64,000 nt of DNA from Flavobacterium sp. CBA20B-1 (GTDB taxonomy: Bacteria; Bacteroidota; Bacteroidia; Flavobacteriales; Flavobacteriaceae): the NCBI RefSeq assembly GCF_028473145.1, contig NZ_CP092370.1:2542001-2606000 (forward strand). Direction: 5' to 3'. Shown piece by piece: positions 1 to 64,000 of the stretch. The number at the start of each line of letters is the position of its first letter. The first letter of the stretch is position 1. Under the pieces are notes generated by a model. The model saw nothing but the letters and a program-made list of their open reading frames with translations, did not search any database and was not told the origin of the DNA. Made by a program: the position numbers and the translations under genes.

Positions 1-2
1 AC

Positions 3-560
3 GAGTTTTTAGAAAATCCGAATGCCTTAAATGCAGGTGGAAACTTTCCGGCAAGAAACGTGGTGAGCAATATCACAATGATGGAAAGTTTTAGCCCACT
101 AGTTGGTATTGATGTATCAACAAAATCAAACATAGATTTTGGTTTTAAGATAAATAAAGACCGTTTGCTTTCCATGAGTTTTGATAACAATTTGCTAACG
201 GAAGTGCAAGGGAATGAGTTCAGCGTAAAATTAGGTTTTATCATTAAAGATGTAGGTTTCACCACAAACTTTGAAGGTGTTGCCAACGGTGGAAGAATTG
301 TTAGTGATTTACGAATTACAAGCGAATTTTCTTGGCGAAGAAACGAAACCATTATTCGCTATTTAGATTATACCAACAACCAAATAGGGGCAGGGCAGGA
401 TATGACGAATATCAGGTTGAACGCAGAGTACGATTTAAGTAAAAATTTTAGAATGATTTTTTATTACGAACACATGATGCAAAAAGCAGTTGTTTCAACC
501 ATGTTTCCAATCACCAATATACGTTCGGGCTTTACCTTGCGATATAATTTTGGAAATTAA
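3..560 (+). CDS. sprA: SprA (T9SS translocon / gliding protein), C-terminal part
   Basis: This is the last 185 codons of a gene that enters from the left, open from the first in-frame codon. The sequence alternates short hydrophobic and polar beta-strand segments and ends in FTLRYNFGN, as expected of an outer-membrane barrel terminus. SprA is the very large barrel of the type IX secretion translocon in Flavobacteriia. The call rests on barrel-like sequence plus position directly upstream of gcvH and a VanZ-like gene, an arrangement I know from Flavobacterium. The ATG/GTG codons near position 60 are internal, not starts. The N-terminal bulk is not visible, so identity is inferred. Confidence 0.72.
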   Translation, partial: EFLENPNALNAGGNFPARNVVSNITMMESFSPLVGIDVSTKSNIDFGFKINKDRLLSMSFDNNLLTEVQGNEFSVKLGFIIKDVGFTTNFEGVANGGRIVSDLRITSEFSWRRNETIIRYLDYTNNQIGAGQDMTNIRLNAEYDLSKNFRMIFYYEHMMQKAVVSTMFPITNIRSGFTLRYNFGN

Positions 561-593
561 ACCCTAAAAATTTTTCAATTCTTAATAATGTTA

Positions 594-601
594 TACATTT
601 G
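594..601 (+). promoter_or_regulatory. Bacteroidota -7 box upstream of gcvH
   Basis: TACATTTG matches the Bacteroidota -7 consensus TAnnTTTG and lies 18 bases before the gcvH ATG. No clear -33 TTG is seen. gcvH is therefore probably transcribed separately from sprA. Confidence 0.5.
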
Positions 602-618
602 CTTAAAATAATAAAACA

Positions 619-999
619 ATGAATATACCAGCTAATTTAAAGTACACAAAAGACCACGAATGGGTTCGTTTAGAAGGCGATGTTGCAACCGTTGGAATCA
701 CCGATTTTGCACAAAAAGAATTAGGCGATATTGTTTATGTGGAAGTGGAAACACTTGACCAAACTTTAGACCAAGACGAGGTTTTTGGAACAGTAGAAGC
801 AGTAAAAACAGTTTCAGATTTATTTTTGCCAGTTGCTGGCGAAATCATTGAATTCAACGAAGGTTTAGAAACAGAACCAGAATTGGTAAACACCGATCCG
901 TATGCAGCAGGTTGGATGATCAAAGTAAAAGTTGCCGATACTGCTCAGTTCGATGCTTTATTAACAGCTGATCAATACAAAGAATTAATTGGTGCATAA
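619..999 (+). CDS. gcvH: Glycine cleavage system H protein
   Basis: This lipoyl carrier protein of 126 residues shuttles the methylamine group between the P, T and L proteins of the cytoplasmic glycine cleavage complex. The lipoyl-lysine motif [13 protein letters not shown] is present with Lys63 as the attachment site, and the N-terminus has the typical KYTKDHEWV. Length is standard. The ATG follows an A-rich leader without a Shine-Dalgarno site, normal in this phylum. Its last 8-11 bases overlap the start of the VanZ-like gene, so the two are probably co-transcribed. Confidence 0.97.
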
Positions 1000-1450
1000 G
1001 AAAAAGCTGCTTGCCATAGCGTGGAACGTACTCATCTTAGTTTTTTGTTTAATAAATTTATCAAACATTAATGAAGTTCAAAAAATACGCATTCCACATT
1101 TAGATAAAGTAGTGCATTTTGTTTTTTACACCACTTCGTCTTTCTTATGGTCATGGGCTTTGCTCAACAAAAAATCATCGGCATATCCATTGAATCGTTT
1201 GCTAATAGTTTTAGGATTGATTTTATTTGGGTTGATGATTGAATTTCTGCAAGATGTATTGCCCACTCATCGTTCGTTTGAATGGTTAGATGTGCTTTGC
1301 AACACCGCAGGCGTTTTATTTGGAACCACCATTTATTGGATTTATACAAGATGGAAAGAAGCTGTCCGAAAAGTCGGACAGCTTTTTTTTGTTGTATTTT
1401 TTCTCCAAAATAATTATCTTAGAGTTGCACAAAAAACCAACAATGGCTAA
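992..1450 (+). CDS. VanZ-like membrane protein, 3' end altered by IS insertion
   Basis: The ORF overlaps the gcvH stop; GTG at 992 is the likelier start (TTG at 989 is possible). It has three to four hydrophobic segments and the family motif [11 protein letters not shown], followed by EFLQ and a short [15 protein letters not shown] stretch. These fit the VanZ-like fold found next to gcvH in flavobacteria; its function there is unknown. The native sequence ends near residue 122 at the IS left end (position 1357). The last 31 codons, including a run of aromatic residues, are read from the IS and overlap the transposase start by 8 bases. The conserved part looks complete, so the protein may still work with a foreign tail. 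Confidence 0.8.
1359..1390 (+). terminator. IS left-end hairpin, terminator-like
   Basis: The 11-bp perfect stem AAGCTGTCCGA pairs with TCGGACAGCTT around an AAAG loop and is followed by eight T. The terminal inverted repeat therefore doubles as an intrinsic terminator that would stop transcription entering the IS from gcvH. The same structure is present in copy 2. Confidence 0.75.
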
Positions 1451-3113
1451 GGTAGTTTTTAAAAATCAAACAGGCAATAGTCCTGAACTTTTTCCGATTA
1501 ATATTTTTGATAAAATCCCTAATAATCACCCTGTTCGATTAATCGAAGAGGTTGTTAACTCGTTGGATATTAGCAATATAATTAAGTTGTACAAAGGAGG
1601 TGGTACCTCTGCATATCATCCAAGAATGATGATTAAAGTGTTGTTTTACAGCTATTTGTCAAACGTTTATTCTTGCCGAAAAATAGCTAAAGCACTCACC
1701 GAAAACATCTATTTCATGTACATTTCGGGCAACTCTACGCCTGATTTCCGAACCATTAACGACTTTCGAGGGAAAATATTAAAAAATCATATTCAACAAC
1801 TATTTGCCGAAGTAGTGAAAATGCTGGTTGAAATGGGCTATGTAAGTCTTGATATTCAGTACATTGATGGAACAAAAATCGAAGCCAAATCGAATCGTTA
1901 TACTTTTGTTTGGAGAGGTTCGATTGAAAAATACAAGGAAAAATTAGAAGTTAAAATCAACACGATTCTTTCAGATATCGAAAGTGCTATTCAGTCTGAT
2001 AATCAAGAAATTAACAAAGAAGAATTACCTAAAAGCATCAATTCGGAAGAACTTCGGGAGAAGCTATCGATCTTGAATAAAAAGCTGAAAGAACCCACTA
2101 AAAAACAGGCAAAAGAGCTACAAAAACTTCAGGATGAGCATCTTCCAAAATTAGAAAAATACGAAAAAGACCTAGAAACTTTAGGCGATAGGAATTCTTA
2201 CAGCAAAACCGACCCTGACGCTACTTTTATGCGGATGAAGGAAGATCACATGAAAAACGGACAGCTTAAACCGGCTTATAATACGCAGATTTCAACTGAA
2301 AATCAGTTTATTACCCACGTTTCCATCCATCAAAAACCGGGGGATACCACGACTTTGGAATCGCATCTTGATGGTTTTGAAAATCTCTATGGAAAACAAA
2401 GCAAAGATGTGGTTGCCGATGCAGGTTATGGAAGCGAAGAAAATTACGAAATGCTTGAAAATAAAAGCATTAAAGCCTACGTGAAGTACAATTATTTTCA
2501 CAAAGAAGCGAAACGGACGATGAAAAATAATCCGTTTTTGGTTCAGAATTTATTCTACAACAAAGAACAAGATTTTTACGTTTGTCCGATGGGTCAACGA
2601 ATGGAAAATGTTGGCAAAGGAAAACGAATTTCGAGCAACGGACACGAATCGCAAGTGTCTTATTATCAGGCAAAAAACTGTAATAATTGTCCGCTTCGAG
2701 AGCAATGCTTCAATGCAAAAGGTAATCGCAGAATAGAAGTCAATCACCGGTTGAATGAGCTTAAAGAAAAGGCTCGAAATTTATTAACGAGCGAGAAAGG
2801 GCTGGAACATCGCAGTAAACGCCCTATAGAAGTAGAGGCTGTTTTTGGGCAACTCAAGCACAATAATGATTTTAATAGATTTACATTCAAAGGCTTAGAG
2901 AAAGTAGAATTAGAATTTCTACTGATGGCTCTTGGACATAATTTTAGAAAAATGGTGGCTGTAGCAGTTGCGGGAAGAAAAACGGTATTCAAACGCCGTA
3001 TTTTTGGTTCTAAACTTGTCATTTTTGTCGAATTTAGATGCTATCAGCGGTCTTTATTTCAAAAAAAGCAAGAAATTAACTTTAGTGATGATGTTGAAAA
3101 GTTAGTAGTATAA
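1443..3113 (+). CDS. IS1182-family DDE transposase, copy 1
   Basis: This transposase has 556 residues from the ATG of MAKVVFKNQ. Residues about 15-110 match the InsH-type N-terminal domain (HPRMMIKVLFYSY, TPDFRTINDFR). The catalytic region has the acidic triad of DDE enzymes: Asp in IQYIDGTKIEAKSN, Asp in VVADAGYGSEENYE and Glu in RPIEVEAVFGQLKHN. A charged coiled coil (about 190-270) leads into SYSKTDPDATFMRMKED, typical of the family. A four-Cys patch (CPMGQ, CNNCPLREQC) precedes the last acidic residue. A weak promoter with TTG then TATCTTAG lies just upstream inside the IS. It appears intact. Confidence 0.95.
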   Translation: MAKVVFKNQTGNSPELFPINIFDKIPNNHPVRLIEEVVNSLDISNIIKLYKGGGTSAYHPRMMIKVLFYSYLSNVYSCRKIAKALTENIYFMYISGNSTPDFRTINDFRGKILKNHIQQLFAEVVKMLVEMGYVSLDIQYIDGTKIEAKSNRYTFVWRGSIEKYKEKLEVKINTILSDIESAIQSDNQEINKEELPKSINSEELREKLSILNKKLKEPTKKQAKELQKLQDEHLPKLEKYEKDLETLGDRNSYSKTDPDATFMRMKEDHMKNGQLKPAYNTQISTENQFITHVSIHQKPGDTTTLESHLDGFENLYGKQSKDVVADAGYGSEENYEMLENKSIKAYVKYNYFHKEAKRTMKNNPFLVQNLFYNKEQDFYVCPMGQRMENVGKGKRISSNGHESQVSYYQAKNCNNCPLREQCFNAKGNRRIEVNHRLNELKEKARNLLTSEKGLEHRSKRPIEVEAVFGQLKHNNDFNRFTFKGLEKVELEFLLMALGHNFRKMVAVAVAGRKTVFKRRIFGSKLVIFVEFRCYQRSLFQKKQEINFSDDVEKLVV

Positions 3114-3114
3114 C

Positions 3115-3149
3115 AAAGAGGCTATCCTTTTTGGACAGCCTCTTTTTTT
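3115..3149 (+). terminator. IS right-end hairpin, transposase terminator
   Basis: AGAGGCTATCC and GGACAGCCTCT pair with one mismatch around a T-rich loop, followed by seven T. It lies just after the transposase stop and forms the right inverted repeat. Confidence 0.75.
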
Positions 3150-3177
3150 ATTTTTGAAAGAATTTAGGTTTAAAACC

Positions 3178-3915
3178 ATGAAACAAATCACTGAATTTTT
3201 AGATGCCACCTATCTGCAAACAGCCGAACAAGCAAATATAACTTCTTTTGAAAACGATGCCATTGTAGCAGATTTATTGCAAAATGCCGTTGCCAACAAA
3301 TACAAATGCGTAATGATTTTGCCCGAATATGTGCAGCAAGCCAAGCAATTTGTAATCGCGCACAAAAGTAAAGTGTTGGTTGGAACCGTAATCAGTTTTC
3401 CACACGGCACTGCATCAACCGAAGAAAAGTGTTTGCAAATCCAAAACGCTATAAACAATGGTGCAGATGAATTAGATGTAGTGATCGATTATCTTGCATT
3501 TAAAAATGGTGCTGTTTCCTTGGTCCAAAATCAGGTAAGGGAATGTACGATGATATGTTTGCAACAATTCAAAACCATAAAATGGATTATAGAAACGGCG
3601 GCATTATCCAACAAAGAAATTATTCAAATCACCACATTGATTAAAAATGTTGTGATAAAAAATTGTAAAGAAAATGATTATGCACGCGTTTTTGTGAAAT
3701 CATCAACGGGATTTTTCACCACCGAAAACAACCAACCCAATGGCGCTACACCCGATCATATTACGTTGATGCTTGAAAATGCTACACCATTGCCTGTGAA
3801 AGCTTCCGGTGGCATTAAAAAGTTGACCGATGCCTTGTTTTATATACAAATAGGAGTGAAACGAATTGGTACCTCTTCCCAAAAGCAAATTTTATTAGAA
3901 ACAACAACCATATAA
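3178..3915 (+). CDS. deoC: Deoxyribose-phosphate aldolase
   Basis: The enzyme cleaves 2-deoxyribose-5-phosphate to glyceraldehyde-3-phosphate and acetaldehyde in deoxynucleoside breakdown. It has 245 residues from ATG 3178; an in-frame TTG at 3154 would add eight residues lacking family similarity. Hallmarks: VGTVISFPHG, ADELDVVID with the catalytic Asp near residue 100, the Schiff-base Lys174 in VKSSTGF, Lys208 in VKASGGI and the phosphate-site RIGTSS. The two lysines are 34 residues apart, as in the E. coli enzyme. It lies 29 bases beyond the IS, which has probably replaced its natural upstream region. Confidence 0.96.
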   Translation: MKQITEFLDATYLQTAEQANITSFENDAIVADLLQNAVANKYKCVMILPEYVQQAKQFVIAHKSKVLVGTVISFPHGTASTEEKCLQIQNAINNGADELDVVIDYLAFKNGAVSLVQNQVRECTMICLQQFKTIKWIIETAALSNKEIIQITTLIKNVVIKNCKENDYARVFVKSSTGFFTTENNQPNGATPDHITLMLENATPLPVKASGGIKKLTDALFYIQIGVKRIGTSSQKQILLETTTI

Positions 3916-3982
3916 AGTGTTTTTTCGATTTTGTTTAACACTTTAATAGTGTAAATAGTTAGTTTTAAGATTTTTTTTCAAG

Positions 3983-3990
3983 TATATTTG
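3983..3990 (+). promoter_or_regulatory. -7 box for the cyoE-cytochrome oxidase genes
   Basis: TATATTTG fits TAnnTTTG exactly. Because the box overlaps the TTG codon at 3988, that codon cannot be the cyoE start; this box decides in favour of the downstream TTG at 4024. Confidence 0.55.
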
Positions 3991-4023
3991 CACACCGAAT
4001 TATTTAGGAATAAACAGCTTATT

Positions 4024-4923
4024 TTGGAAACATCTTCATCAGTCATAAAAGTTTCAGCGCTATCAGAATTTAAAAGCATGACCAAAGTAGGTTTGGCTAT
4101 TAGTGTGGTTTTTTCTACATTGGCCGGATACCTTTTAGCGGTGGAAGACTGGCAGCAAATCGATATAATGAAATTGATGATGCTTGCTGTGGGTGGCTAT
4201 TGCATGGTGGGAGCATCGAACGCATTTAATCAAATCATCGAAAAAGATTTAGATGCAAAAATGGATCGCACCAAAAACCGTCCGGTTTCTTCAGGGCGAG
4301 TTTCAAAAAACACAGCGTTTATATTGGCTGCAGCACTTACGATTGTTGGTTTAGCAATTTTGTATATCGTGAGTCCTAAAACAGCTATGTTTGGTGCTAT
4401 TTCCATCTTTTTATATACAAGCGTTTATACACCTTTAAAGCCCTTAACGCCATTGGCCGTATTTGTAGGTGCTTTTCCTGGAGCCATTCCGTTTATGTTG
4501 GGTTGGGTGGCGCATACCGATCAATTTGGTATTGAAGCCGGAATGTTGTTTCTCATTCAGTTTTTTTGGCAGTTTCCCCATTTTTGGGCATTGGGTTGGT
4601 TCTTGTTCAACGATTACGAAAAAGGCGGATTTTATTTATTACCCACACGGAAAAAAGACAAAAAAACAGCATTACAAGTTATTTTATACTGTGTGTGGTT
4701 AATCATTGCATCGTTATTGCCGGCAACAGGTTACACCGGAAGATTGTATCTTTCACCAATCGCAGCAGTTTTGGTTTTGGCGGCAGGTTTATGGATGCTC
4801 TATGGCGGTGTGCAATTATACCGCAAACAAACCGACAAATCGGCAAAAACACTAATGCTTATAAGCGTTACCTATATTACATTGATACAGATTATTTTTA
4901 TATTAGATAAATTCTTGCGATAA
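4024..4923 (+). CDS. cyoE: Protoheme IX farnesyltransferase (heme O synthase)
   Basis: The enzyme attaches a farnesyl chain to protoheme in the inner membrane to make heme O for terminal oxidases. The UbiA-type signature NQIIEKDLDAKMDRTKNRP carries the first Asp-rich Mg-prenyl site; NDYEKGGFYLLP is the second. Eight to nine hydrophobic segments follow. The only in-frame starts upstream of the conserved region are TTG codons; I choose TTG 4024 (LETSSSVIKV) because the promoter box lies at 3983-3990 and this gives 299 residues, the usual length. The stop overlaps the next ATG by one base. Confidence 0.92.
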   Translation: METSSSVIKVSALSEFKSMTKVGLAISVVFSTLAGYLLAVEDWQQIDIMKLMMLAVGGYCMVGASNAFNQIIEKDLDAKMDRTKNRPVSSGRVSKNTAFILAAALTIVGLAILYIVSPKTAMFGAISIFLYTSVYTPLKPLTPLAVFVGAFPGAIPFMLGWVAHTDQFGIEAGMLFLIQFFWQFPHFWALGWFLFNDYEKGGFYLLPTRKKDKKTALQVILYCVWLIIASLLPATGYTGRLYLSPIAAVLVLAAGLWMLYGGVQLYRKQTDKSAKTLMLISVTYITLIQIIFILDKFLR

Positions 4924-5507
4924 TGAATACTGAAGAACTTCAAGCAGAAAAAATACAAAAAGGAAAGGCATACAAAACCATGCTTATTTTTGCAATGGGC
5001 AGTATTGTGATGATTTTTGCCGGCTTAACAAGTGCTTATGTGATTAGTAAAAACCGTCCGGATTGGTTAAAAGACTTTCAATTGCCACAAGCATTTTTAT
5101 GGAGTACGTTGGTGATTGTTTTAAGCAGTATCACATTTCATTTAGCCAAAAAAGCCATACAAAAAAACAACCGTTCCACCACAAGTTTACTATTAGGACT
5201 TACTTTTTTGTTGGGAATTAGTTTTGTGATGTTGCAGTTTCAAGGATTTAATCAAATTATTGAAGCCGGATATTATTTCACAGGAAGTGCAAGTACCATC
5301 ACCACATCGTTTTTATATGTAGTGGTTTTAGTACATATTGCCCATTTGGCAGGTGGATTAATTTCATTGTTAATCGTAATTTATAATCATTATAAACAAA
5401 AGTATAATGCAACTCAAACCCTTGGAATAGAGTTAAGTGCGATGTTTTGGCACTTTTTAGGATTCTTGTGGTTGTATTTGTTTTTATTTTTTACTTTTTA
5501 CAAATAA
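4923..5507 (+). CDS. Cytochrome c oxidase subunit III-like protein
   Basis: This 194-residue membrane protein has about five transmembrane helices and the COX3 family C-terminus FWHFLGFLWLYLFLFFTF, with HIAHLAGG in the preceding helix. Subunit III is a non-catalytic core subunit of heme-copper oxidases. It is translationally coupled to cyoE (TAATG overlap) and is followed by a longer subunit III paralogue. Catalytic subunits I and II are not in the window. Confidence 0.92.
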   Translation: MNTEELQAEKIQKGKAYKTMLIFAMGSIVMIFAGLTSAYVISKNRPDWLKDFQLPQAFLWSTLVIVLSSITFHLAKKAIQKNNRSTTSLLLGLTFLLGISFVMLQFQGFNQIIEAGYYFTGSASTITTSFLYVVVLVHIAHLAGGLISLLIVIYNHYKQKYNATQTLGIELSAMFWHFLGFLWLYLFLFFTFYK

Positions 5508-5539
5508 TCTTTTTACTTTTCTTTAAAAGAAAAAAGATG

Positions 5540-5547
5540 TAAATTTG
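5540..5547 (+). promoter_or_regulatory. -7 box before the second subunit III gene
   Basis: TAAATTTG matches TAnnTTTG, 27 bases before ATG 5575, in the only sizeable gap of the oxidase cluster. It suggests an internal promoter. Confidence 0.5.
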
Positions 5548-5574
5548 GGAACTTTTTAACAACTTAAACTTTTT

Positions 5575-6567
5575 ATGGGAGCGACAGTTACTACAGCAGC
5601 GACTAAAGAACAAACTTGGGGAGGTGGCGAAGATGTCCAACCTCTTGGAGCGAGCTATGGGAAAATGATGATGTGGTTTTTCATTTTGTCAGATTCATTA
5701 ACATTTGCCGGATTCCTTGCCGCTTATGGTTTTACAAGATTCAAATTTATTGATTCGTGGCCAATAGCCGATGAGGTATTTAATCACTTTCCGTTTATGC
5801 ATGGTGTAGATGCACCAATGTTTTACGTGGCATTAATGACTTTTATCTTGATCTTTTCATCGGTAACGATGGTATTGGCAGTAGATGCAGGTCATCAAAT
5901 GAAGCAAAAGAAAGTAGCCGTTTATATGTTATTAACCATTGTAGGCGGTCTTGTTTTCGTTGGATCACAAGCTTGGGAGTGGAAAAACTTCATCACAGGA
6001 ACTTATGGTGCTGTGGAAACAAGAGGTGGCGAAATTTTGCAATTTGTTAATAAAGACGGAAAACGTGTAGCATTAGCAGAATTTGCTGATACAACAATTG
6101 CGCGTGAAGACGCTGCATTAACAAGAAGCAAAGGCGTTTGGGGAATGTCTGGAGGATCTAATACATCCGTATCATTAAGCCAAGTGAAAGCAGGTTTAGA
6201 AAACAACCCAGATATATTGATTAGAACACAATATACCGACCCGGAAAATAAACATAAAAAAATAACCTTATCTCGCGAAGAAACTTTAAAACGTGCAAAC
6301 GATTTCCAATACGTGGTAGAAGGTGCAAACTTGGTGCGCAACGAATACGGTCATAAAAGTTTTGGCGATTTATTCTTCTTTATAACAGGTTTCCACGGAT
6401 TCCACGTTTCAGTAGGGGTATTGTTAAACATCATTATTTTCTTTAATGTATTGTTGGGTACTTACGAAAAAAGAAGAACTTACGAAATGGTTGAAAAAGT
6501 AGGATTATACTGGCACTTTGTAGATTTAGTATGGGTGTTTGTATTTACATTCTTCTATTTAGTATAA
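5575..6567 (+). CDS. Cytochrome c oxidase subunit III, long form
   Basis: This 330-residue COX3-family protein starts MGATVTTAATKEQTWGGG. Helices carry MMMWFFILSDSLTFAGFLAAYGF and, near the end, FHGFHVSVGVLLN and YWHFVDLVWVFVFTFFY, the subunit III signatures. An extra polar stretch of about 110 residues (roughly 150-255) lies between helices, as in other flavobacterial long forms. It is part of the oxidase cluster, followed after 21 bases by the subunit IV gene. Confidence 0.93.
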   Translation: MGATVTTAATKEQTWGGGEDVQPLGASYGKMMMWFFILSDSLTFAGFLAAYGFTRFKFIDSWPIADEVFNHFPFMHGVDAPMFYVALMTFILIFSSVTMVLAVDAGHQMKQKKVAVYMLLTIVGGLVFVGSQAWEWKNFITGTYGAVETRGGEILQFVNKDGKRVALAEFADTTIAREDAALTRSKGVWGMSGGSNTSVSLSQVKAGLENNPDILIRTQYTDPENKHKKITLSREETLKRANDFQYVVEGANLVRNEYGHKSFGDLFFFITGFHGFHVSVGVLLNIIIFFNVLLGTYEKRRTYEMVEKVGLYWHFVDLVWVFVFTFFYLV

Positions 6568-6588
6568 TCATCTAAAAAAAATAAAAAA

Positions 6589-6936
6589 ATGGGAGCACAC
6601 GCATCAAATACAAAAAGAATTTGGCAAGTATTCATTTACTTATCAATCCTTACAATAGTAGAAGTTGTTTTGGGTATTTATAAACCCGATGCATTATTTC
6701 ACAACAGTTTATTAAATTTAAGCTACTTAAACTGGATTTTCATCATTTTAACCATTGTAAAAGCGTACTATATCATGTGGGCGTTCATGCACTTAGAAGG
6801 TGAAAAATCATCATTCCGCTGGTCAATCGTTGCACCAATGGTTTTCTTAATTGCTTATTTGGCATGTTTGCTATTGATAGAAGGCGATTATATCCACGAT
6901 GTTTTTAAAACTTCTTCCATGAGATGGATGTTTTAA
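6589..6936 (+). CDS. Cytochrome oxidase subunit IV family protein
   Basis: This 115-residue protein has three transmembrane helices and the motif KAYYIMWAFMHLEGEKSSFRW, diagnostic for the prokaryotic COX4/CyoD-like small oxidase subunit. It probably stabilises the oxidase complex in the inner membrane. It is the last gene before a strong terminator and the Rhs island. Confidence 0.92.
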   Translation: MGAHASNTKRIWQVFIYLSILTIVEVVLGIYKPDALFHNSLLNLSYLNWIFIILTIVKAYYIMWAFMHLEGEKSSFRWSIVAPMVFLIAYLACLLLIEGDYIHDVFKTSSMRWMF

Positions 6937-6954
6937 TCTATAAAATTAAAAGAT

Positions 6955-6990
6955 AAAAAAGCGGTTTCAGTAATTTGAAACCGCTTTTTT
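6955..6990 (+). terminator. Terminator of the oxidase cluster
   Basis: AAAAAAGCGGTTTCA pairs with TTGAAACCGCTTTTTT around a short loop, followed by T. It marks the left border of the Rhs island, whose first Rhs-derived bases begin about 5 bases later. Confidence 0.88.
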
Positions 6991-6994
6991 ATTG

Positions 6995-7226
6995 GAGTTA
7001 TAATGACGCCACCCAAATGTATTATTACGGCGCACGTTATGGAGTTTATGCTGAGCGCAGTCGAAGTAACCCAAGAAGTAGTATATTTGTAAGTGTGGAT
7101 TTTTTGCGGAAGACTGTGCAAACGGAATTATGTTACCAGTACGAACATATGGACTATGATGGTGAGGATTTGCTATCCGTAGCTCCAATTAGCATTGCTA
7201 AAAAGTTAATTTCAAAAATCAATTAA
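6995..7226 (+). pseudogene. Decayed Rhs core fragment
   Basis: The translation contains NDATQMYYYGARY and SSIFVSVD, identical or nearly so to the core of the two Rhs genes downstream (DDATQMYYYGARYYDP, ISIFVSVDP). Homology begins abruptly at about 6995, just past the oxidase terminator. The core is split by a 24-base net insertion at about 7041-7067 and degrades after SVD, where bases are lost and the frame shifts. It has no start context and no recognisable toxin domain, so it is a remnant of an Rhs module. The lipoprotein gene that follows would be its surviving partner. Confidence 0.8.
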
Positions 7227-7234
7227 ATACTGAA

Positions 7235-7825
7235 ATGACAAAGATATTTTTTTTGATCAGTTTTCTATTGCTTGCTACTAATTGCAATAAACAAAATGAA
7301 GATTTATCGAAGGTACAAGATAAATATATCATGAGTTATGAAAGTTGGAATTTACAAACTGATTCTCAAATAAAGCGCGATTCCGTTTTGTTTTATATAG
7401 ATAAATTGATAAATATTAGTGAAGATGATTTTTATAAAATAGAAAAAATAAAATTTTTATGTCGAATAGATAAACATAACGATGCTCTATTAGTCATTAA
7501 AACATTAAAAGAGCAAGATTCATTTGCGATTGAATTATTTAGAAGTCTTGTAGAAATCAAAGGATATTCAAACAGAGCAGATTTTGGATTAAAGAATGTT
7601 TATGATAAATATGAAGGGAAAAAGTTAACAATAGAAGAAAATTTTTATAAAATAGCTTTAGATTATTATTTTAAAGGAGGAAATTATGCACTTAATGAAA
7701 TTAATACTATAATTGAAAGAGATGTGTTGTCATTGTCAAATAAACAACTTTACCAATTACTTAAACAAAAAATACAGGAAGAAGAGGATGGTTTAGAAGT
7801 ATTATTTTATCTATACAATCTTTAA
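7235..7825 (+). CDS. Orphan lipoprotein, putative immunity protein
   Basis: This 196-residue protein has an N-terminal hydrophobic segment ending in LLATNC, a loose lipobox with Cys17, then a soluble, very AT-rich and mostly helical domain with TPR-like spacing (about 60-100). I recognise no family. It starts 8 bases after the Rhs remnant and is followed by an Rhs-island hairpin repeat. The two intact Rhs genes here are each followed by a lipoprotein gene in the same way, so an immunity role against a lost Rhs toxin is inferred, not shown. Confidence 0.6.
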   Translation: MTKIFFLISFLLLATNCNKQNEDLSKVQDKYIMSYESWNLQTDSQIKRDSVLFYIDKLINISEDDFYKIEKIKFLCRIDKHNDALLVIKTLKEQDSFAIELFRSLVEIKGYSNRADFGLKNVYDKYEGKKLTIEENFYKIALDYYFKGGNYALNEINTIIERDVLSLSNKQLYQLLKQKIQEEEDGLEVLFYLYNL

Positions 7826-7849
7826 TTTACGGTAATGTAGGTGGTACAG

Positions 7850-7896
7850 ACCCGATGGCGCGGATTTGCAATCCGTGCCTATAAAAACCAACAGCC
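7850..7896 (+). repeat. REP-like hairpin repeat, copy a
   Basis: The core (7858-7878) is stem GCGCGGATT paired with AATCCGTGC around loop TGC, preceded by CCCGATG and followed by CTATAAAAACCAACAGCC. The last bases are the beginning of the repeated terminator seen intact in later copies; here it is truncated and replaced by another hairpin (ACCGCACGAA pairing with TTCGTGTGGT). Confidence 0.8.
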
Positions 7897-8116
7897 CTCG
7901 CTACCGCACGAATCTTTCGTGTGGTGGTAACTAAAAAAAAGCGCACGCGCAGATTTAAAGTTGCAAATCCGAGTGTTAACTAAATAAAAGTGAGGTGTGT
8001 CAACAAAGTATAAATTAACAGACCTTAATAGTGCATATTTTATAACAACAACAGTAAAATTTTATAGATAAAGTCACGGATTACAAATCCGCGACATCGG
8101 GTGAAAAAAGAAAGAG
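7897..8116 (+). other. Intermodule spacer with degenerate hairpin repeats
   Basis: There is no gene here. It holds the ACCGCACGAA/TTCGTGTGGT hairpin, a degenerate repeat near 7940-7975 (CAGATTTAAAGTTGCAAATC) and, at 8073-8095, the repeat in reverse orientation (GTCACGGATT and AATCCGCGAC around ACA) followed by ATCGGGT. The segment TAGATAAAGTCACGGATT recurs near 38975. Confidence 0.65.
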
Positions 8117-8725
8117 ATGAAAAAAATGGCAACTATATTAGTTTTTACGTCCTTATTCCTAATATTTGGATGTAAAAACGACAAATTAAGATTTGTACAA
8201 AAAAAATATACAGAAGACTCTTTAATATCCGAAGGGTACATGTTAGATACCCTACCAGTTGGATATTGGAAATCTTTTGATTTGCAAAAAAATCTTGTTG
8301 CTATTAGTGAATTTAAACTTATAAATAACCAAGTGTATTTGAATCAGGAAATAGTCTTTAATAAGCAAGGAGATACACTATATAATAAATCTAATTTTTT
8401 TACTTTTAAAGTTAAAACAGTCGATAAAGATAGTTTAATCGTAGAAATAAAATATGAGGGAGTAGTTGATGCCATATATAATGATGCCGAATCATACCCA
8501 ATGTTAGTTTATAACAATAGCATAAATGTTGATTTTAGTAATCTAAATAAACTAAAGTTGGATACTCTTATTTTTCATGACAACAAACTTCAGATACGCC
8601 TCCATAAAAACAGTGGGATAAGGGGAGTAATAAATGAAATGATGTTTTTGGAAAAGGGGATGGAGATAAGAAAAATATATATTGATTTTAATGATGAATA
8701 TCAGGATATTTCTGAGATTAGATAA
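8117..8725 (+). CDS. Orphan lipoprotein, putative immunity protein
   Basis: This 202-residue protein has a signal peptide with lipobox LIFGC (Cys19). The mature part contains GYWKSFDLQKNLVAISEF, resembling the G-x-W...F-D...G-x-L spacing of MORN-like/YwqK repeats, but only one or two units are convincing. The rest is beta-rich. There is no toxin gene directly upstream; it is bracketed by the island hairpin repeats on both sides (8073 and 8778). It is best read as an immunity gene that has lost its toxin. The function is inferred from context. Confidence 0.58.
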   Translation: MKKMATILVFTSLFLIFGCKNDKLRFVQKKYTEDSLISEGYMLDTLPVGYWKSFDLQKNLVAISEFKLINNQVYLNQEIVFNKQGDTLYNKSNFFTFKVKTVDKDSLIVEIKYEGVVDAIYNDAESYPMLVYNNSINVDFSNLNKLKLDTLIFHDNKLQIRLHKNSGIRGVINEMMFLEKGMEIRKIYIDFNDEYQDISEIR

Positions 8726-8770
8726 CCACCCGCTGCGCAAAGATTTTGTGTTAAAAACCTAAGACACTAC

Positions 8771-8850
8771 CCCGATGGCGCGGATTTGCAATCCGTGCTT
8801 TTAAAAACACAACAGCCTCTTTACACACGTATTGAGGCTGTTTTGTTATA
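8771..8850 (+). repeat. REP-like hairpin copy c plus repeated terminator T1
   Basis: The 9-3-9 hairpin GCGCGGATT/AATCCGTGC (8778-8798) is followed by a terminator (8811-8845) in which AACAGCCTC pairs with GAGGCTGTT and ends in TTTTG. The same pair of elements recurs at 11214, 13502 and 13782. The bases after T1 (TATAAAACACTTACTGCTG) recur after T3 at 13568. Confidence 0.82.
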
Positions 8851-8912
8851 AAACACTTACTGCTGTTGCACATTTAATAGTTTCGACTTTTATAAGGACG
8901 CAGTAAGTTATT

Positions 8913-10586
8913 GTGTTTTATGTTGGTAAAGTACAAACTCCCACCGCATCAGTAACCCATTGTATCGATGCAATCAACGAAATCATCAATAATTCGGCTA
9001 CAAGCTGTGAAGCATTAATTGCGGTAAACCAATATGTGTGTACACCGATTGATGAAAACAATCCGGGCAATGTTCCTGTAGATCCAACAGATCCAACATT
9101 AACACCCGGGCAACAGCAGCAGGCAGACTGTTTAACCGACTTGAATATTTTGGTAGCACAATTGGCTGTGCAGATTCAAAATGGGGAAGGATCGGCATTT
9201 TTTGAATGGTATCAGTGTATCAATGTATGCATAGAAAGAAACGATATAATTGATAGTTATGGCTGTTGGGAACGTTTTATACATGGCGATGGGGAATGGC
9301 CTTCAAATTGTAATATAGTTTTTGAACAATGCGGTTGCGAGGAACAACCTATCATCGGTGAAATTGATCTCTGTCCTGTATTGGCAATGATTTATATAGA
9401 CAACCACCTGCTACCTGATTTAAGCAATGCCTGTGAGGTGTTAAATTATGTGGAAGAAACCTATAAATGTGTACCTTTACCATCAGAACCAATTGACGAA
9501 CCTATCACACCAGAGGATGAAGACGACGATTGGGTTGATGGCGGCGGAAACACCGAGGATCCTGGAGAAGATTATGATGAAGAATTACGCAAACCAATTT
9601 GGTGGTACCATACCGACCATTTAGGCAGCAGTACATACCTGACAGACAACTTTGGACGCCCAAGTCATTATTACGAAACATTACCGTTTGGGGAGATGAT
9701 GGTAGAACACAACCAAAGTGCCAACCACCCGTCTGGTGTGGGTTACGACAACAAATGGAAATTTAATGGTAAAGAGTTAGACGACGCCACACAAATGTAT
9801 TATTACGGGGCACGTTATTACGACCCAAGAATTAGTATATTTGTATCTGTAGACCCACTGGCGGAGCAAACCATGACGCCTTATCAGTATGTAACCAATA
9901 ATCCTATTATGTTTACAGATCCTACGGGGATGACTGCAGAACCAGTATATGATGTAGAAGGAAATCATTTAGGGAATACTAAAGAAGGTTTTACAGGAGA
10001 TATAATTATTTACAATGGAGATAAAGACAAAAGCTTCTTTGAAAATATGACAGCAGAAGAGTTTATGAATCATGATGAAACTGTAAATGATGTTTTTTTA
10101 TTAGATAATGTTTCATCTGAAATTTCTGGAAAAGCAAAGTCTAAAATTTGGAATCATATTGTTTCCGCTCAAGATGGGAATTCATTTTTCGGAACGGAAT
10201 TTAAAATGAATAATATAATAGGTGGGATTCAGTATCAAGCTAGTTCAGATTTTGGTTGGATGACAGAATATACATTGAACGGTAATATTGGAAAAATATA
10301 TGGATCAGGAGAATATAGTTATGAAAGTACAGTAGAAAATATTCAATCATCTGTTATAATTCATGAATATATAACTCATATGCAGTACAAATTAGGTGAT
10401 GGCAGTAAAAGTCATAGAATGTCATATTGGTATGTGATGAATTCTGGTAAATTATGGAACTCAACTACTCAAAAGTACAAAGAATTTAATTGGCGCCAAT
10501 ACAATATATATAAAAACCAAGAGGTAAATGAAGGAAAAAGACCAAAACCTATTCCTCTCTATAATAGTGTATTTAAACTTTTTTAA
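8913..10586 (+). CDS. Orphan Rhs protein with HExxxH metallopeptidase-like tail
   Basis: The frame opens right after a stop at 8904-8906; GTG 8913 is the only plausible start and has no visible start signal, so this may be an untranslated Rhs 3' module. It has up to 557 residues. Residues 1-190 form a Cys-rich, poorly known region; 226-340 are the Rhs-repeat-associated core (YHTDHLGSSTYLTD, YYYGARYYDP, DPTGM). The tail (341-557) has VIIHEYITH (His484, Glu485, His489) and a later SHRMSYWYV, a layout seen in other Bacteroidota Rhs tails, suggesting a metal-binding effector domain. The tail is far more AT-rich than the core. A lipoprotein gene starts one base after the stop. Confidence 0.82.
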   Translation: MFYVGKVQTPTASVTHCIDAINEIINNSATSCEALIAVNQYVCTPIDENNPGNVPVDPTDPTLTPGQQQQADCLTDLNILVAQLAVQIQNGEGSAFFEWYQCINVCIERNDIIDSYGCWERFIHGDGEWPSNCNIVFEQCGCEEQPIIGEIDLCPVLAMIYIDNHLLPDLSNACEVLNYVEETYKCVPLPSEPIDEPITPEDEDDDWVDGGGNTEDPGEDYDEELRKPIWWYHTDHLGSSTYLTDNFGRPSHYYETLPFGEMMVEHNQSANHPSGVGYDNKWKFNGKELDDATQMYYYGARYYDPRISIFVSVDPLAEQTMTPYQYVTNNPIMFTDPTGMTAEPVYDVEGNHLGNTKEGFTGDIIIYNGDKDKSFFENMTAEEFMNHDETVNDVFLLDNVSSEISGKAKSKIWNHIVSAQDGNSFFGTEFKMNNIIGGIQYQASSDFGWMTEYTLNGNIGKIYGSGEYSYESTVENIQSSVIIHEYITHMQYKLGDGSKSHRMSYWYVMNSGKLWNSTTQKYKEFNWRQYNIYKNQEVNEGKRPKPIPLYNSVFKLF

Positions 10587-10587
10587 T

Positions 10588-11148
10588 ATGAAAAGAATAT
10601 TCCCTATATTATTTTTTTTTAGTATTTTCTGTAATTGTAATAAAGAATTACAGATTAATAAAGATGATATTATTGTTACTCATAATCTTACAGTGAATGA
10701 TTCTGTTTCGAATTTACCAAAAGAATTAGATTCAATAAATATTTCTTTTAGTATAAATAAATTTGAAGAATTTATTTTGCATATTGATAAAACAGATTAT
10801 ATTTTACATGATTTGAATAATAGTAAATGGTATAATGTAAATGTAATGAAAGATTCATTAGATAAATATATCCCTGATTTATTTATTTATGAAAAGATTA
10901 AACCTATAATTACAATATCTCAAAGTGATTACATAAGAAGTGAAAAATATAGTAGAATGGGTGTTTATAAATATTTTAATAATCAACCAAATATTCATTA
11001 TGAGATTTCTGTAAAAGGTGAAAATGTTAATGTTGAGTTTAGCCGAGAGTTTATTCAATTTAATAGTCTATTATTTTTTATTAGTAAATCTCCTTCAGAT
11101 ATAGAAAACCGATTAGATATTTTAAAAAGGTTTAAAAAGAATAGATAA
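10588..11148 (+). CDS. Putative immunity lipoprotein of the first Rhs module
   Basis: The gene starts one base after the Rhs stop, so it is almost certainly co-translated. It has 186 residues. The signal MKRIFPILFFFSIF is followed by a lipobox Cys at 15 or 17. The mature domain is beta-rich, AT-rich and unlike any family I know. Tight linkage to a variable Rhs tail is the standard toxin/immunity arrangement; a membrane-anchored periplasmic lipoprotein would neutralise a toxin acting in the periplasm. Role inferred. Confidence 0.68.
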   Translation: MKRIFPILFFFSIFCNCNKELQINKDDIIVTHNLTVNDSVSNLPKELDSINISFSINKFEEFILHIDKTDYILHDLNNSKWYNVNVMKDSLDKYIPDLFIYEKIKPIITISQSDYIRSEKYSRMGVYKYFNNQPNIHYEISVKGENVNVEFSREFIQFNSLLFFISKSPSDIENRLDILKRFKKNR

Positions 11149-11154
11149 GTTTAA

Positions 11155-11284
11155 CCCGATCGCGCGGATTTAACTTCGTTCCGTTCGGCTAAAGCCTCGG
11201 GTGTAACCCGATGGCGCGGATTTGTAATCCGTGCCTATAAAAACCAACAGCCTCATTACACATGTATTGAGGCTGTTTTGTTTT
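11155..11284 (+). repeat. REP-like hairpin copy d plus terminator T2
   Basis: A half repeat (11155-11175) and a CTTCGTTCCGTTCGGCTAAA insert precede a full hairpin at 11214-11234 (stem GCGCGGATT/AATCCGTGC, loop TGT). Terminator T2 follows at 11246-11282 (AACAGCCTC pairing with GAGGCTGTT). The following AAAGTTTGTGGTAAAAGC recurs after T4 at 13896. Confidence 0.8.
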
Positions 11285-11292
11285 AAAAGTTT

Positions 11293-12798
11293 GTGGTAAA
11301 AGCAAAACGCCAGGCTGGTAAAGAATGCGGCTGTATTAGAGACGAAGAAGAAGAAATGCAGATTTGTGCCGAAGATTGCGCAAATCCACAAGCAAGCGAA
11401 TGTTATGAATATTATGCTCAAACCGGTGTTTGGATGGACGGTTGCGAGCAAATAATGATAGATTGTGGTTGTTTGGAAGACGATGGTTCTAATAATGAGT
11501 TAGACTGTTTTCAACAAGCGTTAAACTACATACGGGTAAACCTAACGTTTGAGCCAAACAATGCCTGTGCGGTATTAGATTATGTGCTTACAAATTTCAA
11601 TTGTTCACCAAAAGAAACTGTAAGGCCAGATACGCCAGAGTTTTTCCCTGATTTGGATTTGCCAACACCCCATCCGGAAAGTAACGATGATTTACCTGGC
11701 GAAGATGGACCATACCGCGAAGAAGAACGCAAGCCAATTTGGTGGTACCATACCGACCATTTAGGCAGTAGTACATACCTAACAGACAACTTTGGACGCC
11801 CGAGCCATTACTACGAAACACTGCCGTTTGGGGAGATGATTGTGGAGCATAACCAAAGTGCCAACCACCCGTCTGGTGTGGGCTACGACAACAAGTTTAA
11901 GTTCAACGGAAAAGAATTAGACGATGCCACACAAATGTATTATTACGGCGCACGTTATTATGACCCAAGAATTAGTATATTTGTAAGTGTGGATCCGCTG
12001 GCGGAAGACTTTGTAGGTTGGACACCATATCATTACGTACATAACAATCCAATAAATTTAATTGACCCAACTGGTATGAGTGCTGTATACGGAGAAGGTG
12101 GCCCGAAAAATAGAGATGGTTACTCATTCGTAAATTATAAACCGGGGAGTGATATAGGAACAATGGCTGTAATCCCAAGTAACTATAACTCTGATTCTGC
12201 ATTTTCTATGGATTATAATAATGCTAAACAATCAGGTACACCTATTATGTTGGTTGATGATATTTCAGGTTTCTCTAAAGGACTATCACAATTAAAAACA
12301 GATGGTTCTGATGTTGGAACATTTGCCTTGACTTCTCACGGAAATTCTGGTTCTTTTAGTATTGGCAGTACTAAAGTAAATAATAAGAATAGTTCTTCAA
12401 CTTTAAGTGCCTTAGGTGATAAGTTAAGTGGAAAAAATTTAGTTGTTTTAGCATGTAATACTGGCAGAGGGGATGAAGGAGCTGAACTAACTCAAAGTAT
12501 GTCCAAGCAGTTAGATGCTAGGGTAATAACTTCTCAGCATTTATTGATCGGCGGGTATAGATTTAATGGAGGTGAGAATATGTTGAAAAGTTTAAATCCT
12601 AAAGATAGTGAGACAATGAATAGTTTTACAGTGTCCGCACGGGGTCAACAATCGAGAACTGTTTTTAACTTGTCTATGAATAAAAATGATAAAAGTCCAA
12701 GTTACAGTAGGAGTGATACGAATAGAACTTTTAAGAATAGTTATCGAGCTGTGAAAAAAGGATTTAATTTAGGTAGTCAAAATAATTTTATAAGATGA
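11293..12798 (+). CDS. Orphan Rhs protein with caspase/CHAT-like tail
   Basis: The frame opens after a stop at 11284-11286; GTG 11293 is the first start codon. It has 501 residues. Residues 1-110 are Cys-rich with the same Cys pattern as the first module (CGC, DCF, NACAVLDYV). The Rhs core spans 146-262 and ends in DPTGM. The tail (263-501) contains TFALTSHGNSGSF (His349) and, 39 residues later, LVVLACNTGRGDEGAEL (Cys388). A His-Gly then a Cys at the end of a hydrophobic strand is the dyad layout of clan CD (caspase, CHAT, C80) peptidases, so a protease effector is likely. The stop overlaps the next gene by 4 bases. Confidence 0.83.
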   Translation: MVKAKRQAGKECGCIRDEEEEMQICAEDCANPQASECYEYYAQTGVWMDGCEQIMIDCGCLEDDGSNNELDCFQQALNYIRVNLTFEPNNACAVLDYVLTNFNCSPKETVRPDTPEFFPDLDLPTPHPESNDDLPGEDGPYREEERKPIWWYHTDHLGSSTYLTDNFGRPSHYYETLPFGEMIVEHNQSANHPSGVGYDNKFKFNGKELDDATQMYYYGARYYDPRISIFVSVDPLAEDFVGWTPYHYVHNNPINLIDPTGMSAVYGEGGPKNRDGYSFVNYKPGSDIGTMAVIPSNYNSDSAFSMDYNNAKQSGTPIMLVDDISGFSKGLSQLKTDGSDVGTFALTSHGNSGSFSIGSTKVNNKNSSSTLSALGDKLSGKNLVVLACNTGRGDEGAELTQSMSKQLDARVITSQHLLIGGYRFNGGENMLKSLNPKDSETMNSFTVSARGQQSRTVFNLSMNKNDKSPSYSRSDTNRTFKNSYRAVKKGFNLGSQNNFIR

Positions 12799-13457
12799 TA
12801 AAATATATGCTTCGTTATTTTTTTATATTATTTTTATTTAGTTGTGCTAATCAGCTAAATGATTTAAAGACATTTGAGTATAAAAGTATGCAAATGTCAA
12901 AACCTAAAATAATTTTAGACAAAACTGCTTGGGTTGAACCAATTACTTTAAATAGTAATAACATTATTATTAATGCAATATTGGATGGAAAAAAAACAAA
13001 GCGGGTTTTTGAAAAAAAGGATGATTATTGGTATTCTGAACTTAATTATAGACATAATCCCGTCAAAGGGACTGGTCATGAATTATATGAAGTTTATCAA
13101 AAGTACTATATTTATTCAGAATATATAATAAAGGAATTTAGAGATTCAAATGGATCAGAAAAAGTTATTTATCTTGATTTACTGAAAAATGAAATTTATT
13201 ATTTCAGAAATTTTAATAAAAATACTTTTGATTTAAAATTAGCATTGTTAGGAGATTATAAAAAAAATTTTTTTTTTATAAAAGGTGAAGAACTATACAA
13301 AAAGCAAATTAGTTTTAGTAAAGGCATTAGTACCGGTGAATCTGTTGAAGTGGTTTATGGATATTCAGGAGAAGATATTTTTTTTATTTTTGATTTAGAT
13401 GAATATAAAATAGGTGATAATTCTTCAGGTTATATGGAAATATTTAGTAATAAATAA
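12795..13457 (+). CDS. Putative immunity lipoprotein of the second Rhs module
   Basis: The ATGA overlap with the Rhs stop implies translational coupling. It has 220 residues, with lipobox LFLFSC (Cys17) after a short signal. The mature part is rich in Lys, Tyr, Phe and Asn and predicted mostly beta; no known family. Placement directly behind the caspase-like tail makes it the natural inhibitor of that effector. Role inferred from position; lipoprotein nature is read from sequence. Confidence 0.68.
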   Translation: MIKYMLRYFFILFLFSCANQLNDLKTFEYKSMQMSKPKIILDKTAWVEPITLNSNNIIINAILDGKKTKRVFEKKDDYWYSELNYRHNPVKGTGHELYEVYQKYYIYSEYIIKEFRDSNGSEKVIYLDLLKNEIYYFRNFNKNTFDLKLALLGDYKKNFFFIKGEELYKKQISFSKGISTGESVEVVYGYSGEDIFFIFDLDEYKIGDNSSGYMEIFSNK

Positions 13458-13460
13458 GCC

Positions 13461-13570
13461 ACACGCTGGCGCGGGCATCTTGCCCGTGCAATAACCCGAT
13501 GGCGCGGATTTGCAATCCGTGCTTTTAAAACCAACAGCCTCTTTACACACGTATTGAGGCTGTTTTAGTA
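13461..13570 (+). repeat. Two REP-like hairpins (e, f) plus terminator T3
   Basis: Copy e at 13469-13489 has stem GCGCGGGCA paired with TGCCCGTGC around TCT. Copy f at 13502-13522 has GCGCGGATT/AATCCGTGC around TGC. They have identical geometry but different paired bases in the inner stem. Terminator T3 follows at 13533-13567. Confidence 0.8.
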
Positions 13571-13895
13571 TAAAACACTTTACTGCTGTTGCACATAAAA
13601 TAGTTTGTTTTATAGTTGCAACGCATTAGAAAGCGTTTGTTTAAGTTTAAAATGATACACCGTATTGTTTATAAAATATTCATTTTAGGGTTAAACCATT
13701 TTTTAATGATTTATTAGTTAAGAATTAAGGGGCAGTCCGTTTTAGCCTGACCCCAATCGCTCGGATTTGTAATCCCCGATCGCGCGGATTTGCAATCCGT
13801 GCCTATAAAAACCCGCTGCGCAAAGTCTCACGATTTTGAGCAACATTAAAAACCAACAGCCTCTTTACACACGTATTGAGGCTGTTTTGTTATAA
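13571..13895 (+). other. Island tail: repeat remnants, hairpins and terminator T4
   Basis: There is no gene. The first 60 bases repeat the sequence after T1 (TATAAAACACTT, ACTGCTGTTGCACA). A half repeat lies at 13759-13775, a full hairpin at 13782-13802 and terminator T4 at 13854-13890. CCCGCTGCGCAAAG near 13811 also occurs near 8730. It appears to be the remains of one or two further modules. Confidence 0.65.
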
Positions 13896-13970
13896 AAGTT
13901 TGTGGTAAAAGCAAAACCCCCACTACCAGTTGTTTCTTATCAAAATTTAAAATATCTATCATCAAAATAG
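13896..13970 (+). pseudogene. Stub of a third Rhs module
   Basis: After T4 the frame KFVVKAKPPLPVVSYQNL matches the opening KFVVKAKRQ of the second Rhs gene base for base over about 20 bases, then ends in TAG at 13968-13970. Only the first few codons of a module survive. Confidence 0.55.
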
Positions 13971-14015
13971 GTTTTTGCGAACATTTGTTGGTTTTTAAAC
14001 TATAAATAAGCGTTA

Positions 14016-14047
14016 AAAAGGCGGTAATTACACCGTCTTTTTTTATT
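14016..14047 (+). terminator. Terminator at the right border of the island
   Basis: GGCGGT pairs with ACCGTC (one G-T pair) and is followed by seven T. It separates the island from the oxidase assembly genes. Confidence 0.65.
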
Positions 14048-14051
14048 TTTG
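14044..14051 (+). promoter_or_regulatory. -7 box for the oxidase assembly genes
   Basis: TATTTTTG fits TAnnTTTG, 15 bases before ATG 14066 and overlapping the T-run of the border terminator. The assembly genes thus seem to have their own promoter despite separation from the oxidase genes. Confidence 0.5.
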
Positions 14052-14065
14052 TAAAAATTTTCACC

Positions 14066-14728
14066 ATGAAAAAATTACTGCTCTTGGTAGCACTTTTTAT
14101 AGTACCCATTGTTGCATATTTGTTTTTTGCATCGGGTGTAAATTCTTTTATAAAACTACCTGTTGTCACCGAAAAAATTGCAGAACTTCCTTCAAACTGG
14201 CAACCTCTTTCGGAAAATCCTGTGCAACTAAAAAATAAAATCACCATTTTGGGTTTTCCCGGAACCGATATAAAATATGTGGAAGGCAATATCACCAATT
14301 TAGCCCATAAAATTTATGACCGCAATAAAGATTTTGTAGATTTTCAGGTGGTTATGATTGCTCCAAAAGGCACTGAGGAAGGCATTAACAAGTTGAACCA
14401 GCAATTAGGCGTAAACATTGATCTAAAAAATTGGTACTATGTGATGGCAGATGCCAACGAAATCGAGCAATACCACAAACAATTGGGTTTGGTGGGTGGT
14501 TTAGATGATAAATACGGAACCTCGAACGTTTATATTATCGATAAAGAATTGAACTTACGCGGACGAAAAGGCAAAAACAAAAAAGGTGAAGAAGAGTATC
14601 GCGAAGGATACAACACCATTTCGGCAGCCGACTTGCACAATGAAATGGCAGACGATGTAAAGGTGATTTTAGCTGAATACCGCTTAGCCTTAAAGAAAAA
14701 TAATAGAATTGATAACGTAACCAATTAA
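14066..14728 (+). CDS. Membrane-anchored thioredoxin-like protein next to SCO
   Basis: This 220-residue protein has one N-terminal membrane anchor (about 4-24) and a periplasmic domain containing ITILGFPGTDI and VYIIDKELNLRGRK, strands that match a thioredoxin-like/SCO-like fold. It lacks the CxxxC copper site. It regularly accompanies SCO genes in flavobacteria. It sits 2 bases before the SCO gene and probably assists oxidase assembly, but no biochemical role is established. Confidence 0.7.
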   Translation: MKKLLLLVALFIVPIVAYLFFASGVNSFIKLPVVTEKIAELPSNWQPLSENPVQLKNKITILGFPGTDIKYVEGNITNLAHKIYDRNKDFVDFQVVMIAPKGTEEGINKLNQQLGVNIDLKNWYYVMADANEIEQYHKQLGLVGGLDDKYGTSNVYIIDKELNLRGRKGKNKKGEEEYREGYNTISAADLHNEMADDVKVILAEYRLALKKNNRIDNVTN

Positions 14729-14730
14729 TC

Positions 14731-15399
14731 ATGAAAAAAAACTATGCATACATTTGGATTTCACTGGTGGTTTTAGTTTTTGGTATTTACTTTGTGCCAA
14801 AAATCGTAAACCGCTTTAAAGACGCATCGGTTGTAGAAAGCGACCGTTTAAATGTGGCAAACCGAAATGATTTGCTAGAAGTGGGCAAAGCACCTGCTTT
14901 TTCATTCACCAATCAAAACAAGGAAACCATTACCAACAAAGATTATGATGGAAAGGTTTATTTGGTGGAATTTTTCTTTTCTACCTGTCCCACTATTTGT
15001 CCCATAATGAATGAAAATATGGTGAAGTTGCAAAACGAATTTCAGAAAGAAGAGCGCTTTGGAATTGTATCAATAACTATTGACCCGGAAACAGATACGC
15101 CCGAAAATTTGAAAGAACACGCGCAGTTTTTAGGTGCTACAATGAAAAACTGGCATTTTTTAACAGGAAAAGAAGACGATATTTTTGCCTTGTCGCGTAA
15201 ATTTAATTTATATGTTGGCAGAAATAGCGATGCTCCAGGCGGTTTTGAACATTCAGGCTTGTTTGCTTTGATTGACAAAAACGGAATGATTCGTTCAAGG
15301 GATATCAGTATAAACGGTGATTTTCCGTATTATGATGGAACCAACGAAGAAGGCTTAAAAATGCTTAAAGAAGATATTCAACAATTAATTAAAGAATAA
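14731..15399 (+). CDS. SCO family copper chaperone for cytochrome oxidase
   Basis: SCO1/SenC proteins deliver copper to, or reduce, the CuA site of cytochrome c oxidase from the periplasmic side. The 222 residues include an N-terminal anchor (about 5-23), the copper site STCPTICP (Cys86, Cys90) and the distal His in GGFEHSGLFALIDKNG. SITIDPETDTPENL is a further family signature. Its stop overlaps the next start by one base. Confidence 0.95.
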   Translation: MKKNYAYIWISLVVLVFGIYFVPKIVNRFKDASVVESDRLNVANRNDLLEVGKAPAFSFTNQNKETITNKDYDGKVYLVEFFFSTCPTICPIMNENMVKLQNEFQKEERFGIVSITIDPETDTPENLKEHAQFLGATMKNWHFLTGKEDDIFALSRKFNLYVGRNSDAPGGFEHSGLFALIDKNGMIRSRDISINGDFPYYDGTNEEGLKMLKEDIQQLIKE

Positions 15400-15941
15400 T
15401 GGAAAGCGCACAAATTGAAAAAAAATACAGCATTTGGATTTGGATCTTGTCTATTGCCATTCCGGTTGTTGTAGCTGTTTTATTCAGTGTAAACCTACAC
15501 GATTTGGGTTACAACGTGAAACCACTCACTTTTTTACCACCAATTTATGCAACTATAAACGGGATTACAGCTGTGTTGCTCGTTTATGCTGTGCGTGCTA
15601 TTAAAAAAGGAAATCAATCTTTGCATGAACGTTTAATAAAAATATGCATTGGCTGTTCGGTTGCTTTTTTGGCAATGTATGTGGCATATCACATGACATC
15701 TGTAGAAACTAAATTTGGCGGGGAAGGTGCATTAAGATACCTTTACTTTTTTATTTTAATTACTCACATTCTTTTATCCATCATCATTATTCCATTTGTG
15801 TTGGTAACTTTTGTGCGTGGTATTGCAGGTGCATATCAGCGGCACAAAAAATTGGCACGCATCACCTATCCCATGTGGTTGTATGTGGCTGTTACCGGCG
15901 TAATTGTATATTTAATGATTGCTCCGTATTATGTTCAGTAA
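15399..15941 (+). CDS. DUF420 membrane protein (oxidase assembly, CtaM-like)
   Basis: This 180-residue protein has five hydrophobic segments. LPPIYATINGITAVLL, HERLIKICIG and the late HKKLARITYPMWLYVAVTGVIVYLM are DUF420 hallmarks. Family members (CtaM in Firmicutes) are needed for assembly of heme-copper oxidases. It is translationally coupled to the SCO gene. Confidence 0.92.
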   Translation: MESAQIEKKYSIWIWILSIAIPVVVAVLFSVNLHDLGYNVKPLTFLPPIYATINGITAVLLVYAVRAIKKGNQSLHERLIKICIGCSVAFLAMYVAYHMTSVETKFGGEGALRYLYFFILITHILLSIIIIPFVLVTFVRGIAGAYQRHKKLARITYPMWLYVAVTGVIVYLMIAPYYVQ

Positions 15942-16167
15942 AAAAGAATATTTTCTGTTTTCTATTTTCTATTTTCTATTCTCTATGGATGGATTCGCTC
16001 AGTGTGCCATGTGCAGAGCAGCGTTGGAAACCGAAGAAACCGGGATGAAAGCAGAAGCTGTAAACGATGGAATTGTATATTTAATGGCATTTCCTTATCT
16101 GCTTTTATTGGTTGGTGGCATTGTGATTTATCGAATCATGAAAGGAAAAAAGAAAAACAAAGCATAA
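15931..16167 (+). CDS. Small membrane protein with CxxC
   Basis: ATG 15931 overlaps the DUF420 stop by 11 bases. It has 78 residues: a signal-like N-terminus ending near GFAQ, then CAMCRAALETEE, a C-terminal transmembrane helix (about 48-70) and a Lys-rich end. CxxC suggests metal or redox function in oxidase biogenesis, inferred from the operon. I know similar genes in this position in flavobacteria without assigned function. Confidence 0.78.
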   Translation: MFSKKEYFLFSIFYFLFSMDGFAQCAMCRAALETEETGMKAEAVNDGIVYLMAFPYLLLLVGGIVIYRIMKGKKKNKA

Positions 16168-16832
16168 TGGTTTATATTTTAAATATCGAAACAGCTACAA
16201 AGAATTGCTCTGTAAGTTTGGGTGCCAATGGAACAACCATCGCTTTTAAAGAACTTTCCGAGGAGCAATTTAATCATGCCGAAAAATTGCATGTGTTTAT
16301 TAAAGATGTTATAAACCAAGCTTCTCTTGATTTGTCGCAATTGCATGCAGTAGCAGTTAGTAAAGGTCCGGGTTCATATACTGGTTTGCGAATTGGTGTT
16401 TCTGCTGCAAAAGGTTTGTGTTATGCCTTGGATATTCCCTTAATTGCTGTGGATACATTGGCAGTTTTGGCAGCACAAATTTCTGTTGCAAACGGTTTGA
16501 TAATTCCAATGATTGATGCCCGAAGAATGGAAGTTTTCACCCAACAATTTGATGAACACCACAAAGCTATCACCCCTGCCGAAGCTTTAATTATTGATGA
16601 AACTGCTTTTGCAGATAAAAGCGGAAATATGCATTTTGTGGGCGATGGCGCATTGAAATGTAAAACTGTTTTAACCAGTGATACATTTGTTTTCCATGAA
16701 GATGTTATTTATCCTTCAGCAAAAGAAATGAGCCCATTAAGTTATGAAAAGTTTCAGCAGAATGATTTTGTAGATGTGGCTTATTTTGAACCTTATTACC
16801 TTAAAGATTTTATGCTTACCACCAAAAAATAA
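16167..16832 (+). CDS. tsaB: tRNA t6A biosynthesis protein TsaB
   Basis: TsaB is the scaffold partner of TsaD in making N6-threonylcarbamoyladenosine at A37 of ANN-decoding tRNAs. It has 221 residues; ILNIETATKNCSVSL and the family motif SKGPGSYTGLRIGVSAAKGL are clear. The ATG at 16167 overlaps the upstream stop by one base, so it ends the oxidase assembly operon. Confidence 0.95.
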   Translation: MVYILNIETATKNCSVSLGANGTTIAFKELSEEQFNHAEKLHVFIKDVINQASLDLSQLHAVAVSKGPGSYTGLRIGVSAAKGLCYALDIPLIAVDTLAVLAAQISVANGLIIPMIDARRMEVFTQQFDEHHKAITPAEALIIDETAFADKSGNMHFVGDGALKCKTVLTSDTFVFHEDVIYPSAKEMSPLSYEKFQQNDFVDVAYFEPYYLKDFMLTTKK

Positions 16833-16860
16833 CAAATTAGATGTTTTCTTTGAATACGAA

Positions 16861-16896
16861 CTCTGCCAAAGTTTAGAACTTTTTGGCAGGGTTTTT
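16861..16896 (+). terminator. Terminator after tsaB
   Basis: CTGCCAAAGTTT and the complementary stretch ending in TTGGCAG form a stem, followed by GTTTTT. Confidence 0.65.
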
Positions 16897-16950
16897 AAAA
16901 GCAGAAATTTTTGTAACCTAACGCTTTTTTTGGTTAACCACTAGAAAAAG

Positions 16951-16974
16951 AAAAGACTCCCAAAAAGGAGTCTT
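16951..16974 (-). terminator. Terminator of the 16982-17638 gene
   Basis: AAGACTCC pairs with GGAGTCTT; on the minus strand it is followed by TTTTC. Confidence 0.75.
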
Positions 16975-16981
16975 CGTTGTT

Positions 16982-17638
16982 TTAAAGATTAGCTAAGAAA
17001 TGTCCTAGCTTAATCATATCGGCGTCGTTTTCCTTAATTTTATTTTCTTTAAAGAATTTTTTAATTTCTGCCGATTTCCCTTCAATATTTTTATCTAAGG
17101 TTTTCTGTTTTCCATCAAATTCAAACGTTTGATTGTTATAGGTAATGTAGTACACATCATTGTTTTGTTTGTAAAAAGCTTGTGAATCACTTTCATAACT
17201 ATTACTAGCTTTTGTTGCAGGATTCAATTTAACACTTTGAAATTTAGAAACCTTCACATTGTTTTGATCCATTAAAATTTTATGGTATCTGCTGTACGAA
17301 TTCTTGTCATCGGTATATTGTAGCAATTCATAAACACTTCCGTCTTCAAATACAAAATGCGTGTTTTTTTCTTTAATTAACTCTAAAACATCGCTTCCGT
17401 CTTTGTATTCCATCACATCTGCATAAGCGTTATATCTAATTGGGAAATTTTGAGTGCCGTTATTCACTTTTGCACTTTCAAAAGATTTTTGAATGTATTT
17501 TGATCCTGCAACAGCAGCGTCGTTAAAATCTGCACTTCTTCTAAAGGTTAAGTTATTTCCGCCAGTTTGAACAGTAACTTGCGCATTTGTAGCAAGTGTA
17601 AATAATCCGAAAGAAAGTATAAAGATTGTTTTTTTCAT
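16982..17638 (-). CDS. Secreted protein of unknown function
   Basis: This 218-residue protein has a classical signal peptide (MKKTIFILSFGLFTLATNAQ, cleavage after NAQ). The mature protein is polar, with no Cys and no lipobox, so it is periplasmic or exported. No family is recognised. It is followed by its own terminator and lies 6 bases downstream of the YyaL-like gene, so probably shares its transcript. Confidence 0.75.
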   Translation of the reverse strand: MKKTIFILSFGLFTLATNAQVTVQTGGNNLTFRRSADFNDAAVAGSKYIQKSFESAKVNNGTQNFPIRYNAYADVMEYKDGSDVLELIKEKNTHFVFEDGSVYELLQYTDDKNSYSRYHKILMDQNNVKVSKFQSVKLNPATKASNSYESDSQAFYKQNNDVYYITYNNQTFEFDGKQKTLDKNIEGKSAEIKKFFKENKIKENDADMIKLGHFLANL

Positions 17639-17643
17639 GAGGT

Positions 17644-19629
17644 TTAATTAAAAATTTTAGTAAAATCGTTTGTTTCTATTTGGCAACTATGTAATGTGCA
17701 AACTTGAAATTTTTTGGTTTGATTTTTATAGCCGTCTAAAATAGGAATATTTAATGAATTATTCAGTATTATTTGATGCTTATTTGCTTCATAAATAGCA
17801 CGGAATTCTTCTTGTGAAACATCTTTCAAAATGATGTACTCAAAATGATTGGTAACTAATAAATAGTTTGTTAACCATTCCGAATAAGCACTGGCGTAAT
17901 TGATTTGTGCAAGCACCCTTTCAATCATTTCATTGGAAACTTTTGTGAAATATTCGTTTTTAAAAAGCAATCCCAAATAAAATAAATTTCGAGCCATGAT
18001 TGCATTGCCTGATGGTATCACATTGTCTTCTATCTCAAAAACCGTACCAAGTGAATTATCTTTCGATGCTTTAAAAAAGCCTTGTTTTTCATCAAAAAAT
18101 ACATCTAAAGCATAAAAGGTAAGTTCTTGAGCAAACTGCAGATGCTGCTGCTGCTGTGTTTTATTGAAAAGTTGGATAAACGCTTCAATGGTAAACGCAT
18201 AATCTTCTAATGTGCCATCGATATACAGTTCATTGTTTTTAAAAACTCTTCCTAATTGATTGTTTTGAAAGGCTTTTGTTTGCAGAAAATGAGTCAAAGA
18301 TGCTATACTTTGGTTGATTTCTTGTGAGGGAATGATTTTTTCTGCCATTAATAAACCGGTTAAAAGTTGTGCGTTCCACGAGGTGATGATTTTGTCATCA
18401 AGCAATGGCTTTGTTCTTTTTTCTCGGTTTTTCAACAAAAGTTGCTCCCAAATCCTCTTTAGTTGTTCAAGCTGGTTGAGGTTTAATTGATATTTTTTGG
18501 CAATTACGGCTAAATCTTCTTTTTGAAATAAAACATACGCCTGTGCTTCTTCCCAAAATCCATCGGCATTAATCGAAAAAACCTCTTCAAACAAATTCCA
18601 TTCACTTGGGTCAATTAAATCCTGAAGCTCGTTTTTTTGCCAAAAATAGTAAGCACCTTCTTGCAATTTATTTTCGGTATTAAAACTATCGGCATCGTAT
18701 GCGGCATAAAATCCACCCGATGCATCTTGCCAATTTTTTGTAACGAATGCAACTGTTTTTTCTACAACATTTTTATACAATATATAATTTGTGCGAAGAT
18801 ACGCTTTGGAATAGGTTGTGAGCAGTTGGGCATTGTCATACAACATTTTTTCAAAGTGGGGAATGTGCCATTTGTGATCAACACTATAGCGCGAAAAGCC
18901 ACCTTCAAGCACGTCAAACAAACCACCATAAGCCATTTTAGAAAGTGTGAGCTCTACATGCTGGGTTAACGAATCATCGTTTGTTGCAATTCCATATTGA
19001 TAAAGAAAATTCAAATTAGTAGGCATCATGAATTTCGGTGCCCGTTGATAACCACCAAACTCATCATCGAAACTTTTTTTCCAGTTCAACAAAAGAGGAC
19101 TAAAGTCAAATTCTGTTGATTGTTTCGGATAAATTTCTAACATATTATTAGCAAGCGAAATACCATTCTGAAGTTTTTCTGCATATTCATACATTTTTTC
19201 AGGGTTATTTGTAAAAAGTTCGGCTAATTGTTCTAAAACATCTATCCATTGCTCTTTAGGTACATAAGTGGCGCCCCACACAGGCAAACCATTTGGCAAA
19301 GCTACAATGTTTAGCGGCCAGCCACCTTGCTTGGTCATTAGCTGCAAAGCCTGCATATAATATGCATCTATCGCCGGTAATTCTTCGCGGTCAATCTTAA
19401 AACTGGTGAAAGAAGCATTCATCACATGTGCAACTTCATTGTCTTCAAAACACTCTTTTTCCATCACGTGGCACCAATGGCAAGCGGCATATCCAATACT
19501 AATGATGAGCAATTTATTGGTTTCTTTAGCAAAATTTCTGTTTTGGGTATTCCACATTTGCCAAAAAACAGGATTTTGGGCATGTTGCAGCAAATAGGGG
19601 GAATGTGCGTTTTTAAGTTGATTTTGCAT
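17644..19629 (-). CDS. YyaL/DUF255 thioredoxin-domain protein
   Basis: This 661-residue protein has an N-terminal DUF255 thioredoxin-like domain (about 1-160) with NAHSPYLLQHAQNPV and the active-site CHWCHVM (Cys50, Cys53). An (alpha/alpha)6-barrel follows (SVDHKWHIPHFEKMLYDNAQLL, LLDDKIITSWNAQLLTGLLM), related to N-acylglucosamine epimerase-like enzymes. Homologues include B. subtilis YyaL and mammalian SPATA20; the reaction is unknown. Length is close to the usual 660-680. Confidence 0.93.
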   Translation of the reverse strand: MQNQLKNAHSPYLLQHAQNPVFWQMWNTQNRNFAKETNKLLIISIGYAACHWCHVMEKECFEDNEVAHVMNASFTSFKIDREELPAIDAYYMQALQLMTKQGGWPLNIVALPNGLPVWGATYVPKEQWIDVLEQLAELFTNNPEKMYEYAEKLQNGISLANNMLEIYPKQSTEFDFSPLLLNWKKSFDDEFGGYQRAPKFMMPTNLNFLYQYGIATNDDSLTQHVELTLSKMAYGGLFDVLEGGFSRYSVDHKWHIPHFEKMLYDNAQLLTTYSKAYLRTNYILYKNVVEKTVAFVTKNWQDASGGFYAAYDADSFNTENKLQEGAYYFWQKNELQDLIDPSEWNLFEEVFSINADGFWEEAQAYVLFQKEDLAVIAKKYQLNLNQLEQLKRIWEQLLLKNREKRTKPLLDDKIITSWNAQLLTGLLMAEKIIPSQEINQSIASLTHFLQTKAFQNNQLGRVFKNNELYIDGTLEDYAFTIEAFIQLFNKTQQQQHLQFAQELTFYALDVFFDEKQGFFKASKDNSLGTVFEIEDNVIPSGNAIMARNLFYLGLLFKNEYFTKVSNEMIERVLAQINYASAYSEWLTNYLLVTNHFEYIILKDVSQEEFRAIYEANKHQIILNNSLNIPILDGYKNQTKKFQVCTLHSCQIETNDFTKIFN

Positions 19630-19649
19630 AATTGTATTTTTTAGAATAA

Positions 19650-19677
19650 ATAAAAAAGGCTGAGAAAACTCAGCCTT
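19650..19677 (-). terminator. Terminator of the nifU-like gene
   Basis: AAGGCTGAG pairs with CTCAGCCTT and is followed on the minus strand by a T-run. Confidence 0.8.
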
Positions 19678-19682
19678 ATCAA

Positions 19683-20585
19683 TTAACCGTTTAATGCTTC
19701 CACCACAATATCATTGTTTTGAAGCATTTGTCGCAGCATATTTTCGATACCATTTTTTAAGGTAAAAGTTGATGACGGGCATCCGCTACATGCACCTTTT
19801 AGCGTTACAGTAACAAGTTTGCTGGTGTCGTCATAGCTTTCAAAGGTGATATTACCACCGTCTGATTGCACAGCTGGTTTTACATATTCTTCTAAAATAT
19901 TGATGATTTGTTGAGAGGTTACATCTAAATTTTCAAAATAGTCTTCTTGTTGTTGTTCGTGTTCTTTTGTTTGCGAAATTAAACTGTCATCGATAACCGT
20001 TCCGCCGTTTTCAATGAATTGTTTAATAAATGAACGCACTTCTAATGTAATTTCATCCCATTGATAGGCGTCAAACTTTGTTACCGAAACGTAATTTTCA
20101 TCAATAAAAACTTCTTTTACATAAGGCAATTTAAACAACTCTATTGCTAAGGGTGATGGTTTAGCGTCATCGATATTCTTAAATTCCACCGCTGTTTTGG
20201 TGAGTAGTTTGTTTGATACAAATTTTAGTACGCCCGGGTTTGGTGTGGTTTCTCCATACACTGTTACAGGAATTTTTTTAGAAGAAGTTGCTTCTGTTTC
20301 TATCAGCACTTTGCCGCCATTGGTAACGAAATCTTCAATTTGCTTTTTAACTTCGTCTTGCACATCACTCCATTCTACAATCGAAAAACGCTCTACAGCA
20401 ACAAAATTTCCTGAAATGTAAACCGTTTTTACAAAAGGAAGATAAAAAAGTTGACGTGCCAAAGGCGAATTTGCCGTTTCATCGATGTTTTTAAACTCAA
20501 AATTGCTTCCATAGCTTATAAAATCTGGGAATTCAAATTTAATTATAGCGGGGTTTTGAGTGTCCTTTATATTTATTTTAAACAT
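19683..20585 (-). CDS. NifU family Fe-S scaffold protein
   Basis: This 300-residue protein has two tandem N-terminal Nfu_N-type domains (each with NPAIIKFEFPD or NPGVLKFVSNK, then SPLA..LF.LP.VK) and a C-terminal NifU-like domain with KGACSGCPSS near residue 270, the CxxC that holds a bridging [4Fe-4S] cluster. The SDGGNITFESYDD run before it is typical. It acts as a cytoplasmic Fe-S carrier. The duplicated N-domain is the usual flavobacterial form. Confidence 0.93.
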   Translation of the reverse strand: MFKINIKDTQNPAIIKFEFPDFISYGSNFEFKNIDETANSPLARQLFYLPFVKTVYISGNFVAVERFSIVEWSDVQDEVKKQIEDFVTNGGKVLIETEATSSKKIPVTVYGETTPNPGVLKFVSNKLLTKTAVEFKNIDDAKPSPLAIELFKLPYVKEVFIDENYVSVTKFDAYQWDEITLEVRSFIKQFIENGGTVIDDSLISQTKEHEQQQEDYFENLDVTSQQIINILEEYVKPAVQSDGGNITFESYDDTSKLVTVTLKGACSGCPSSTFTLKNGIENMLRQMLQNNDIVVEALNG

Positions 20586-20730
20586 TTTTTAAGATTTTTT
20601 TCAAAATTAACAAAGAAATATCAATTGAATATTTATATTTGGAATTTAAACGTAAAATTAACATATTTGAATTCGTAACATTTTTAGATATATTTTAAAA
20701 CCATAGTATATATTGTATTATAGTTTTTTA

Positions 20731-20738
20731 TATATTTG
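20731..20738 (+). promoter_or_regulatory. -7 box for the PorP/SprF gene
   Basis: TATATTTG matches TAnnTTTG, with a TTG 15 bases upstream. It lies 31 bases before ATG 20770 in a 184-bp divergent spacer. Confidence 0.5.
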
Positions 20739-20769
20739 TTAACCATTTCTAAAGAGAAAAAAAGAATTT

Positions 20770-21801
20770 ATGAATATATTTACTAAATCTTTATTAGTTG
20801 TTATATCTTCATTATTTGTGTCACAAATAAGTAATGCGCAAGAAGGAATTCCTGTGTATCAAGATTATTTAACAGATAACTATTATCTTATCCACCCTTC
20901 AATGGCGGGTATAGCAAATTGTGCAAAAGTTCGTTTAACGGCACGCCAGCAATGGTTCGGTGAAAAAGATGCACCCGCTTTGCAAACAGCAAGTGTTAAT
21001 ACCGCTATTTCGGAACGATCAGGAATTGGTTTCATCGCTTTTAACGATAGAAATGGATACCATAAACAAGCAGGAGCAAAAGTAACTTATGCACACCATA
21101 TCACTTTTTCACGAAGCGATTATGATTTGAATAAACTATCTTTTGGTATTAGTGCCGGTATGGTTAATTCGCAATTAGACCAAAGTGAATGGGGCAATAT
21201 TTTTGATCCTTCAGTTACTGGAGAGGAATTAAGATACAATTATTTTAATGTAGATATTGGTGCTTCCTACCACTTTTTAGACTTTTATGCACACGGTACG
21301 GTTAAAAACGTAATCACTACCGATCGTGAAATTTATTCGATGGTTGAAAACGATAACATTCGCCGATACATTGTTTCTGCAGGTTATGTGTTTTCTAAAA
21401 ACCGAGGATACAGATCTTATCGCGATCAAGGTTTCTCATGGGAACCATCGGTTTTATTCCAATACGCTGAAGCTACAGAAGAGAAAATGTTAGACCTTAA
21501 CCTTAAAATGTATAAGGAATTTTCTAACGGACAATTTTTCGCAGGTATTTCTTACAGAACCATGTTTGAAGGAGCTGAATACATGAAAGATATAAATGGT
21601 GAAGTTAAAAAACAAAACTATCATTCTGTTTCACCAATATTAGGTGTTAAATTCAAAAACATTATGGTGGGCTATACTTATTCGCACCAATTTGGCGAAG
21701 TGCAGTTTGCCAATGGAGGTTTTCACCAGTTAACACTTGGTTTCAACTTCTTGTGTAGAGAAAGTAATTACAAATGTAACTGTCCGTCAGTGAACTTTTA
21801 A
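20770..21801 (+). CDS. PorP/SprF family T9SS-associated outer-membrane protein
   Basis: This 343-residue protein has a signal peptide ending near SNAQ, then YQDYLTDNYYLIHPSMAGIANCAKVRLTARQQW, the PorP/SprF opening, with repeated amphipathic strands to the end. Family members are outer-membrane barrels that work with the type IX secretion system, often for one large adhesin such as SprB. No such adhesin gene lies next to it. It stands as a single gene with its own promoter and terminator. Confidence 0.93.
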   Translation: MNIFTKSLLVVISSLFVSQISNAQEGIPVYQDYLTDNYYLIHPSMAGIANCAKVRLTARQQWFGEKDAPALQTASVNTAISERSGIGFIAFNDRNGYHKQAGAKVTYAHHITFSRSDYDLNKLSFGISAGMVNSQLDQSEWGNIFDPSVTGEELRYNYFNVDIGASYHFLDFYAHGTVKNVITTDREIYSMVENDNIRRYIVSAGYVFSKNRGYRSYRDQGFSWEPSVLFQYAEATEEKMLDLNLKMYKEFSNGQFFAGISYRTMFEGAEYMKDINGEVKKQNYHSVSPILGVKFKNIMVGYTYSHQFGEVQFANGGFHQLTLGFNFLCRESNYKCNCPSVNF

Positions 21802-21810
21802 TATTAACAG

Positions 21811-21837
21811 AAAATCCCGATATTTATCGGGATTTTT
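21811..21837 (+). terminator. Terminator after PorP/SprF gene
   Basis: AAAATCCCGATA pairs with TATCGGGATTTTT in a compact hairpin. Confidence 0.88.
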
Positions 21838-21848
21838 CATTTTATACT

Positions 21849-22358
21849 ATGGCTTTAATTAAATCTATAAACGGAAAAGCACCTCAATTTCCAGATAATT
21901 GTTTCATTGCTGAAAATGCTACCATTATTGGCGATGTACAAATGGGCGAAAACTGCAGTGTTTGGTATAATGCAGTGGTTCGTGGTGATGTACATTTTAT
22001 AAAAATGGGTAACAAAGTGAATGTACAAGACAATGCAGTAATACATTGTACCTATCAAAAGCACCCCACAATTATAGGAAATAATGTTTCAATTGGTCAC
22101 AACGCCGTTGTGCACGGTTGTACGATTCACGATAATGTATTAGTGGGTATGGGAGCAATAATCATGGATAATAGTGTGGTGCACAGCAACGTTATTGTAG
22201 CTGCTGGTGCAGTGGTAACTCAAAATATGGAATTGTTGCCAAATGGTATTTATGCAGGAATTCCCGCTAAACGTGTGAAAGAATTAGAAGCATCTGCCTT
22301 TGCTGGCGAGATTGAACGAATAAGTAATAATTACGTGTTGTACAGTAGTTGGCAATAA
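21849..22358 (+). CDS. Gamma-carbonic anhydrase family protein
   Basis: This 169-residue left-handed beta-helix protein is built of hexapeptide repeats (NATIIGDV, CSVWYNAVVRGDV, VNVQDNAVIHC, VSIGHNAVVHGC). The metal-binding His residues of the family are seen in NAVIHC and VSIGHNAVVHG, so a zinc or iron trimer is expected. Members may hydrate CO2 or be inactive (PaaY/YrdA type). It is a single gene ending in a bidirectional terminator. Confidence 0.93.
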   Translation: MALIKSINGKAPQFPDNCFIAENATIIGDVQMGENCSVWYNAVVRGDVHFIKMGNKVNVQDNAVIHCTYQKHPTIIGNNVSIGHNAVVHGCTIHDNVLVGMGAIIMDNSVVHSNVIVAAGAVVTQNMELLPNGIYAGIPAKRVKELEASAFAGEIERISNNYVLYSSWQ

Positions 22359-22388
22359 AAAAAACAAGCTTATATGGCTTGTTTTTTT
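22356..22388. terminator. Bidirectional terminator between convergent genes
   Basis: AAAAAACAAGC pairs with GCTTGTTTTTT; A-runs and T-runs on both sides serve the genes ending at 22358 (+) and 22387 (-). Confidence 0.85.
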
Positions 22389-23028
22389 ATGTTCTCCTTA
22401 AAAAATTCGATTTGCTGTAAAATAGAATAAACTGATAGATATGTAAGGAAGCTTCGCCTTCGGACATTCCATTATAAAGCAATCTTCTCATTAATTTTTG
22501 GTAATCTAGGGTTTCTTTAAAACGGCGGTATTGATAGTCTTTAAAAAGCTTTAACTGATTATGGGTAAATGTTTCGGTTCTTCCAATGATGCCTTTTTTT
22601 ACTTCAAATACAATATATTGGTCATATATAGGTATTAAAGAATCGTTTGCACTGAATCTTTCTGTACCCATGCCAATATCAAACAAGCCATTCACCCAGC
22701 TTAGAAACATGGGTTCGTTTGTAGTGTTTAATTCTTGTAAAACAGACAAATCTTTCACCTTTTGATTTTTGCCGTGAATGTACATATTGTTTAAGTAAAA
22801 TTTATTTTCTTTCACTTCAAAAACAGCCAAGTACTTACGGTTGATAATGGTGGTGTCTTTATTAGGAACGGGACGTTTACTTGGATAATATCTAAAATAT
22901 TGTTCCATGTGATGGTAACGGTACGGATACGTTTTTCCGTTCCAAATGATTTGTTCGGTTTCATAATTTTTTTGAGCAGCTACGTTTACCGCAATCAAAA
23001 GAAACACAAAGGTGTAAAGTTGTTTCAT
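22387..23028 (-). CDS. Secreted protein of unknown function
   Basis: This 213-residue protein has a signal peptide ending VNVAAQ. The mature protein is rich in Tyr and basic residues, with YPYRYHHMEQYFRYYP near its start. No known domain is recognised. It has no Cys, so it is not a lipoprotein. It probably acts in the periplasm or outer membrane. Confidence 0.72.
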   Translation of the reverse strand: MKQLYTFVFLLIAVNVAAQKNYETEQIIWNGKTYPYRYHHMEQYFRYYPSKRPVPNKDTTIINRKYLAVFEVKENKFYLNNMYIHGKNQKVKDLSVLQELNTTNEPMFLSWVNGLFDIGMGTERFSANDSLIPIYDQYIVFEVKKGIIGRTETFTHNQLKLFKDYQYRRFKETLDYQKLMRRLLYNGMSEGEASLHIYQFILFYSKSNFLRRT

Positions 23029-23037
23029 AGGCTTTTA

Positions 23038-23068
23038 AAAAAAATACCGGACAATTTGCCGGTATTTA
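23038..23068 (-). terminator. Terminator downstream of the DUF3276 gene
   Basis: AAATACCGG pairs with CCGGTATTT, located between the DUF3276 stop and the next minus-strand gene. Confidence 0.7.
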
Positions 23069-23087
23069 GTATCGTAGTATCATTTTT

Positions 23088-23438
23088 TTAAAAATCATCG
23101 AATTCTACATTTGTAAAACTTTTTGCATCAGCCAATTCTCTTTTGAAATCTTTTTGATGTCTTTCAGAAATAACTTCTTCGCCTTTTTGTTCTAGCACAT
23201 AATCGGTCATTTCATTTAAGATTTCTTTAAAAGAGGTGAAATCTTCTTTATACAAGTAAATTTTGTGTTTCTTGAAGTGGAATGATCCATCTTCTTCTGT
23301 GAACTTTTTACTCTCTGTAATGGTTACATAGTAATCATCTGCTTTGGTAGATCGCACATCAAAAAAGTAAGTTCTTCTACCTGCTCTTAATACTTTTGAA
23401 AAGATTTCTTCTTTTTCTAGCATTTCATTGTCTCTCAT
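23088..23438 (-). CDS. DUF3276 PUR-like nucleic-acid-binding protein
   Basis: This 116-residue protein matches the Bacteroidota/spirochaete DUF3276 family: IFSKVLRAGRRTYFFDVR, YYVTITESKK and YLYKEDFTSFKEIL. These form a PUR-alpha-like fold that binds single-stranded DNA or RNA. It is cytoplasmic, probably regulatory, and common next to ABC exporter genes in flavobacteria. Confidence 0.92.
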   Translation of the reverse strand: MRDNEMLEKEEIFSKVLRAGRRTYFFDVRSTKADDYYVTITESKKFTEEDGSFHFKKHKIYLYKEDFTSFKEILNEMTDYVLEQKGEEVISERHQKDFKRELADAKSFTNVEFDDF

Positions 23439-23506
23439 AGTCCTTTCGTTCTGTTAAAGTTTTTACATCTCTTCAAAAGTCTAAAAAAAATCTTATAAAA
23501 CAAAAT

Positions 23507-25264
23507 TTAAAGTACATCTTTTTCTGCTAATTGTTTATTATACAAATCTGCGTAATAGCCGTTTTGTTTTAATAGTTGAAAATGAGTGCCTTGCTCTAAT
23601 ATTTCGCCCTCGTTTAAGATGATGATTTTATCTGCATTTTTTGCCGATGAAACTCGGTGGGTTACAATTAAAGTTGTTTTTTTTGCCGAAATATCTTTTA
23701 AGTTGTTTAAAATGCGTTCTTCGGTTTCGGTATCAACAGCAGACAAGCAATCGTCTAACAACAAAACAGGAGCATCTTTTATCAGCGCACGTGCAATGGA
23801 AACCCGTTGTTTTTGTCCGCCTGATAGGGTAATGCCGCGTTCTCCCAAAATGGTTTCATAGCCGTTTTCAAATCGAATAATGTTTTTATGCACATCGGCT
23901 ATTTTTGCATAATGTTCAATTTCTTCTTGTGTTGCGTTTTCTTTACCGAATTGAATGTTGGTTTTGATGGTATCCGAGAACAAAAAAGCATCTTGGGGCA
24001 CCACCGCAATCTGGTCGCGAAGGTTTTCTACATTCCAATTTTTAATATCGATTCCATCAATAGCGATAGAGCCTGATGAAACATCATACAAACGGGAAAT
24101 CAACTGTAAAATGGTCGATTTTCCAGAGCCGGTTTTCCCTAGAAATGCCACGGTTTCGCCTTTTTCAATTGTAAAAGAAATATTGTTTAGTGCTTGAATA
24201 TTAGTGTCTTCATAAGTAAAGTGCACCTTGTGGAATTCAATTTTTCCTTGCAAAAGATGCTGTTCTGTGGTGTTTGATTGAATTGATGGTTCTTCGTTTA
24301 AAAATTCATTAATGCGCTTTTGGGAAGAATCGGCCTCTTGAATCATAGACGAAACCCAGCCCAAAGATGCAATGGGCCATGTGAGCATATTTATATATAA
24401 AATAAACTGTGCAATGATACCAATTTCGGTAATTACACCATTAATATACATGCGTGCGCCAATAAAAACAATTAATAAGTTGCTTATGCCAATCAACAAA
24501 ATCATTAAAGGGCCAATTAATGCGTTGGCATAGGTTAACCGCATAAATTTGGATTTGCTTTCGGTTGTGGCAAGGTCGTAAGCAGTATTTTCGCGATTTT
24601 CTAAGGTGTATGCTTTAATAACGCGGATGCCTGAAAAAATCTCCTGTGAAAAAGAGGATAGTTTCGAAAGATTTTGCTGATAAGCAAAACTGCGACGGTT
24701 GATTTCGGTACTTAATTTATACATTAAAATTGCCAAAAAAGGCACGGGAATTAAGGAATACCAAGTAAGAGTGGGCGAGATGATATACATCTGCACAATA
24801 ACAACCGCCATTCTAAAAACAGTGTTGATTGAATACATCACTGCCGGGCCCACATACTGCCGCACCTTTGCAACATCTTCCGAAATACGGCTCATTAAAT
24901 CACCGGTGCGCTGGCGTTTGTAAAAATCTAAACTTAATTTTTGATAGTGGTCGTAAATTTCATTTTTTAGATCAAATTCAATATTTCGCGACATCACAAT
25001 AATGGTTTGTCGCATTAAAAAAGTTAAAAAACCTGCGGTTAATGTGGTGCCGATAATAAGCAGCATATTGTGCCATAATGCTTTTTTAGTGGCTTCGGCG
25101 GTTAGTTCGTTTTTTAAGAAATGTTCTAAAACCGTAATTGCATCTCCAATATATTGCGGCGTGAAAACGGTAAATATCTGCGAGGCAATTGTAATAACAA
25201 TTCCAATTAAGAAGCGATATTTGTATTTTATAAAGTATTTATTAAGCTTTTGAAGTTCTTTCAT
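23507..25264 (-). CDS. ABC exporter, fused permease-ATPase
   Basis: This 585-residue half-transporter has six transmembrane helices (about 15-310) followed by a nucleotide-binding domain with Walker A GKTGSGKST, signature LSGGQKQR, Walker B VLLLDDCLSAVD and switch VTHR. It works as a dimer; MsbA-like or multidrug/lipid exporters have this layout. The substrate cannot be told. The reverse order of genes places it upstream of DUF3276 with a 68-base gap. Confidence 0.93.
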   Translation of the reverse strand: MKELQKLNKYFIKYKYRFLIGIVITIASQIFTVFTPQYIGDAITVLEHFLKNELTAEATKKALWHNMLLIIGTTLTAGFLTFLMRQTIIVMSRNIEFDLKNEIYDHYQKLSLDFYKRQRTGDLMSRISEDVAKVRQYVGPAVMYSINTVFRMAVVIVQMYIISPTLTWYSLIPVPFLAILMYKLSTEINRRSFAYQQNLSKLSSFSQEIFSGIRVIKAYTLENRENTAYDLATTESKSKFMRLTYANALIGPLMILLIGISNLLIVFIGARMYINGVITEIGIIAQFILYINMLTWPIASLGWVSSMIQEADSSQKRINEFLNEEPSIQSNTTEQHLLQGKIEFHKVHFTYEDTNIQALNNISFTIEKGETVAFLGKTGSGKSTILQLISRLYDVSSGSIAIDGIDIKNWNVENLRDQIAVVPQDAFLFSDTIKTNIQFGKENATQEEIEHYAKIADVHKNIIRFENGYETILGERGITLSGGQKQRVSIARALIKDAPVLLLDDCLSAVDTETEERILNNLKDISAKKTTLIVTHRVSSAKNADKIIILNEGEILEQGTHFQLLKQNGYYADLYNKQLAEKDVL

Positions 25265-25395
25265 AACTTATGCGGCATTTCTGCTAATAATTAATAAACC
25301 AATGTTTTTTGTTATAGCTTTTTTGTGCTATGTATTATATATTTGTCAATTTAATAATAATGTAAACATAAAATAATAATAAAAAATAATTGTTT

Positions 25396-25403
25396 TATAT
25401 TTG
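25396..25403 (+). promoter_or_regulatory. -7 box for the amino-acid dehydrogenase gene
   Basis: TATATTTG matches TAnnTTTG, 23 bases before ATG 25427, in the AT-rich divergent spacer. Confidence 0.5.
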
Positions 25404-25426
25404 ATACTATCAAATTAAGTAAAATT

Positions 25427-26527
25427 ATGACAACAAACACATATACTCCAGAAGAGTTAAAAAAAATTGATCCGGTTTTTGGACAAATTTCATTTGATCA
25501 TCACGAACAAGTTGTTTTTTGCCACGACAAAGATACTGGATTAAAAGCAATTATTGGTATTCATAATACAGTATTAGGTCCTGCATTGGGCGGTACTCGT
25601 ATGTGGAATTATACTTCAGAGTGGGAAGCATTGAACGATGTTTTGCGTTTATCGCGCGGAATGACTTATAAATCTGCTATTTCAGGTTTAGATTTAGGAG
25701 GCGGTAAAGCAGTAATTATTGGTGATTCTAAAAAAGATAAAAGCCCGGAATTAATCAAAGCATTTGCAAAATATGTAGATTCTCTAAGCGGACGATATAT
25801 CACTGCAGAAGATGTGGGTACCACCACTCCCGATATGGATTTAATTCACTCAATCACCCCACACGTTACAGGAATTTCTGAAAGTTTAGGTGGATCTGGA
25901 AACCCATCACCTGTTACAGCATATGGTGTTTACATGGGATTAAAAGCAGCTACAAAGTTCAAATACGGCTCTGACGATTTAAGCGGAAAAAGAGTTTTAG
26001 TACAAGGAATTGGTAATGTTGGCGAAACTTTGGTGAAGCACTTAGTAAACGCAGGAGCATTGGTAACAATTACAGATATTAGCAAAGAGCGCGTAGAAGA
26101 AGTAGCTCAAAAATACAACACAGCAATCTATATGGGCGATGATTTATATTCATTAGATGTAGATATTTATGCACCATGTGCTTTAGGAGCTACTGTAAAT
26201 ACCGATTCTATTGCAAAATTAAAAGCACAAGTTATTGCCGGTGCAGCAAACAATCAATTGGCAGACGAAAGCATCCACGGAAAAATGTTGCAAGAAAAAG
26301 GTATTGTTTATGCGCCCGATTTCTTAATCAACGCTGGTGGTATCATTAATGTGTTTGGTGAAATTGCTAAATACGGTTCAGACGAAGCAATCCGCAGAAC
26401 AGAAAATATTTATAACACCACATTAGATATTTTAAACTACGCAAAAGAACAAGGTATCAGACCCAACCAAGCAGCTATGAAAATGGCAGAACAGCGTATT
26501 GAAAAGAAAAAACAAGAAAATAAATAA
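25427..26527 (+). CDS. Glu/Leu/Phe/Val dehydrogenase
   Basis: This 366-residue enzyme carries out NAD-dependent oxidative deamination of an amino acid. The catalytic region LGPALGGTRMW...LDLGGGKAVI has the glycine-rich loop and active Lys. The Rossmann domain shows LVQGIGNVGETLVKHL and the dimer end VFGEIAKYGSDEAI. The size and GGGK motif fit leucine/phenylalanine dehydrogenases rather than the longer glutamate enzymes. It is a single gene, followed by the nusB promoter. Confidence 0.93.
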   Translation: MTTNTYTPEELKKIDPVFGQISFDHHEQVVFCHDKDTGLKAIIGIHNTVLGPALGGTRMWNYTSEWEALNDVLRLSRGMTYKSAISGLDLGGGKAVIIGDSKKDKSPELIKAFAKYVDSLSGRYITAEDVGTTTPDMDLIHSITPHVTGISESLGGSGNPSPVTAYGVYMGLKAATKFKYGSDDLSGKRVLVQGIGNVGETLVKHLVNAGALVTITDISKERVEEVAQKYNTAIYMGDDLYSLDVDIYAPCALGATVNTDSIAKLKAQVIAGAANNQLADESIHGKMLQEKGIVYAPDFLINAGGIINVFGEIAKYGSDEAIRRTENIYNTTLDILNYAKEQGIRPNQAAMKMAEQRIEKKKQENK

Positions 26528-26544
26528 AATTTAAAATATTGTTT

Positions 26545-26552
26545 TAATTTTG
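26545..26552 (+). promoter_or_regulatory. -7 box for nusB
   Basis: TAATTTTG matches TAnnTTTG. It lies just before the terminator hairpin of the upstream gene, so the nusB transcript would begin with that hairpin. Confidence 0.5.
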
Positions 26553-26553
26553 C

Positions 26554-26587
26554 AAAGCGAAAATCAATCAGGTTTTCGCTTTCTTTA
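26554..26587 (+). terminator. Terminator between dehydrogenase and nusB genes
   Basis: AAAGCGAAAA pairs with TTTTCGCTTT, followed by CTTT. It may also act as a leader hairpin for nusB. Confidence 0.6.
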
Positions 26588-26608
26588 TAAAAATAAGTTC
26601 TTAGTAGC

Positions 26609-27553
26609 ATGGTAAACCGTCGTCATATCCGTTCAAAAGTATTGCAGGCAATATATGCAATGACCCAAAACCAATCCGATCAATTAGATGTATATGAAAA
26701 ATATCTTTTCAGTAGTTTAGAAAACATCCGTGAATTGTATCTATTAATGCTTTCTTCATTAGTAGAACTTCAAAAAGTAGAAGCTACCTTTTTAGAAGTA
26801 TCGGCACAAAAACACTTAGCTACACCACAAGAAAAAAATCCGAATAAAAAGTTTGTAAACAACGCAGTTCTGCAAATTTTATTGCAATCCGAAACCTTAA
26901 AAAACTGGACAGAAGAGTTGCACGTGAATCAGTTTCAGGTAAACGATCACTATATTAAAGCGCTTTTGCAAGAAATAAAAACCAGCGATTTGTATAAAAA
27001 TTATATGCGCAACGGGGTGAATACATTTGCAGAAGACAAAGAGTTCGTAATTAAACTTTTTACCGATTTTATTGCACCAAACGAGAAAATTTACGAATTT
27101 TTAGAAGATTATAAAATATCTTGGATCGATGATATTCCGGTTGTAAACACAGCGATTTTGAAACAATTGGAAGGATTGAAAAACGAAAGCAGCTACTTTA
27201 AATTAAACAAAGTTTTTAAAGACGACGAAGACAAAGATTTTGCCAAACAATTGTTTAGAAAAACAGCTTTAAATGCCGATGTTTTTGTGAAGGAATACGA
27301 AGACAAAACCCGCAATTGGGATTTGGATCGTATTGCAGAAATTGATAGCATTATCTTGAATTTAGGTGTTTGCGAATTACAAAAATTTCCATCGATACCC
27401 GTAAAAGTAACAATTAACGAATATTTAGAACTTGCAAAAGAATATTCCACACCAAAAAGTAGTATTTTTATCAACGGAATTTTAGACGCTTTAGTCAAAG
27501 AATACCGCGAAGCAAATAAATTAAACAAAATAGGAAGAGGATTAATTGAATAA
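26609..27553 (+). CDS. nusB: Transcription antitermination factor NusB
   Basis: NusB binds boxA RNA with ribosomal protein S10 and promotes read-through of rRNA operons. It is 314 residues long, about twice the E. coli protein: the first residues NRRHIRSKVLQAIYAM and the last third (WDLDRIAEIDSIILNLGVCEL, KVTINEYLELAKEYS, FINGILDALVKE) are the NusB fold, with a long inserted helical segment that is usual in Bacteroidota. The rRNA operon in this window carries boxA-like motifs. The stop is close to the DUF1573 start, so these genes form one operon. Confidence 0.93.
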   Translation: MVNRRHIRSKVLQAIYAMTQNQSDQLDVYEKYLFSSLENIRELYLLMLSSLVELQKVEATFLEVSAQKHLATPQEKNPNKKFVNNAVLQILLQSETLKNWTEELHVNQFQVNDHYIKALLQEIKTSDLYKNYMRNGVNTFAEDKEFVIKLFTDFIAPNEKIYEFLEDYKISWIDDIPVVNTAILKQLEGLKNESSYFKLNKVFKDDEDKDFAKQLFRKTALNADVFVKEYEDKTRNWDLDRIAEIDSIILNLGVCELQKFPSIPVKVTINEYLELAKEYSTPKSSIFINGILDALVKEYREANKLNKIGRGLIE

Positions 27554-27557
27554 AATT

Positions 27558-28052
27558 ATGAGAAAATTAATGTTTGTGGCGGGTTTAGCCGCTTTAAGTT
27601 TAACAGCTTGCAACAAAAAAGAAGACGCTTCATCTCGTATAGGTAACACTGCGTCAACCACCACCATCGAAACTACAACAACTTCCGAAACCGATGCAAA
27701 CGGTGCAGCAGAAACCACAACTTCTACCAGCACCCAAACAGGTTTTCCTAAAATCGCATTCAACGAAACTACCCATGATTTCGGCGAATTGAAAAAAGGT
27801 TCAAAAGGTGAAGTGGAGTTCGAAATTAAGAACGAAGGAACTGTGGATTTAGTAATCATCGATGCAAAAGCATCTTGCGGATGTACCGTTCCTGAAAAAC
27901 CAAACGAACCAATCAAACCTGGTAAATCGGCAAAAATGAAAGTAGTATTTTCTGCAAACAGCCTTGGTGCACAAAGTAAGACCGTTACTTTAACAACCAA
28001 TACCGAAGCGGGAAGCGAAATATTAACGGTTAAAGCAAACGTAACAGAATAA
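27558..28052 (+). CDS. DUF1573 lipoprotein
   Basis: This 164-residue protein from ATG 27558, 4 bases after the nusB stop, has lipobox LSLTAC (Cys18). After a Thr/Ser-rich linker comes an immunoglobulin-like DUF1573 domain: TTHDFGELKKGSKGEVEFEIKN and ASCGCTVPEKPNEPIKPGKS with a conserved CGC. It is periplasmic; the role is unknown. It is typically found between nusB and yajC in flavobacteria. Confidence 0.92.
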   Translation: MRKLMFVAGLAALSLTACNKKEDASSRIGNTASTTTIETTTTSETDANGAAETTTSTSTQTGFPKIAFNETTHDFGELKKGSKGEVEFEIKNEGTVDLVIIDAKASCGCTVPEKPNEPIKPGKSAKMKVVFSANSLGAQSKTVTLTTNTEAGSEILTVKANVTE

Positions 28053-28056
28053 TAAA

Positions 28057-28347
28057 ATGGATCAAGTACAACAGTTTTTACCTTTTGTTTTAATTATGGC
28101 GGCTATGTATTTTTTAATGATACGCCCACAACAACAAAGAGTAAAAAAAGAAAAAGAATTTGAAAGCAACTTAAAAGTAGGCGATAAGATTGTAACGAAA
28201 GCTGGTATTCACGGCAGAATTTCCGAACTTGCAGAAACAACAATGATTGTAGAAACAATGGCAGGAAAAGTGAAAATGGAAAAAGCAGCCATCTCGTTAG
28301 AATTAAGCAGAAAAGTAAATGCTTCCCCAGTAGTTGAAAAAAACTAA
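28057..28347 (+). CDS. yajC: Preprotein translocase subunit YajC
   Basis: This 96-residue protein has a single N-terminal transmembrane helix followed by the signature MIRPQQQRVKKEKEF and a small cytoplasmic domain (KVGDKIVTKAGIHGRI). It is an accessory subunit of the SecDF complex. It starts 4 bases after the DUF1573 gene. Confidence 0.96.
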   Translation: MDQVQQFLPFVLIMAAMYFLMIRPQQQRVKKEKEFESNLKVGDKIVTKAGIHGRISELAETTMIVETMAGKVKMEKAAISLELSRKVNASPVVEKN

Positions 28348-28350
28348 AAA

Positions 28351-28380
28351 AAAACTCCTAAAGAAATTTAGGAGTTTTTT
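28351..28380. terminator. Bidirectional terminator after yajC
   Basis: AACTCCTAAA pairs with TTTAGGAGTT, with A-run before and T-run after. It serves yajC and the small minus-strand gene. Confidence 0.85.
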
Positions 28381-28387
28381 GCATTAG

Positions 28388-28546
28388 TTAAGGTCTGTTT
28401 CCAGTAATTAGTCGGTATAAAATGGCAATAACTGCCAACACCAATAAAACGTGTATAAAACTTCCTACGGCATCTGCGAAACCAAAATATCCCACAGCCC
28501 ATAAAATAATTAGTACTACGGCAATAAGCCAAATTAAATCTCTCAT
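28388..28546 (-). CDS. Small lmo0937-type membrane protein
   Basis: This gene encodes 52 residues, starting MRDLIWLIAVVLIILWAVGY and ending YRLITGNRP. Two hydrophobic helices separated by FGFADAVGSF match the lmo0937-family (DUF5670) of tiny membrane proteins, common in Bacteroidota and often stress-linked. It is easily missed because of length. It stands alone, facing yajC, and shares its terminator. Confidence 0.85.
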   Translation of the reverse strand: MRDLIWLIAVVLIILWAVGYFGFADAVGSFIHVLLVLAVIAILYRLITGNRP

Positions 28547-28694
28547 AGCATACTATTTTTTAAAATTAGTATATTAAAATTAGTAAAAAAATCGGCGCTA
28601 TGCAATTTAACTTTTTATTTTTTTTAAACTTTGGCTGCTACAATACATTTTAGTACTTTTATCGCACATATTTTTAAGTAAACAAAAAGCTCTT

Positions 28695-30056
28695 ATGCTT
28701 ACAGAAAAAAAAGATATCGCTATTGCGGGTGCCGGTTTGGTGGGAACACTTTTAGGCATTTATCTTAAAAAGAAAAACTACAATGTAACGGTTTTTGACC
28801 GTAGTGAAGATATTCGAAAAATAAAATTTTCAGGTCGTTCTATAAATCTTGCAATGTCAACACGCGGTTGGAATGCTTTGGATAAAGTGGGTATCGGCGA
28901 CGAAATTAGAAAAATTGCCATTGCAATGGATAAAAGAGCCATTCATTTAAAAGACGGTTCTTTGTCTTTCCAGCCCTATGGCATCAACGGCGAAGCCATC
29001 TATTCTATTTCGCGCGGCGGTTTAAACCGAATGATGATCGATTTAGCAGAGAAAGCCGGCGTGCATTTTGAATTCAATCAAAAAATTTGGGATGTAAATT
29101 TAGAAACAGCAACCTTATATATAGGTGAAAACGAACACGGCCCTTTTGAAGAACAGCAGTTTGATCAAGTATATGGTGCCGATGGTGCTTTTTCTCGCAT
29201 TCGTCACCGCATGCAGCGCCAAAACAGGTTCAACTATTCACAGTATTTTTTAAATATCGGCTATAAAGAATTGACCATTCCTGCCAATGCAGACGGTTCG
29301 CATAAGATCGATCCGAATTCGTTTCACATTTGGCCACGCGGTGAATTTATGCTTATAGCACTTTCAAACGATGATGGCTCGTTCACCTGCACCTTATTTA
29401 TGCCTTTTGAAGGAGTAAATTCGTTTGAAGAAATTAATACGGAAGACAAACTAACTGCTTTCTTTAACGAATATTTCTCTGATACAAAAGATTTAATTAT
29501 CGATTTAAAGAAAGATTATTTCACAAACCCAACTTCTTCATTGGTGACCATGCATTGCTATCCGTGGACATATAAAGATAAAGTAGCTTTAATTGGCGAT
29601 TCGGCACATGCTATTGTTCCTTTTTATGGACAAGGGATGAATGCCGGTTTTGAAGATATTACAGCTTTGAGCGAGTTGCTAGACGAATTTCCAAATGACA
29701 TCCAAACTGTTTTTGAGAAATATCAGGAAAAGCGAAAGCCAAATGCCGATGCCATTGCAGAGCTTTCTTATAGAAATTTTATTGAAATGAGCACCAAAAC
29801 AGCCGATGCCGATTTTTTATTACAAAAGAAAATAGAAGCATGGTTCACTAAATTGCATCCAGAAAAGTGGTTGCCGCTGTATGACCGGGTTACATTTAGT
29901 TTAAATCCGTATGAAGATGCACTAGCAATTGGCGATTTTCAGAAAAATGTAATGGATCAAGTAATGAAATTGCCAAACATTCACAGCGATTGGCAAACCA
30001 AAGAAGTAGAAAATTTTATCTTAGGTTTATTAAATACAAAAAAAGCAGACAATTAG
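28695..30056 (+). CDS. kmo: Kynurenine 3-monooxygenase
   Basis: This FAD enzyme hydroxylates kynurenine to 3-hydroxykynurenine in tryptophan breakdown/NAD synthesis. It has 453 residues: FAD-binding GAGLVGTLLGIYL at the N-terminus, the KMO-specific FSGRSINLAMSTRG, the GD motif ALIGDSAHAIVPFYGQGMNAGFED. Other kynurenine-pathway genes are not in the window. It ends within a bidirectional terminator. Confidence 0.93.
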   Translation: MLTEKKDIAIAGAGLVGTLLGIYLKKKNYNVTVFDRSEDIRKIKFSGRSINLAMSTRGWNALDKVGIGDEIRKIAIAMDKRAIHLKDGSLSFQPYGINGEAIYSISRGGLNRMMIDLAEKAGVHFEFNQKIWDVNLETATLYIGENEHGPFEEQQFDQVYGADGAFSRIRHRMQRQNRFNYSQYFLNIGYKELTIPANADGSHKIDPNSFHIWPRGEFMLIALSNDDGSFTCTLFMPFEGVNSFEEINTEDKLTAFFNEYFSDTKDLIIDLKKDYFTNPTSSLVTMHCYPWTYKDKVALIGDSAHAIVPFYGQGMNAGFEDITALSELLDEFPNDIQTVFEKYQEKRKPNADAIAELSYRNFIEMSTKTADADFLLQKKIEAWFTKLHPEKWLPLYDRVTFSLNPYEDALAIGDFQKNVMDQVMKLPNIHSDWQTKEVENFILGLLNTKKADN

Positions 30057-30068
30057 TCTGCTTTTGTT
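30039..30068. terminator. Bidirectional terminator overlapping the kmo stop
   Basis: AAAAGCAGAC pairs with GTCTGCTTTT around AATTA; the kmo TAG lies in the loop. Confidence 0.82.
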
Positions 30069-30074
30069 TTGAAA

Positions 30075-31586
30075 TTATTTTTTGAAAATTTTGGTAAGCA
30101 CTCCAAATGCACCTCTAATAAAAGTGGCACTCGTTAGCACCTTTATAATTTGTTTGGTAAAATAACTTTCTTCTTTTTTTGGTGCAGCACTTCGGCTAGA
30201 TTTTTTTGCCGTGGTTTCTTGAGTACTTTCTTCCTGCACTGAAAGTTTTTTATGCAGCAATTCATAAGCACTTTCTCTATCAACCACCTGATTGTATTTG
30301 TTTTTAAGAGGCGATTTTTGTATCAATCCCTCAATTTCGGAGGGCGATAAAATATCCATACGGCTCATAGGTGCTTGTATCATGCAAACCGCCAATGGAG
30401 TTGGAATACCTTTTTCGTTCAACACAGTTACCAAGGCTTCACCTGTTCCCATTTGAGTGATGATTTCACTGGTCTTATAATAAGGAGTAGAAGGGAAGTT
30501 TTCCGAAGCCAATTTTATTGCTTTGCGGTCTTTATCAGTAAAAGCCCGAAGCGCATGTTGAATTTTTAAACCCAATTGCGCCAAAACACCATCTGGCACA
30601 TCGGTAGGATTTTGTGTGATAAAATACAGACCAATTCCTTTAGAGCGAATCAGTTTCACAATGGTTTCTATTTGATCTAAAAGTGCTTTGCTGGCTTCCT
30701 TAAAGATTAAATGTGCTTCATCAATAAATATAACCAATTCGGGTTGGCCGCTGTCGCCTTGTTCGGGCATGGTGTTGTAAACTTCTGCCAATAAACACAA
30801 CATAAATGTAGAAAACAATTTGGGTTTATCTTGAATGTCGTTCAATCGAAGAATGTTTACAAAACCTTTTCCGTTTTCATCAATCCGCATTAAGTCTTTT
30901 ATATCAAACGAAGTTTCGCCAAAAAATAAATCGGCATCTTGCTGTTCCAATTCAATTAATTTGCGCAAAATGGCACCGGTTGATGCAGTAGAAACGCGCC
31001 CATATTCCTTTTCAATGTCTTCTTTGCCTTCGTTGGTTATAAATTGAATCACCTTTTTAAGGTCTTTTAAATCCAGTAAAGGCAGTTGGTGGTCGTCGCA
31101 ATATTTAAAAATTAACGACATAACACCCGATTGGGTATCGTTTAAATCTAAGATGCGTGAAAGCAACACCGGACCAAACTCAGAAATAGTTGCTCGCAAG
31201 CGCACGCCGTTCTGTTCAGAAATGGTTAAAAGTTCCACTGGAAAAGCAGCTGGCTCATAGGGAAGATTCATTTTTGCGTGGCGTTCTTCTATAAAAGCCG
31301 TTTTTTCTCCCTTGGCGGCAATTCCACTAAAATCGCCCTTAATATCCATCATTAAAACGGGAATGCCTTTGTTTGAAAGCTGTTCCGATAAAACTTGTAT
31401 GGTTTTTGTTTTGCCCGTTCCGGTTGCCCCTGCAATTAATCCATGACGATTTAAAGTTTTTAACGGTATGTGTATCAGTAAATCGGCAATAGCTTGCTTG
31501 TCTGCCATTGCACCCCCAAGCGTGATAAAGTCGGTTTTAAAAGTGTATCCGTCCTTAATAGTTTGTTGAAATTTTTCTAAATCCAT
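30075..31586 (-). CDS. HerA-like / DUF853 ATPase
   Basis: This 503-residue P-loop ATPase of the HerA/FtsK superfamily has Walker A GATGTGKTKT (about 53-62), MMDIKGDFSGIAAKG, Walker B VIFIDEAHLIF and ITQNPTDVPD. DUF853 proteins such as E. coli YjgR are soluble and of unknown role. The Ser/Lys-rich segment near residue 450-470 looks disordered. It is a lone gene facing kmo. Confidence 0.93.
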   Translation of the reverse strand: MDLEKFQQTIKDGYTFKTDFITLGGAMADKQAIADLLIHIPLKTLNRHGLIAGATGTGKTKTIQVLSEQLSNKGIPVLMMDIKGDFSGIAAKGEKTAFIEERHAKMNLPYEPAAFPVELLTISEQNGVRLRATISEFGPVLLSRILDLNDTQSGVMSLIFKYCDDHQLPLLDLKDLKKVIQFITNEGKEDIEKEYGRVSTASTGAILRKLIELEQQDADLFFGETSFDIKDLMRIDENGKGFVNILRLNDIQDKPKLFSTFMLCLLAEVYNTMPEQGDSGQPELVIFIDEAHLIFKEASKALLDQIETIVKLIRSKGIGLYFITQNPTDVPDGVLAQLGLKIQHALRAFTDKDRKAIKLASENFPSTPYYKTSEIITQMGTGEALVTVLNEKGIPTPLAVCMIQAPMSRMDILSPSEIEGLIQKSPLKNKYNQVVDRESAYELLHKKLSVQEESTQETTAKKSSRSAAPKKEESYFTKQIIKVLTSATFIRGAFGVLTKIFKK

Positions 31587-31911
31587 CGAAATAAATACTA
31601 TTTTTGATAAAGATAGGAAGTTCTTGCAACAAAAAAATGCAAGAAAATCTAATATTAATTAATTGTTATTAAAAAAGTGGTGTTAAAATACAATAATAAA
31701 GATAATGAAACGTTTATAATTTAGGGATATGATAAAAAAATATTAAAAAGTAAAATAATTGTTTCTTTTTCGTTAATTTTAAAATCTTTAAGTACACGAA
31801 CTAAAAAATTATTTTTTTATTTCAACTAAACAACTAAATTTGCTTTGCTTGAATGAAAGCGCAAAACTAATTTTAAAAATTGAGTAAACATTAAATTTAA
31901 ATTTTATTAAG
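31587..31911. other. Divergent spacer with the exbB promoter
   Basis: This is a 325-bp, very AT-rich gap between divergent genes. At 31835-31842 TAAATTTG matches the -7 consensus and probably starts the ExbB-ExbD-TonB transcript, leaving a leader of about 65 bases. I see no ORF, repeat or RNA gene in the rest. Confidence 0.5.
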
Positions 31912-32727
31912 ATGACACAAACAGTTGAGAAAAATCCAAGTAGTTCAGGATTATCAAACGTGGCTGCGGCGATTGCTATTATTCTATGTTTAGTTTTTGG
32001 GTATATTATCTGGAGATTTGTTCTAGGTTCATCCGTACACTTCATGAATGGTGATCGACATGGCGATCCTCTTCCAGGTGACTTGTTGGGAATGATGTAT
32101 AAAGGAGGTCCGGTAATTGCTTTATTAATTGGATTGTTAACAACAACTATTGTATTTGGTATTGAAAGATTCATTGTGGTAAGTAAAGCTGCTGGTGCTG
32201 GTGACGTGAAAGGTTATGTTGCAAAGGTACAGTCTTTAGTAAACGCTAACCAAATCGATGATGCTATTGAGCTTTCAGACAAACAAAAAGGTTCTGTTGC
32301 AAATGTGGTAAAATCAGCATTAATCAAACTAAAAGAAGTAAAACGCGAAGGTTTTGATGCAGATAAAGCTACTGAAACTATTCAGAAAGAAATTGAAGAA
32401 GCTACTGTATTAGAAATGCCAATGTTAGAGAAAAACATGATTATTTTGGCAACATTAGTATCAATCGGTACCTTAGTGGGTCTATTAGGAACAGTAACTG
32501 GTATGATTAAAGCATTCTCGGCTTTATCAACAGCTGGATCGCCCGATTCAACAGCTTTAGCAACAGGTATTTCTGAAGCGTTAATGTGTACAGCTACTGG
32601 TATTGGTACATCTGCATTAGCTATTGTTTTCTATAACGTTTTCACAACTAAAATCGATAAGTTAACGCATTTTATCGACGAAGCCGGATTCGCAATTACA
32701 CAATCATACAGAAGACACAATAAATAA
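31912..32727 (+). CDS. exbB: MotA/TolQ/ExbB proton channel
   Basis: This 271-residue inner-membrane proton channel energises TonB. It has three transmembrane regions. The family block LATLVSIGTLVGLLGTVTGMIKAF and ALMCTATGIGTSALAIVFYN carries the channel-lining Thr residues. It heads a cluster with two ExbD genes and two TonB genes. Confidence 0.95.
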   Translation: MTQTVEKNPSSSGLSNVAAAIAIILCLVFGYIIWRFVLGSSVHFMNGDRHGDPLPGDLLGMMYKGGPVIALLIGLLTTTIVFGIERFIVVSKAAGAGDVKGYVAKVQSLVNANQIDDAIELSDKQKGSVANVVKSALIKLKEVKREGFDADKATETIQKEIEEATVLEMPMLEKNMIILATLVSIGTLVGLLGTVTGMIKAFSALSTAGSPDSTALATGISEALMCTATGIGTSALAIVFYNVFTTKIDKLTHFIDEAGFAITQSYRRHNK

Positions 32728-32792
32728 TTTATTGTAACTCGTATTAATTGTATAATTCCAGATTTTAATCTGGTTAAAAAAGAAGAAAGAAT

Positions 32793-33404
32793 ATGGCAAA
32801 AATGAAAAAATCAAGTATAAGGATTGATATGACCGCTATGTGTGACGTATCATTCCTATTGCTAACATTCTTCGTTTTAACCTCTACAGCAAAAACACCA
32901 GAAGTATATCCGGTTGATTTGCCTGCATCTACAAAAGAAACTAAAATTCCTACAGATGATATTTTAACTATTACTGTAGGGCAAGAAAACGTTTTTGTTG
33001 GTTTGTCAGGTAGAGAAGACAAAATAGAAGTACTACAAAAAATGGGGCAAGAGTACAAAATACAATTCACACAAGAAGAGTTGAATGCTTTTGCAGGAAT
33101 GGAAAATTTTGGTGTTGATATCCGTGAAATGAAGAGTTTGTTGGCAAAACCTGCTAGCGAGCGTATGAATAAAGATTTGCATAAGGGCATTCCTTATAAA
33201 GACTCTTTAAACAATCAGCTTGCATCGTGGGTGAGTAACGCACGTAAATCTTCATGGGAACGAAAAGAGTCGTTCTTGAAAGTAGCGATTAAAGGAGATG
33301 CAAACGAGCAATATGGCACCATTAAAGAGATAATGGATATTTTACAAAAACAACGTCAAAACCGCTTTTACCTTGTTACAGGTTTAAGAACAGACGATTT
33401 TTAA
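32793..33404 (+). CDS. exbD: ExbD/TolR family protein 1
   Basis: This 203-residue protein has one N-terminal transmembrane helix containing the essential Asp (IRIDMTAMCDVSFLLLTFFV) and a periplasmic C-terminal domain with a long charged insert. Together with ExbB it harnesses the proton gradient. Second gene of the cluster. Confidence 0.94.
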   Translation: MAKMKKSSIRIDMTAMCDVSFLLLTFFVLTSTAKTPEVYPVDLPASTKETKIPTDDILTITVGQENVFVGLSGREDKIEVLQKMGQEYKIQFTQEELNAFAGMENFGVDIREMKSLLAKPASERMNKDLHKGIPYKDSLNNQLASWVSNARKSSWERKESFLKVAIKGDANEQYGTIKEIMDILQKQRQNRFYLVTGLRTDDF

Positions 33405-33425
33405 TCTACTAAATTTTAAAAAGAA

Positions 33426-33971
33426 ATGGCAGAATTAAATACGGGTGGTAACGAAGGCAAAGGCGGCAAAAAAGTAAGAAGTAAAAAACAAAATGCCGGC
33501 GTTGATTTAACGGCAATGGTAGATTTGGCATTCTTATTGATTACGTTCTTTATGTTGACCACCTCTTTATCAAAACCTCAGTCAATGGACTTGACGATGC
33601 CGGATAAAATGAAAGATCCTAATCAAAAGGAAACTCAAGATGCTAAAGAATCAAAAACCATTACTATCTTAATTGGTAAAGATCGTAAATTAAAATACTA
33701 TATGGGTATGTTTAATGATCCTTTTCAAGGTATTGGTCCAACAGATTCAACTTATGGGCAAAATGGTATCCGTAAAGTTATTTTACAAAAAATGGCTAAC
33801 CTAAAAGCTCAAGGGTTTCAAGGTAAAGAGGGGATTGTTGTGTTGATCAAAGCAACTGAAGATGCTACATATACAGATATGATTGATATTTTAGATGAGA
33901 TGGCAATTACTGGAGTGGAGATTTATGCATTGCAAGACATTACAGAAGAAGAAAAAGCAGTTATGCAATAA
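33426..33971 (+). CDS. exbD: ExbD/TolR family protein 2
   Basis: This 181-residue ExbD has the transmembrane block GVDLTAMVDLAFLLITFFML with the conserved Asp. It differs strongly from ExbD1 outside the helix; paired ExbDs are normal in Bacteroidota. Confidence 0.94.
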   Translation: MAELNTGGNEGKGGKKVRSKKQNAGVDLTAMVDLAFLLITFFMLTTSLSKPQSMDLTMPDKMKDPNQKETQDAKESKTITILIGKDRKLKYYMGMFNDPFQGIGPTDSTYGQNGIRKVILQKMANLKAQGFQGKEGIVVLIKATEDATYTDMIDILDEMAITGVEIYALQDITEEEKAVMQ

Positions 33972-33994
33972 GCATAAATAAAAAATAAACTACT

Positions 33995-34882
33995 ATGGCT
34001 AATATTAATTTATTTGGAAAGGATTGGACAAACATCGTGTTTGAAGGCCGTAACAAAGCGTACGGAGCCTACAAATTGCGTCAAGAAAATCCTAAAACAA
34101 CCCTACTGGCATTATTGCTAGGAGTGGTTTGTATTGGTTTGGCTTTTGGTGGATCAGTAGCATATAAATCTGTTTTTGGAGAAAAATTCGATAGCAGTAA
34201 AAATGATGTTGAGGTAGAAATAACTGAAATTGCACTACCAGAGCTACCAGAGCCAGAACCACCAGTTGAAGAAATTGAAGATGAACCGGAACCTGAACCG
34301 GAACCTGAACAAGCAGATGCTTCTAAATCTGTACAAGAAGAGGTTAAGTTCTTAGAGACAGAAGTTAAGAAGGATAAAGATGTTAAAGACGAACAAAAAA
34401 CATCTCAAAAAGACTTCGATGATACTAAAACTTCTGGACGAGAAGACCGTGAAGCGGATAAAACAGACGGTGATTTAAAAACCGATGGTTCGCAAACAGG
34501 TGGTGCAAGTAAAGGTTCGAAAGGTGATGGAAAAGGAGATAAATTTTCTGAAGAAGAAAACCCTAACAAAGTACACACTTTTGTATCGAAAAAAGCTGCA
34601 CCAAACGAAGGTATTCAAGGTTTCTTCAATAACTTTATTAGAAAGTTCAACGCACCAGATGTGGGTGGAAACGTGAAAGAGATTTCTGTTCGCTTAAAGT
34701 TCGTTGTTGAAAAAGATGGTTCTTTTACCGATATACAAATTGCTGGACCAGATCCGCACAACATTGGTAAAGAAGCAATCAGAGTACTAAAAAGTATGCC
34801 TAAATGGAAACCGGCAGAACACAATGGGAAAACCGTGCGTTCAAGCTTTACGTTACCAATTAAAGTTAGAGTAAATAACTAA
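33995..34882 (+). CDS. tonB: TonB family energy transducer 1
   Basis: This 295-residue protein starts INLFGKDWTNIVFEGRNKAYGAYKLR, a segment found on many flavobacterial TonBs, then one transmembrane helix, a Pro/Glu-rich spacer (PEPEPPVEEIEDEPEPE) spanning the periplasm, and a TonB C-terminal domain (LKFVVEKDGSFTDIQ, MPKWKPAEHNGKTVRS). It transmits proton-motive energy to TonB-dependent receptors. Confidence 0.95.
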   Translation: MANINLFGKDWTNIVFEGRNKAYGAYKLRQENPKTTLLALLLGVVCIGLAFGGSVAYKSVFGEKFDSSKNDVEVEITEIALPELPEPEPPVEEIEDEPEPEPEPEQADASKSVQEEVKFLETEVKKDKDVKDEQKTSQKDFDDTKTSGREDREADKTDGDLKTDGSQTGGASKGSKGDGKGDKFSEEENPNKVHTFVSKKAAPNEGIQGFFNNFIRKFNAPDVGGNVKEISVRLKFVVEKDGSFTDIQIAGPDPHNIGKEAIRVLKSMPKWKPAEHNGKTVRSSFTLPIKVRVNN

Positions 34883-34883
34883 T

Positions 34884-35114
34884 ATGTTACAAAATTTTAT
34901 AAATAACTTTAAACAAAAATCGCTTTTACAGCGATTTTTGTTCTTTGTGGGATTAGTGTTTTTAACACTTTATTTTATATTGGGATGTATGTTTATCTTT
35001 TGGAAATCAATCCCCTTAGAACTTTCCTATAATAGAAGGTTGCTTTTCGGGATTTTACTAATTGTGTACAGCATTTTCAGATTTTATAGAATTATTAATA
35101 GCAGGCAGGAATAA
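34884..35114 (+). CDS. Small two-helix membrane protein
   Basis: This 76-residue protein starts one base after tonB. Two hydrophobic helices (about 17-38 and 51-68) with basic flanks; no known family. Similar small ORFs follow tonB in related genomes. Function unknown. Confidence 0.72.
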   Translation: MLQNFINNFKQKSLLQRFLFFVGLVFLTLYFILGCMFIFWKSIPLELSYNRRLLFGILLIVYSIFRFYRIINSRQE

Positions 35115-35130
35115 ACTTCCTGCTTTTTTT
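35105..35130 (+). terminator. Terminator after the small membrane protein gene
   Basis: GCAGGAA pairs with TTCCTGC around TAAAC, then seven T; it overlaps the stop codon. Confidence 0.8.
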
Positions 35131-35259
35131 ATGGATTGCTATACAATAAATGCATATTCTTTACGTTTACCTATAAATGGCTGGTTTAATTTTTGTATAT
35201 TTAGTTAAATGATAAAAAATATGGTTTGAAAAGTACGCTTAACTTAAAAATGTTTTATT

Positions 35260-36150
35260 ATGAGTAATTTGAATTTATTTGGAAAAGAGTGGACCAATAT
35301 TGTGTTTGAAAACCGCAATAAATTGTATGGAGCCTATAAATTACGACAAGAAAGTCACAAAACCACATTTATTGCATTGGCAATTGGTTTAACAATTATC
35401 AGTTTAGGTTTCGGAAGTTCGTATTTGTATGCATCCAACAAAAATGAAAGCACTATATTTACTCCTGCTGATGATTCATCTGAAACAGTTACATTAGTAG
35501 AAACTGATTTGGATAAAATCGTAGAACCACCTGTTACAGAAAAACCTGCCGGAACAAAAGATGAACCAACAAAGGCAGTAGAAACCAAAACGGATGTGAT
35601 GGACAATAAAAAATTGACCGATGTTAATATCGTGGAAGATCACAAAGTGAAAAATGATGACTTAACAGCGCAAGATGAATTTGACGATAACACCAATTCA
35701 AGCACTGAAAATGTCGATGCAAATAAAAATGGATCTTTAAATACCGATGGTACCAAACCAGGAGATAAAAACACAAAACCCGGTAAAGATAAAATTGGAG
35801 ATGGATCTACCTCTGGATCTACTGTGCTAAAAGGAAATGAAATTGTAACATTGGTGCAAAAAAAGGCAGTGCCTGTAGAAGGATACCAAAAGTTTTTTGA
35901 TGCATTTGTGCGGAAGTTTTCTAAGAACACTACTGAAACAAGCTTAAAAGAAGTGACTATCAAATTGCGTTTTGTGGTAGAAAAAGATGGCTCGTTTACC
36001 GACATACAGATCGTTGAAGATAAATTAGGAATGGGGCAAGAAGCAATTCGTGTGTTACAAACCATGCCCAAATGGAAACCCGCTGAGCATAATGGAAAAA
36101 CCGTACGTTCAAAATTTACATTACCCATTAAAATTAAAATAAACAACTAA
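35260..36150 (+). CDS. TonB family energy transducer 2
   Basis: This 296-residue paralogue of the preceding TonB has the same opening (LNLFGKEWTNIVFENRNKLYGAYKLRQ) and C-terminus (FVVEKDGSFTDIQIV, MPKWKPAEHNGKTVRS), but its spacer is Thr/Asp/Lys-rich rather than Pro/Glu-rich. It is preceded by a terminator and 130 bases of spacer, so it is probably separately regulated. It arose by tandem duplication. Confidence 0.92.
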   Translation: MSNLNLFGKEWTNIVFENRNKLYGAYKLRQESHKTTFIALAIGLTIISLGFGSSYLYASNKNESTIFTPADDSSETVTLVETDLDKIVEPPVTEKPAGTKDEPTKAVETKTDVMDNKKLTDVNIVEDHKVKNDDLTAQDEFDDNTNSSTENVDANKNGSLNTDGTKPGDKNTKPGKDKIGDGSTSGSTVLKGNEIVTLVQKKAVPVEGYQKFFDAFVRKFSKNTTETSLKEVTIKLRFVVEKDGSFTDIQIVEDKLGMGQEAIRVLQTMPKWKPAEHNGKTVRSKFTLPIKIKINN

Positions 36151-36151
36151 A

Positions 36152-36181
36152 AAAGAATCTCGCACAAAAGCGAGATTCTTC
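36152..36181 (+). terminator. Terminator after the second TonB gene
   Basis: AAGAATCTCGC pairs with GCGAGATTCTT around ACAAAA. Confidence 0.8.
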
Positions 36182-36329
36182 GTTATAAACTACATATAAT
36201 TGCGAAATTTAACAGAGCATAAAACCAGATTTTGGTCGCTTATAATTTTTGTTTGTTAAAAATGCAAAATTTGTCAAGTTTATTAAAAAAAAAATTAGTA
36301 GATTTAGCAATCAATTAATGTGTAAAAAG

Positions 36330-37220
36330 ATGAAGCAAGTAATTTGGTGTATTTTAGGTATAAGTTTGTTTATTTCGTGTAAGCAAGAAACCCAGCAAAA
36401 TAAAACCAAAAGCCAAGAAGCATATAATAAAGGAACAACCGAAATGTATGTGGAATCATCGGTTTTCCCTATAGTTGAAGACATAAATGAAGTTTTTAAA
36501 ACATATTACAACGATACGGATATTCAGTTGAAAATGCTTTCGCAAAACGAAATTCTGAAAGCTGTTTACACTGATTCCATTCGATTGGCGATTGTGCCAA
36601 AAACGTTTAACGAAAAAGAGCTTAACGTTTTTAAAGGCAGGGTAGTGCCCAAGATTACGCCAATAGCAAAAGATGCGGTGTTGTTTATCACACAAAAAAG
36701 CAGCAACGACACCTTGATTAATTACAACGATGTGGTGGCTATTTTCAAAGGAACAAAAGCTTCAGATAAAGTATTTGTTTTTCACGATGCCAATTCCAAT
36801 ATCGTAAACAAAATTATGAGTGATGCCCAAGTGAAAGAGGTCAGTAAAAATGTATATTACGTGAACTCGGTTGAAGAGATTGTGGCTTATATCAATAAAA
36901 ATAAAAATGCAGTAGGCGTTGTTGGAATCAATTGGATGGTGCAACCCGACGCAAAAATCAAAGAAGGAATTAAACAATTGCGTTCGATGTTGGTTTATAA
37001 TGATTCGCTGAAACAATATGTGCAACCGTCGCAGAGCACCATAGCCGATAACAGTTATCCGCTGATTCGCACAATAAGCATTATCGATGTGCAGGGAAAA
37101 GCAGGTTTGGGAACAGGTTTTGCAAGCTTTGCCGCTTCAGACAAAGGACAACGTATCGTTTTAAAATCGGGTCTTATGCCCATATCATTACCAAAACGCG
37201 AAATTAACATAGTAGAATAA
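36330..37220 (+). CDS. PstS-like substrate-binding lipoprotein
   Basis: This 296-residue protein from ATG 36330 (ATG 36318 is possible) has lipobox LFISC (Cys17). The mature domain resembles the periplasmic phosphate-binding fold: VESSVFPIVEDINEVFKTYY, KDAVLFITQKSSNDTLINY, GVVGINWMV and GTGFASFAASDKGQRIVLKSGLMP. No ABC permease is nearby. In flavobacteria this gene follows the TonB cluster; its ligand and partner are unknown. Confidence 0.88.
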   Translation: MKQVIWCILGISLFISCKQETQQNKTKSQEAYNKGTTEMYVESSVFPIVEDINEVFKTYYNDTDIQLKMLSQNEILKAVYTDSIRLAIVPKTFNEKELNVFKGRVVPKITPIAKDAVLFITQKSSNDTLINYNDVVAIFKGTKASDKVFVFHDANSNIVNKIMSDAQVKEVSKNVYYVNSVEEIVAYINKNKNAVGVVGINWMVQPDAKIKEGIKQLRSMLVYNDSLKQYVQPSQSTIADNSYPLIRTISIIDVQGKAGLGTGFASFAASDKGQRIVLKSGLMPISLPKREINIVE

Positions 37221-37246
37221 TCTAGATTTTCAATACATTAGTAATT

Positions 37247-38902
37247 ATGAATAAAAAAATTACCCTAAGTTTAGCTTTATTATCTTTTATTTTTAGTGCA
37301 AATGCCCAAGACGGCAATGAAATTGATACGGCGATAAAATATGGTCGTTACGATGTTGCTAAAAAAGAATTATATCGCCTTATTCGCTCACAACCCAATC
37401 AAGGAAAAAACTTTTATCGATTAGGGGTAATTCATTTAAACGAGAACAATAAAGACTCTGCCAGTTTTTATTTTAAACAAGGATTAAGAGCTGTAAAAAA
37501 TGCCGATGTAAACAATATTGGTATTGCAAAAATTGGTTTACTTGACCAAAAAGATAAAGAAGCAAAATCAAAATTTAATGCAGCAACGCTGAACCTTTCA
37601 CCAAGTGATTTTGAAACCTATTTGGTGATTGCAAACGCATATACTTTTGCGCCAAAACCCGATTTTGATGCCGCATTAGACTATGTGAATTTAGCAATGT
37701 TAGTAAACAAAGATACACCAGAGCCGCACATTGCGCGCGGAGATATTTATTTTGCAGAAAAACAGTTTGTAGATGCCCGCCGAGTATATTACGCTACTTC
37801 TAAAATGTTTCCGAACAGTTTGTTGCCAAAAATGAAGTTAGCCGATGTGTACCGTGCCGGAAATGAATTTGAAGAAGCAATAAAAGTTTATGATACCATT
37901 GTTTCAAAAGATCCAAATTATGCAGATGTTTATAAGCAGTTGGGATTAACTTATGCAGATTATGCTCGTTTTAAAGACGATCGTTCTTTGTTAGACAAAG
38001 GGGTGGAAAACTATTTTAAATACCACGGAATGATTGGAGAAAGTATGGATGTAGACAATGAGTTGGCAGCATATTTAATCAAAAATAAAGATTACAAATC
38101 ATTAGGAGATTTAGTGCGCACCAAATGGTACACACGCGGTGATAACTTCTTCATGTATCGCTACCGTGCCATAGCCGATTTCCAAAACGGAAAGTTCTTA
38201 GACGCAAAAGAGAGCATTGATAAGTATTTCGATGTGCAAGATAAAAAAGAACAAATATTACCAATTGACTATTTATACAAAGGATTGTCTGAATTGGAAG
38301 CATCTAGAAACGAAGACGGAACATTTAATGAAGGGGTTTACAAAAAATCCATTCAAGAAATGACTAAAGCCGTTCAAGATAATCCAAAATTGGGAGTAGC
38401 ATTACACGAATTGGGTGTGGATTTGTTTAAAGATGAGCACTATGAGCAAGCCTATTTTGTGTTTGATTTAGCATCAAAAGATGAAAAATCACCTTATTAT
38501 GTGTACGATATGTATTACAAAGGAAATGCATTATACATGGCAAGCGATAAACCAATGTTTAACGATCAATTGCAAAAAGCAAAAACCAACTTAGACAGTT
38601 CGTTAAAGAAAACGCCAACTTTTGAAGCATATTTAATCAGTGCGCGTGTAAACCGAAACTTAAACACGCCAACGTCTATGGCACAAATGGAAAAAGATTA
38701 TGAAGGATTCATCAATCTTTTAACTCAAAAAGGTAGAGCCAACGACGCTGCTTTTAAAGACGCCTTAATCGAAGCTTACACGATGATTGGTAACTACAAT
38801 CAAAACGTAAACAAAGCAAAAGCAGTGCAATCGTTTCAAAAAGTATTGCAATTAGACTCTAGCAACGAATATGCACGAAAGCAAGTTCAAAATTCTAAAT
38901 AA
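37247..38902 (+). CDS. TPR-repeat secreted protein
   Basis: This 551-residue protein has a signal peptide ending SANAQ, then a series of degenerate tetratricopeptide repeats (AIKYGRYDVAKKELYRLI, FYRLGVIHLNENNKDSA, PHIARGDIYFAEKQFVDA, LHELGVDLFKDEHYEQA). It is periplasmic or outer-membrane-associated and likely a scaffold. It starts 26 bases after the PstS-like gene, so the two are probably co-transcribed. Confidence 0.88.
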   Translation: MNKKITLSLALLSFIFSANAQDGNEIDTAIKYGRYDVAKKELYRLIRSQPNQGKNFYRLGVIHLNENNKDSASFYFKQGLRAVKNADVNNIGIAKIGLLDQKDKEAKSKFNAATLNLSPSDFETYLVIANAYTFAPKPDFDAALDYVNLAMLVNKDTPEPHIARGDIYFAEKQFVDARRVYYATSKMFPNSLLPKMKLADVYRAGNEFEEAIKVYDTIVSKDPNYADVYKQLGLTYADYARFKDDRSLLDKGVENYFKYHGMIGESMDVDNELAAYLIKNKDYKSLGDLVRTKWYTRGDNFFMYRYRAIADFQNGKFLDAKESIDKYFDVQDKKEQILPIDYLYKGLSELEASRNEDGTFNEGVYKKSIQEMTKAVQDNPKLGVALHELGVDLFKDEHYEQAYFVFDLASKDEKSPYYVYDMYYKGNALYMASDKPMFNDQLQKAKTNLDSSLKKTPTFEAYLISARVNRNLNTPTSMAQMEKDYEGFINLLTQKGRANDAAFKDALIEAYTMIGNYNQNVNKAKAVQSFQKVLQLDSSNEYARKQVQNSK

Positions 38903-38908
38903 TCAACA

Positions 38909-38935
38909 AAAAGCAACTGAAAGGTTGCTTTTTTT
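38909..38935 (+). terminator. Terminator after the TPR gene
   Basis: AAAAGCAAC pairs with GGTTGCTTTT, then T-run. Confidence 0.82.
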
Positions 38936-38972
38936 GTATAAGATAAATTTTAACCATAACAACCTTATGTTG

Positions 38973-39015
38973 GGTAGATAAAGTCACGGATTGCAAATAC
39001 GCGACATTGGGGAAA
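38973..39015 (-). repeat. REP-like hairpin, reverse copy h
   Basis: TAGATAAAGTCACGGATT and CGCGACATTGGG match the reverse copy near 8067-8102. The stem is GTCACGGATT against AATACGCGAC with two mismatches. Confidence 0.65.
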
Positions 39016-39072
39016 ACCAAGGAGTAGGTACAACAAAAAATGAAAGTGGTTTTTTATAATATAAAGTAGTTT

Positions 39073-39486
39073 ATGAAGAATGTAAATAAAATAATTACAA
39101 TATTTATATTATTATTTCTAATTATTTCATTAATTTCAAATATTAGCATAAGTATTATTGAACAAAATGTCATAGGAATAATTGCGTTAAGAAATATATT
39201 CATAGTTTTATTAATAATTTTTTTATATTACAATTTAAAAATAACTACCATTTTATTAACATTTTTCTGTTTATTCTTTTGGTACAATTATTTTTTTAAT
39301 AATCAAGGAGAGGCTTATTATTTTAATGTTGTGATATATTATACTAATAACATTTATGAAATAATACGTTGTTTTTATTCAAATAATATTATTCACAAAA
39401 CTATTTTAAATATACCTTTTATTTCTTTTGTTTTTATTAGTTTTTTTATTGCTCCCATTAGGATAAAAAAGCATAGTTTTAGATAA
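39073..39486 (+). CDS. Orphan membrane protein of the satellite locus
   Basis: This 137-residue, extremely AT-rich protein has four predicted transmembrane helices and a basic C-terminus (RIKKHSF). No family is recognised. It is flanked on both sides by the island hairpin repeats, like the orphan lipoprotein genes at 7235 and 8117. It is possibly an immunity protein whose toxin is lost; this is inference. Confidence 0.55.
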   Translation: MKNVNKIITIFILLFLIISLISNISISIIEQNVIGIIALRNIFIVLLIIFLYYNLKITTILLTFFCLFFWYNYFFNNQGEAYYFNVVIYYTNNIYEIIRCFYSNNIIHKTILNIPFISFVFISFFIAPIRIKKHSFR

Positions 39487-39509
39487 TATATCAAAAAGGG
39501 AAATATAAC

Positions 39510-39550
39510 TTGATCGCTCGGATTTAAGGTGCAAACCCGCGACATCGGGC
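39510..39550. repeat. Degenerate hairpin repeat i
   Basis: TGATCGCTCGGATTTAAGG followed by GCAAACCCGCGACATCGGG is a diverged copy of the island repeat with a longer loop. Confidence 0.55.
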
Positions 39551-39594
39551 TTTACTTATTCTCAAGAATCTCAGAATAAATACAAATAGAAACG

Positions 39595-40215
39595 ATGATA
39601 AAAATGGACTTATTAAAGCATCAAAAAAAACGAAGTAAGTTTCTGATGATAATGCCAATTTTAACACTTGTAATTTTTTTATTTCCTAATTTTCTAAGTA
39701 CGGGTATTCAGCTTGATAAAGAAAAGTTGATGATGGTTTTAGTTAGCGACTTTTCTAAAAGTTATAAATCACAATTTAAAAGAAATAAAATTTTCTTTAT
39801 CAGTCCTTTATATTCAAGAGAAAATAAATTTTCTATATTCAATATTGGTTCTATGGATAATAAAGTAATACTTTCTCCTGATGGAACTGGATACTACCCA
39901 AAAGATTATATATCTTACAAAGATAAAATTTTCTTTATTGATGGAGAAATAACTTCTGCTCCCACTACAAGCGTATTTGATGTTTTGAAAAAAAATGATT
40001 TAATAGATTCATCGCTTTATAAAGTAGAAAAAGGATTAATTAAATTTGAAGATTTAAAAGAAGGAGATGGAAAAGAGTTACTCGATGAAAAGAAAAAAAT
40101 AGCAACTTATGTTGTTTGTAAAAAGACAAATAAAGTCGTTTCTACCTGGATAACAAACAAATATAAAGTTGATGAGCGGAAAATGAAAAAAGCATTAAAA
40201 AAAGCTTGTAAGTAA
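39595..40215 (+). CDS. Orphan membrane-anchored protein of the satellite locus
   Basis: This 206-residue protein has one N-terminal membrane anchor (about 17-36), then a soluble Lys-rich domain (LMMVLVSDFSKSYKSQF, PDGTGYYPKDYISYKDK). A second ATG at 39604 is possible. No family is recognised. It is very AT-rich and preceded by an island hairpin repeat. Context suggests it belongs to the toxin/immunity gene pool; unproven. Confidence 0.58.
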   Translation: MIKMDLLKHQKKRSKFLMIMPILTLVIFLFPNFLSTGIQLDKEKLMMVLVSDFSKSYKSQFKRNKIFFISPLYSRENKFSIFNIGSMDNKVILSPDGTGYYPKDYISYKDKIFFIDGEITSAPTTSVFDVLKKNDLIDSSLYKVEKGLIKFEDLKEGDGKELLDEKKKIATYVVCKKTNKVVSTWITNKYKVDERKMKKALKKACK

Positions 40216-40334
40216 GTAAACACTATCATCACGTGCGTTTAAAAATGTTTATTGACATAAAAATGTGTAAAACTCCGGAGGCTTTGAGTAGCGGGGGTAA
40301 AATACATAATAAAGTCATTTTATGATATAGCTAG
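40216..40334. other. Spacer, no feature seen
   Basis: There is no ORF. A short GC-rich patch (CTCCGGAGGC) stands out from the AT-rich surroundings but forms no clear repeat. Confidence 0.4.
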
Positions 40335-40484
40335 GATTCAACTAATAAAACACAACTGAAAGATATCTTTGATGAAACTAAATTTCAAAATGACAAAGAA
40401 CGAAATAGGCTTAATGAGCGAAGTTTATTTGATTTTTTAATATTTACCAATTTTAATGGAACAATAGTAGAGTTAAATTATTAA
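40335..40484 (+). pseudogene. Gene remnant before the rRNA operon
   Basis: An open frame of 49 codons after a stop, without a start codon in good context, encodes KDIFDETKFQNDKERN then LFDFLIFTNFNGTIVELNY. It looks like the 3' end of an AT-rich small gene, similar in composition to the orphan genes nearby. No family identified. Confidence 0.4.
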
Positions 40485-40671
40485 AAAAATATTCGGGAAG
40501 AAGTGATATTTAGAAATTCTAAAGAAAGTTAATCAATTTTAAAAATCACTTTGCACAATCAGTTTTTGTTGTTTTTGAGTAATTTTTAGTTTTATTAAAT
40601 GTTAAAAAATGGAGTTAACATGTTTATGCTAAGTTAACTAAAAATTAACCTTAAAAAAACAATGAAAATAA

Positions 40672-40703
40672 TTTGCGTGTTTCATAAAATCTAAAGTACT
40701 TTG
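40672..40703 (+). promoter_or_regulatory. rRNA operon promoter P1
   Basis: TTTG (40672-40675) and TACTTTG (40697-40703) are 21 bases apart, close to the Bacteroidota -33/-7 pair (the -7 box is one base short). Confidence 0.5.
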
Positions 40704-40770
40704 CAATCGCAATAACGAAATGAAAGTTATCGCCCACAAAAAAACTTTTTCAAAAAAAAGCAAAAATAAA

Positions 40771-40801
40771 TTTGCTGATTAAAAAATAAGTTTTACTTTT
40801 G
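40771..40801 (+). promoter_or_regulatory. rRNA operon promoter P2
   Basis: TTTG (40771-40774), a 19-base spacer and TACTTTTG (40794-40801) match the -33 and -7 consensus perfectly. It is the strongest promoter in the window, as expected for rRNA. Confidence 0.75.
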
Positions 40802-40838
40802 CAACCGCTTTGAGAGAGAAGCGAATGTAAGAAGAACA

Positions 40839-40856
40839 AGTTCATAGACATATTGG
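40839..40856 (+). promoter_or_regulatory. boxA-like antitermination motif before 16S
   Basis: AAGTTCATAGACATATTG is almost identical to the motif before 23S (42872-42889). Such GTTCNTTGACATATTG motifs precede rRNA genes across Bacteroidota and are the likely NusB/S10 site. Confidence 0.6.
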
Positions 40857-40868
40857 ATTAACAGAGAA

Positions 40869-40882
40869 TTAAAGAGTAAAAG
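40869..40882 (+). other. 16S processing stalk, 5' arm
   Basis: TTAAAGAGTAAAAG is exactly complementary to CTTTTACTCTTTAA at 42473-42486, forming the double-stranded stalk cut by RNase III around pre-16S. A CTCTTGG/CCAAGAG hairpin with a GCAA loop follows. Confidence 0.7.
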
Positions 40883-40935
40883 CTCTTGGGCAACCAAGAG
40901 GTTTTAAACGACACATCAACAATAAAAAAAATTAT

Positions 40936-42455
<1,520 letters not shown>

Positions 42456-42523
42456 AGAGATGGTTTAAACATCTTTTACTCTTTAACTGTTGGTTCAAAA
42501 AAAAAGCAGAATAAAAAATACAG

Positions 42524-42597
42524 AGTCTCGTAGCTCAGCTGGTTAGAGTACTACACTGATAATGTAGGGGTCGGCAGTTCGAGTCTGCCCGGGACTA
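42524..42597 (+). tRNA. tRNA-Ile (GAT)
   Basis: This 74-base cloverleaf has acceptor AGTCTCG/CGGGACT, D arm GCTC...GAGT, anticodon loop CTGATAA with anticodon GAT and a T arm with TTCGAGT. CCA is not encoded. It is the usual first spacer tRNA of the operon. Confidence 0.95.
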
Positions 42598-42727
42598 CTT
42601 TTTGCAGTCGAAAGTCAAAAGTTCGAAAGTCAAAAGATCTGTACACTATTTATTCACAAGGAAATTCTAGAAGTTAAGAATCCACAATTCGTAATTCGTA
42701 ATTAACAGATTCGTAATTAGAAAAATT

Positions 42728-42801
42728 GGGGGATTAGCTCAGCTGGCTAGAACGTCCCGCTACAGGCGGGAAGGTGAAGGGTTCGACTCCCTTATTCTCC
42801 A
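42728..42801 (+). tRNA. tRNA-Ala-like spacer tRNA with ACA anticodon
   Basis: This 74-base cloverleaf has acceptor GGGGGAT/ATTCTCC with the G3:U70 pair that specifies alanine, then discriminator A. The T arm is AAGGG-TTCGACT-CCCTT. The anticodon arm is TCCCG-CTACAGG-CGGGA, giving anticodon ACA instead of the expected TGC. The D stem has a C-A mismatch (GCTC/GAAC). Spacer position fits tRNA-Ala. It may be a pseudo-tRNA, a remodelled gene or a sequence error. Confidence 0.7.
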
Positions 42802-42871
42802 CGATTCAACGATTAATCGTTGATTTGTTTAAGCGGTTAACCGATAACACGGTTTAACAATTAAACAAAAA

Positions 42872-42889
42872 AAGTTCATTGACATATTG
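42872..42889 (+). promoter_or_regulatory. boxA-like motif before 23S
   Basis: AAGTTCATTGACATATTG is a second copy of the motif found before 16S. Confidence 0.6.
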
Positions 42890-43023
42890 AGATACATTTA
42901 AAAAGTAGAAAAGATATTAGAAATAATATAAAGCACATTTTTTGGGTCATAAATTTTTTTAAAGTATCAAGTTTAACTTGAAACCTTAAAAAAAGAAACA
43001 TGAAACAAAAAAAATAGAGCACA

Positions 43024-45901
<2,878 letters not shown>

Positions 45902-46100
45902 TGTGCTCTGGAAGTTGCTTTGTAAAGAATAGTATTAAGATTTTAGTATTAAGTATTAAGACTGGAATATCTACAAAAAAAAGTATCGAAAATATGTTAA
46001 CAATATTAGCCCGCCATTGGCGTGGCGTTTAAAGTTCAAAGTTTAATGTTCAAGGTTAAGACCTAAAACAAAAAAAACTTTTAACCTTAAACAAAAATTT

Positions 46101-46209
<109 letters not shown>

Positions 46210-46217
46210 TTTTTAAG

Positions 46218-48009
46218 AGAAGCTGTCCGAAAAGTCGGACAGCTTTTTTTTGTTGTATTTTTTCTCCAAAATAATTATCTTAGAGTTGCACAAAAAACCA
46301 ACAATGGCTAAGGTAGTTTTTAAAAATCAAACAGGCAATAGTCCTGAACTTTTTCCGATTAATATTTTTGATAAAATCCCTAATAATCACCCTGTTCGAT
46401 TAATCGAAGAGGTCGTTAACTCGTTGGATATTAGCAATATAATTAAGTTGTACAAAGGAGGTGGTACCTCTGCATATCATCCAAGAATGATGATTAAAGT
46501 GTTGTTTTACAGCTATTTGTCAAACGTTTATTCTTGCCGGAAAATAGCTAAAGCACTCACCGAAAACATCTATTTCATGTACATTTCGGGCAACTCTACG
46601 CCTGATTTCCGAACCATTAACGACTTTCGAGGGAAAATATTAAAAAATCATATTCAACAACTATTTGCCGAAGTAGTGAAAATGCTGGTTGAAATGGGCT
46701 ATGTAAGTCTTGATATTCAGTACATTGATGGAACAAAAATCGAAGCCAAATCGAATCGTTATACTTTTGTTTGGAGAGGTTCGATTGAAAAATACAAGGA
46801 AAAATTAGAAGTTAAAATCAACACGATTCTTTCAGATATCGAAAGTGCTATTCAGTCTGATAATCAAGAAATTAACAAAGAAGAATTACCTAAAAGCATC
46901 AATTCGGAAGAACTTCGGGAGAAGCTATCGATCTTGAATAAAAAGCTGAAAGAACCCACTAAAAAACAGGCAAAAGAGCTACAAAAACTTCAGGATGAGC
47001 ATCTTCCAAAATTAGAAAAATACGAAAAAGACCTAGAAACTTTAGGCGATAGGAATTCTTACAGCAAAACCGACCCTGACGCTACTTTTATGCGGATGAA
47101 GGAAGATCACATGAAAAACGGACAGCTTAAACCGGCTTATAATACGCAGATTTCAACTGAAAATCAGTTTATTACCCACGTTTCCATCCATCAAAAACCG
47201 GGGGATACCACGACTTTGGAATCGCATCTTGATGGTTTTGAAAATCTCTATGGAAAACAAAGCAAAGATGTGGTTGCCGATGCAGGTTATGGAAGCGAAG
47301 AAAATTACGAAATGCTTGAAAATAAAAGCATTAAAGCCTACGTGAAGTACAATTATTTTCACAAAGAAGCGAAACGGACGATGAAAAATAATCCGTTTTT
47401 GGTTCAGAATTTATTCTACAACAAAGAACAAGATTTTTACGTTTGTCCGATGGGTCAACGAATGGAAAATGTTGGCAAAGGAAAACGAATTTCGAGCAAC
47501 GGACACGAATCGCAAGTGTCTTATTATCAGGCAAAAAACTGTAATAATTGTCCGCTTCGAGAGCAATGCTTCAATGCAAAAGGTAATCGCAGAATAGAAG
47601 TCAATCACCGGTTGAATGAGCTTAAAGAAAAGGCTCGAAATTTATTAACGAGCGAGAAAGGGCTGGAACATCGCAGTAAACGCCCTATAGAAGTAGAGGC
47701 TGTTTTTGGGCAACTCAAGCACAATAATGATTTTAATAGATTTACATTCAAAGGCTTAGAGAAAGTAGAATTAGAATTTCTACTGATGGCTCTTGGACAT
47801 AATTTTAGAAAAATGGTGGCTGTAGCAGTTGCGGGAAGAAAAACGGTATTCAAACGCCGTATTTTTGGTTCTAAACTTGTCATTTTTGTCGAATTTAGAT
47901 GCTATCAGCGGTCTTTATTTCAAAAAAAGCAAGAAATTAACTTTAGTGATGATGTTGAAAAGTTAGTAGTATAACAAAGAGGCTATCCTTTTTGGACAGC
48001 CTCTTTTTT
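46218..48009 (+). mobile_element. IS1182-family insertion sequence, copy 2
   Basis: This 1,792-bp element is nearly identical to copy 1 and in the same orientation. It sits between the 5S gene and the operon terminator. Its left hairpin (46220-46251) would end rRNA transcription early; its own right hairpin follows the transposase. Confidence 0.94.
46304..47974 (+). CDS. IS1182-family DDE transposase, copy 2
   Basis: The 556-residue protein is identical to that of copy 1; the visible base differences are synonymous. It has the intact DDE residues, N-terminal InsH-type domain, charged coiled coil and Cys patch described for copy 1. It is probably active, given the near identity of the copies. 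Confidence 0.95.
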   Translation: MAKVVFKNQTGNSPELFPINIFDKIPNNHPVRLIEEVVNSLDISNIIKLYKGGGTSAYHPRMMIKVLFYSYLSNVYSCRKIAKALTENIYFMYISGNSTPDFRTINDFRGKILKNHIQQLFAEVVKMLVEMGYVSLDIQYIDGTKIEAKSNRYTFVWRGSIEKYKEKLEVKINTILSDIESAIQSDNQEINKEELPKSINSEELREKLSILNKKLKEPTKKQAKELQKLQDEHLPKLEKYEKDLETLGDRNSYSKTDPDATFMRMKEDHMKNGQLKPAYNTQISTENQFITHVSIHQKPGDTTTLESHLDGFENLYGKQSKDVVADAGYGSEENYEMLENKSIKAYVKYNYFHKEAKRTMKNNPFLVQNLFYNKEQDFYVCPMGQRMENVGKGKRISSNGHESQVSYYQAKNCNNCPLREQCFNAKGNRRIEVNHRLNELKEKARNLLTSEKGLEHRSKRPIEVEAVFGQLKHNNDFNRFTFKGLEKVELEFLLMALGHNFRKMVAVAVAGRKTVFKRRIFGSKLVIFVEFRCYQRSLFQKKQEINFSDDVEKLVV

Positions 48010-48015
48010 GTTATA

Positions 48016-48057
48016 GGTGCGGCGCAATTCTCCGCCTCGGCGGATCGGGTCGCCGCC
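48016..48057 (+). repeat. 42-bp nested-hairpin repeat, copy A
   Basis: An inner hairpin TCCGCC-TC-GGCGGA lies within an outer stem GCGGCG/CGCCGC. The end GGTCGCCGCCTTTTTTT resembles the 5S 3' end. Copy B lies at 48138-48179. Confidence 0.7.
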
Positions 48058-48067
48058 TTTTTTTAGT

Positions 48068-48103
48068 AAAGCCTGTCTTTTTCAAGATAGGCTTTCTTTT
48101 TTT
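48068..48103 (+). terminator. rRNA operon terminator
   Basis: AAAGCCTGTCTT pairs with AAGATAGGCTTT, followed by C and seven T. It is probably the original operon terminator, now cut off from 5S by the IS. Confidence 0.8.
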
Positions 48104-48137
48104 GATATTTACTACGTACCGTTCGCTTCGCTCGGGT

Positions 48138-48179
48138 GGTGCGGCGCAATTCTCCGCCTCGGAGGATCGGGTCGCTGCC
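48138..48179 (+). repeat. 42-bp nested-hairpin repeat, copy B
   Basis: It differs from copy A at two positions (GGAGGA for GGCGGA, CGCTGC for CGCCGC), preceded by GTTCGCTTCGCTCGGGT. Confidence 0.7.
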
Positions 48180-48299
48180 TGTTTTTATTAACACCAGCTT
48201 AAAAGGCTTTTTATTGTTTTGTAGAATTTAGTTTGACCACATATTTATAGATTTACACTAATTTCTTTTCTAAAATGTACAGCAATACAATTTACATTA

Positions 48300-48452
48300 T
48301 ACACTATACATAAAATGTGGCTAAAGCCAATTGTAAATTTACATCATAATCATTGAAATAAAGTTCGAGGCAATTGATTTAAGAGAACTTGAAACTTTAA
48401 ACCTTAAACTAACCACAGATCACGAAAATTAACTCAGATTTTTTACAATATA
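48300..48452 (+). repeat. Dispersed ~155-bp non-coding repeat, copy 1
   Basis: Between TACACTATACATAAAATGT and CAGATTTTTTACAATAT the sequence matches the complement of 54897-55051 at roughly 85 percent by eye, including a perfect 36-base stretch from 48360 (beginning AAAGTTCGAGGC). No ORF. A short CAATACAATTTACA element precedes it and follows the other copy, as if cut from a tandem array. Confidence 0.75.
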
Positions 48453-48526
48453 TGGGTTAAATTTTTCAATTTATACGCATAATAAGCGAGTGTCTTTTTT
48501 AACTTATATACTTTTTAGATCATGTC

Positions 48527-49231
48527 TTACTTTGTTTTAGTAGGTCTCACTTCAACTTTGCTTGGTAAAACATTTGGATTCATTTTTAATAAATCTACAA
48601 CCAATTGTCCTAAATCCGAAGGTTGAATTTTCCATTGATCTCCTTCGCTTGGGATATGATTGTTAAAGTTCGAGGTAACCGAACCTGGCATAATGGTAGT
48701 ACATTTTACATCATAATCGCGCAAATCTAGCATAGCTGCTTGTGTAAAACCTACAACTCCAAATTTGGATGCATTATAACCCGCACCATTTGCAAAGAAG
48801 TTTGTACCAGCCAGGGAAGCCATAGAGATATAATATCCCTTGTTTTGTTTTAATTGTTCTACAGTTGCTTTTAGCGTATGAAAAACACCTGTTAGATTAG
48901 TTTCTATCATGCAATTCCACTCTTCTAAAGACATTTGGTCGATGGGTACGAACTTACCCAATCCTGCGTTGGCAATAACAACATCTAATTTACCATAGGT
49001 TGCTAAAATTTCTTCAACTGCTTTTTTTTCGTCTTCAAAATTTCTAACATCAGATTGCACTGCCAAAACATTTTCAGTACCCAATTGTTCTTTTGCTTTA
49101 TTTGCATCATCGATATTTCTTCCGGAAATTGCCACTTTGACTCCGTTTTGCAATAAAGCTTTTGCTATACCAAAGCCTATTCCTTTTGTACCTCCTGTTA
49201 TATAAGCTACTTTGTGTTCTATGTTTTGCAT
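48527..49231 (-). CDS. Short-chain dehydrogenase/reductase
   Basis: This 234-residue NAD(P)-dependent oxidoreductase has the cofactor loop TGGTKGIGFGIA, NAGLG after strand 4, catalytic Ser in SMASLAG and the active YNASKFG. SDGDQ-type C-terminus ends VEVRPTKTK. The substrate is not predictable. It is a lone gene on the minus strand. Confidence 0.94.
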   Translation of the reverse strand: MQNIEHKVAYITGGTKGIGFGIAKALLQNGVKVAISGRNIDDANKAKEQLGTENVLAVQSDVRNFEDEKKAVEEILATYGKLDVVIANAGLGKFVPIDQMSLEEWNCMIETNLTGVFHTLKATVEQLKQNKGYYISMASLAGTNFFANGAGYNASKFGVVGFTQAAMLDLRDYDVKCTTIMPGSVTSNFNNHIPSEGDQWKIQPSDLGQLVVDLLKMNPNVLPSKVEVRPTKTK

Positions 49232-49472
49232 GTTTAAATTAAATTGATTTTTATACGGATTGTAAAGATAGCTAATTACTCCCTTTCAAGCTACTGTGCT
49301 AATAGGAAAAGTAAATTATATGCAGTCGCAATATTTGCACGCTTTAATAACAGGTTATAAATAGAATTATTGTAAATTCGCAGCTATAATTCAGCTCACA
49401 AGTATCCAAAATCATAAGCGATTCAAGATTGAATCGCTTTTTTTTATACCTTTGTATTTTTAATAGTATGTT
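49232..49472 (+). other. Spacer with orphan terminator, possible small RNA
   Basis: No ORF. At 49416-49446 AAGCGATTCA pairs with TGAATCGCTT around AGAT, followed by nine T: a strong plus-strand terminator with no plus-strand gene before it. TACCTTTG at 49447-49454 is a -7 box for the gene at 49473. Confidence 0.5.
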
Positions 49473-49874
49473 ATGGGAATAATGATTGAAGAAGATTTAA
49501 AAATAAAACCCTCTATTTGTGACGAGCTTAAAGAAGAAATTTTATTTTTAAGTAATGAAGAAAAACAGGTAATTGTTCATTGTTCTATTTATGCAATGGA
49601 TTATGGTGATGCAGCTAGAATTTGGAAAAGTACTTATTTGGTTGATAAAGAATCAGGGGTAACATATAAATTAATTTTTGCAGAAGGTATAAGTTTTGCT
49701 CCGCAGTGGACATTAATTCCTTTTCAGAAACCATTAGAGTTCACCTTAATTTTTAAAGGGTTACCAAAAAGTTGTAAATCGTTTGATTTGGTAGAAATGA
49801 TACCCGAAGATGGTGGCTTTGAAGTGCTAAACATCAGTCGGAATACTGCAGACGTTTATTATGTAACAATTTAG
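49473..49874 (+). CDS. Protein of unknown function
   Basis: This 133-residue soluble protein has no signal peptide or membrane segment. It is mostly beta: VIVHCSIYAMDYGDAARIWKSTYLVDK, WTLIPFQKPLEFTLIFKGLP. I recognise no family. ATG 49473 lies 18 bases after a -7 box, so the mRNA has a very short leader. Confidence 0.7.
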   Translation: MGIMIEEDLKIKPSICDELKEEILFLSNEEKQVIVHCSIYAMDYGDAARIWKSTYLVDKESGVTYKLIFAEGISFAPQWTLIPFQKPLEFTLIFKGLPKSCKSFDLVEMIPEDGGFEVLNISRNTADVYYVTI

Positions 49875-49913
49875 TGTATTATAAACATAAAATTAACATT
49901 TTAGCAGAACAAT

Positions 49914-49943
49914 AAAAAAAGCATCTCATTGAGATGCTTTTTA
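49914..49943. terminator. Bidirectional terminator between convergent genes
   Basis: AAAAGCATCTCA pairs with TGAGATGCTTTT; it serves the gene ending 49874 and the ribosomal genes. Confidence 0.85.
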
Positions 49944-49963
49944 ATTTTTTCAGTCTAAGAAGA

Positions 49964-50224
49964 TTAAGCTTCAAATGGTACAACAGAAACGAAAGACTTG
50001 TTATCTCTCTTTTTCACGAATTGTACAACTCCATCAACTTTAGCATGTAAAGTATGATCTTTACCCATGTAAACATTTTCACCTGGGTTATGTTTTGAAC
50101 CTCTTTGTCTTACAATGATGTTACCAGCAATAGCTGCTTGACCACCATAAATCTTAACGCCTAAACGTTTCGATTCTGATTCTCTACCGTTCTTAGAACT
50201 ACCGACACCTTTCTTGTGAGCCAT
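49964..50224 (-). CDS. rpmA: 50S ribosomal protein L27
   Basis: This 86-residue protein begins [24 protein letters not shown] and shows the family block [26 protein letters not shown]27 lies near the peptidyl-transferase centre. The start MAHKKG is native without a cleavable N-terminal extension. Second gene of the rplU-rpmA operon. Confidence 0.98.
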
Positions 50225-50266
50225 GATGTTTGGTTTTTAAAATTGTTAATACTTTCTAGTTACAGA

Positions 50267-50578
50267 TTAAATGTTGATTCCCTCAATTACGATTTGCGTC
50301 AACGCTTGTCTGTGACCGTTTTTCTTTTTGTATCCTTTTCTTCTTTTCTTTTTGAAAACGATAACTTTGTCACCTTGAAGGTGCTTTAAAACTTTCGCTC
50401 CTACAGAAGCTCCTGTTATAGCTGGGGCGCCTAAAGTAACTGTTCCTGCATTGTCAACTAAAAGAACTTTGTCAAAAGTAACATTTGCTCCTTCTTCTGT
50501 TGCCAAACGGTTTACATACACTTTTTGGTCTTTGCTAACTTTGAATTGTTGCCCTGCTATCTCTACGATTGCGTACAT
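50267..50578 (-). CDS. rplU: 50S ribosomal protein L21
   Basis: This 103-residue protein begins MYAIVEIAGQQFKVSKDQKVYVNRL and ends KKKNGHRQALTQIVIEGI. L21 binds 23S rRNA. The first gene of the operon, with a strong promoter upstream. Confidence 0.98.
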   Translation of the reverse strand: MYAIVEIAGQQFKVSKDQKVYVNRLATEEGANVTFDKVLLVDNAGTVTLGAPAITGASVGAKVLKHLQGDKVIVFKKKRRKGYKKKNGHRQALTQIVIEGINI

Positions 50579-50610
50579 AACAATTAAATTAAAATTGATT
50601 TTTAAGACTG

Positions 50611-50640
50611 CAAATATACAAAAAATATCTATAAAACAAA
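50611..50640 (-). promoter_or_regulatory. Promoter of rplU-rpmA
   Basis: On the minus strand TTTG (50637-50640), an 18-base spacer and TATATTTG (50611-50618) match the -33/-7 consensus. Confidence 0.7.
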
Positions 50641-50766
50641 TCTAAGTGACTCGTTTTTAAAAAATTAATTCCTCTCGAAAAAAATATTAAAAAAAGTACA
50701 TTTTAAATGTAACATAATCACGAAATTGCACACTAATTTAAAAATCAAATTAATTTAATCGGAGTT

Positions 50767-52092
50767 ATGAGAAAATCTTTAACAGCTTTAGCTACAACAC
50801 TTCTTATTAGCAGTGTTGCCTTAGCACAGAAAGTTGAATTTGAAGAGTACACATTAGACAATGGTTTGCATGTAGTGTTACATCAAGACAAATCGGCGCC
50901 AGTTGTAGTTACTTCAGTGATGTACCATGTGGGTGCAAAAGACGAAAACCCAGAGCGCACAGGGTTTGCACACTTTTTTGAACACCTTTTGTTTGAAGGT
51001 ACCGAAAACATTGAAAGAGGTGAGTGGTTTAAGTTGGTAACTGCAAATGGTGGTCACAATAATGCCAACACTTCAGACGACCGTACCTATTATTATGAAG
51101 TATTCCCATCAAATAATTTAGAATTGGCTATTTGGATGGAATCGGATCGTTTATTGCAACCGGTTATCAACCAAATCGGCGTTGATACGCAAAACGAGGT
51201 GGTAAAAGAAGAAAAACGCTTACGTGTAGATAACAGCCCTTATGGAAACTGGATTACAGAAGTTAAGAAAAATCTTTTCAAAAAACACCCTTACCGTTGG
51301 GCGCCAATTGGTTCAATGGAGCATTTAGATGCGGCTACTTTAGAAGAGTTTCAGGCATTCAACAAAAAATTCTATGTGCCAAATAATGCTGTGTTAGTAA
51401 TTGCTGGTGATATTGAATTTGCAAAAACGAAAGAATTGGTTCAAAAATATTTTGGAGTGATTAAAAAAGGAGCAAACGTTCCGCGTGTAAACATTCAAGA
51501 AGATCCAATCACATCAACCATTCATGCAACGGCAGAGGATCCAAACATCCAAATACCAATGTACATCACCGCTTATAGAACACCATCTATGAAAACCCGT
51601 GATGCACGTGTGTTGGATATGATTTCTTCATACCTTTCTGGCGGAAAATCATCACCAATGCAAAAGAAAATTGTAGATGAAAAGAAAATGGCTTTACAGT
51701 TGTTTGCTTTCAACTACGCACAAGAAGATTACGGGATGTATCTAATCGCAGGTTTACCTATGGGCGATACAACACGTGAGGCTTTACAAAAAGAAATCGA
51801 TGCTGAAATCACAAAATTACAAACCGAATTGATTTCTGAAAGAGATTATCAAAAGTTACAAAACGATTTTGAAAACCGTTATGTGAGTCAAAACTCAGAT
51901 TTAGAAGGTTTGGCAGAAAACTTAGCTACCAACTATTTGTTGTATGGTGACATCAACCTTATTAATGAAGAAATTAATATCTACCGTTCAATTACAAGAG
52001 AAGAAATTCGCGATGTTGCTAAAAAATATTTACAAAGCAATGCGCGTTTATTGTTAGACTATGTACCGGCAAAAGAAGATTCAGCTAAATAA
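50767..52092 (+). CDS. M16 family zinc peptidase, active subunit
   Basis: This 441-residue protein has a signal peptide ending ALAQ. The inverted zinc motif HFFEH (residues 69-73) and the downstream Glu in NEVVKEEKR form the metal site. One M16 core plus one M16C domain, so it is a half-size subunit that pairs with the next gene product. Likely periplasmic peptide degradation. Confidence 0.94.
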   Translation: MRKSLTALATTLLISSVALAQKVEFEEYTLDNGLHVVLHQDKSAPVVVTSVMYHVGAKDENPERTGFAHFFEHLLFEGTENIERGEWFKLVTANGGHNNANTSDDRTYYYEVFPSNNLELAIWMESDRLLQPVINQIGVDTQNEVVKEEKRLRVDNSPYGNWITEVKKNLFKKHPYRWAPIGSMEHLDAATLEEFQAFNKKFYVPNNAVLVIAGDIEFAKTKELVQKYFGVIKKGANVPRVNIQEDPITSTIHATAEDPNIQIPMYITAYRTPSMKTRDARVLDMISSYLSGGKSSPMQKKIVDEKKMALQLFAFNYAQEDYGMYLIAGLPMGDTTREALQKEIDAEITKLQTELISERDYQKLQNDFENRYVSQNSDLEGLAENLATNYLLYGDINLINEEINIYRSITREEIRDVAKKYLQSNARLLLDYVPAKEDSAK

Positions 52093-52105
52093 GAAAGTAA
52101 ACAAA

Positions 52106-54154
52106 ATGAAAAAAATATTAGTATTCGCATCAGCTTTGTTACTAACTATTAGTGCCGAAGCTCAAATAAAACGTCCACAACCAAAACCAGGACCAATGCC
52201 AACAGTGAACGTGCAAAAGCCGCAAGAGTTCACTATGAAAAACGGTTTAAAAGTAATGGTTGTAGAAGATCATAAACTGCCACGTGTAAGTTATATGTTA
52301 ACGATTGATACACCACCTTATGTAGAAGGTGAAAAAGCAGGTGTATCTAGCCTAACAAGCGCAGTTGTTGGTAACGGAACCACAAAAACATCTAAAGAAA
52401 AATTCAACGATGAAATTGATTTCTTAGGGGCAAATGTTAACTTTTGGAACACCGGTGCATCAGCAAGCGGTTTGTCTAAATACAGTTCACGTTTGTTAGA
52501 ATTAATGGCAGAAGGTTCCCTAAATCCATTATTCGATCAAGAAGAGTTCGATAAATCAAAACAACAAGCTATTGAAGGATTAAAAGCTGATGAAAAATCG
52601 GTTACTTCGGTAGCAGGTCGTGTAACAAATGCTTTGTTGTTTGGTACAAACCACCCAAAAGGTGAATTTGTAACAGAACAAACATTGAACAATGTAACAT
52701 TAGCAGATGTTAAGCAAAATTACGCATCGTACTTTGTGCCAGAAAACGCTTATTTAGTAGTTGTGGGTGATGTAAAGTTTAAAGATGTAAAAAAACAAGT
52801 AGAGAAATTATTCAAAAACTGGAAAAAAGCATCAGCACCTGTTGCTAAATATCCAGAACCAAATGATGTAGTAAAAACACAAATCGATTTTGTGGACATG
52901 CCAAACGCAGTTCAATCTGAAATTGCTTTAGTAAACACCGTAAACTTAAAGTTAACCGACAAAGATTATTTTGCAGCTTTAATTGCTAATCAAATCTTAG
53001 GAGGTGGTGGTGAAGGCCGTTTATTCTTGAACTTACGTGAAGCACACGGATGGACTTACGGCGCTTATTCATCATTAGGATCAGGTAAATACACCTCAAA
53101 ATTTACATCTTCTGCTTCTGTTCGTAACGTAGTGACCGATTCTGCAGTGGTAGAATTTGTAAACGAATTACAAAAAATCAGAACACAACCTGTAACCCAA
53201 GCAGAATTAGATCTTGCAAAAGCAAAATACATTGGAAACTTTGTAATGGAAACCCAAAAACCTGGTACCATTGCGAGCTTTGCATTAAGAACAAAAACAC
53301 AAAGTTTACCAGCAGATTTCTATGAAAACTACATAAAAAACATTCAGGCAGTAACTGTAGCCGATGTACAACGCGTAGCAAACAAATACTTCAAGAAAGA
53401 CAATCAACGTATTGTGATTGTTGGTAAAGGAGCCGATGTTGCAGGTACTTTAGACCGTTTAGGATACCCAGTAAACTATTACGACAAATATGCAAACCCG
53501 GTAGAAAAACCAGTTTTCAAAAAAGCAGCACCGGCAGGCGTTACTTCTAAAACAGTAATCGAAAATCACATCAAAGCAATTGGTGGTGAAGCAAAATTAC
53601 AAGAAGCAAAATCGGTTGCAATGGTAGCAAAAGGAACCATGCAAGGAATGGAAATTACATTAACCCAAAAACAAACTGCTAAAGGTCAAAAAATGGTATC
53701 TTTAAACGGTATGGGCATGGAATTAATGAAACAAGTAATTACACCAACCATGGGCTACATGTCTGGCCAAGGTCAAAAACAAGAATTAAAAGGCGATGAT
53801 TTAAAAGATGCACAAGCTTCGGCAAAAATGTTCGATGAATTAGAAGATTTGAAAAATGCAGCTGGTTTTGAATTAGCAGGAATCGAAACATTCAACGGCG
53901 AAGAAGTATATGTTTTAAAGAAAGACAAACAAACCACTTTTTACAGCGTAGCCTCAGGCTTAAAAGTTGGATCATCCGAAACAATGGAAGCTCAAGGACA
54001 AACCGTAGAAATGACTACCGCATACAGCGATTACAAAGCAGTAAAAGGAATCAAGTTTCCACACAGTTTCACAGTGCCAATGTTAGGAAATGCAGAATTC
54101 AAAGTTTCTGATATAAAAGTAAACGAAGGCGTAACAGACGCAGACTTTAAATAA
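52106..54154 (+). CDS. M16 family protein, inactive partner with C-terminal extension
   Basis: From ATG 52106 the protein has 682 residues with a signal peptide ending AEAQ. The M16 region (about 45-475) has no HxxEH, but retains the LREAHGWTYGAYSS block that supplies substrate-binding Arg/Tyr to the partner. After PVFKKAAPAGV an extra domain of about 180 residues (VIENHIKAIGGEAKLQ...AVKGIKFPHSF) resembles outer-membrane lipoprotein-sorting/DUF4292-like folds. It lies 14 bases after the active subunit gene. Confidence 0.92.
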   Translation: MKKILVFASALLLTISAEAQIKRPQPKPGPMPTVNVQKPQEFTMKNGLKVMVVEDHKLPRVSYMLTIDTPPYVEGEKAGVSSLTSAVVGNGTTKTSKEKFNDEIDFLGANVNFWNTGASASGLSKYSSRLLELMAEGSLNPLFDQEEFDKSKQQAIEGLKADEKSVTSVAGRVTNALLFGTNHPKGEFVTEQTLNNVTLADVKQNYASYFVPENAYLVVVGDVKFKDVKKQVEKLFKNWKKASAPVAKYPEPNDVVKTQIDFVDMPNAVQSEIALVNTVNLKLTDKDYFAALIANQILGGGGEGRLFLNLREAHGWTYGAYSSLGSGKYTSKFTSSASVRNVVTDSAVVEFVNELQKIRTQPVTQAELDLAKAKYIGNFVMETQKPGTIASFALRTKTQSLPADFYENYIKNIQAVTVADVQRVANKYFKKDNQRIVIVGKGADVAGTLDRLGYPVNYYDKYANPVEKPVFKKAAPAGVTSKTVIENHIKAIGGEAKLQEAKSVAMVAKGTMQGMEITLTQKQTAKGQKMVSLNGMGMELMKQVITPTMGYMSGQGQKQELKGDDLKDAQASAKMFDELEDLKNAAGFELAGIETFNGEEVYVLKKDKQTTFYSVASGLKVGSSETMEAQGQTVEMTTAYSDYKAVKGIKFPHSFTVPMLGNAEFKVSDIKVNEGVTDADFK

Positions 54155-54175
54155 AAATCACAAACATCCCATAAA

Positions 54176-54209
54176 TGCCTTAGAGAAATTTCTTTAAGGC
54201 ATTTTTTTA
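54176..54209 (+). terminator. Terminator after the M16 pair
   Basis: TGCCTTA pairs with TAAGGCA (outer part of a longer hairpin), followed by seven T. Confidence 0.78.
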
Positions 54210-54300
54210 TCCCGCAAATAAAAAATAAACATTTCTTTCATCAACCCAATAAAACAAACAATAAATTAGTATATTTAACCATAAAACATACTATCAACAC

Positions 54301-54675
54301 ATGCGAAATATAATAATAGTATTCATTTCCATCCTTTTCTTGTCGTGCACACAAAACGATGACAACAACGCTCGTGCCGACAACGGAACAACCCAAGTAA
54401 CCCAAGCAACTATTAGCTACATCTCGCAAGAACCCACTCCACAAGGCAAATACCTAAACTACATACAAGCAACCGTACAAAACACTAAAAACACAATAGT
54501 CACAGGCTTCGTACAATTCAAAATAAAAGAATACGGCGACATCAACTCATCAACCCTCATCATAGATAAAAACAGCGAAGTAACATTTTACGCCCTATTC
54601 GAAACAGATAAAATAATCAACGAAACCTATTTACTTTCCTCAAAATTCTTGGAAGACACCCTAACCATAGAATAA
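54301..54675 (+). CDS. Small lipoprotein of unknown function
   Basis: This 124-residue protein has lipobox LFLSC (Cys16) after a short signal. The mature part is beta-rich (YLNYIQATVQNTKNTIVTGFVQFKIKEY), likely one immunoglobulin-like domain (FxLYD-like). Codons are unusually C-ending (ATC, AAC, ACC) compared with neighbours, hinting at a separate origin. No known family. Confidence 0.68.
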   Translation: MRNIIIVFISILFLSCTQNDDNNARADNGTTQVTQATISYISQEPTPQGKYLNYIQATVQNTKNTIVTGFVQFKIKEYGDINSSTLIIDKNSEVTFYALFETDKIINETYLLSSKFLEDTLTIE

Positions 54676-54896
54676 CCAAAACATACAAGCTAACAATAAT
54701 CATAAATATAGATATTAATCATACTTATTAGGGCAATCCCTTCCACTAACGTTTCAGGTCGGGCTTTCCGCCGTCGCTTTTGTTTTTTTTGCAAAAAACA
54801 AAGAGCTCCAACAAGGCTGCAATCCCTATTGCGGTTAGCGGGTGATTGGTCTGTTATGTAGATTGTATGGTTGTATAGTGTAAATTGTATTGCTTT
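54676..54896. other. Spacer with a palindromic GC-rich element
   Basis: There is no gene. From about 54733 a GC-rich stretch (GGGCAATCCC, GGTCGGGCTTTCCG, TTGCAAAAAACAAAGAG, GCAATCCCTATTGC) breaks the AT-rich background. Similar GGTCGGGCTTTCCG elements are scattered in flavobacterial genomes, in my recollection, usually between genes. Confidence 0.5.
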
Positions 54897-55051
54897 ATAT
54901 TGTACAAAATCTGAGTTAAACTGTGAATCTAGGGTTAATTTGTTTAAGTTTTAAAGTTTGAAGTTCTCTTAAATCAATTGCCTCGAACTTTAGTTCGATG
55001 GTTATGATGTATATTTACAATTGGCTTTCGCTACATTTTATGTATAGTGTA
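54897..55051 (-). repeat. Dispersed ~155-bp non-coding repeat, copy 2 (inverted)
   Basis: Complement of this segment aligns with 48300-48452 over its whole length, including 36 identical bases in the middle. CAATACAATTTACAC lies just beyond its end. The two copies face each other across 6.4 kb. Confidence 0.75.
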
Positions 55052-55182
55052 GATTATAATATAGTAAAATACAAAAGATGTAGTGCATTTAAAACTTGTA
55101 ATCCACGATTAATAATTTAACCGTAAAAACTATATCTTTCTCCGTCTTTACTGATTGAAGCATATCAATTTCTGAAACTTTT

Positions 55183-55220
55183 AATATTCTGCAAGATTCT
55201 GTGTGACCATGCAGAATATT
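55183..55220 (-). terminator. Hairpin downstream of the decarboxylase gene
   Basis: AATATTCTGCA pairs with TGCAGAATATT, 7 bases past the stop of the minus-strand gene. There is no T-run, so it may be a 3' stability element rather than a terminator. Confidence 0.45.
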
Positions 55221-55226
55221 ATCCGA

Positions 55227-56306
55227 TTATAATTCTATCGCCCCAAAGCCCATTTCATCATGTATAAATTGATTGTTTTGGCAGTATTTCGCTAATTCAT
55301 TTGCAATAAATTTCTGAACTTCTTCTTTATAATCATTCGGGTACAACACATGTACGTTTGCACCGGCATCTAACGTAAAACAAACCGGAACATAGGTTGT
55401 TTCTCTGAATTTCCAGAGTTGATTGATGATTTCCAAGGTGTTTGGTTTCATCAAAATAAAATAAGGCATCGAGGTCATCATCATGGCATGCAACGTTAAG
55501 GCTTCGCTTTCTACTAATGCAATAAATTCGGTTAAATTGCCCGATTTTAAAATGTCTTTCAGCTTTGCAATATGTTCATGAGCTTGTTGAAAACGGCGTG
55601 CTGCAAACGGGTGATTGTGCATTAATTCATGACCAACGGTGCTTGAAACCTGCTTTTCGCCTTTATCAACCAATAAAATCGTATCTTGATAATGCTGGAA
55701 AACCGCATTTATTTCATACGGAAAATCAACTCCGAACAAATCTGAACTGTTTTCAATACTTTCTGTTTTGCCCCAAACTACAATGTTTCCTTTAATGCTT
55801 CTACAGGCACTTCCCGATCCTAAACGAGCCAATAAGGATGCTTTTTGCAAATAATATGCTTCGGTTTGGTTGGGATGTATCAACTTTTCCAACGCGATGA
55901 TATTTGCCGACAATGCCGCCATTCCCGATGCCGATGATGCAATACCAGAACTGTGCGGAAACGTATTTTTGGTATCAATCGTAAAATGATAATCTAAAAT
56001 ATACGGACACAAATCCTGAATGCGTTCGAAATATTTTTGAATTTTTGGTCGGAATGATTCTTTAGGTTGACCTTCAAATAGCAAATCAAAAGAAATGTTT
56101 TTCTCTGTTTTGGGTTCGTATTGCAATGTGGTGACTGTTTTGCAGTTGTTCAAGGTGAAACTCAACGACGGATTTGCAGGAATTTGATGTTCTTTTTTGC
56201 CCCAATATTTTACCAAAGCAATATTGCTGGGTGCTGAAAAAGTAAACGAACCTTTGGTGGTTGGTTTTGTGTAGTTTGTAGTTTTGAAGGTATCTAAAGT
56301 TGTCAT
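55227..56306 (-). CDS. mvaD: Diphosphomevalonate decarboxylase
   Basis: This 359-residue GHMP-kinase-fold enzyme converts mevalonate diphosphate to isopentenyl diphosphate. The motif APSNIALVKYWGK and the ATP loop FPHSSGIASSASGMAAL are diagnostic, as is LARLGSGSACRSIKGN. Presence implies a mevalonate route to isoprenoids, usual for Flavobacteriaceae. A standard length is about 330-360. It is a lone gene here; other pathway genes are elsewhere. Confidence 0.95.
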   Translation of the reverse strand: MTTLDTFKTTNYTKPTTKGSFTFSAPSNIALVKYWGKKEHQIPANPSLSFTLNNCKTVTTLQYEPKTEKNISFDLLFEGQPKESFRPKIQKYFERIQDLCPYILDYHFTIDTKNTFPHSSGIASSASGMAALSANIIALEKLIHPNQTEAYYLQKASLLARLGSGSACRSIKGNIVVWGKTESIENSSDLFGVDFPYEINAVFQHYQDTILLVDKGEKQVSSTVGHELMHNHPFAARRFQQAHEHIAKLKDILKSGNLTEFIALVESEALTLHAMMMTSMPYFILMKPNTLEIINQLWKFRETTYVPVCFTLDAGANVHVLYPNDYKEEVQKFIANELAKYCQNNQFIHDEMGFGAIEL

Positions 56307-56381
56307 TATATCTATTTAATTTTTTTTAGCTTTTGGTAAAATTGAGCTGGCATCACAGTAACTCTATTTCAAATAATTTTT

Positions 56382-57602
56382 TTAATATTTTGCTGCAATA
56401 GCATTCGCTGCCAAAAAACCTGTTGTCCAGGCATTTTGAAAATTAAAACCGCCAGTGATGGCATCAATATTTAAAATTTCGCCTGTAAAATACAAATTAT
56501 CTTGCAATTTACTTTCCATTGTTTTAAAGTTTACTTCTTTGAGGTCAATTCCGCCGGCCGTAACAAATTCGTCTTTAAACGTGCTTTTTCCGTTTACATT
56601 AAATGTGGCTTGGGTGAGTTGTTCTGCTAATTTTACCAACTGTTTTTTAGGTACATCTGCCCAAATCATTGCTTCTGTAATGCCTGATGCCAGAACCAAT
56701 TGATGCCACAAACGCATGGTTAAACCATAATGCGCATGCTTGTAAATTGTTTTTTTAGGATTACTTTTTTTCAATTGCATTAATTCATCTAAAACCTCAT
56801 CGAAAACTAAATCATTGGTGAAATTAACGATTAGTTGAAACTGATAGTTTTTCTGGAACAATTCGCGTGCACCCCAAGCCGAAAGCCTTAAAATTGCAGG
56901 ACCACTCATTCCCCAATGGGTAATAAGCAAAGGACCGCTTGCTTTTAATGGAGCATCTTTTACTTTTATGGAAACCATTTCGGTTGAAACACCCATTAAA
57001 TCTTTAATGCGATCGTCTTTAATATTGAAAGTAAATAACGAAGGAACCGGATTTACAATTGTATGATTTACCGTTTTAAGCAAATCCCAAATTTTAACGT
57101 TGCTGCCCGTTGCCATAACCACTTGTTTTGCCCGATAAGTATCTTTAGATGTTTCAATCTTCCAAAGATTTTCCTCCTTAGAAAGTTGCTGTACAATGGT
57201 TTGTTTGATAACTTTTATATGGAGGTTTTCGGCTTCGTTCAAAAAGCAATCGATAATGGTTTGAGAATTATCCGATTCTGGAAAAACCCTTCCATCTTCC
57301 TCTATTTTTAGCAACACACCGCGTTCACTGAACCATTCCATTACATCGCCTGTGCAAAATGTATGAAAAGGACCTTTTAACTCTTTCTCGCCACGCGGGT
57401 AATACTTTGTTAGCATATTTGGAATAAAACACGCATGGGTTACATTGCAACGTCCGCCACCCGAAATTTTGACTTTAGAAAGCACTTCGTTGCTTCTTTC
57501 TAAAATTGCTATGCGTATATCTGGGTTTTGCATTGCCAAGTTAATTGCCGTGAAAAAGCCCGAAGCACCACCGCCAATAATAATAACATCGAAATTGTGC
57601 AT
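56382..57602 (-). CDS. HI0933/BaiN-family flavoprotein
   Basis: This 406-residue FAD-dependent oxidoreductase starts with the dinucleotide motif IIIGGGASGFFTAIN and has the family signature KVKISGGGRCNVTHAC. Near the end VTAGGIDLKEVNFKTMESK and GEILNIDAITGGFNFQNAWTTGF complete the FAD site. The substrate is unknown; related BaiN acts on bile-acid derivatives, which need not hold here. Confidence 0.93.
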   Translation of the reverse strand: MHNFDVIIIGGGASGFFTAINLAMQNPDIRIAILERSNEVLSKVKISGGGRCNVTHACFIPNMLTKYYPRGEKELKGPFHTFCTGDVMEWFSERGVLLKIEEDGRVFPESDNSQTIIDCFLNEAENLHIKVIKQTIVQQLSKEENLWKIETSKDTYRAKQVVMATGSNVKIWDLLKTVNHTIVNPVPSLFTFNIKDDRIKDLMGVSTEMVSIKVKDAPLKASGPLLITHWGMSGPAILRLSAWGARELFQKNYQFQLIVNFTNDLVFDEVLDELMQLKKSNPKKTIYKHAHYGLTMRLWHQLVLASGITEAMIWADVPKKQLVKLAEQLTQATFNVNGKSTFKDEFVTAGGIDLKEVNFKTMESKLQDNLYFTGEILNIDAITGGFNFQNAWTTGFLAANAIAAKY

Positions 57603-57762
57603 AATATTCTACAATATGTTCCACAAATTGTGGATTTAAAAAGATGAAACCTTCCTAAAGAGCCTAAAAAATAATTTGTATAGGTTTTTGGAATGGTTTA
57701 TGCTTTGAAATTTGTATCTTGCAAAGATAGTGAATCAAGCTACCTTGCGATAAAATTTTATT

Positions 57763-58287
57763 ATGAAATACAGCAAATTAATATTTATTACATGCGTTTT
57801 GGGTATGGTATCGTGCAAAACCGCTAAGAAAAAAAACATCGATACCGCTACAACCAACGAAAAACCCGAATTGATTAAAAAGGAAAAAGAAGCCATTTTT
57901 TATACTGAACAAATAAGAAATGATTTTAGAGCAGTGAGTGCAAGCACCCAACAAAAGTTCTTGGAAATGTATGACGCTACTGCAAAAGAATATTCTATTT
58001 TGTTCTTTACACAAGGATTTACAGGCGAAGAAATGGTGGTAAAAAACAACAATAGTACGTTGTATAAAGGAATGGTTTTCACCGACAAAAGCACTGGTTT
58101 AGCAAAAAACATGCGCATTGTGAATACCGAAATTACCAGTATTTACGACAAAGCAACTCAGAAAACCATTTATATAAATACCGATAAAGCAACAAAACAC
58201 AAGTTTATTTATGTAATGAAAGGCGATATAAACACCGAAAAACCATATAAAATTACATTTAGCAATAAATTGCGTCCGGAAAAATAA
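57763..58287 (+). CDS. Lipoprotein of unknown function
   Basis: This 174-residue protein has lipobox GMVSC (Cys18), then a Lys/Glu-rich linker and a domain with YTEQIRNDFRAVSASTQQKF and YSILFFTQGFTGEEMVVK. No family recognised. It is a single gene ending in a bidirectional terminator. Confidence 0.7.
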   Translation: MKYSKLIFITCVLGMVSCKTAKKKNIDTATTNEKPELIKKEKEAIFYTEQIRNDFRAVSASTQQKFLEMYDATAKEYSILFFTQGFTGEEMVVKNNNSTLYKGMVFTDKSTGLAKNMRIVNTEITSIYDKATQKTIYINTDKATKHKFIYVMKGDINTEKPYKITFSNKLRPEK

Positions 58288-58321
58288 ATAATTTATATAG
58301 CTTTTTTAATGAGAAGCAACT

Positions 58322-58354
58322 AAAAAAGGCATCGAGAAATTCGATGCCTTTTTT
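58322..58354. terminator. Bidirectional terminator
   Basis: AAAAAGGCATCGA pairs with TCGATGCCTTTTT; it serves the convergent genes ending 58287 and 58356. Confidence 0.85.
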
Positions 58355-58355
58355 A

Positions 58356-58760
58356 CTATTTTAAAAGTTCTTTAAAACTTGTTTGCCCACTATTTAATTC
58401 AGTAGATGATAAAGTCATTATTTTATATTTTTCTGTATCACTAACTAATGAATCTTTGAAATTAACTTTCTGTAAAAGAACTCTCATTTCATACGCACTA
58501 TTTTTAAAATTGAAGTTAGGATTTTGAATAAAAATACTATCTAAATTAAGATTTACCTTACTTTCGTTTCTGAATTCTATAGAAACTTCCTTTTTTTCAA
58601 TTTCTTTTTTTGATGTATTTAACACATCAAAAGCTAAAATAACGTAATCCTTATCTGTAAGCTCAATACTATTTGTTGTTTGATTGTACTTTAAAACACT
58701 ATCATCTTTCTTACAACTTAATAGTAAACTTAGAAAAATAAACCAGAAATATTTCTTCAT
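58356..58760 (-). CDS. Small lipoprotein of unknown function
   Basis: This 134-residue protein has lipobox SLLLSC (Cys16). The mature domain is a polar, probably immunoglobulin-like beta fold (YVILAFDVLNTSKKEIEKKEVSIEF). No family known. It lies 11 bases after the split gene upstream, so it is probably in the same transcript and may accompany that product. Confidence 0.68.
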   Translation of the reverse strand: MKKYFWFIFLSLLLSCKKDDSVLKYNQTTNSIELTDKDYVILAFDVLNTSKKEIEKKEVSIEFRNESKVNLNLDSIFIQNPNFNFKNSAYEMRVLLQKVNFKDSLVSDTEKYKIMTLSSTELNSGQTSFKELLK

Positions 58761-58771
58761 ATTAATTATTT

Positions 58772-59275
58772 TTAATCACACGCATCAACACAATCTTTCA
58801 ATCCTTGTGCACAAACCTTATCTGCAAGAACTCTTTCAAAATAAGCATTAGCAGCCATGCCAACTGCAGCAGGTGCAAACATACTAGTACTTCCTACTAA
58901 TATTGCATAAGCTAATTTCTCTTCGTATACTTGTTGCGCTTCTTTACTACATTGATTTGCAGCATCTATACAATCACCCCAACAACCTGTAGTTTGGATA
59001 GGATTTTCAATTGTACCTATAAACAAATCCGTTTCCACTTTAACAATCTTCTTTACATCTGAAAGCTCTAAATCTTTAAGTTTCACAAAAAATGATGAAT
59101 TAATAGTATAAAAATGAGTCATTTTATCTTTTACGATATTATATTGATTAATAGCTTCGGTAGGAGAAGCGAATTCGATAGCGTTAGGGTTATTATGTAT
59201 CCATAGAATTAGATCATCTTCATTTTCTATAGTATTATACCCTTCCATTTTAATCTTTTGAAAGAATAATTTCAT
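58772..59275 (-). CDS. C-terminal part of a split Cys-rich lipoprotein
   Basis: This 167-residue frame starts at an ATG three codons after a TAA in the same frame; the upstream piece (59282-59470) supplies a lipoprotein signal. The two read as one gene of about 230 codons with a single nonsense codon. The tail is unusual: GCWGDCIDAANQC, a hydrophobic helix (AILVGSTSMFAPAAVGMAA), then VCAQGLKDCVDACD. Four or more Cys and a glycine/alanine-rich helix suggest disulphides around a membrane-active segment. Function unknown. Confidence 0.6.
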   Translation of the reverse strand: MKLFFQKIKMEGYNTIENEDDLILWIHNNPNAIEFASPTEAINQYNIVKDKMTHFYTINSSFFVKLKDLELSDVKKIVKVETDLFIGTIENPIQTTGCWGDCIDAANQCSKEAQQVYEEKLAYAILVGSTSMFAPAAVGMAANAYFERVLADKVCAQGLKDCVDACD

Positions 59276-59281
59276 CGAAGT

Positions 59282-59470
59282 TTATGCATCAATATACTCA
59301 TCTGTTAACAACAGATTAGCATATTCATTCTTTAAGTTTTCAATTTCACTAGAACTTCTAGATTGATTACTAACCATCACATTTTCTTCATTTCTAATTT
59401 TATCGTCAGCATCATCACTACAAGAAACGACACTAATTCCAAAAATCAACAATAACATTACTTTTTTCAT
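59282..59470 (-). pseudogene. N-terminal part of the split lipoprotein
   Basis: These 62 codons have lipobox ISVVSC (Cys17) and then SSSEIENLKNEYANLLLTDEYIDA before TAA at 59282-59284. SEI-x-L-x-x-EYA-x-LL is an opening I associate with full-length Bacteroidota lipoproteins, so the stop is probably a mutation, unless read through. Confidence 0.6.
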
Positions 59471-59502
59471 CTTTTAAAAATTTTTAATAATTATACTTTT
59501 CC

Positions 59503-59521
59503 AAAAAAAAAAAAAAAAAAA
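59503..59521. repeat. A19 homopolymer
   Basis: Nineteen consecutive A in the divergent spacer between the split lipoprotein gene and the giant gene. It could alter promoter spacing by slippage, and its length is uncertain in most sequencing data. Confidence 0.6.
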
Positions 59522-59584
59522 TGAATTACACAAATATTTCTACAAAAAACGTATTTTAACAGCCTATTTTTATACAACACATTT

Positions 59585-62500
59585 ATGAAATATTTTTTTA
59601 CACTTCTGTCTTTTTTGTTCAGCACGTTTTTGTTTGCACAAGATTTTTCTAAATATTGGCAAAAAGTTCATGAATTAGAGAAAAAAGGAAGTTACAAAAC
59701 TGCCTATGAAACGGTTCAGAATATCTACAAAAAAACGCATCGCAAAAAAAACGAAGCCGAAAAAACGAAAGCTTTTATTTATACTTTAAAGTTTAAAACC
59801 CAACTTGCAGAGGTTTCCACTCAAGATATTTTAAACGACATTACCTTAGAAATGAACACCAGCAAGGGTATTTATAAAGAAATAAATCGCTGGTATTATA
59901 TTAAAACAATTGCTAACGAACTTAATAGTTCGTACAGATATTATCAAAATTCACACATAAAAAACACCACCGAAATACTTCCTGATGACATTGAAAAATG
60001 GTCTGCAGAACATTATAAACAAGTGTTGAACGAACAGATTGACTTATTGTTTCAAAATGAAAAATTGTTGAAAGAAACCAAGGTGCATCAAATAAAACCT
60101 TTGATTGATTATGATTTTATCGAAGCGAATTTAAACCAAACTGTTTTTGAGTTTTTTGCGCTAAATTTTATAACGGAATATGAAACTGCTTATTATAATT
60201 TACGTTTTGATGATGTAATGAAAATCAGTGATTTCTCGGATCAATTTAAATCAGCAAAAATCATTATAGAACCATCGAGTGATATTCGCGAATTATTTTC
60301 TAAAAAAAGCATCGAACTTTTTCAACAATTGGAAGATTTCTACACCAAAACAAACGACGATTTTAATTTAGATAAAGTTAAATTTCTACGGTTTACAAAG
60401 AATGCACAATACATTGAAAGCTTCGATCAAATGAATGATTTGGGTAAAAACCTGAAAACCGAATTCTATAAAAACCGATTCAAATTAGAACAAGCAACAT
60501 TGTTTGTTCGCAGAGCGAATAAAAACGACCATAAAGATTATTATGAAAAAGCATTACAGTTAACAAACGAAATTAGAAATCAAACAACCAATAACGATGT
60601 TTTAGAGAATGCGGTTGCTTTAGAAAACACTGTAAAACAAGCTGCTTTTACTATTTCGTTGCTTAATGAGGTGTATGAAAACGAACCTGTAAAGTATCTC
60701 ATAAATTATAAAAATCTGCCAAAGCTACACCTTGCTTATTACGATATTAAAAAATTTCCCAAACAAATAAACGATAGTATTTATAAGGTTATTACTACCA
60801 CGCATCAACCTGTGGCAACAATGACTATTGATTTGCCGGTAAGCGAAAAATATTTTAGTACATCAACCGAAATTTTAGGTAAACAACTCCCGTTAGGCAA
60901 TTACTTATTAGTGGCTTATCAAAATGAAAACGATTTAACCATTCCTCAAAACGTGCAATACAACACGTTCAAAGTTACCAACGTAATGGTTTTTAATAAA
61001 AGTATTTCTAATAGCCACACATATGTGTCCAAAAAAGAAAATGATGAAGTTCTTTTTTACTTTGTGCATCCTAATACCGGTAAACCGTATCCAAACGCTG
61101 CGGTGACCATAAATGCACAACGTTTCACAACCAATGAAAACGGAACGGTTTTATTTACAAAAACTGAAAATACCACAAGAGATTTCCATGTTCAGGTTTT
61201 TCTTGCTAACGAAACCTATCAAACAACGGTTTATGAAGATTGGAATAAGCAATATGTTTCTCATTACGCCAATCGAAGTCGTGAATATGTTGAAGCATTG
61301 TTTTATACCGATCGATCTATTTATCGCCCAGGGCAAGAGGTGCAATTCAAAGGGATTTTGTATCAAACCAAAGAAAGTGGTAATGAAGTGGTTAAAAACA
61401 AATCGGTTCAATTGATAATAAGTGATGACAATGGCGATGAGCTGGAAACCAGAACCGTTACCACAAACGATATGGGCTCGTTTAGTGGAACTTTTACATT
61501 GCCTAAAAATATTTTGACCGGCGATTTTGAGATTGATATAGAAGAATTAGACGACTATACAGGTACTGAAGAAGAACGTTTTTGGGACGATAATAGTTTA
61601 AACAGTAAATATTTAACTTTCAAAGTAGAAGAATACAAACGCCCCACATTTGATGTGCAGGTTGATGAAATCAAGAAAAACATTTATTTTAATGAAGAAA
61701 TAGAATTGGTTGGTCGGGCAAAAAGTTTGGCGGGTGGCTCGGTTGCCAATGCGCAGGTCATTGTATCAATTAATGCAGGGGGCTATGAGTACCGCGATTA
61801 TTTTGTAAAGAAAGATACCATACAAACCGATGCTTCGGGTGCTTTTAATTACAAATTTGTTATTCCATCGCAATCGAAAACCGATACCATTAAAAAAGAA
61901 CACATAAAATTTTCTGTAGATTATCATTTTGAAGTCACCGACAACGCAGGCGAAGTTCGCGGAAATCGTGGGAACTTTTTTGTGGCTAACTATGCAACAC
62001 GCATTGCCGTTTACGGAAAAAATAATGTAGCAACCACCGAAAAAATTAATTTGAATATAACTTCATTCACTCAAAACGGTGATGATGTATCGGTAAACGG
62101 AACCGTTAAAATCTTTAAAACCTTACCTCCAAATCGTTTTTACATGCAACGTTCGTGGCAAGTACCTGAAATGAATTCAATAAATGAAGAAACCTTTCGT
62201 GCACTATTTCCTTATGAAGCCTATAATGAAGCAGATCAGAAATTTACCAACGAAGAATTGGTTTATCAAGGAAATTACACCACACAAAAAGATAAAAAAT
62301 TCATTCACGATATCACCAATTGGCAAACAGGCTCCTATAAAGTTGTTTTTGAAATCATTGATGAAAAATCGAAGTTGCCTTTAACCACTACCACTACTAT
62401 CGAAATAAAAAATGCCAACGAAAAATTAGCATCCAACGAAGCTTTTAAGGTAACAACACATCAAACATCATCGGCTAAAGAATTGGTTTTGCAAGTACAC

Positions 62501-64000
62501 ACGGCTTATGAACATACCACACTTTATGTAGAAATTCTTGATACCGATGCAAAGCTAAAAACCAAAGTATTCCCAATTGCAAAAGGCACACAAATACTGA
62601 AAATTCCGTTGGCAAACAGTAACGAAAACGCCAAAATAGCTTATCAATGGTACTTTGCAAAAGAGCATTTAATGTTTAATGGCGAAGAAAGTTATATCAT
62701 TCCACAACAACAAAAAACAACCGAAAATTTTGTTGCTCAATGGGAAGTTTGGAACAACAAATTAATTCCGGGTAATGAATATCAGTGGAAATTAAAATTA
62801 CTATCTGAACAAAGCAAAAAACCACTACAAGGCGAGTTTTTAGCCAGTATGTATGATGCTTCTTTGGATATGTTGCACAGTAGAAATTGGGACACGTATG
62901 TAAAGCTTTTTGAAAAATCAATTTCTGTAAATTTTGGTAAAATCAATACAAACCGATTGGTTACGAACAATTTTTATGGCTTGCAAACCGATTTTTATTA
63001 CACGCAATCTTTCTATAATAACCAGTTCAATTATTTTGGCTACAGCTTTAGCGATTGGATGGATACGAACTATTTAGAAGAGTTGCCTACTGATTATTTT
63101 AATGAAAAATGCAGTTATTATCAAATCGAAGTGCGCCATGCAATTACCCAGCAAACCATAAGCAATGCCCTTATTTACAATATAATAAATGCCAATGAAT
63201 TCCATACAAACGCGGAAGGTTTTGGAAGAGTGTGGGGCGAAAAATCTCAACCAATAGCCATTACGGCCTTAGGTTTTAAACAAGCACGACTACAACTAAA
63301 AGAGCATTTTACAGTTGTTTATTTGGAACCAACCAACGAACCAATTACACAAGCGGTGATTGATGACTTTTCAAACCAAATCTATCAATTATACCGTTTA
63401 AACCTAATTTACAGCCATTTGAAAGTTGATGATTCCTATTCAAAAGAAAAAGAAATTAAATTTGTGGAAGAAGTATTAAAAAATCTTCCAGGAGTTTATT
63501 CTAATAATGAACTTTCAATAAATGTTTCTTTAGAAGAAAGTATTGATGGTGACTTTAAAGATTCGGGTAGTTTAATTGGTGGTGCTTTAAAAAGTAATAA
63601 GGGTTCAGGAAGTGGTGAAAGATTTACTGTCACATCAAAAACAGTTGAAGGTCGTCCAAATGCTAGTTTCATACAAACATTGCAAGGACAAGTCCCCGGT
63701 TTAAATATTTCTACTGGTACAGGACAACCAGGAGCAACAGATAAAATAACACTCCGCGGCATTGGCTCTGTTAACGATAATTCCAACAAACCTTTGGTTA
63801 TTTTAGACGGCGTTCCTGTAAGTAGTGAACAATTAAGTTTAATGCAAAGCGATATTTATGACGTAACTGTTCTAAAAGATGCGGGAGCAACGGCTATTTA
63901 CGGCAATCGGGGTGCAAATGGTGTAATTGTCATAACCACCAAAAAAGCACAAGAAGCTGCAGCTCACTTAGAAGTTCCTTTGCGCAAAAATTTAAGCGAA
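59585..64000 (+). CDS. Giant alpha-2-macroglobulin-like protein with TonB plug domain, 3' end missing
   Basis: The frame is open from ATG 59585 to the window end: 1,472 codons, no stop. Residues 1-18 are a signal peptide (ending LFAQ). The region to about 480 is helical and unassigned. Around 570-690 lies an MG2 macroglobulin domain (YTDRSIYRPGQEVQFKG), followed by further MG-like domains (KVEEYKRPTFDVQ). Residues about 1355-1465 are a SusC-type plug: FIQTLQGQVPGLNI, ITLRGIGSVND, PLVILDGVPV, VTVLKDAGATAIYGNRGANG. It is probably an exported surface or periplasmic protein. No CxEQ thioester is seen in the visible part. Confidence 0.88.
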   Translation, partial: MKYFFTLLSFLFSTFLFAQDFSKYWQKVHELEKKGSYKTAYETVQNIYKKTHRKKNEAEKTKAFIYTLKFKTQLAEVSTQDILNDITLEMNTSKGIYKEINRWYYIKTIANELNSSYRYYQNSHIKNTTEILPDDIEKWSAEHYKQVLNEQIDLLFQNEKLLKETKVHQIKPLIDYDFIEANLNQTVFEFFALNFITEYETAYYNLRFDDVMKISDFSDQFKSAKIIIEPSSDIRELFSKKSIELFQQLEDFYTKTNDDFNLDKVKFLRFTKNAQYIESFDQMNDLGKNLKTEFYKNRFKLEQATLFVRRANKNDHKDYYEKALQLTNEIRNQTTNNDVLENAVALENTVKQAAFTISLLNEVYENEPVKYLINYKNLPKLHLAYYDIKKFPKQINDSIYKVITTTHQPVATMTIDLPVSEKYFSTSTEILGKQLPLGNYLLVAYQNENDLTIPQNVQYNTFKVTNVMVFNKSISNSHTYVSKKENDEVLFYFVHPNTGKPYPNAAVTINAQRFTTNENGTVLFTKTENTTRDFHVQVFLANETYQTTVYEDWNKQYVSHYANRSREYVEALFYTDRSIYRPGQEVQFKGILYQTKESGNEVVKNKSVQLIISDDNGDELETRTVTTNDMGSFSGTFTLPKNILTGDFEIDIEELDDYTGTEEERFWDDNSLNSKYLTFKVEEYKRPTFDVQVDEIKKNIYFNEEIELVGRAKSLAGGSVANAQVIVSINAGGYEYRDYFVKKDTIQTDASGAFNYKFVIPSQSKTDTIKKEHIKFSVDYHFEVTDNAGEVRGNRGNFFVANYATRIAVYGKNNVATTEKINLNITSFTQNGDDVSVNGTVKIFKTLPPNRFYMQRSWQVPEMNSINEETFRALFPYEAYNEADQKFTNEELVYQGNYTTQKDKKFIHDITNWQTGSYKVVFEIIDEKSKLPLTTTTTIEIKNANEKLASNEAFKVTTHQTSSAKELVLQVHTAYEHTTLYVEILDTDAKLKTKVFPIAKGTQILKIPLANSNENAKIAYQWYFAKEHLMFNGEESYIIPQQQKTTENFVAQWEVWNNKLIPGNEYQWKLKLLSEQSKKPLQGEFLASMYDASLDMLHSRNWDTYVKLFEKSISVNFGKINTNRLVTNNFYGLQTDFYYTQSFYNNQFNYFGYSFSDWMDTNYLEELPTDYFNEKCSYYQIEVRHAITQQTISNALIYNIINANEFHTNAEGFGRVWGEKSQPIAITALGFKQARLQLKEHFTVVYLEPTNEPITQAVIDDFSNQIYQLYRLNLIYSHLKVDDSYSKEKEIKFVEEVLKNLPGVYSNNELSINVSLEESIDGDFKDSGSLIGGALKSNKGSGSGERFTVTSKTVEGRPNASFIQTLQGQVPGLNISTGTGQPGATDKITLRGIGSVNDNSNKPLVILDGVPVSSEQLSLMQSDIYDVTVLKDAGATAIYGNRGANGVIVITTKKAQEAAAHLEVPLRKNLSE

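Follow-up and report, generated by a model that had tools for sequence, protein, structure and literature searches.

Between the cox IV gene and the SCO-side genes of Flavobacterium sp. CBA20B-1, a Paenimyroides-like genome, lies an orphan Rhs array of about 7 kb. It bears on the question of why bacteria retain toxin tips that they cannot deliver. The window, to which all coordinates refer, is a stretch of 64,000 nucleotides (positions 2,542,001 to 2,606,000 of NZ_CP092370.1). The flanking genes, named here by inspection, are presumably cox, SCO, nuoA, accC, ferritin-like, queG and ruvB.

The island and its insertion site

By comparing cox IV loci we found the cox IV/SCO-side joint empty, with a gap of 68–86 bp, and the cox-SCO neighbourhood contiguous in 29 of the 31 non-self loci compared (61 cox IV loci were found, 31 of these outside the comparison; L061 repeats L032 of P. 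viscosum and was counted once among the empty-site loci). In the sister species P. aestuarii, an island with the same ends and largely different contents occupies the same joint. Judged from these alignments, the island is real and is inserted. The preliminary description had placed an insertion between the oxidase halves and had looked to relatives for empty sites and for other tails, and the 29 loci and P. aestuarii bear it out on each point. The island edges lie near 6945 and 14006. The heptamer CTATAAA stands at both edges and occurs once in the empty site, and may be a target-site duplication or a chance microhomology. At the right-hand end, positions 13927–14099, which include 93 bp of flank, are 96.5% identical to P. 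aestuarii.

The same description held that one gene cluster had been split. However, the empty sites contain a hairpin fold in all 29 cases and, in 28, the promoter-like motif TANNTTTG; an operon was therefore probably not split by the insertion. Across the window TANNTTTG is not enriched (109 matches against 107 expected), so that its weight lies in its conserved place in the empty sites. The features of the island are as follows, with the strand in brackets.

6938..6944 (no strand): CTATAAA, left island edge; recurs at 14000-14006, single copy in empty site
6953..6992 (+): island-borne terminator-like hairpin, left end; 17-nt arms, 100% complementary; also in P. aestuarii
6995..7148 (+): degraded Rhs core remnant, mid-core start, broken frame; tblastn with P. 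baculatum C-terminus, E 1.6e-10
7235..7825 (+): lip7235, orphan lipoprotein-like (immunity-type) gene, 196 aa; no intact toxin in cis
7858..7878 (+): REP palindrome
7997..8053 (+): 5' stub of an IS200-like (Y1/RAYT-type) transposase gene; 19 residues, 79% to P. aestuarii L200:3448-3999
8074..8094 (-): REP palindrome, inverted, 2 mismatches
8117..8725 (+): orphan gene with a lipoprotein-like product of 202 aa; toxin gene absent in cis
8771..9932 (+): conserved block 1 (REP, hairpin spacer, pre-core and rhsA core)
8812..8841 (+): hairpin/terminator-like spacer, copy 1; REP at 8778-8798
8913..10586 (+): rhsA, orphan Rhs ORF, 557 aa; TIGR03696
10588..11148 (+): small gene behind rhsA, immunity-type, lipoprotein-like product of 186 aa; internal ATG taken as start
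11247..11276 (+): hairpin/terminator-like spacer, copy 2; REP at 11214-11234
11293..12798 (+): rhsB, orphan Rhs ORF, 501 aa; TIGR03696, tail DUF4347
12795..13457 (+): small gene behind rhsB, immunity-type, lipoprotein-like product of 220 aa
13534..13563 (+): hairpin/terminator-like spacer, copy 3; REP at 13502-13522
13856..13885 (+): hairpin/terminator-like spacer, copy 4; REP at 13782-13802
13927..14006 (+): right island end common to P. aestuarii, closing with CTATAAA (14000-14006)

Modules and their exchange with P. aestuarii

Both orphan Rhs genes of the preliminary description are present, each with one Rhs_assc_core match (TIGR03696; E 1.3e-22 in rhsA and 8.7e-22 in rhsB), and the core repeat within the island spans 287 nt at 89% identity. 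Homology of rhsA to the P. aquimaris protein begins at about residue 3110 of a 3686-residue reading, the N-terminal delivery part being absent. The rhsA tail (about residues 342–557) recurs in five other proteins with HExxxH and SHR invariant, and the rhsB tail matches DUF4347 (PF14252, E 1.4e-10). As candidate motifs, HExxxH would presumably mark a metal enzyme and the His/Cys pair of the rhsB tail (DUF4347) a caspase-like one. Models of the two tails reached pLDDT values of 52.8 (rhsA) and 38.2 (rhsB) and neither was used; the rhsA tail model had no match in the PDB at E ≤ 0.001, and PADLOC gave none for six island proteins.

A small gene follows each intact Rhs gene within the four bases first reported: after a 1-nt gap behind rhsA, with 10588 chosen as an internal ATG (the earliest in-frame ATG is at 10528), and with a 4-nt overlap of the rhsB end at 12795. 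All four short island genes encode an N-terminal hydrophobic stretch and a cysteine. Their designation as lipoproteins suits genes 8117 (IFGC) and 12795 (LFSC), which have ordinary-looking lipoboxes, better than genes 7235 (ATNC) and 10588 (SIFC/FCNC), where this region is atypical. The small proteins are putative neutralisers of the adjacent tails. Two Rhs remnants had also been claimed; the left one stands and is matched at the DNA level as well (6995-7118), whereas the second, if the stretch near 13900 is meant, gave no tblastn match and is spacer sequence, which also forms the first codons of rhsB. No match to TTG-N18-24-TANNTTTG, a promoter consensus, was found on the plus strand of 6901–14070, which counts against the explanation we favour below. 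Since a terminator-like hairpin moreover precedes both rhs ORFs, the toxins and small genes have no demonstrated promoter.

The best-preserved modules consist of a conserved block (REP, hairpin spacer, pre-core and core) followed by a variable cassette of tail and small gene; several others are truncated. Conserved block 1 is 90–93% identical to two P. aestuarii modules and the homology ends at the core end. Aligned in pairs, rhsA, rhsB, three modules of P. aestuarii and the P. baculatum gene end (six sequences) gave 15 alignments, 13 of which stop +1 to +24 nt from that point. Part of one P. aestuarii island module occurs in another array of our own genome, L064 (91% over 1.2 kb), and a second P. 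aestuarii island gene in L062 (94% over 0.7 kb); P. aestuarii also carries a tandem module duplicate at 99% identity. With the site empty in most other loci and different tails at it in P. aestuarii, exchangeable Rhs tail/immunity cassettes in an inserted island are supported.

The modules were described at the outset as separated by a repeated terminator and hairpins, and four spacer copies, each with a REP, are indeed found in the island. Genome-wide the hairpin spacer has 18 sites, 16 of them inside four array loci (one row of the spacer listing is a single palindromic site read twice). A comparison of 15 loci gave 43 copies with at most 5 mismatches. The spacer also lies between modules of a second Rhs core family, 33–45% identical to the first. 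We considered a fixed 5' cut inside the Rhs frame, in which the constant letters after the hairpin would be Rhs codons; the same letters occur at non-Rhs sites and hence belong to the spacer. Positions 7850–8102, with their REP pair and 19-residue transposase stub, are a candidate decayed REP/transposase/inverted-REP element. The relative of the stub in P. aestuarii, a 184-aa ORF at L200:3448-3999, matches PF01797 (Y1_Tnp) at 4.6e-9 and has a REP on each side.

A reciprocal inversion of about 1 Mb, with an array site at either end, distinguishes this genome from P. aestuarii: our joints coxI-accC and nuoA-ferritin correspond to coxI-ferritin and nuoA-accC there. The arrays at the inversion ends lie in opposite orientation. 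At nuoA-accC in P. aestuarii the spacer, REPs and lipoprotein-type genes are present, but the searches detected no Rhs core, which again counts against the favoured explanation. A second inversion was considered, because the right end of our array B matches P. aestuarii array c over 0.4 kb (93.7%), but the sequence beyond differs. At our site L065 the right flank alone matched P. aestuarii.

The lip7235 protein is 96% identical in P. aestuarii, and neither species has an intact toxin in cis. This pair differs at 8 of 107 synonymous and 8 of 481 nonsynonymous sites (Fisher p 0.0033), and six other shared gene pairs agree in having fewer nonsynonymous than synonymous changes per site, all on small counts and with an eighth pair (omega 0.54) outside the seven tested for significance. 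Since one of these seven pairs is a piece of toxin tail (omega 0.31, p 0.0019), purifying selection extends beyond the genes of immunity type. Among 397 family genomes sampled, a set from which P. aestuarii was evidently absent, the 396 others gave no relative of lip7235.

The search for a full-length Rhs gene

The genome searched (3.04 Mb, 3 contigs, 99.94% complete) has nine TIGR03696 places, all in frames of 90–559 aa. Thus the earlier statement that no full-length Rhs gene is nearby holds and extends to the whole genome, in which the longest core-bearing frame is 559 aa. A search with the front 2,833 aa of the full-length P. baculatum gene found nothing in this genome at E ≤ 0.001, while the partner encoded upstream of that gene gave only weak partial matches. 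The full-length gene is kept in P. baculatum, P. aquimaris and Avrilella dinanensis; its product is SpvB/TcB-TcC-like, of about 3,700 aa, and adjoins a T9SS-sorted partner. In P. baculatum the intact gene heads an array of modules. No array in our genome is headed by an intact rhs gene, and no acceptor of the same core family was found in P. aestuarii either. As to the ancestral place of the full-length gene, the proteins that flank it in P. aquimaris and A. dinanensis had no match in the loci compared, except for Rhs pieces and a transposase-like ORF.

Retention of the array and its relation to known systems

We think it probable, taking the explanation as a whole, that the island is an array of orphan toxin-tip/immunity modules, shuffled without a full-length gene and kept as an immunity bank. 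It would have entered the cox IV-SCO intergenic gap in an ancestor that this strain shares with P. aestuarii. The genome has at least four array loci in all, and no full-length gene of the family was found in it. Recombination between conserved sequences, probably homologous, would duplicate modules, exchange cassettes within and between arrays, and have joined array loci to give the inversion. The present benefit would most likely be protection against Rhs toxins of relatives by a putative immunity bank, the toxin tips being silent or nearly so. A wider form, in which the REP/hairpin spacer is the right-hand recombination arm, pairs of the two distant Rhs families are exchangeable and a self-sufficient genome-wide network rebuilds the immunity repertoire and chromosome order without a full-length gene, we offer tentatively.

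The comparisons that follow draw on those parts of the cited papers that were available to us (among them PMC3482391, PMC3150448 and PMC2935791). The preliminary description saw in the array a reservoir of tails for an expressed Rhs gene elsewhere, as Poole et al. propose for Rhs/CDI orphans, and the array behind the P. baculatum gene fits such a role. That reading fails here, because every core lies in a frame of at most 559 aa and the delivery part has no match; with no acceptor of this core family found in either sister genome, it is very improbable. A decaying relic, in which leftovers of a lost full-length gene are shuffled by repeat recombination without present benefit, is unlikely but a more serious rival: the left Rhs remnant is degraded, modules are truncated, and neither promoter match nor full-length gene was found. 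Yet two open toxin/immunity-type pairs persist, and the seven shared gene pairs favour synonymous change.

Orphan modules in Salmonella are reported to act as toxin-antitoxin-like units inside the cell. The adjacent or overlapping toxin and small-gene ORFs would suit this, but the lipoprotein-like partners suggest the envelope rather than the cytoplasm and no promoter was matched, making it improbable here. Least probable is a recombinase-driven acquired defence array (rAID), described in Bacteroidales as co-oriented short low-GC genes with conserved intergenic sequence (PMC12247911). Our array resembles these in its co-oriented short immunity-type genes (20–27% GC against 36% in the cox flank) and in the presence of a conserved intergenic sequence (hairpin spacer and REP); however, no tyrosine recombinase family was found in 34 ORFs of at least 75 aa from the four own arrays, where the mobile-element Pfam matches were Y1_Tnp and rve with one member each, and toxin tails are kept. 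One defining feature is thus lacking.

Known orphan Rhs/CDI modules (Jackson 2009, Poole 2011) share with the island the tandem order of core fragment, variable tail and 3' immunity gene, and the exchange of tails at the core end. There, on the accounts available, they lie downstream of an intact gene, whereas here they occupy several unlinked sites with no intact family gene found and one repeat spacer common to two core families. Gilliamella apicola likewise has orphan toxin domains only, possibly defensive according to its authors (PMC8125069), but belongs to another phylum and has T6SS effectors rather than the SpvB/TcB-TcC-like protein and T9SS-sorted neighbour of our relatives; repeat spacers and an inversion are not described in the available portions of that paper. 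Vibrio cholerae T6SS immunity arrays (PMC5361080) also keep old immunity genes after effector displacement and recombine without specific integration sites, in that case in the 3' region of T6SS clusters.

Jackson et al. (2009) discounted Rhs loci as rearrangement sites, and the sole supporting report we found attributes a translocation in laboratory isolates of Citrobacter rodentium to recombination between rhs elements (PMC3072379). Array loci at both ends of an inversion between sister species bear on this issue. In the Rhs/CDI literature available to us, arrays stand behind a live gene able to use them. In the present pair of sister species, orphan modules are retained and reshuffled and no acceptor of the family was found, which makes an immunity bank separable from a toxin reservoir, and the two could thereby be tested against each other in competition assays.

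Modular structure of the island

Sequence analysis bore out the preliminary description of the pair of orphan Rhs ORFs, the genes close downstream of them, the repeats and the split cox neighbourhood; of the two Rhs remnants it also proposed, one was supported and the second was not. The names given to flanking genes are provisional, assigned by eye. The features needed here are, in window coordinates:

about 6945 to 14006, island of ~7 kb between cox IV and the SCO-side redox genes
7235-7825, lip7235, a lipoprotein-like gene
7858-8094, REP pair with a transposase stub, between two orphan lipoprotein-like genes
8913-10586, rhsA, orphan Rhs ORF
11293-12798, rhsB, orphan Rhs ORF

The window (G000:C1:2542001-2606000) comes from a 3.04 Mb genome in three contigs, 99.94% complete. 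It also holds a complete rRNA operon (16S, two tRNAs, 23S, 5S; 40936-46211) and, upstream of the cox genes, an IS1182-family transposase gene (1290-3113; NF033551 match, 460 bits) flanked by VanZ-like and deoC-like genes, both named by eye.

The best-preserved modules consist of a conserved block (REP, hairpin spacer, pre-core and core) followed by a variable cassette (a tail and a small immunity-type gene). Of the genomes searched, P. aestuarii is the closest relative (cox IV 100% identical). Against two of its modules, rhsA is 90–93% identical from the REP (8771) to the end of the core, where the match ends. Pairwise comparison of six sequences gave 15 alignments, which are not independent: 13 end 1–24 nt past the core end, one pairs the copies of a recent tandem duplication (99%), and the rhsA/rhsB pair is the sole one ending short of it, by 67–73 nt. 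GC content, 36% in the cox flank, is 42–43% in the Rhs core parts, 29–34% in the tails and 20–27% for the small genes. The rhsA tail recurs in five other proteins (42–46% identity in alignment) with differing upstream regions and an invariant His-Glu-xxx-His; for the rhsB tail a single close relative was found. From the family, we infer that the tails would be toxic.

The hairpin spacer occurs at 18 sites in the CBA20B-1 genome, 16 of them within four array loci, and lies also between modules of a second Rhs core family that is 33–45% identical to the first. A slightly wider pattern gave 20 sites in P. aestuarii and two each in P. viscosum and P. baculatum; P. aquimaris, Avrilella dinanensis and a further genus genome (G215) had none. 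REP likewise has 18 sites, of which three arrays hold 13; the second-family array of CBA20B-1 has none.

The insertion site and its cargo

Sixty-one genus genomes carry cox IV, and loci were fetched from 30. Excluding CBA20B-1 itself, 28 of 29 cox IV sites in this set were empty, the occupied one being that of P. aestuarii; the P. baculatum site is likewise empty. In P. aquimaris the gap (L216, reverse strand 585-1647) holds two other genes, of 177 and 183 aa, with no match to the Rhs core, spacer or REP of the island; therefore the cox IV-redox gap accepts more than one kind of insert. Overall, 29 of 31 non-self sites are empty, with gaps of 68–86 bp. Because a hairpin can be folded in all 29 empty sites and TANNTTTG is present in 28 of them, the cox IV and SCO-side halves were probably separate units before insertion. 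CTATAAA occurs once in the empty site and once at each island edge, the left-edge copy of P. aestuarii differing by one base.

The two occupied sites have both ends and the lip7235 block in common: identity is 83% at the left end (0.2 kb, counting the cox flank), 91% in the lip7235 block (1.07 kb) and 96.5% at the right end (0.17 kb, also counting flank). The remaining P. aestuarii cargo differs: it comprises a 294-residue Rhs frame that carries a different tail, two lipoprotein-like genes, and two further genes coding for 128 and 248 aa. The block containing these last two is mostly present in the CBA20B-1 array that follows coxI (91% over 1.2 kb), and the 248-aa gene has a counterpart in its nuoA-ferritin array (94% over 0.7 kb).

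Arrays at the ends of an inversion

CBA20B-1 has the orders coxI-array-accC (1.473–1.480 Mb) and nuoA-array-ferritin (2.461–2.468 Mb), and P. aestuarii has coxI-array-ferritin (0.358–0.369 Mb) and nuoA-array-accC (1.413–1.420 Mb). In both genomes the coxI-side and nuoA-side arrays are in opposite orientation, and the exchanged, inverted segment measures 0.98 and 1.04 Mb, respectively. At the nuoA-accC site of P. aestuarii there are spacer and REP copies, lipoprotein-type genes and an ORF for a transposase; a search there for an Rhs core found none. Rhs sequence is present at the coxI site in four species with a different right-hand neighbourhood in each: accC in CBA20B-1, ferritin in P. aestuarii, queG-ruvB in P. 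viscosum and, oppositely oriented, the ruvB-queG block in P. aquimaris. Array B of CBA20B-1 (right end of L063) and array c of P. aestuarii (L198) have in common a 0.4-kb right-end segment, carrying a CDGSH-type gene (named by eye), and then diverge, which hints at a further rearrangement.

Full-length Rhs genes and selection on shared genes

No full-length Rhs gene was identified in CBA20B-1; the Rhs_assc_core profile (TIGR03696) gave nine matches in CBA20B-1, eight above cut-off, all in frames of 90–559 aa. An array follows the 3,666-aa Rhs gene of P. baculatum, whose product contains SpvB and TcdB-mid domains and matches Tc and Rhs proteins in the PDB. The front part of this gene (2,833 aa) matches fully in P. 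aquimaris and A. dinanensis, only weakly in P. aestuarii (31 bits, inside a gene of a third Rhs family) and not in CBA20B-1 or the P. viscosum draft. The P. aquimaris copy of the upstream partner gene has a T9SS sorting domain. This gene matched strongly in P. aquimaris, P. baculatum and A. dinanensis; in CBA20B-1, P. aestuarii and P. viscosum its matches were only weak and partial. Across the genus, 96 of 249 genomes have this Rhs core at E <= 1e-12, and several have a frame of >3,200 aa as well as short ones, as in G215 (one of 3,550 aa plus six of 205–365 aa).

Earlier papers describe orphan Rhs/CDI modules, their suggested reservoir role and displacement (Jackson 2009, Poole 2011), genomes with an orphan-only Rhs repertoire (PMC8125069), defence arrays with conserved spacers (PMC12247911) and one Rhs-mediated translocation (PMC3072379). 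Our literature search did not find the combination of a repeat spacer common to two Rhs families with an array-bounded inversion, without the family acceptor gene.

In both CBA20B-1 and P. aestuarii, lip7235 stands without an intact toxin in cis. Between them it has 8 synonymous changes in 107 sites and 8 nonsynonymous in 481 (omega 0.21, Fisher p 0.0033). Over the seven shared pairs tested omega was 0.09–0.43 (p from 0.018 to 1e-12), compared with 0–0.02 for cox flank genes and 0.06 for the redox gene. All seven pairs are under purifying selection, as judged from small counts, which does not in itself prove function. One pair is a toxin-tail piece (omega 0.31), and the selection signal is therefore wider than immunity-type genes. 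The lip7235 gene is rare, found only as itself among 397 family genomes sampled. The protein database contains 13 relatives, one from Myroides odoratus.

A third Rhs locus comprises, in P. aestuarii, a gene of 2,132 aa and, downstream of it, one of 152 aa. The CBA20B-1 counterpart (L202, 1505000-1524900, reverse strand) retains only short Rhs pieces, together with the downstream gene in two versions (77% and 47% identical). This arrangement is in keeping with the proposed role of the arrays as an immunity bank.
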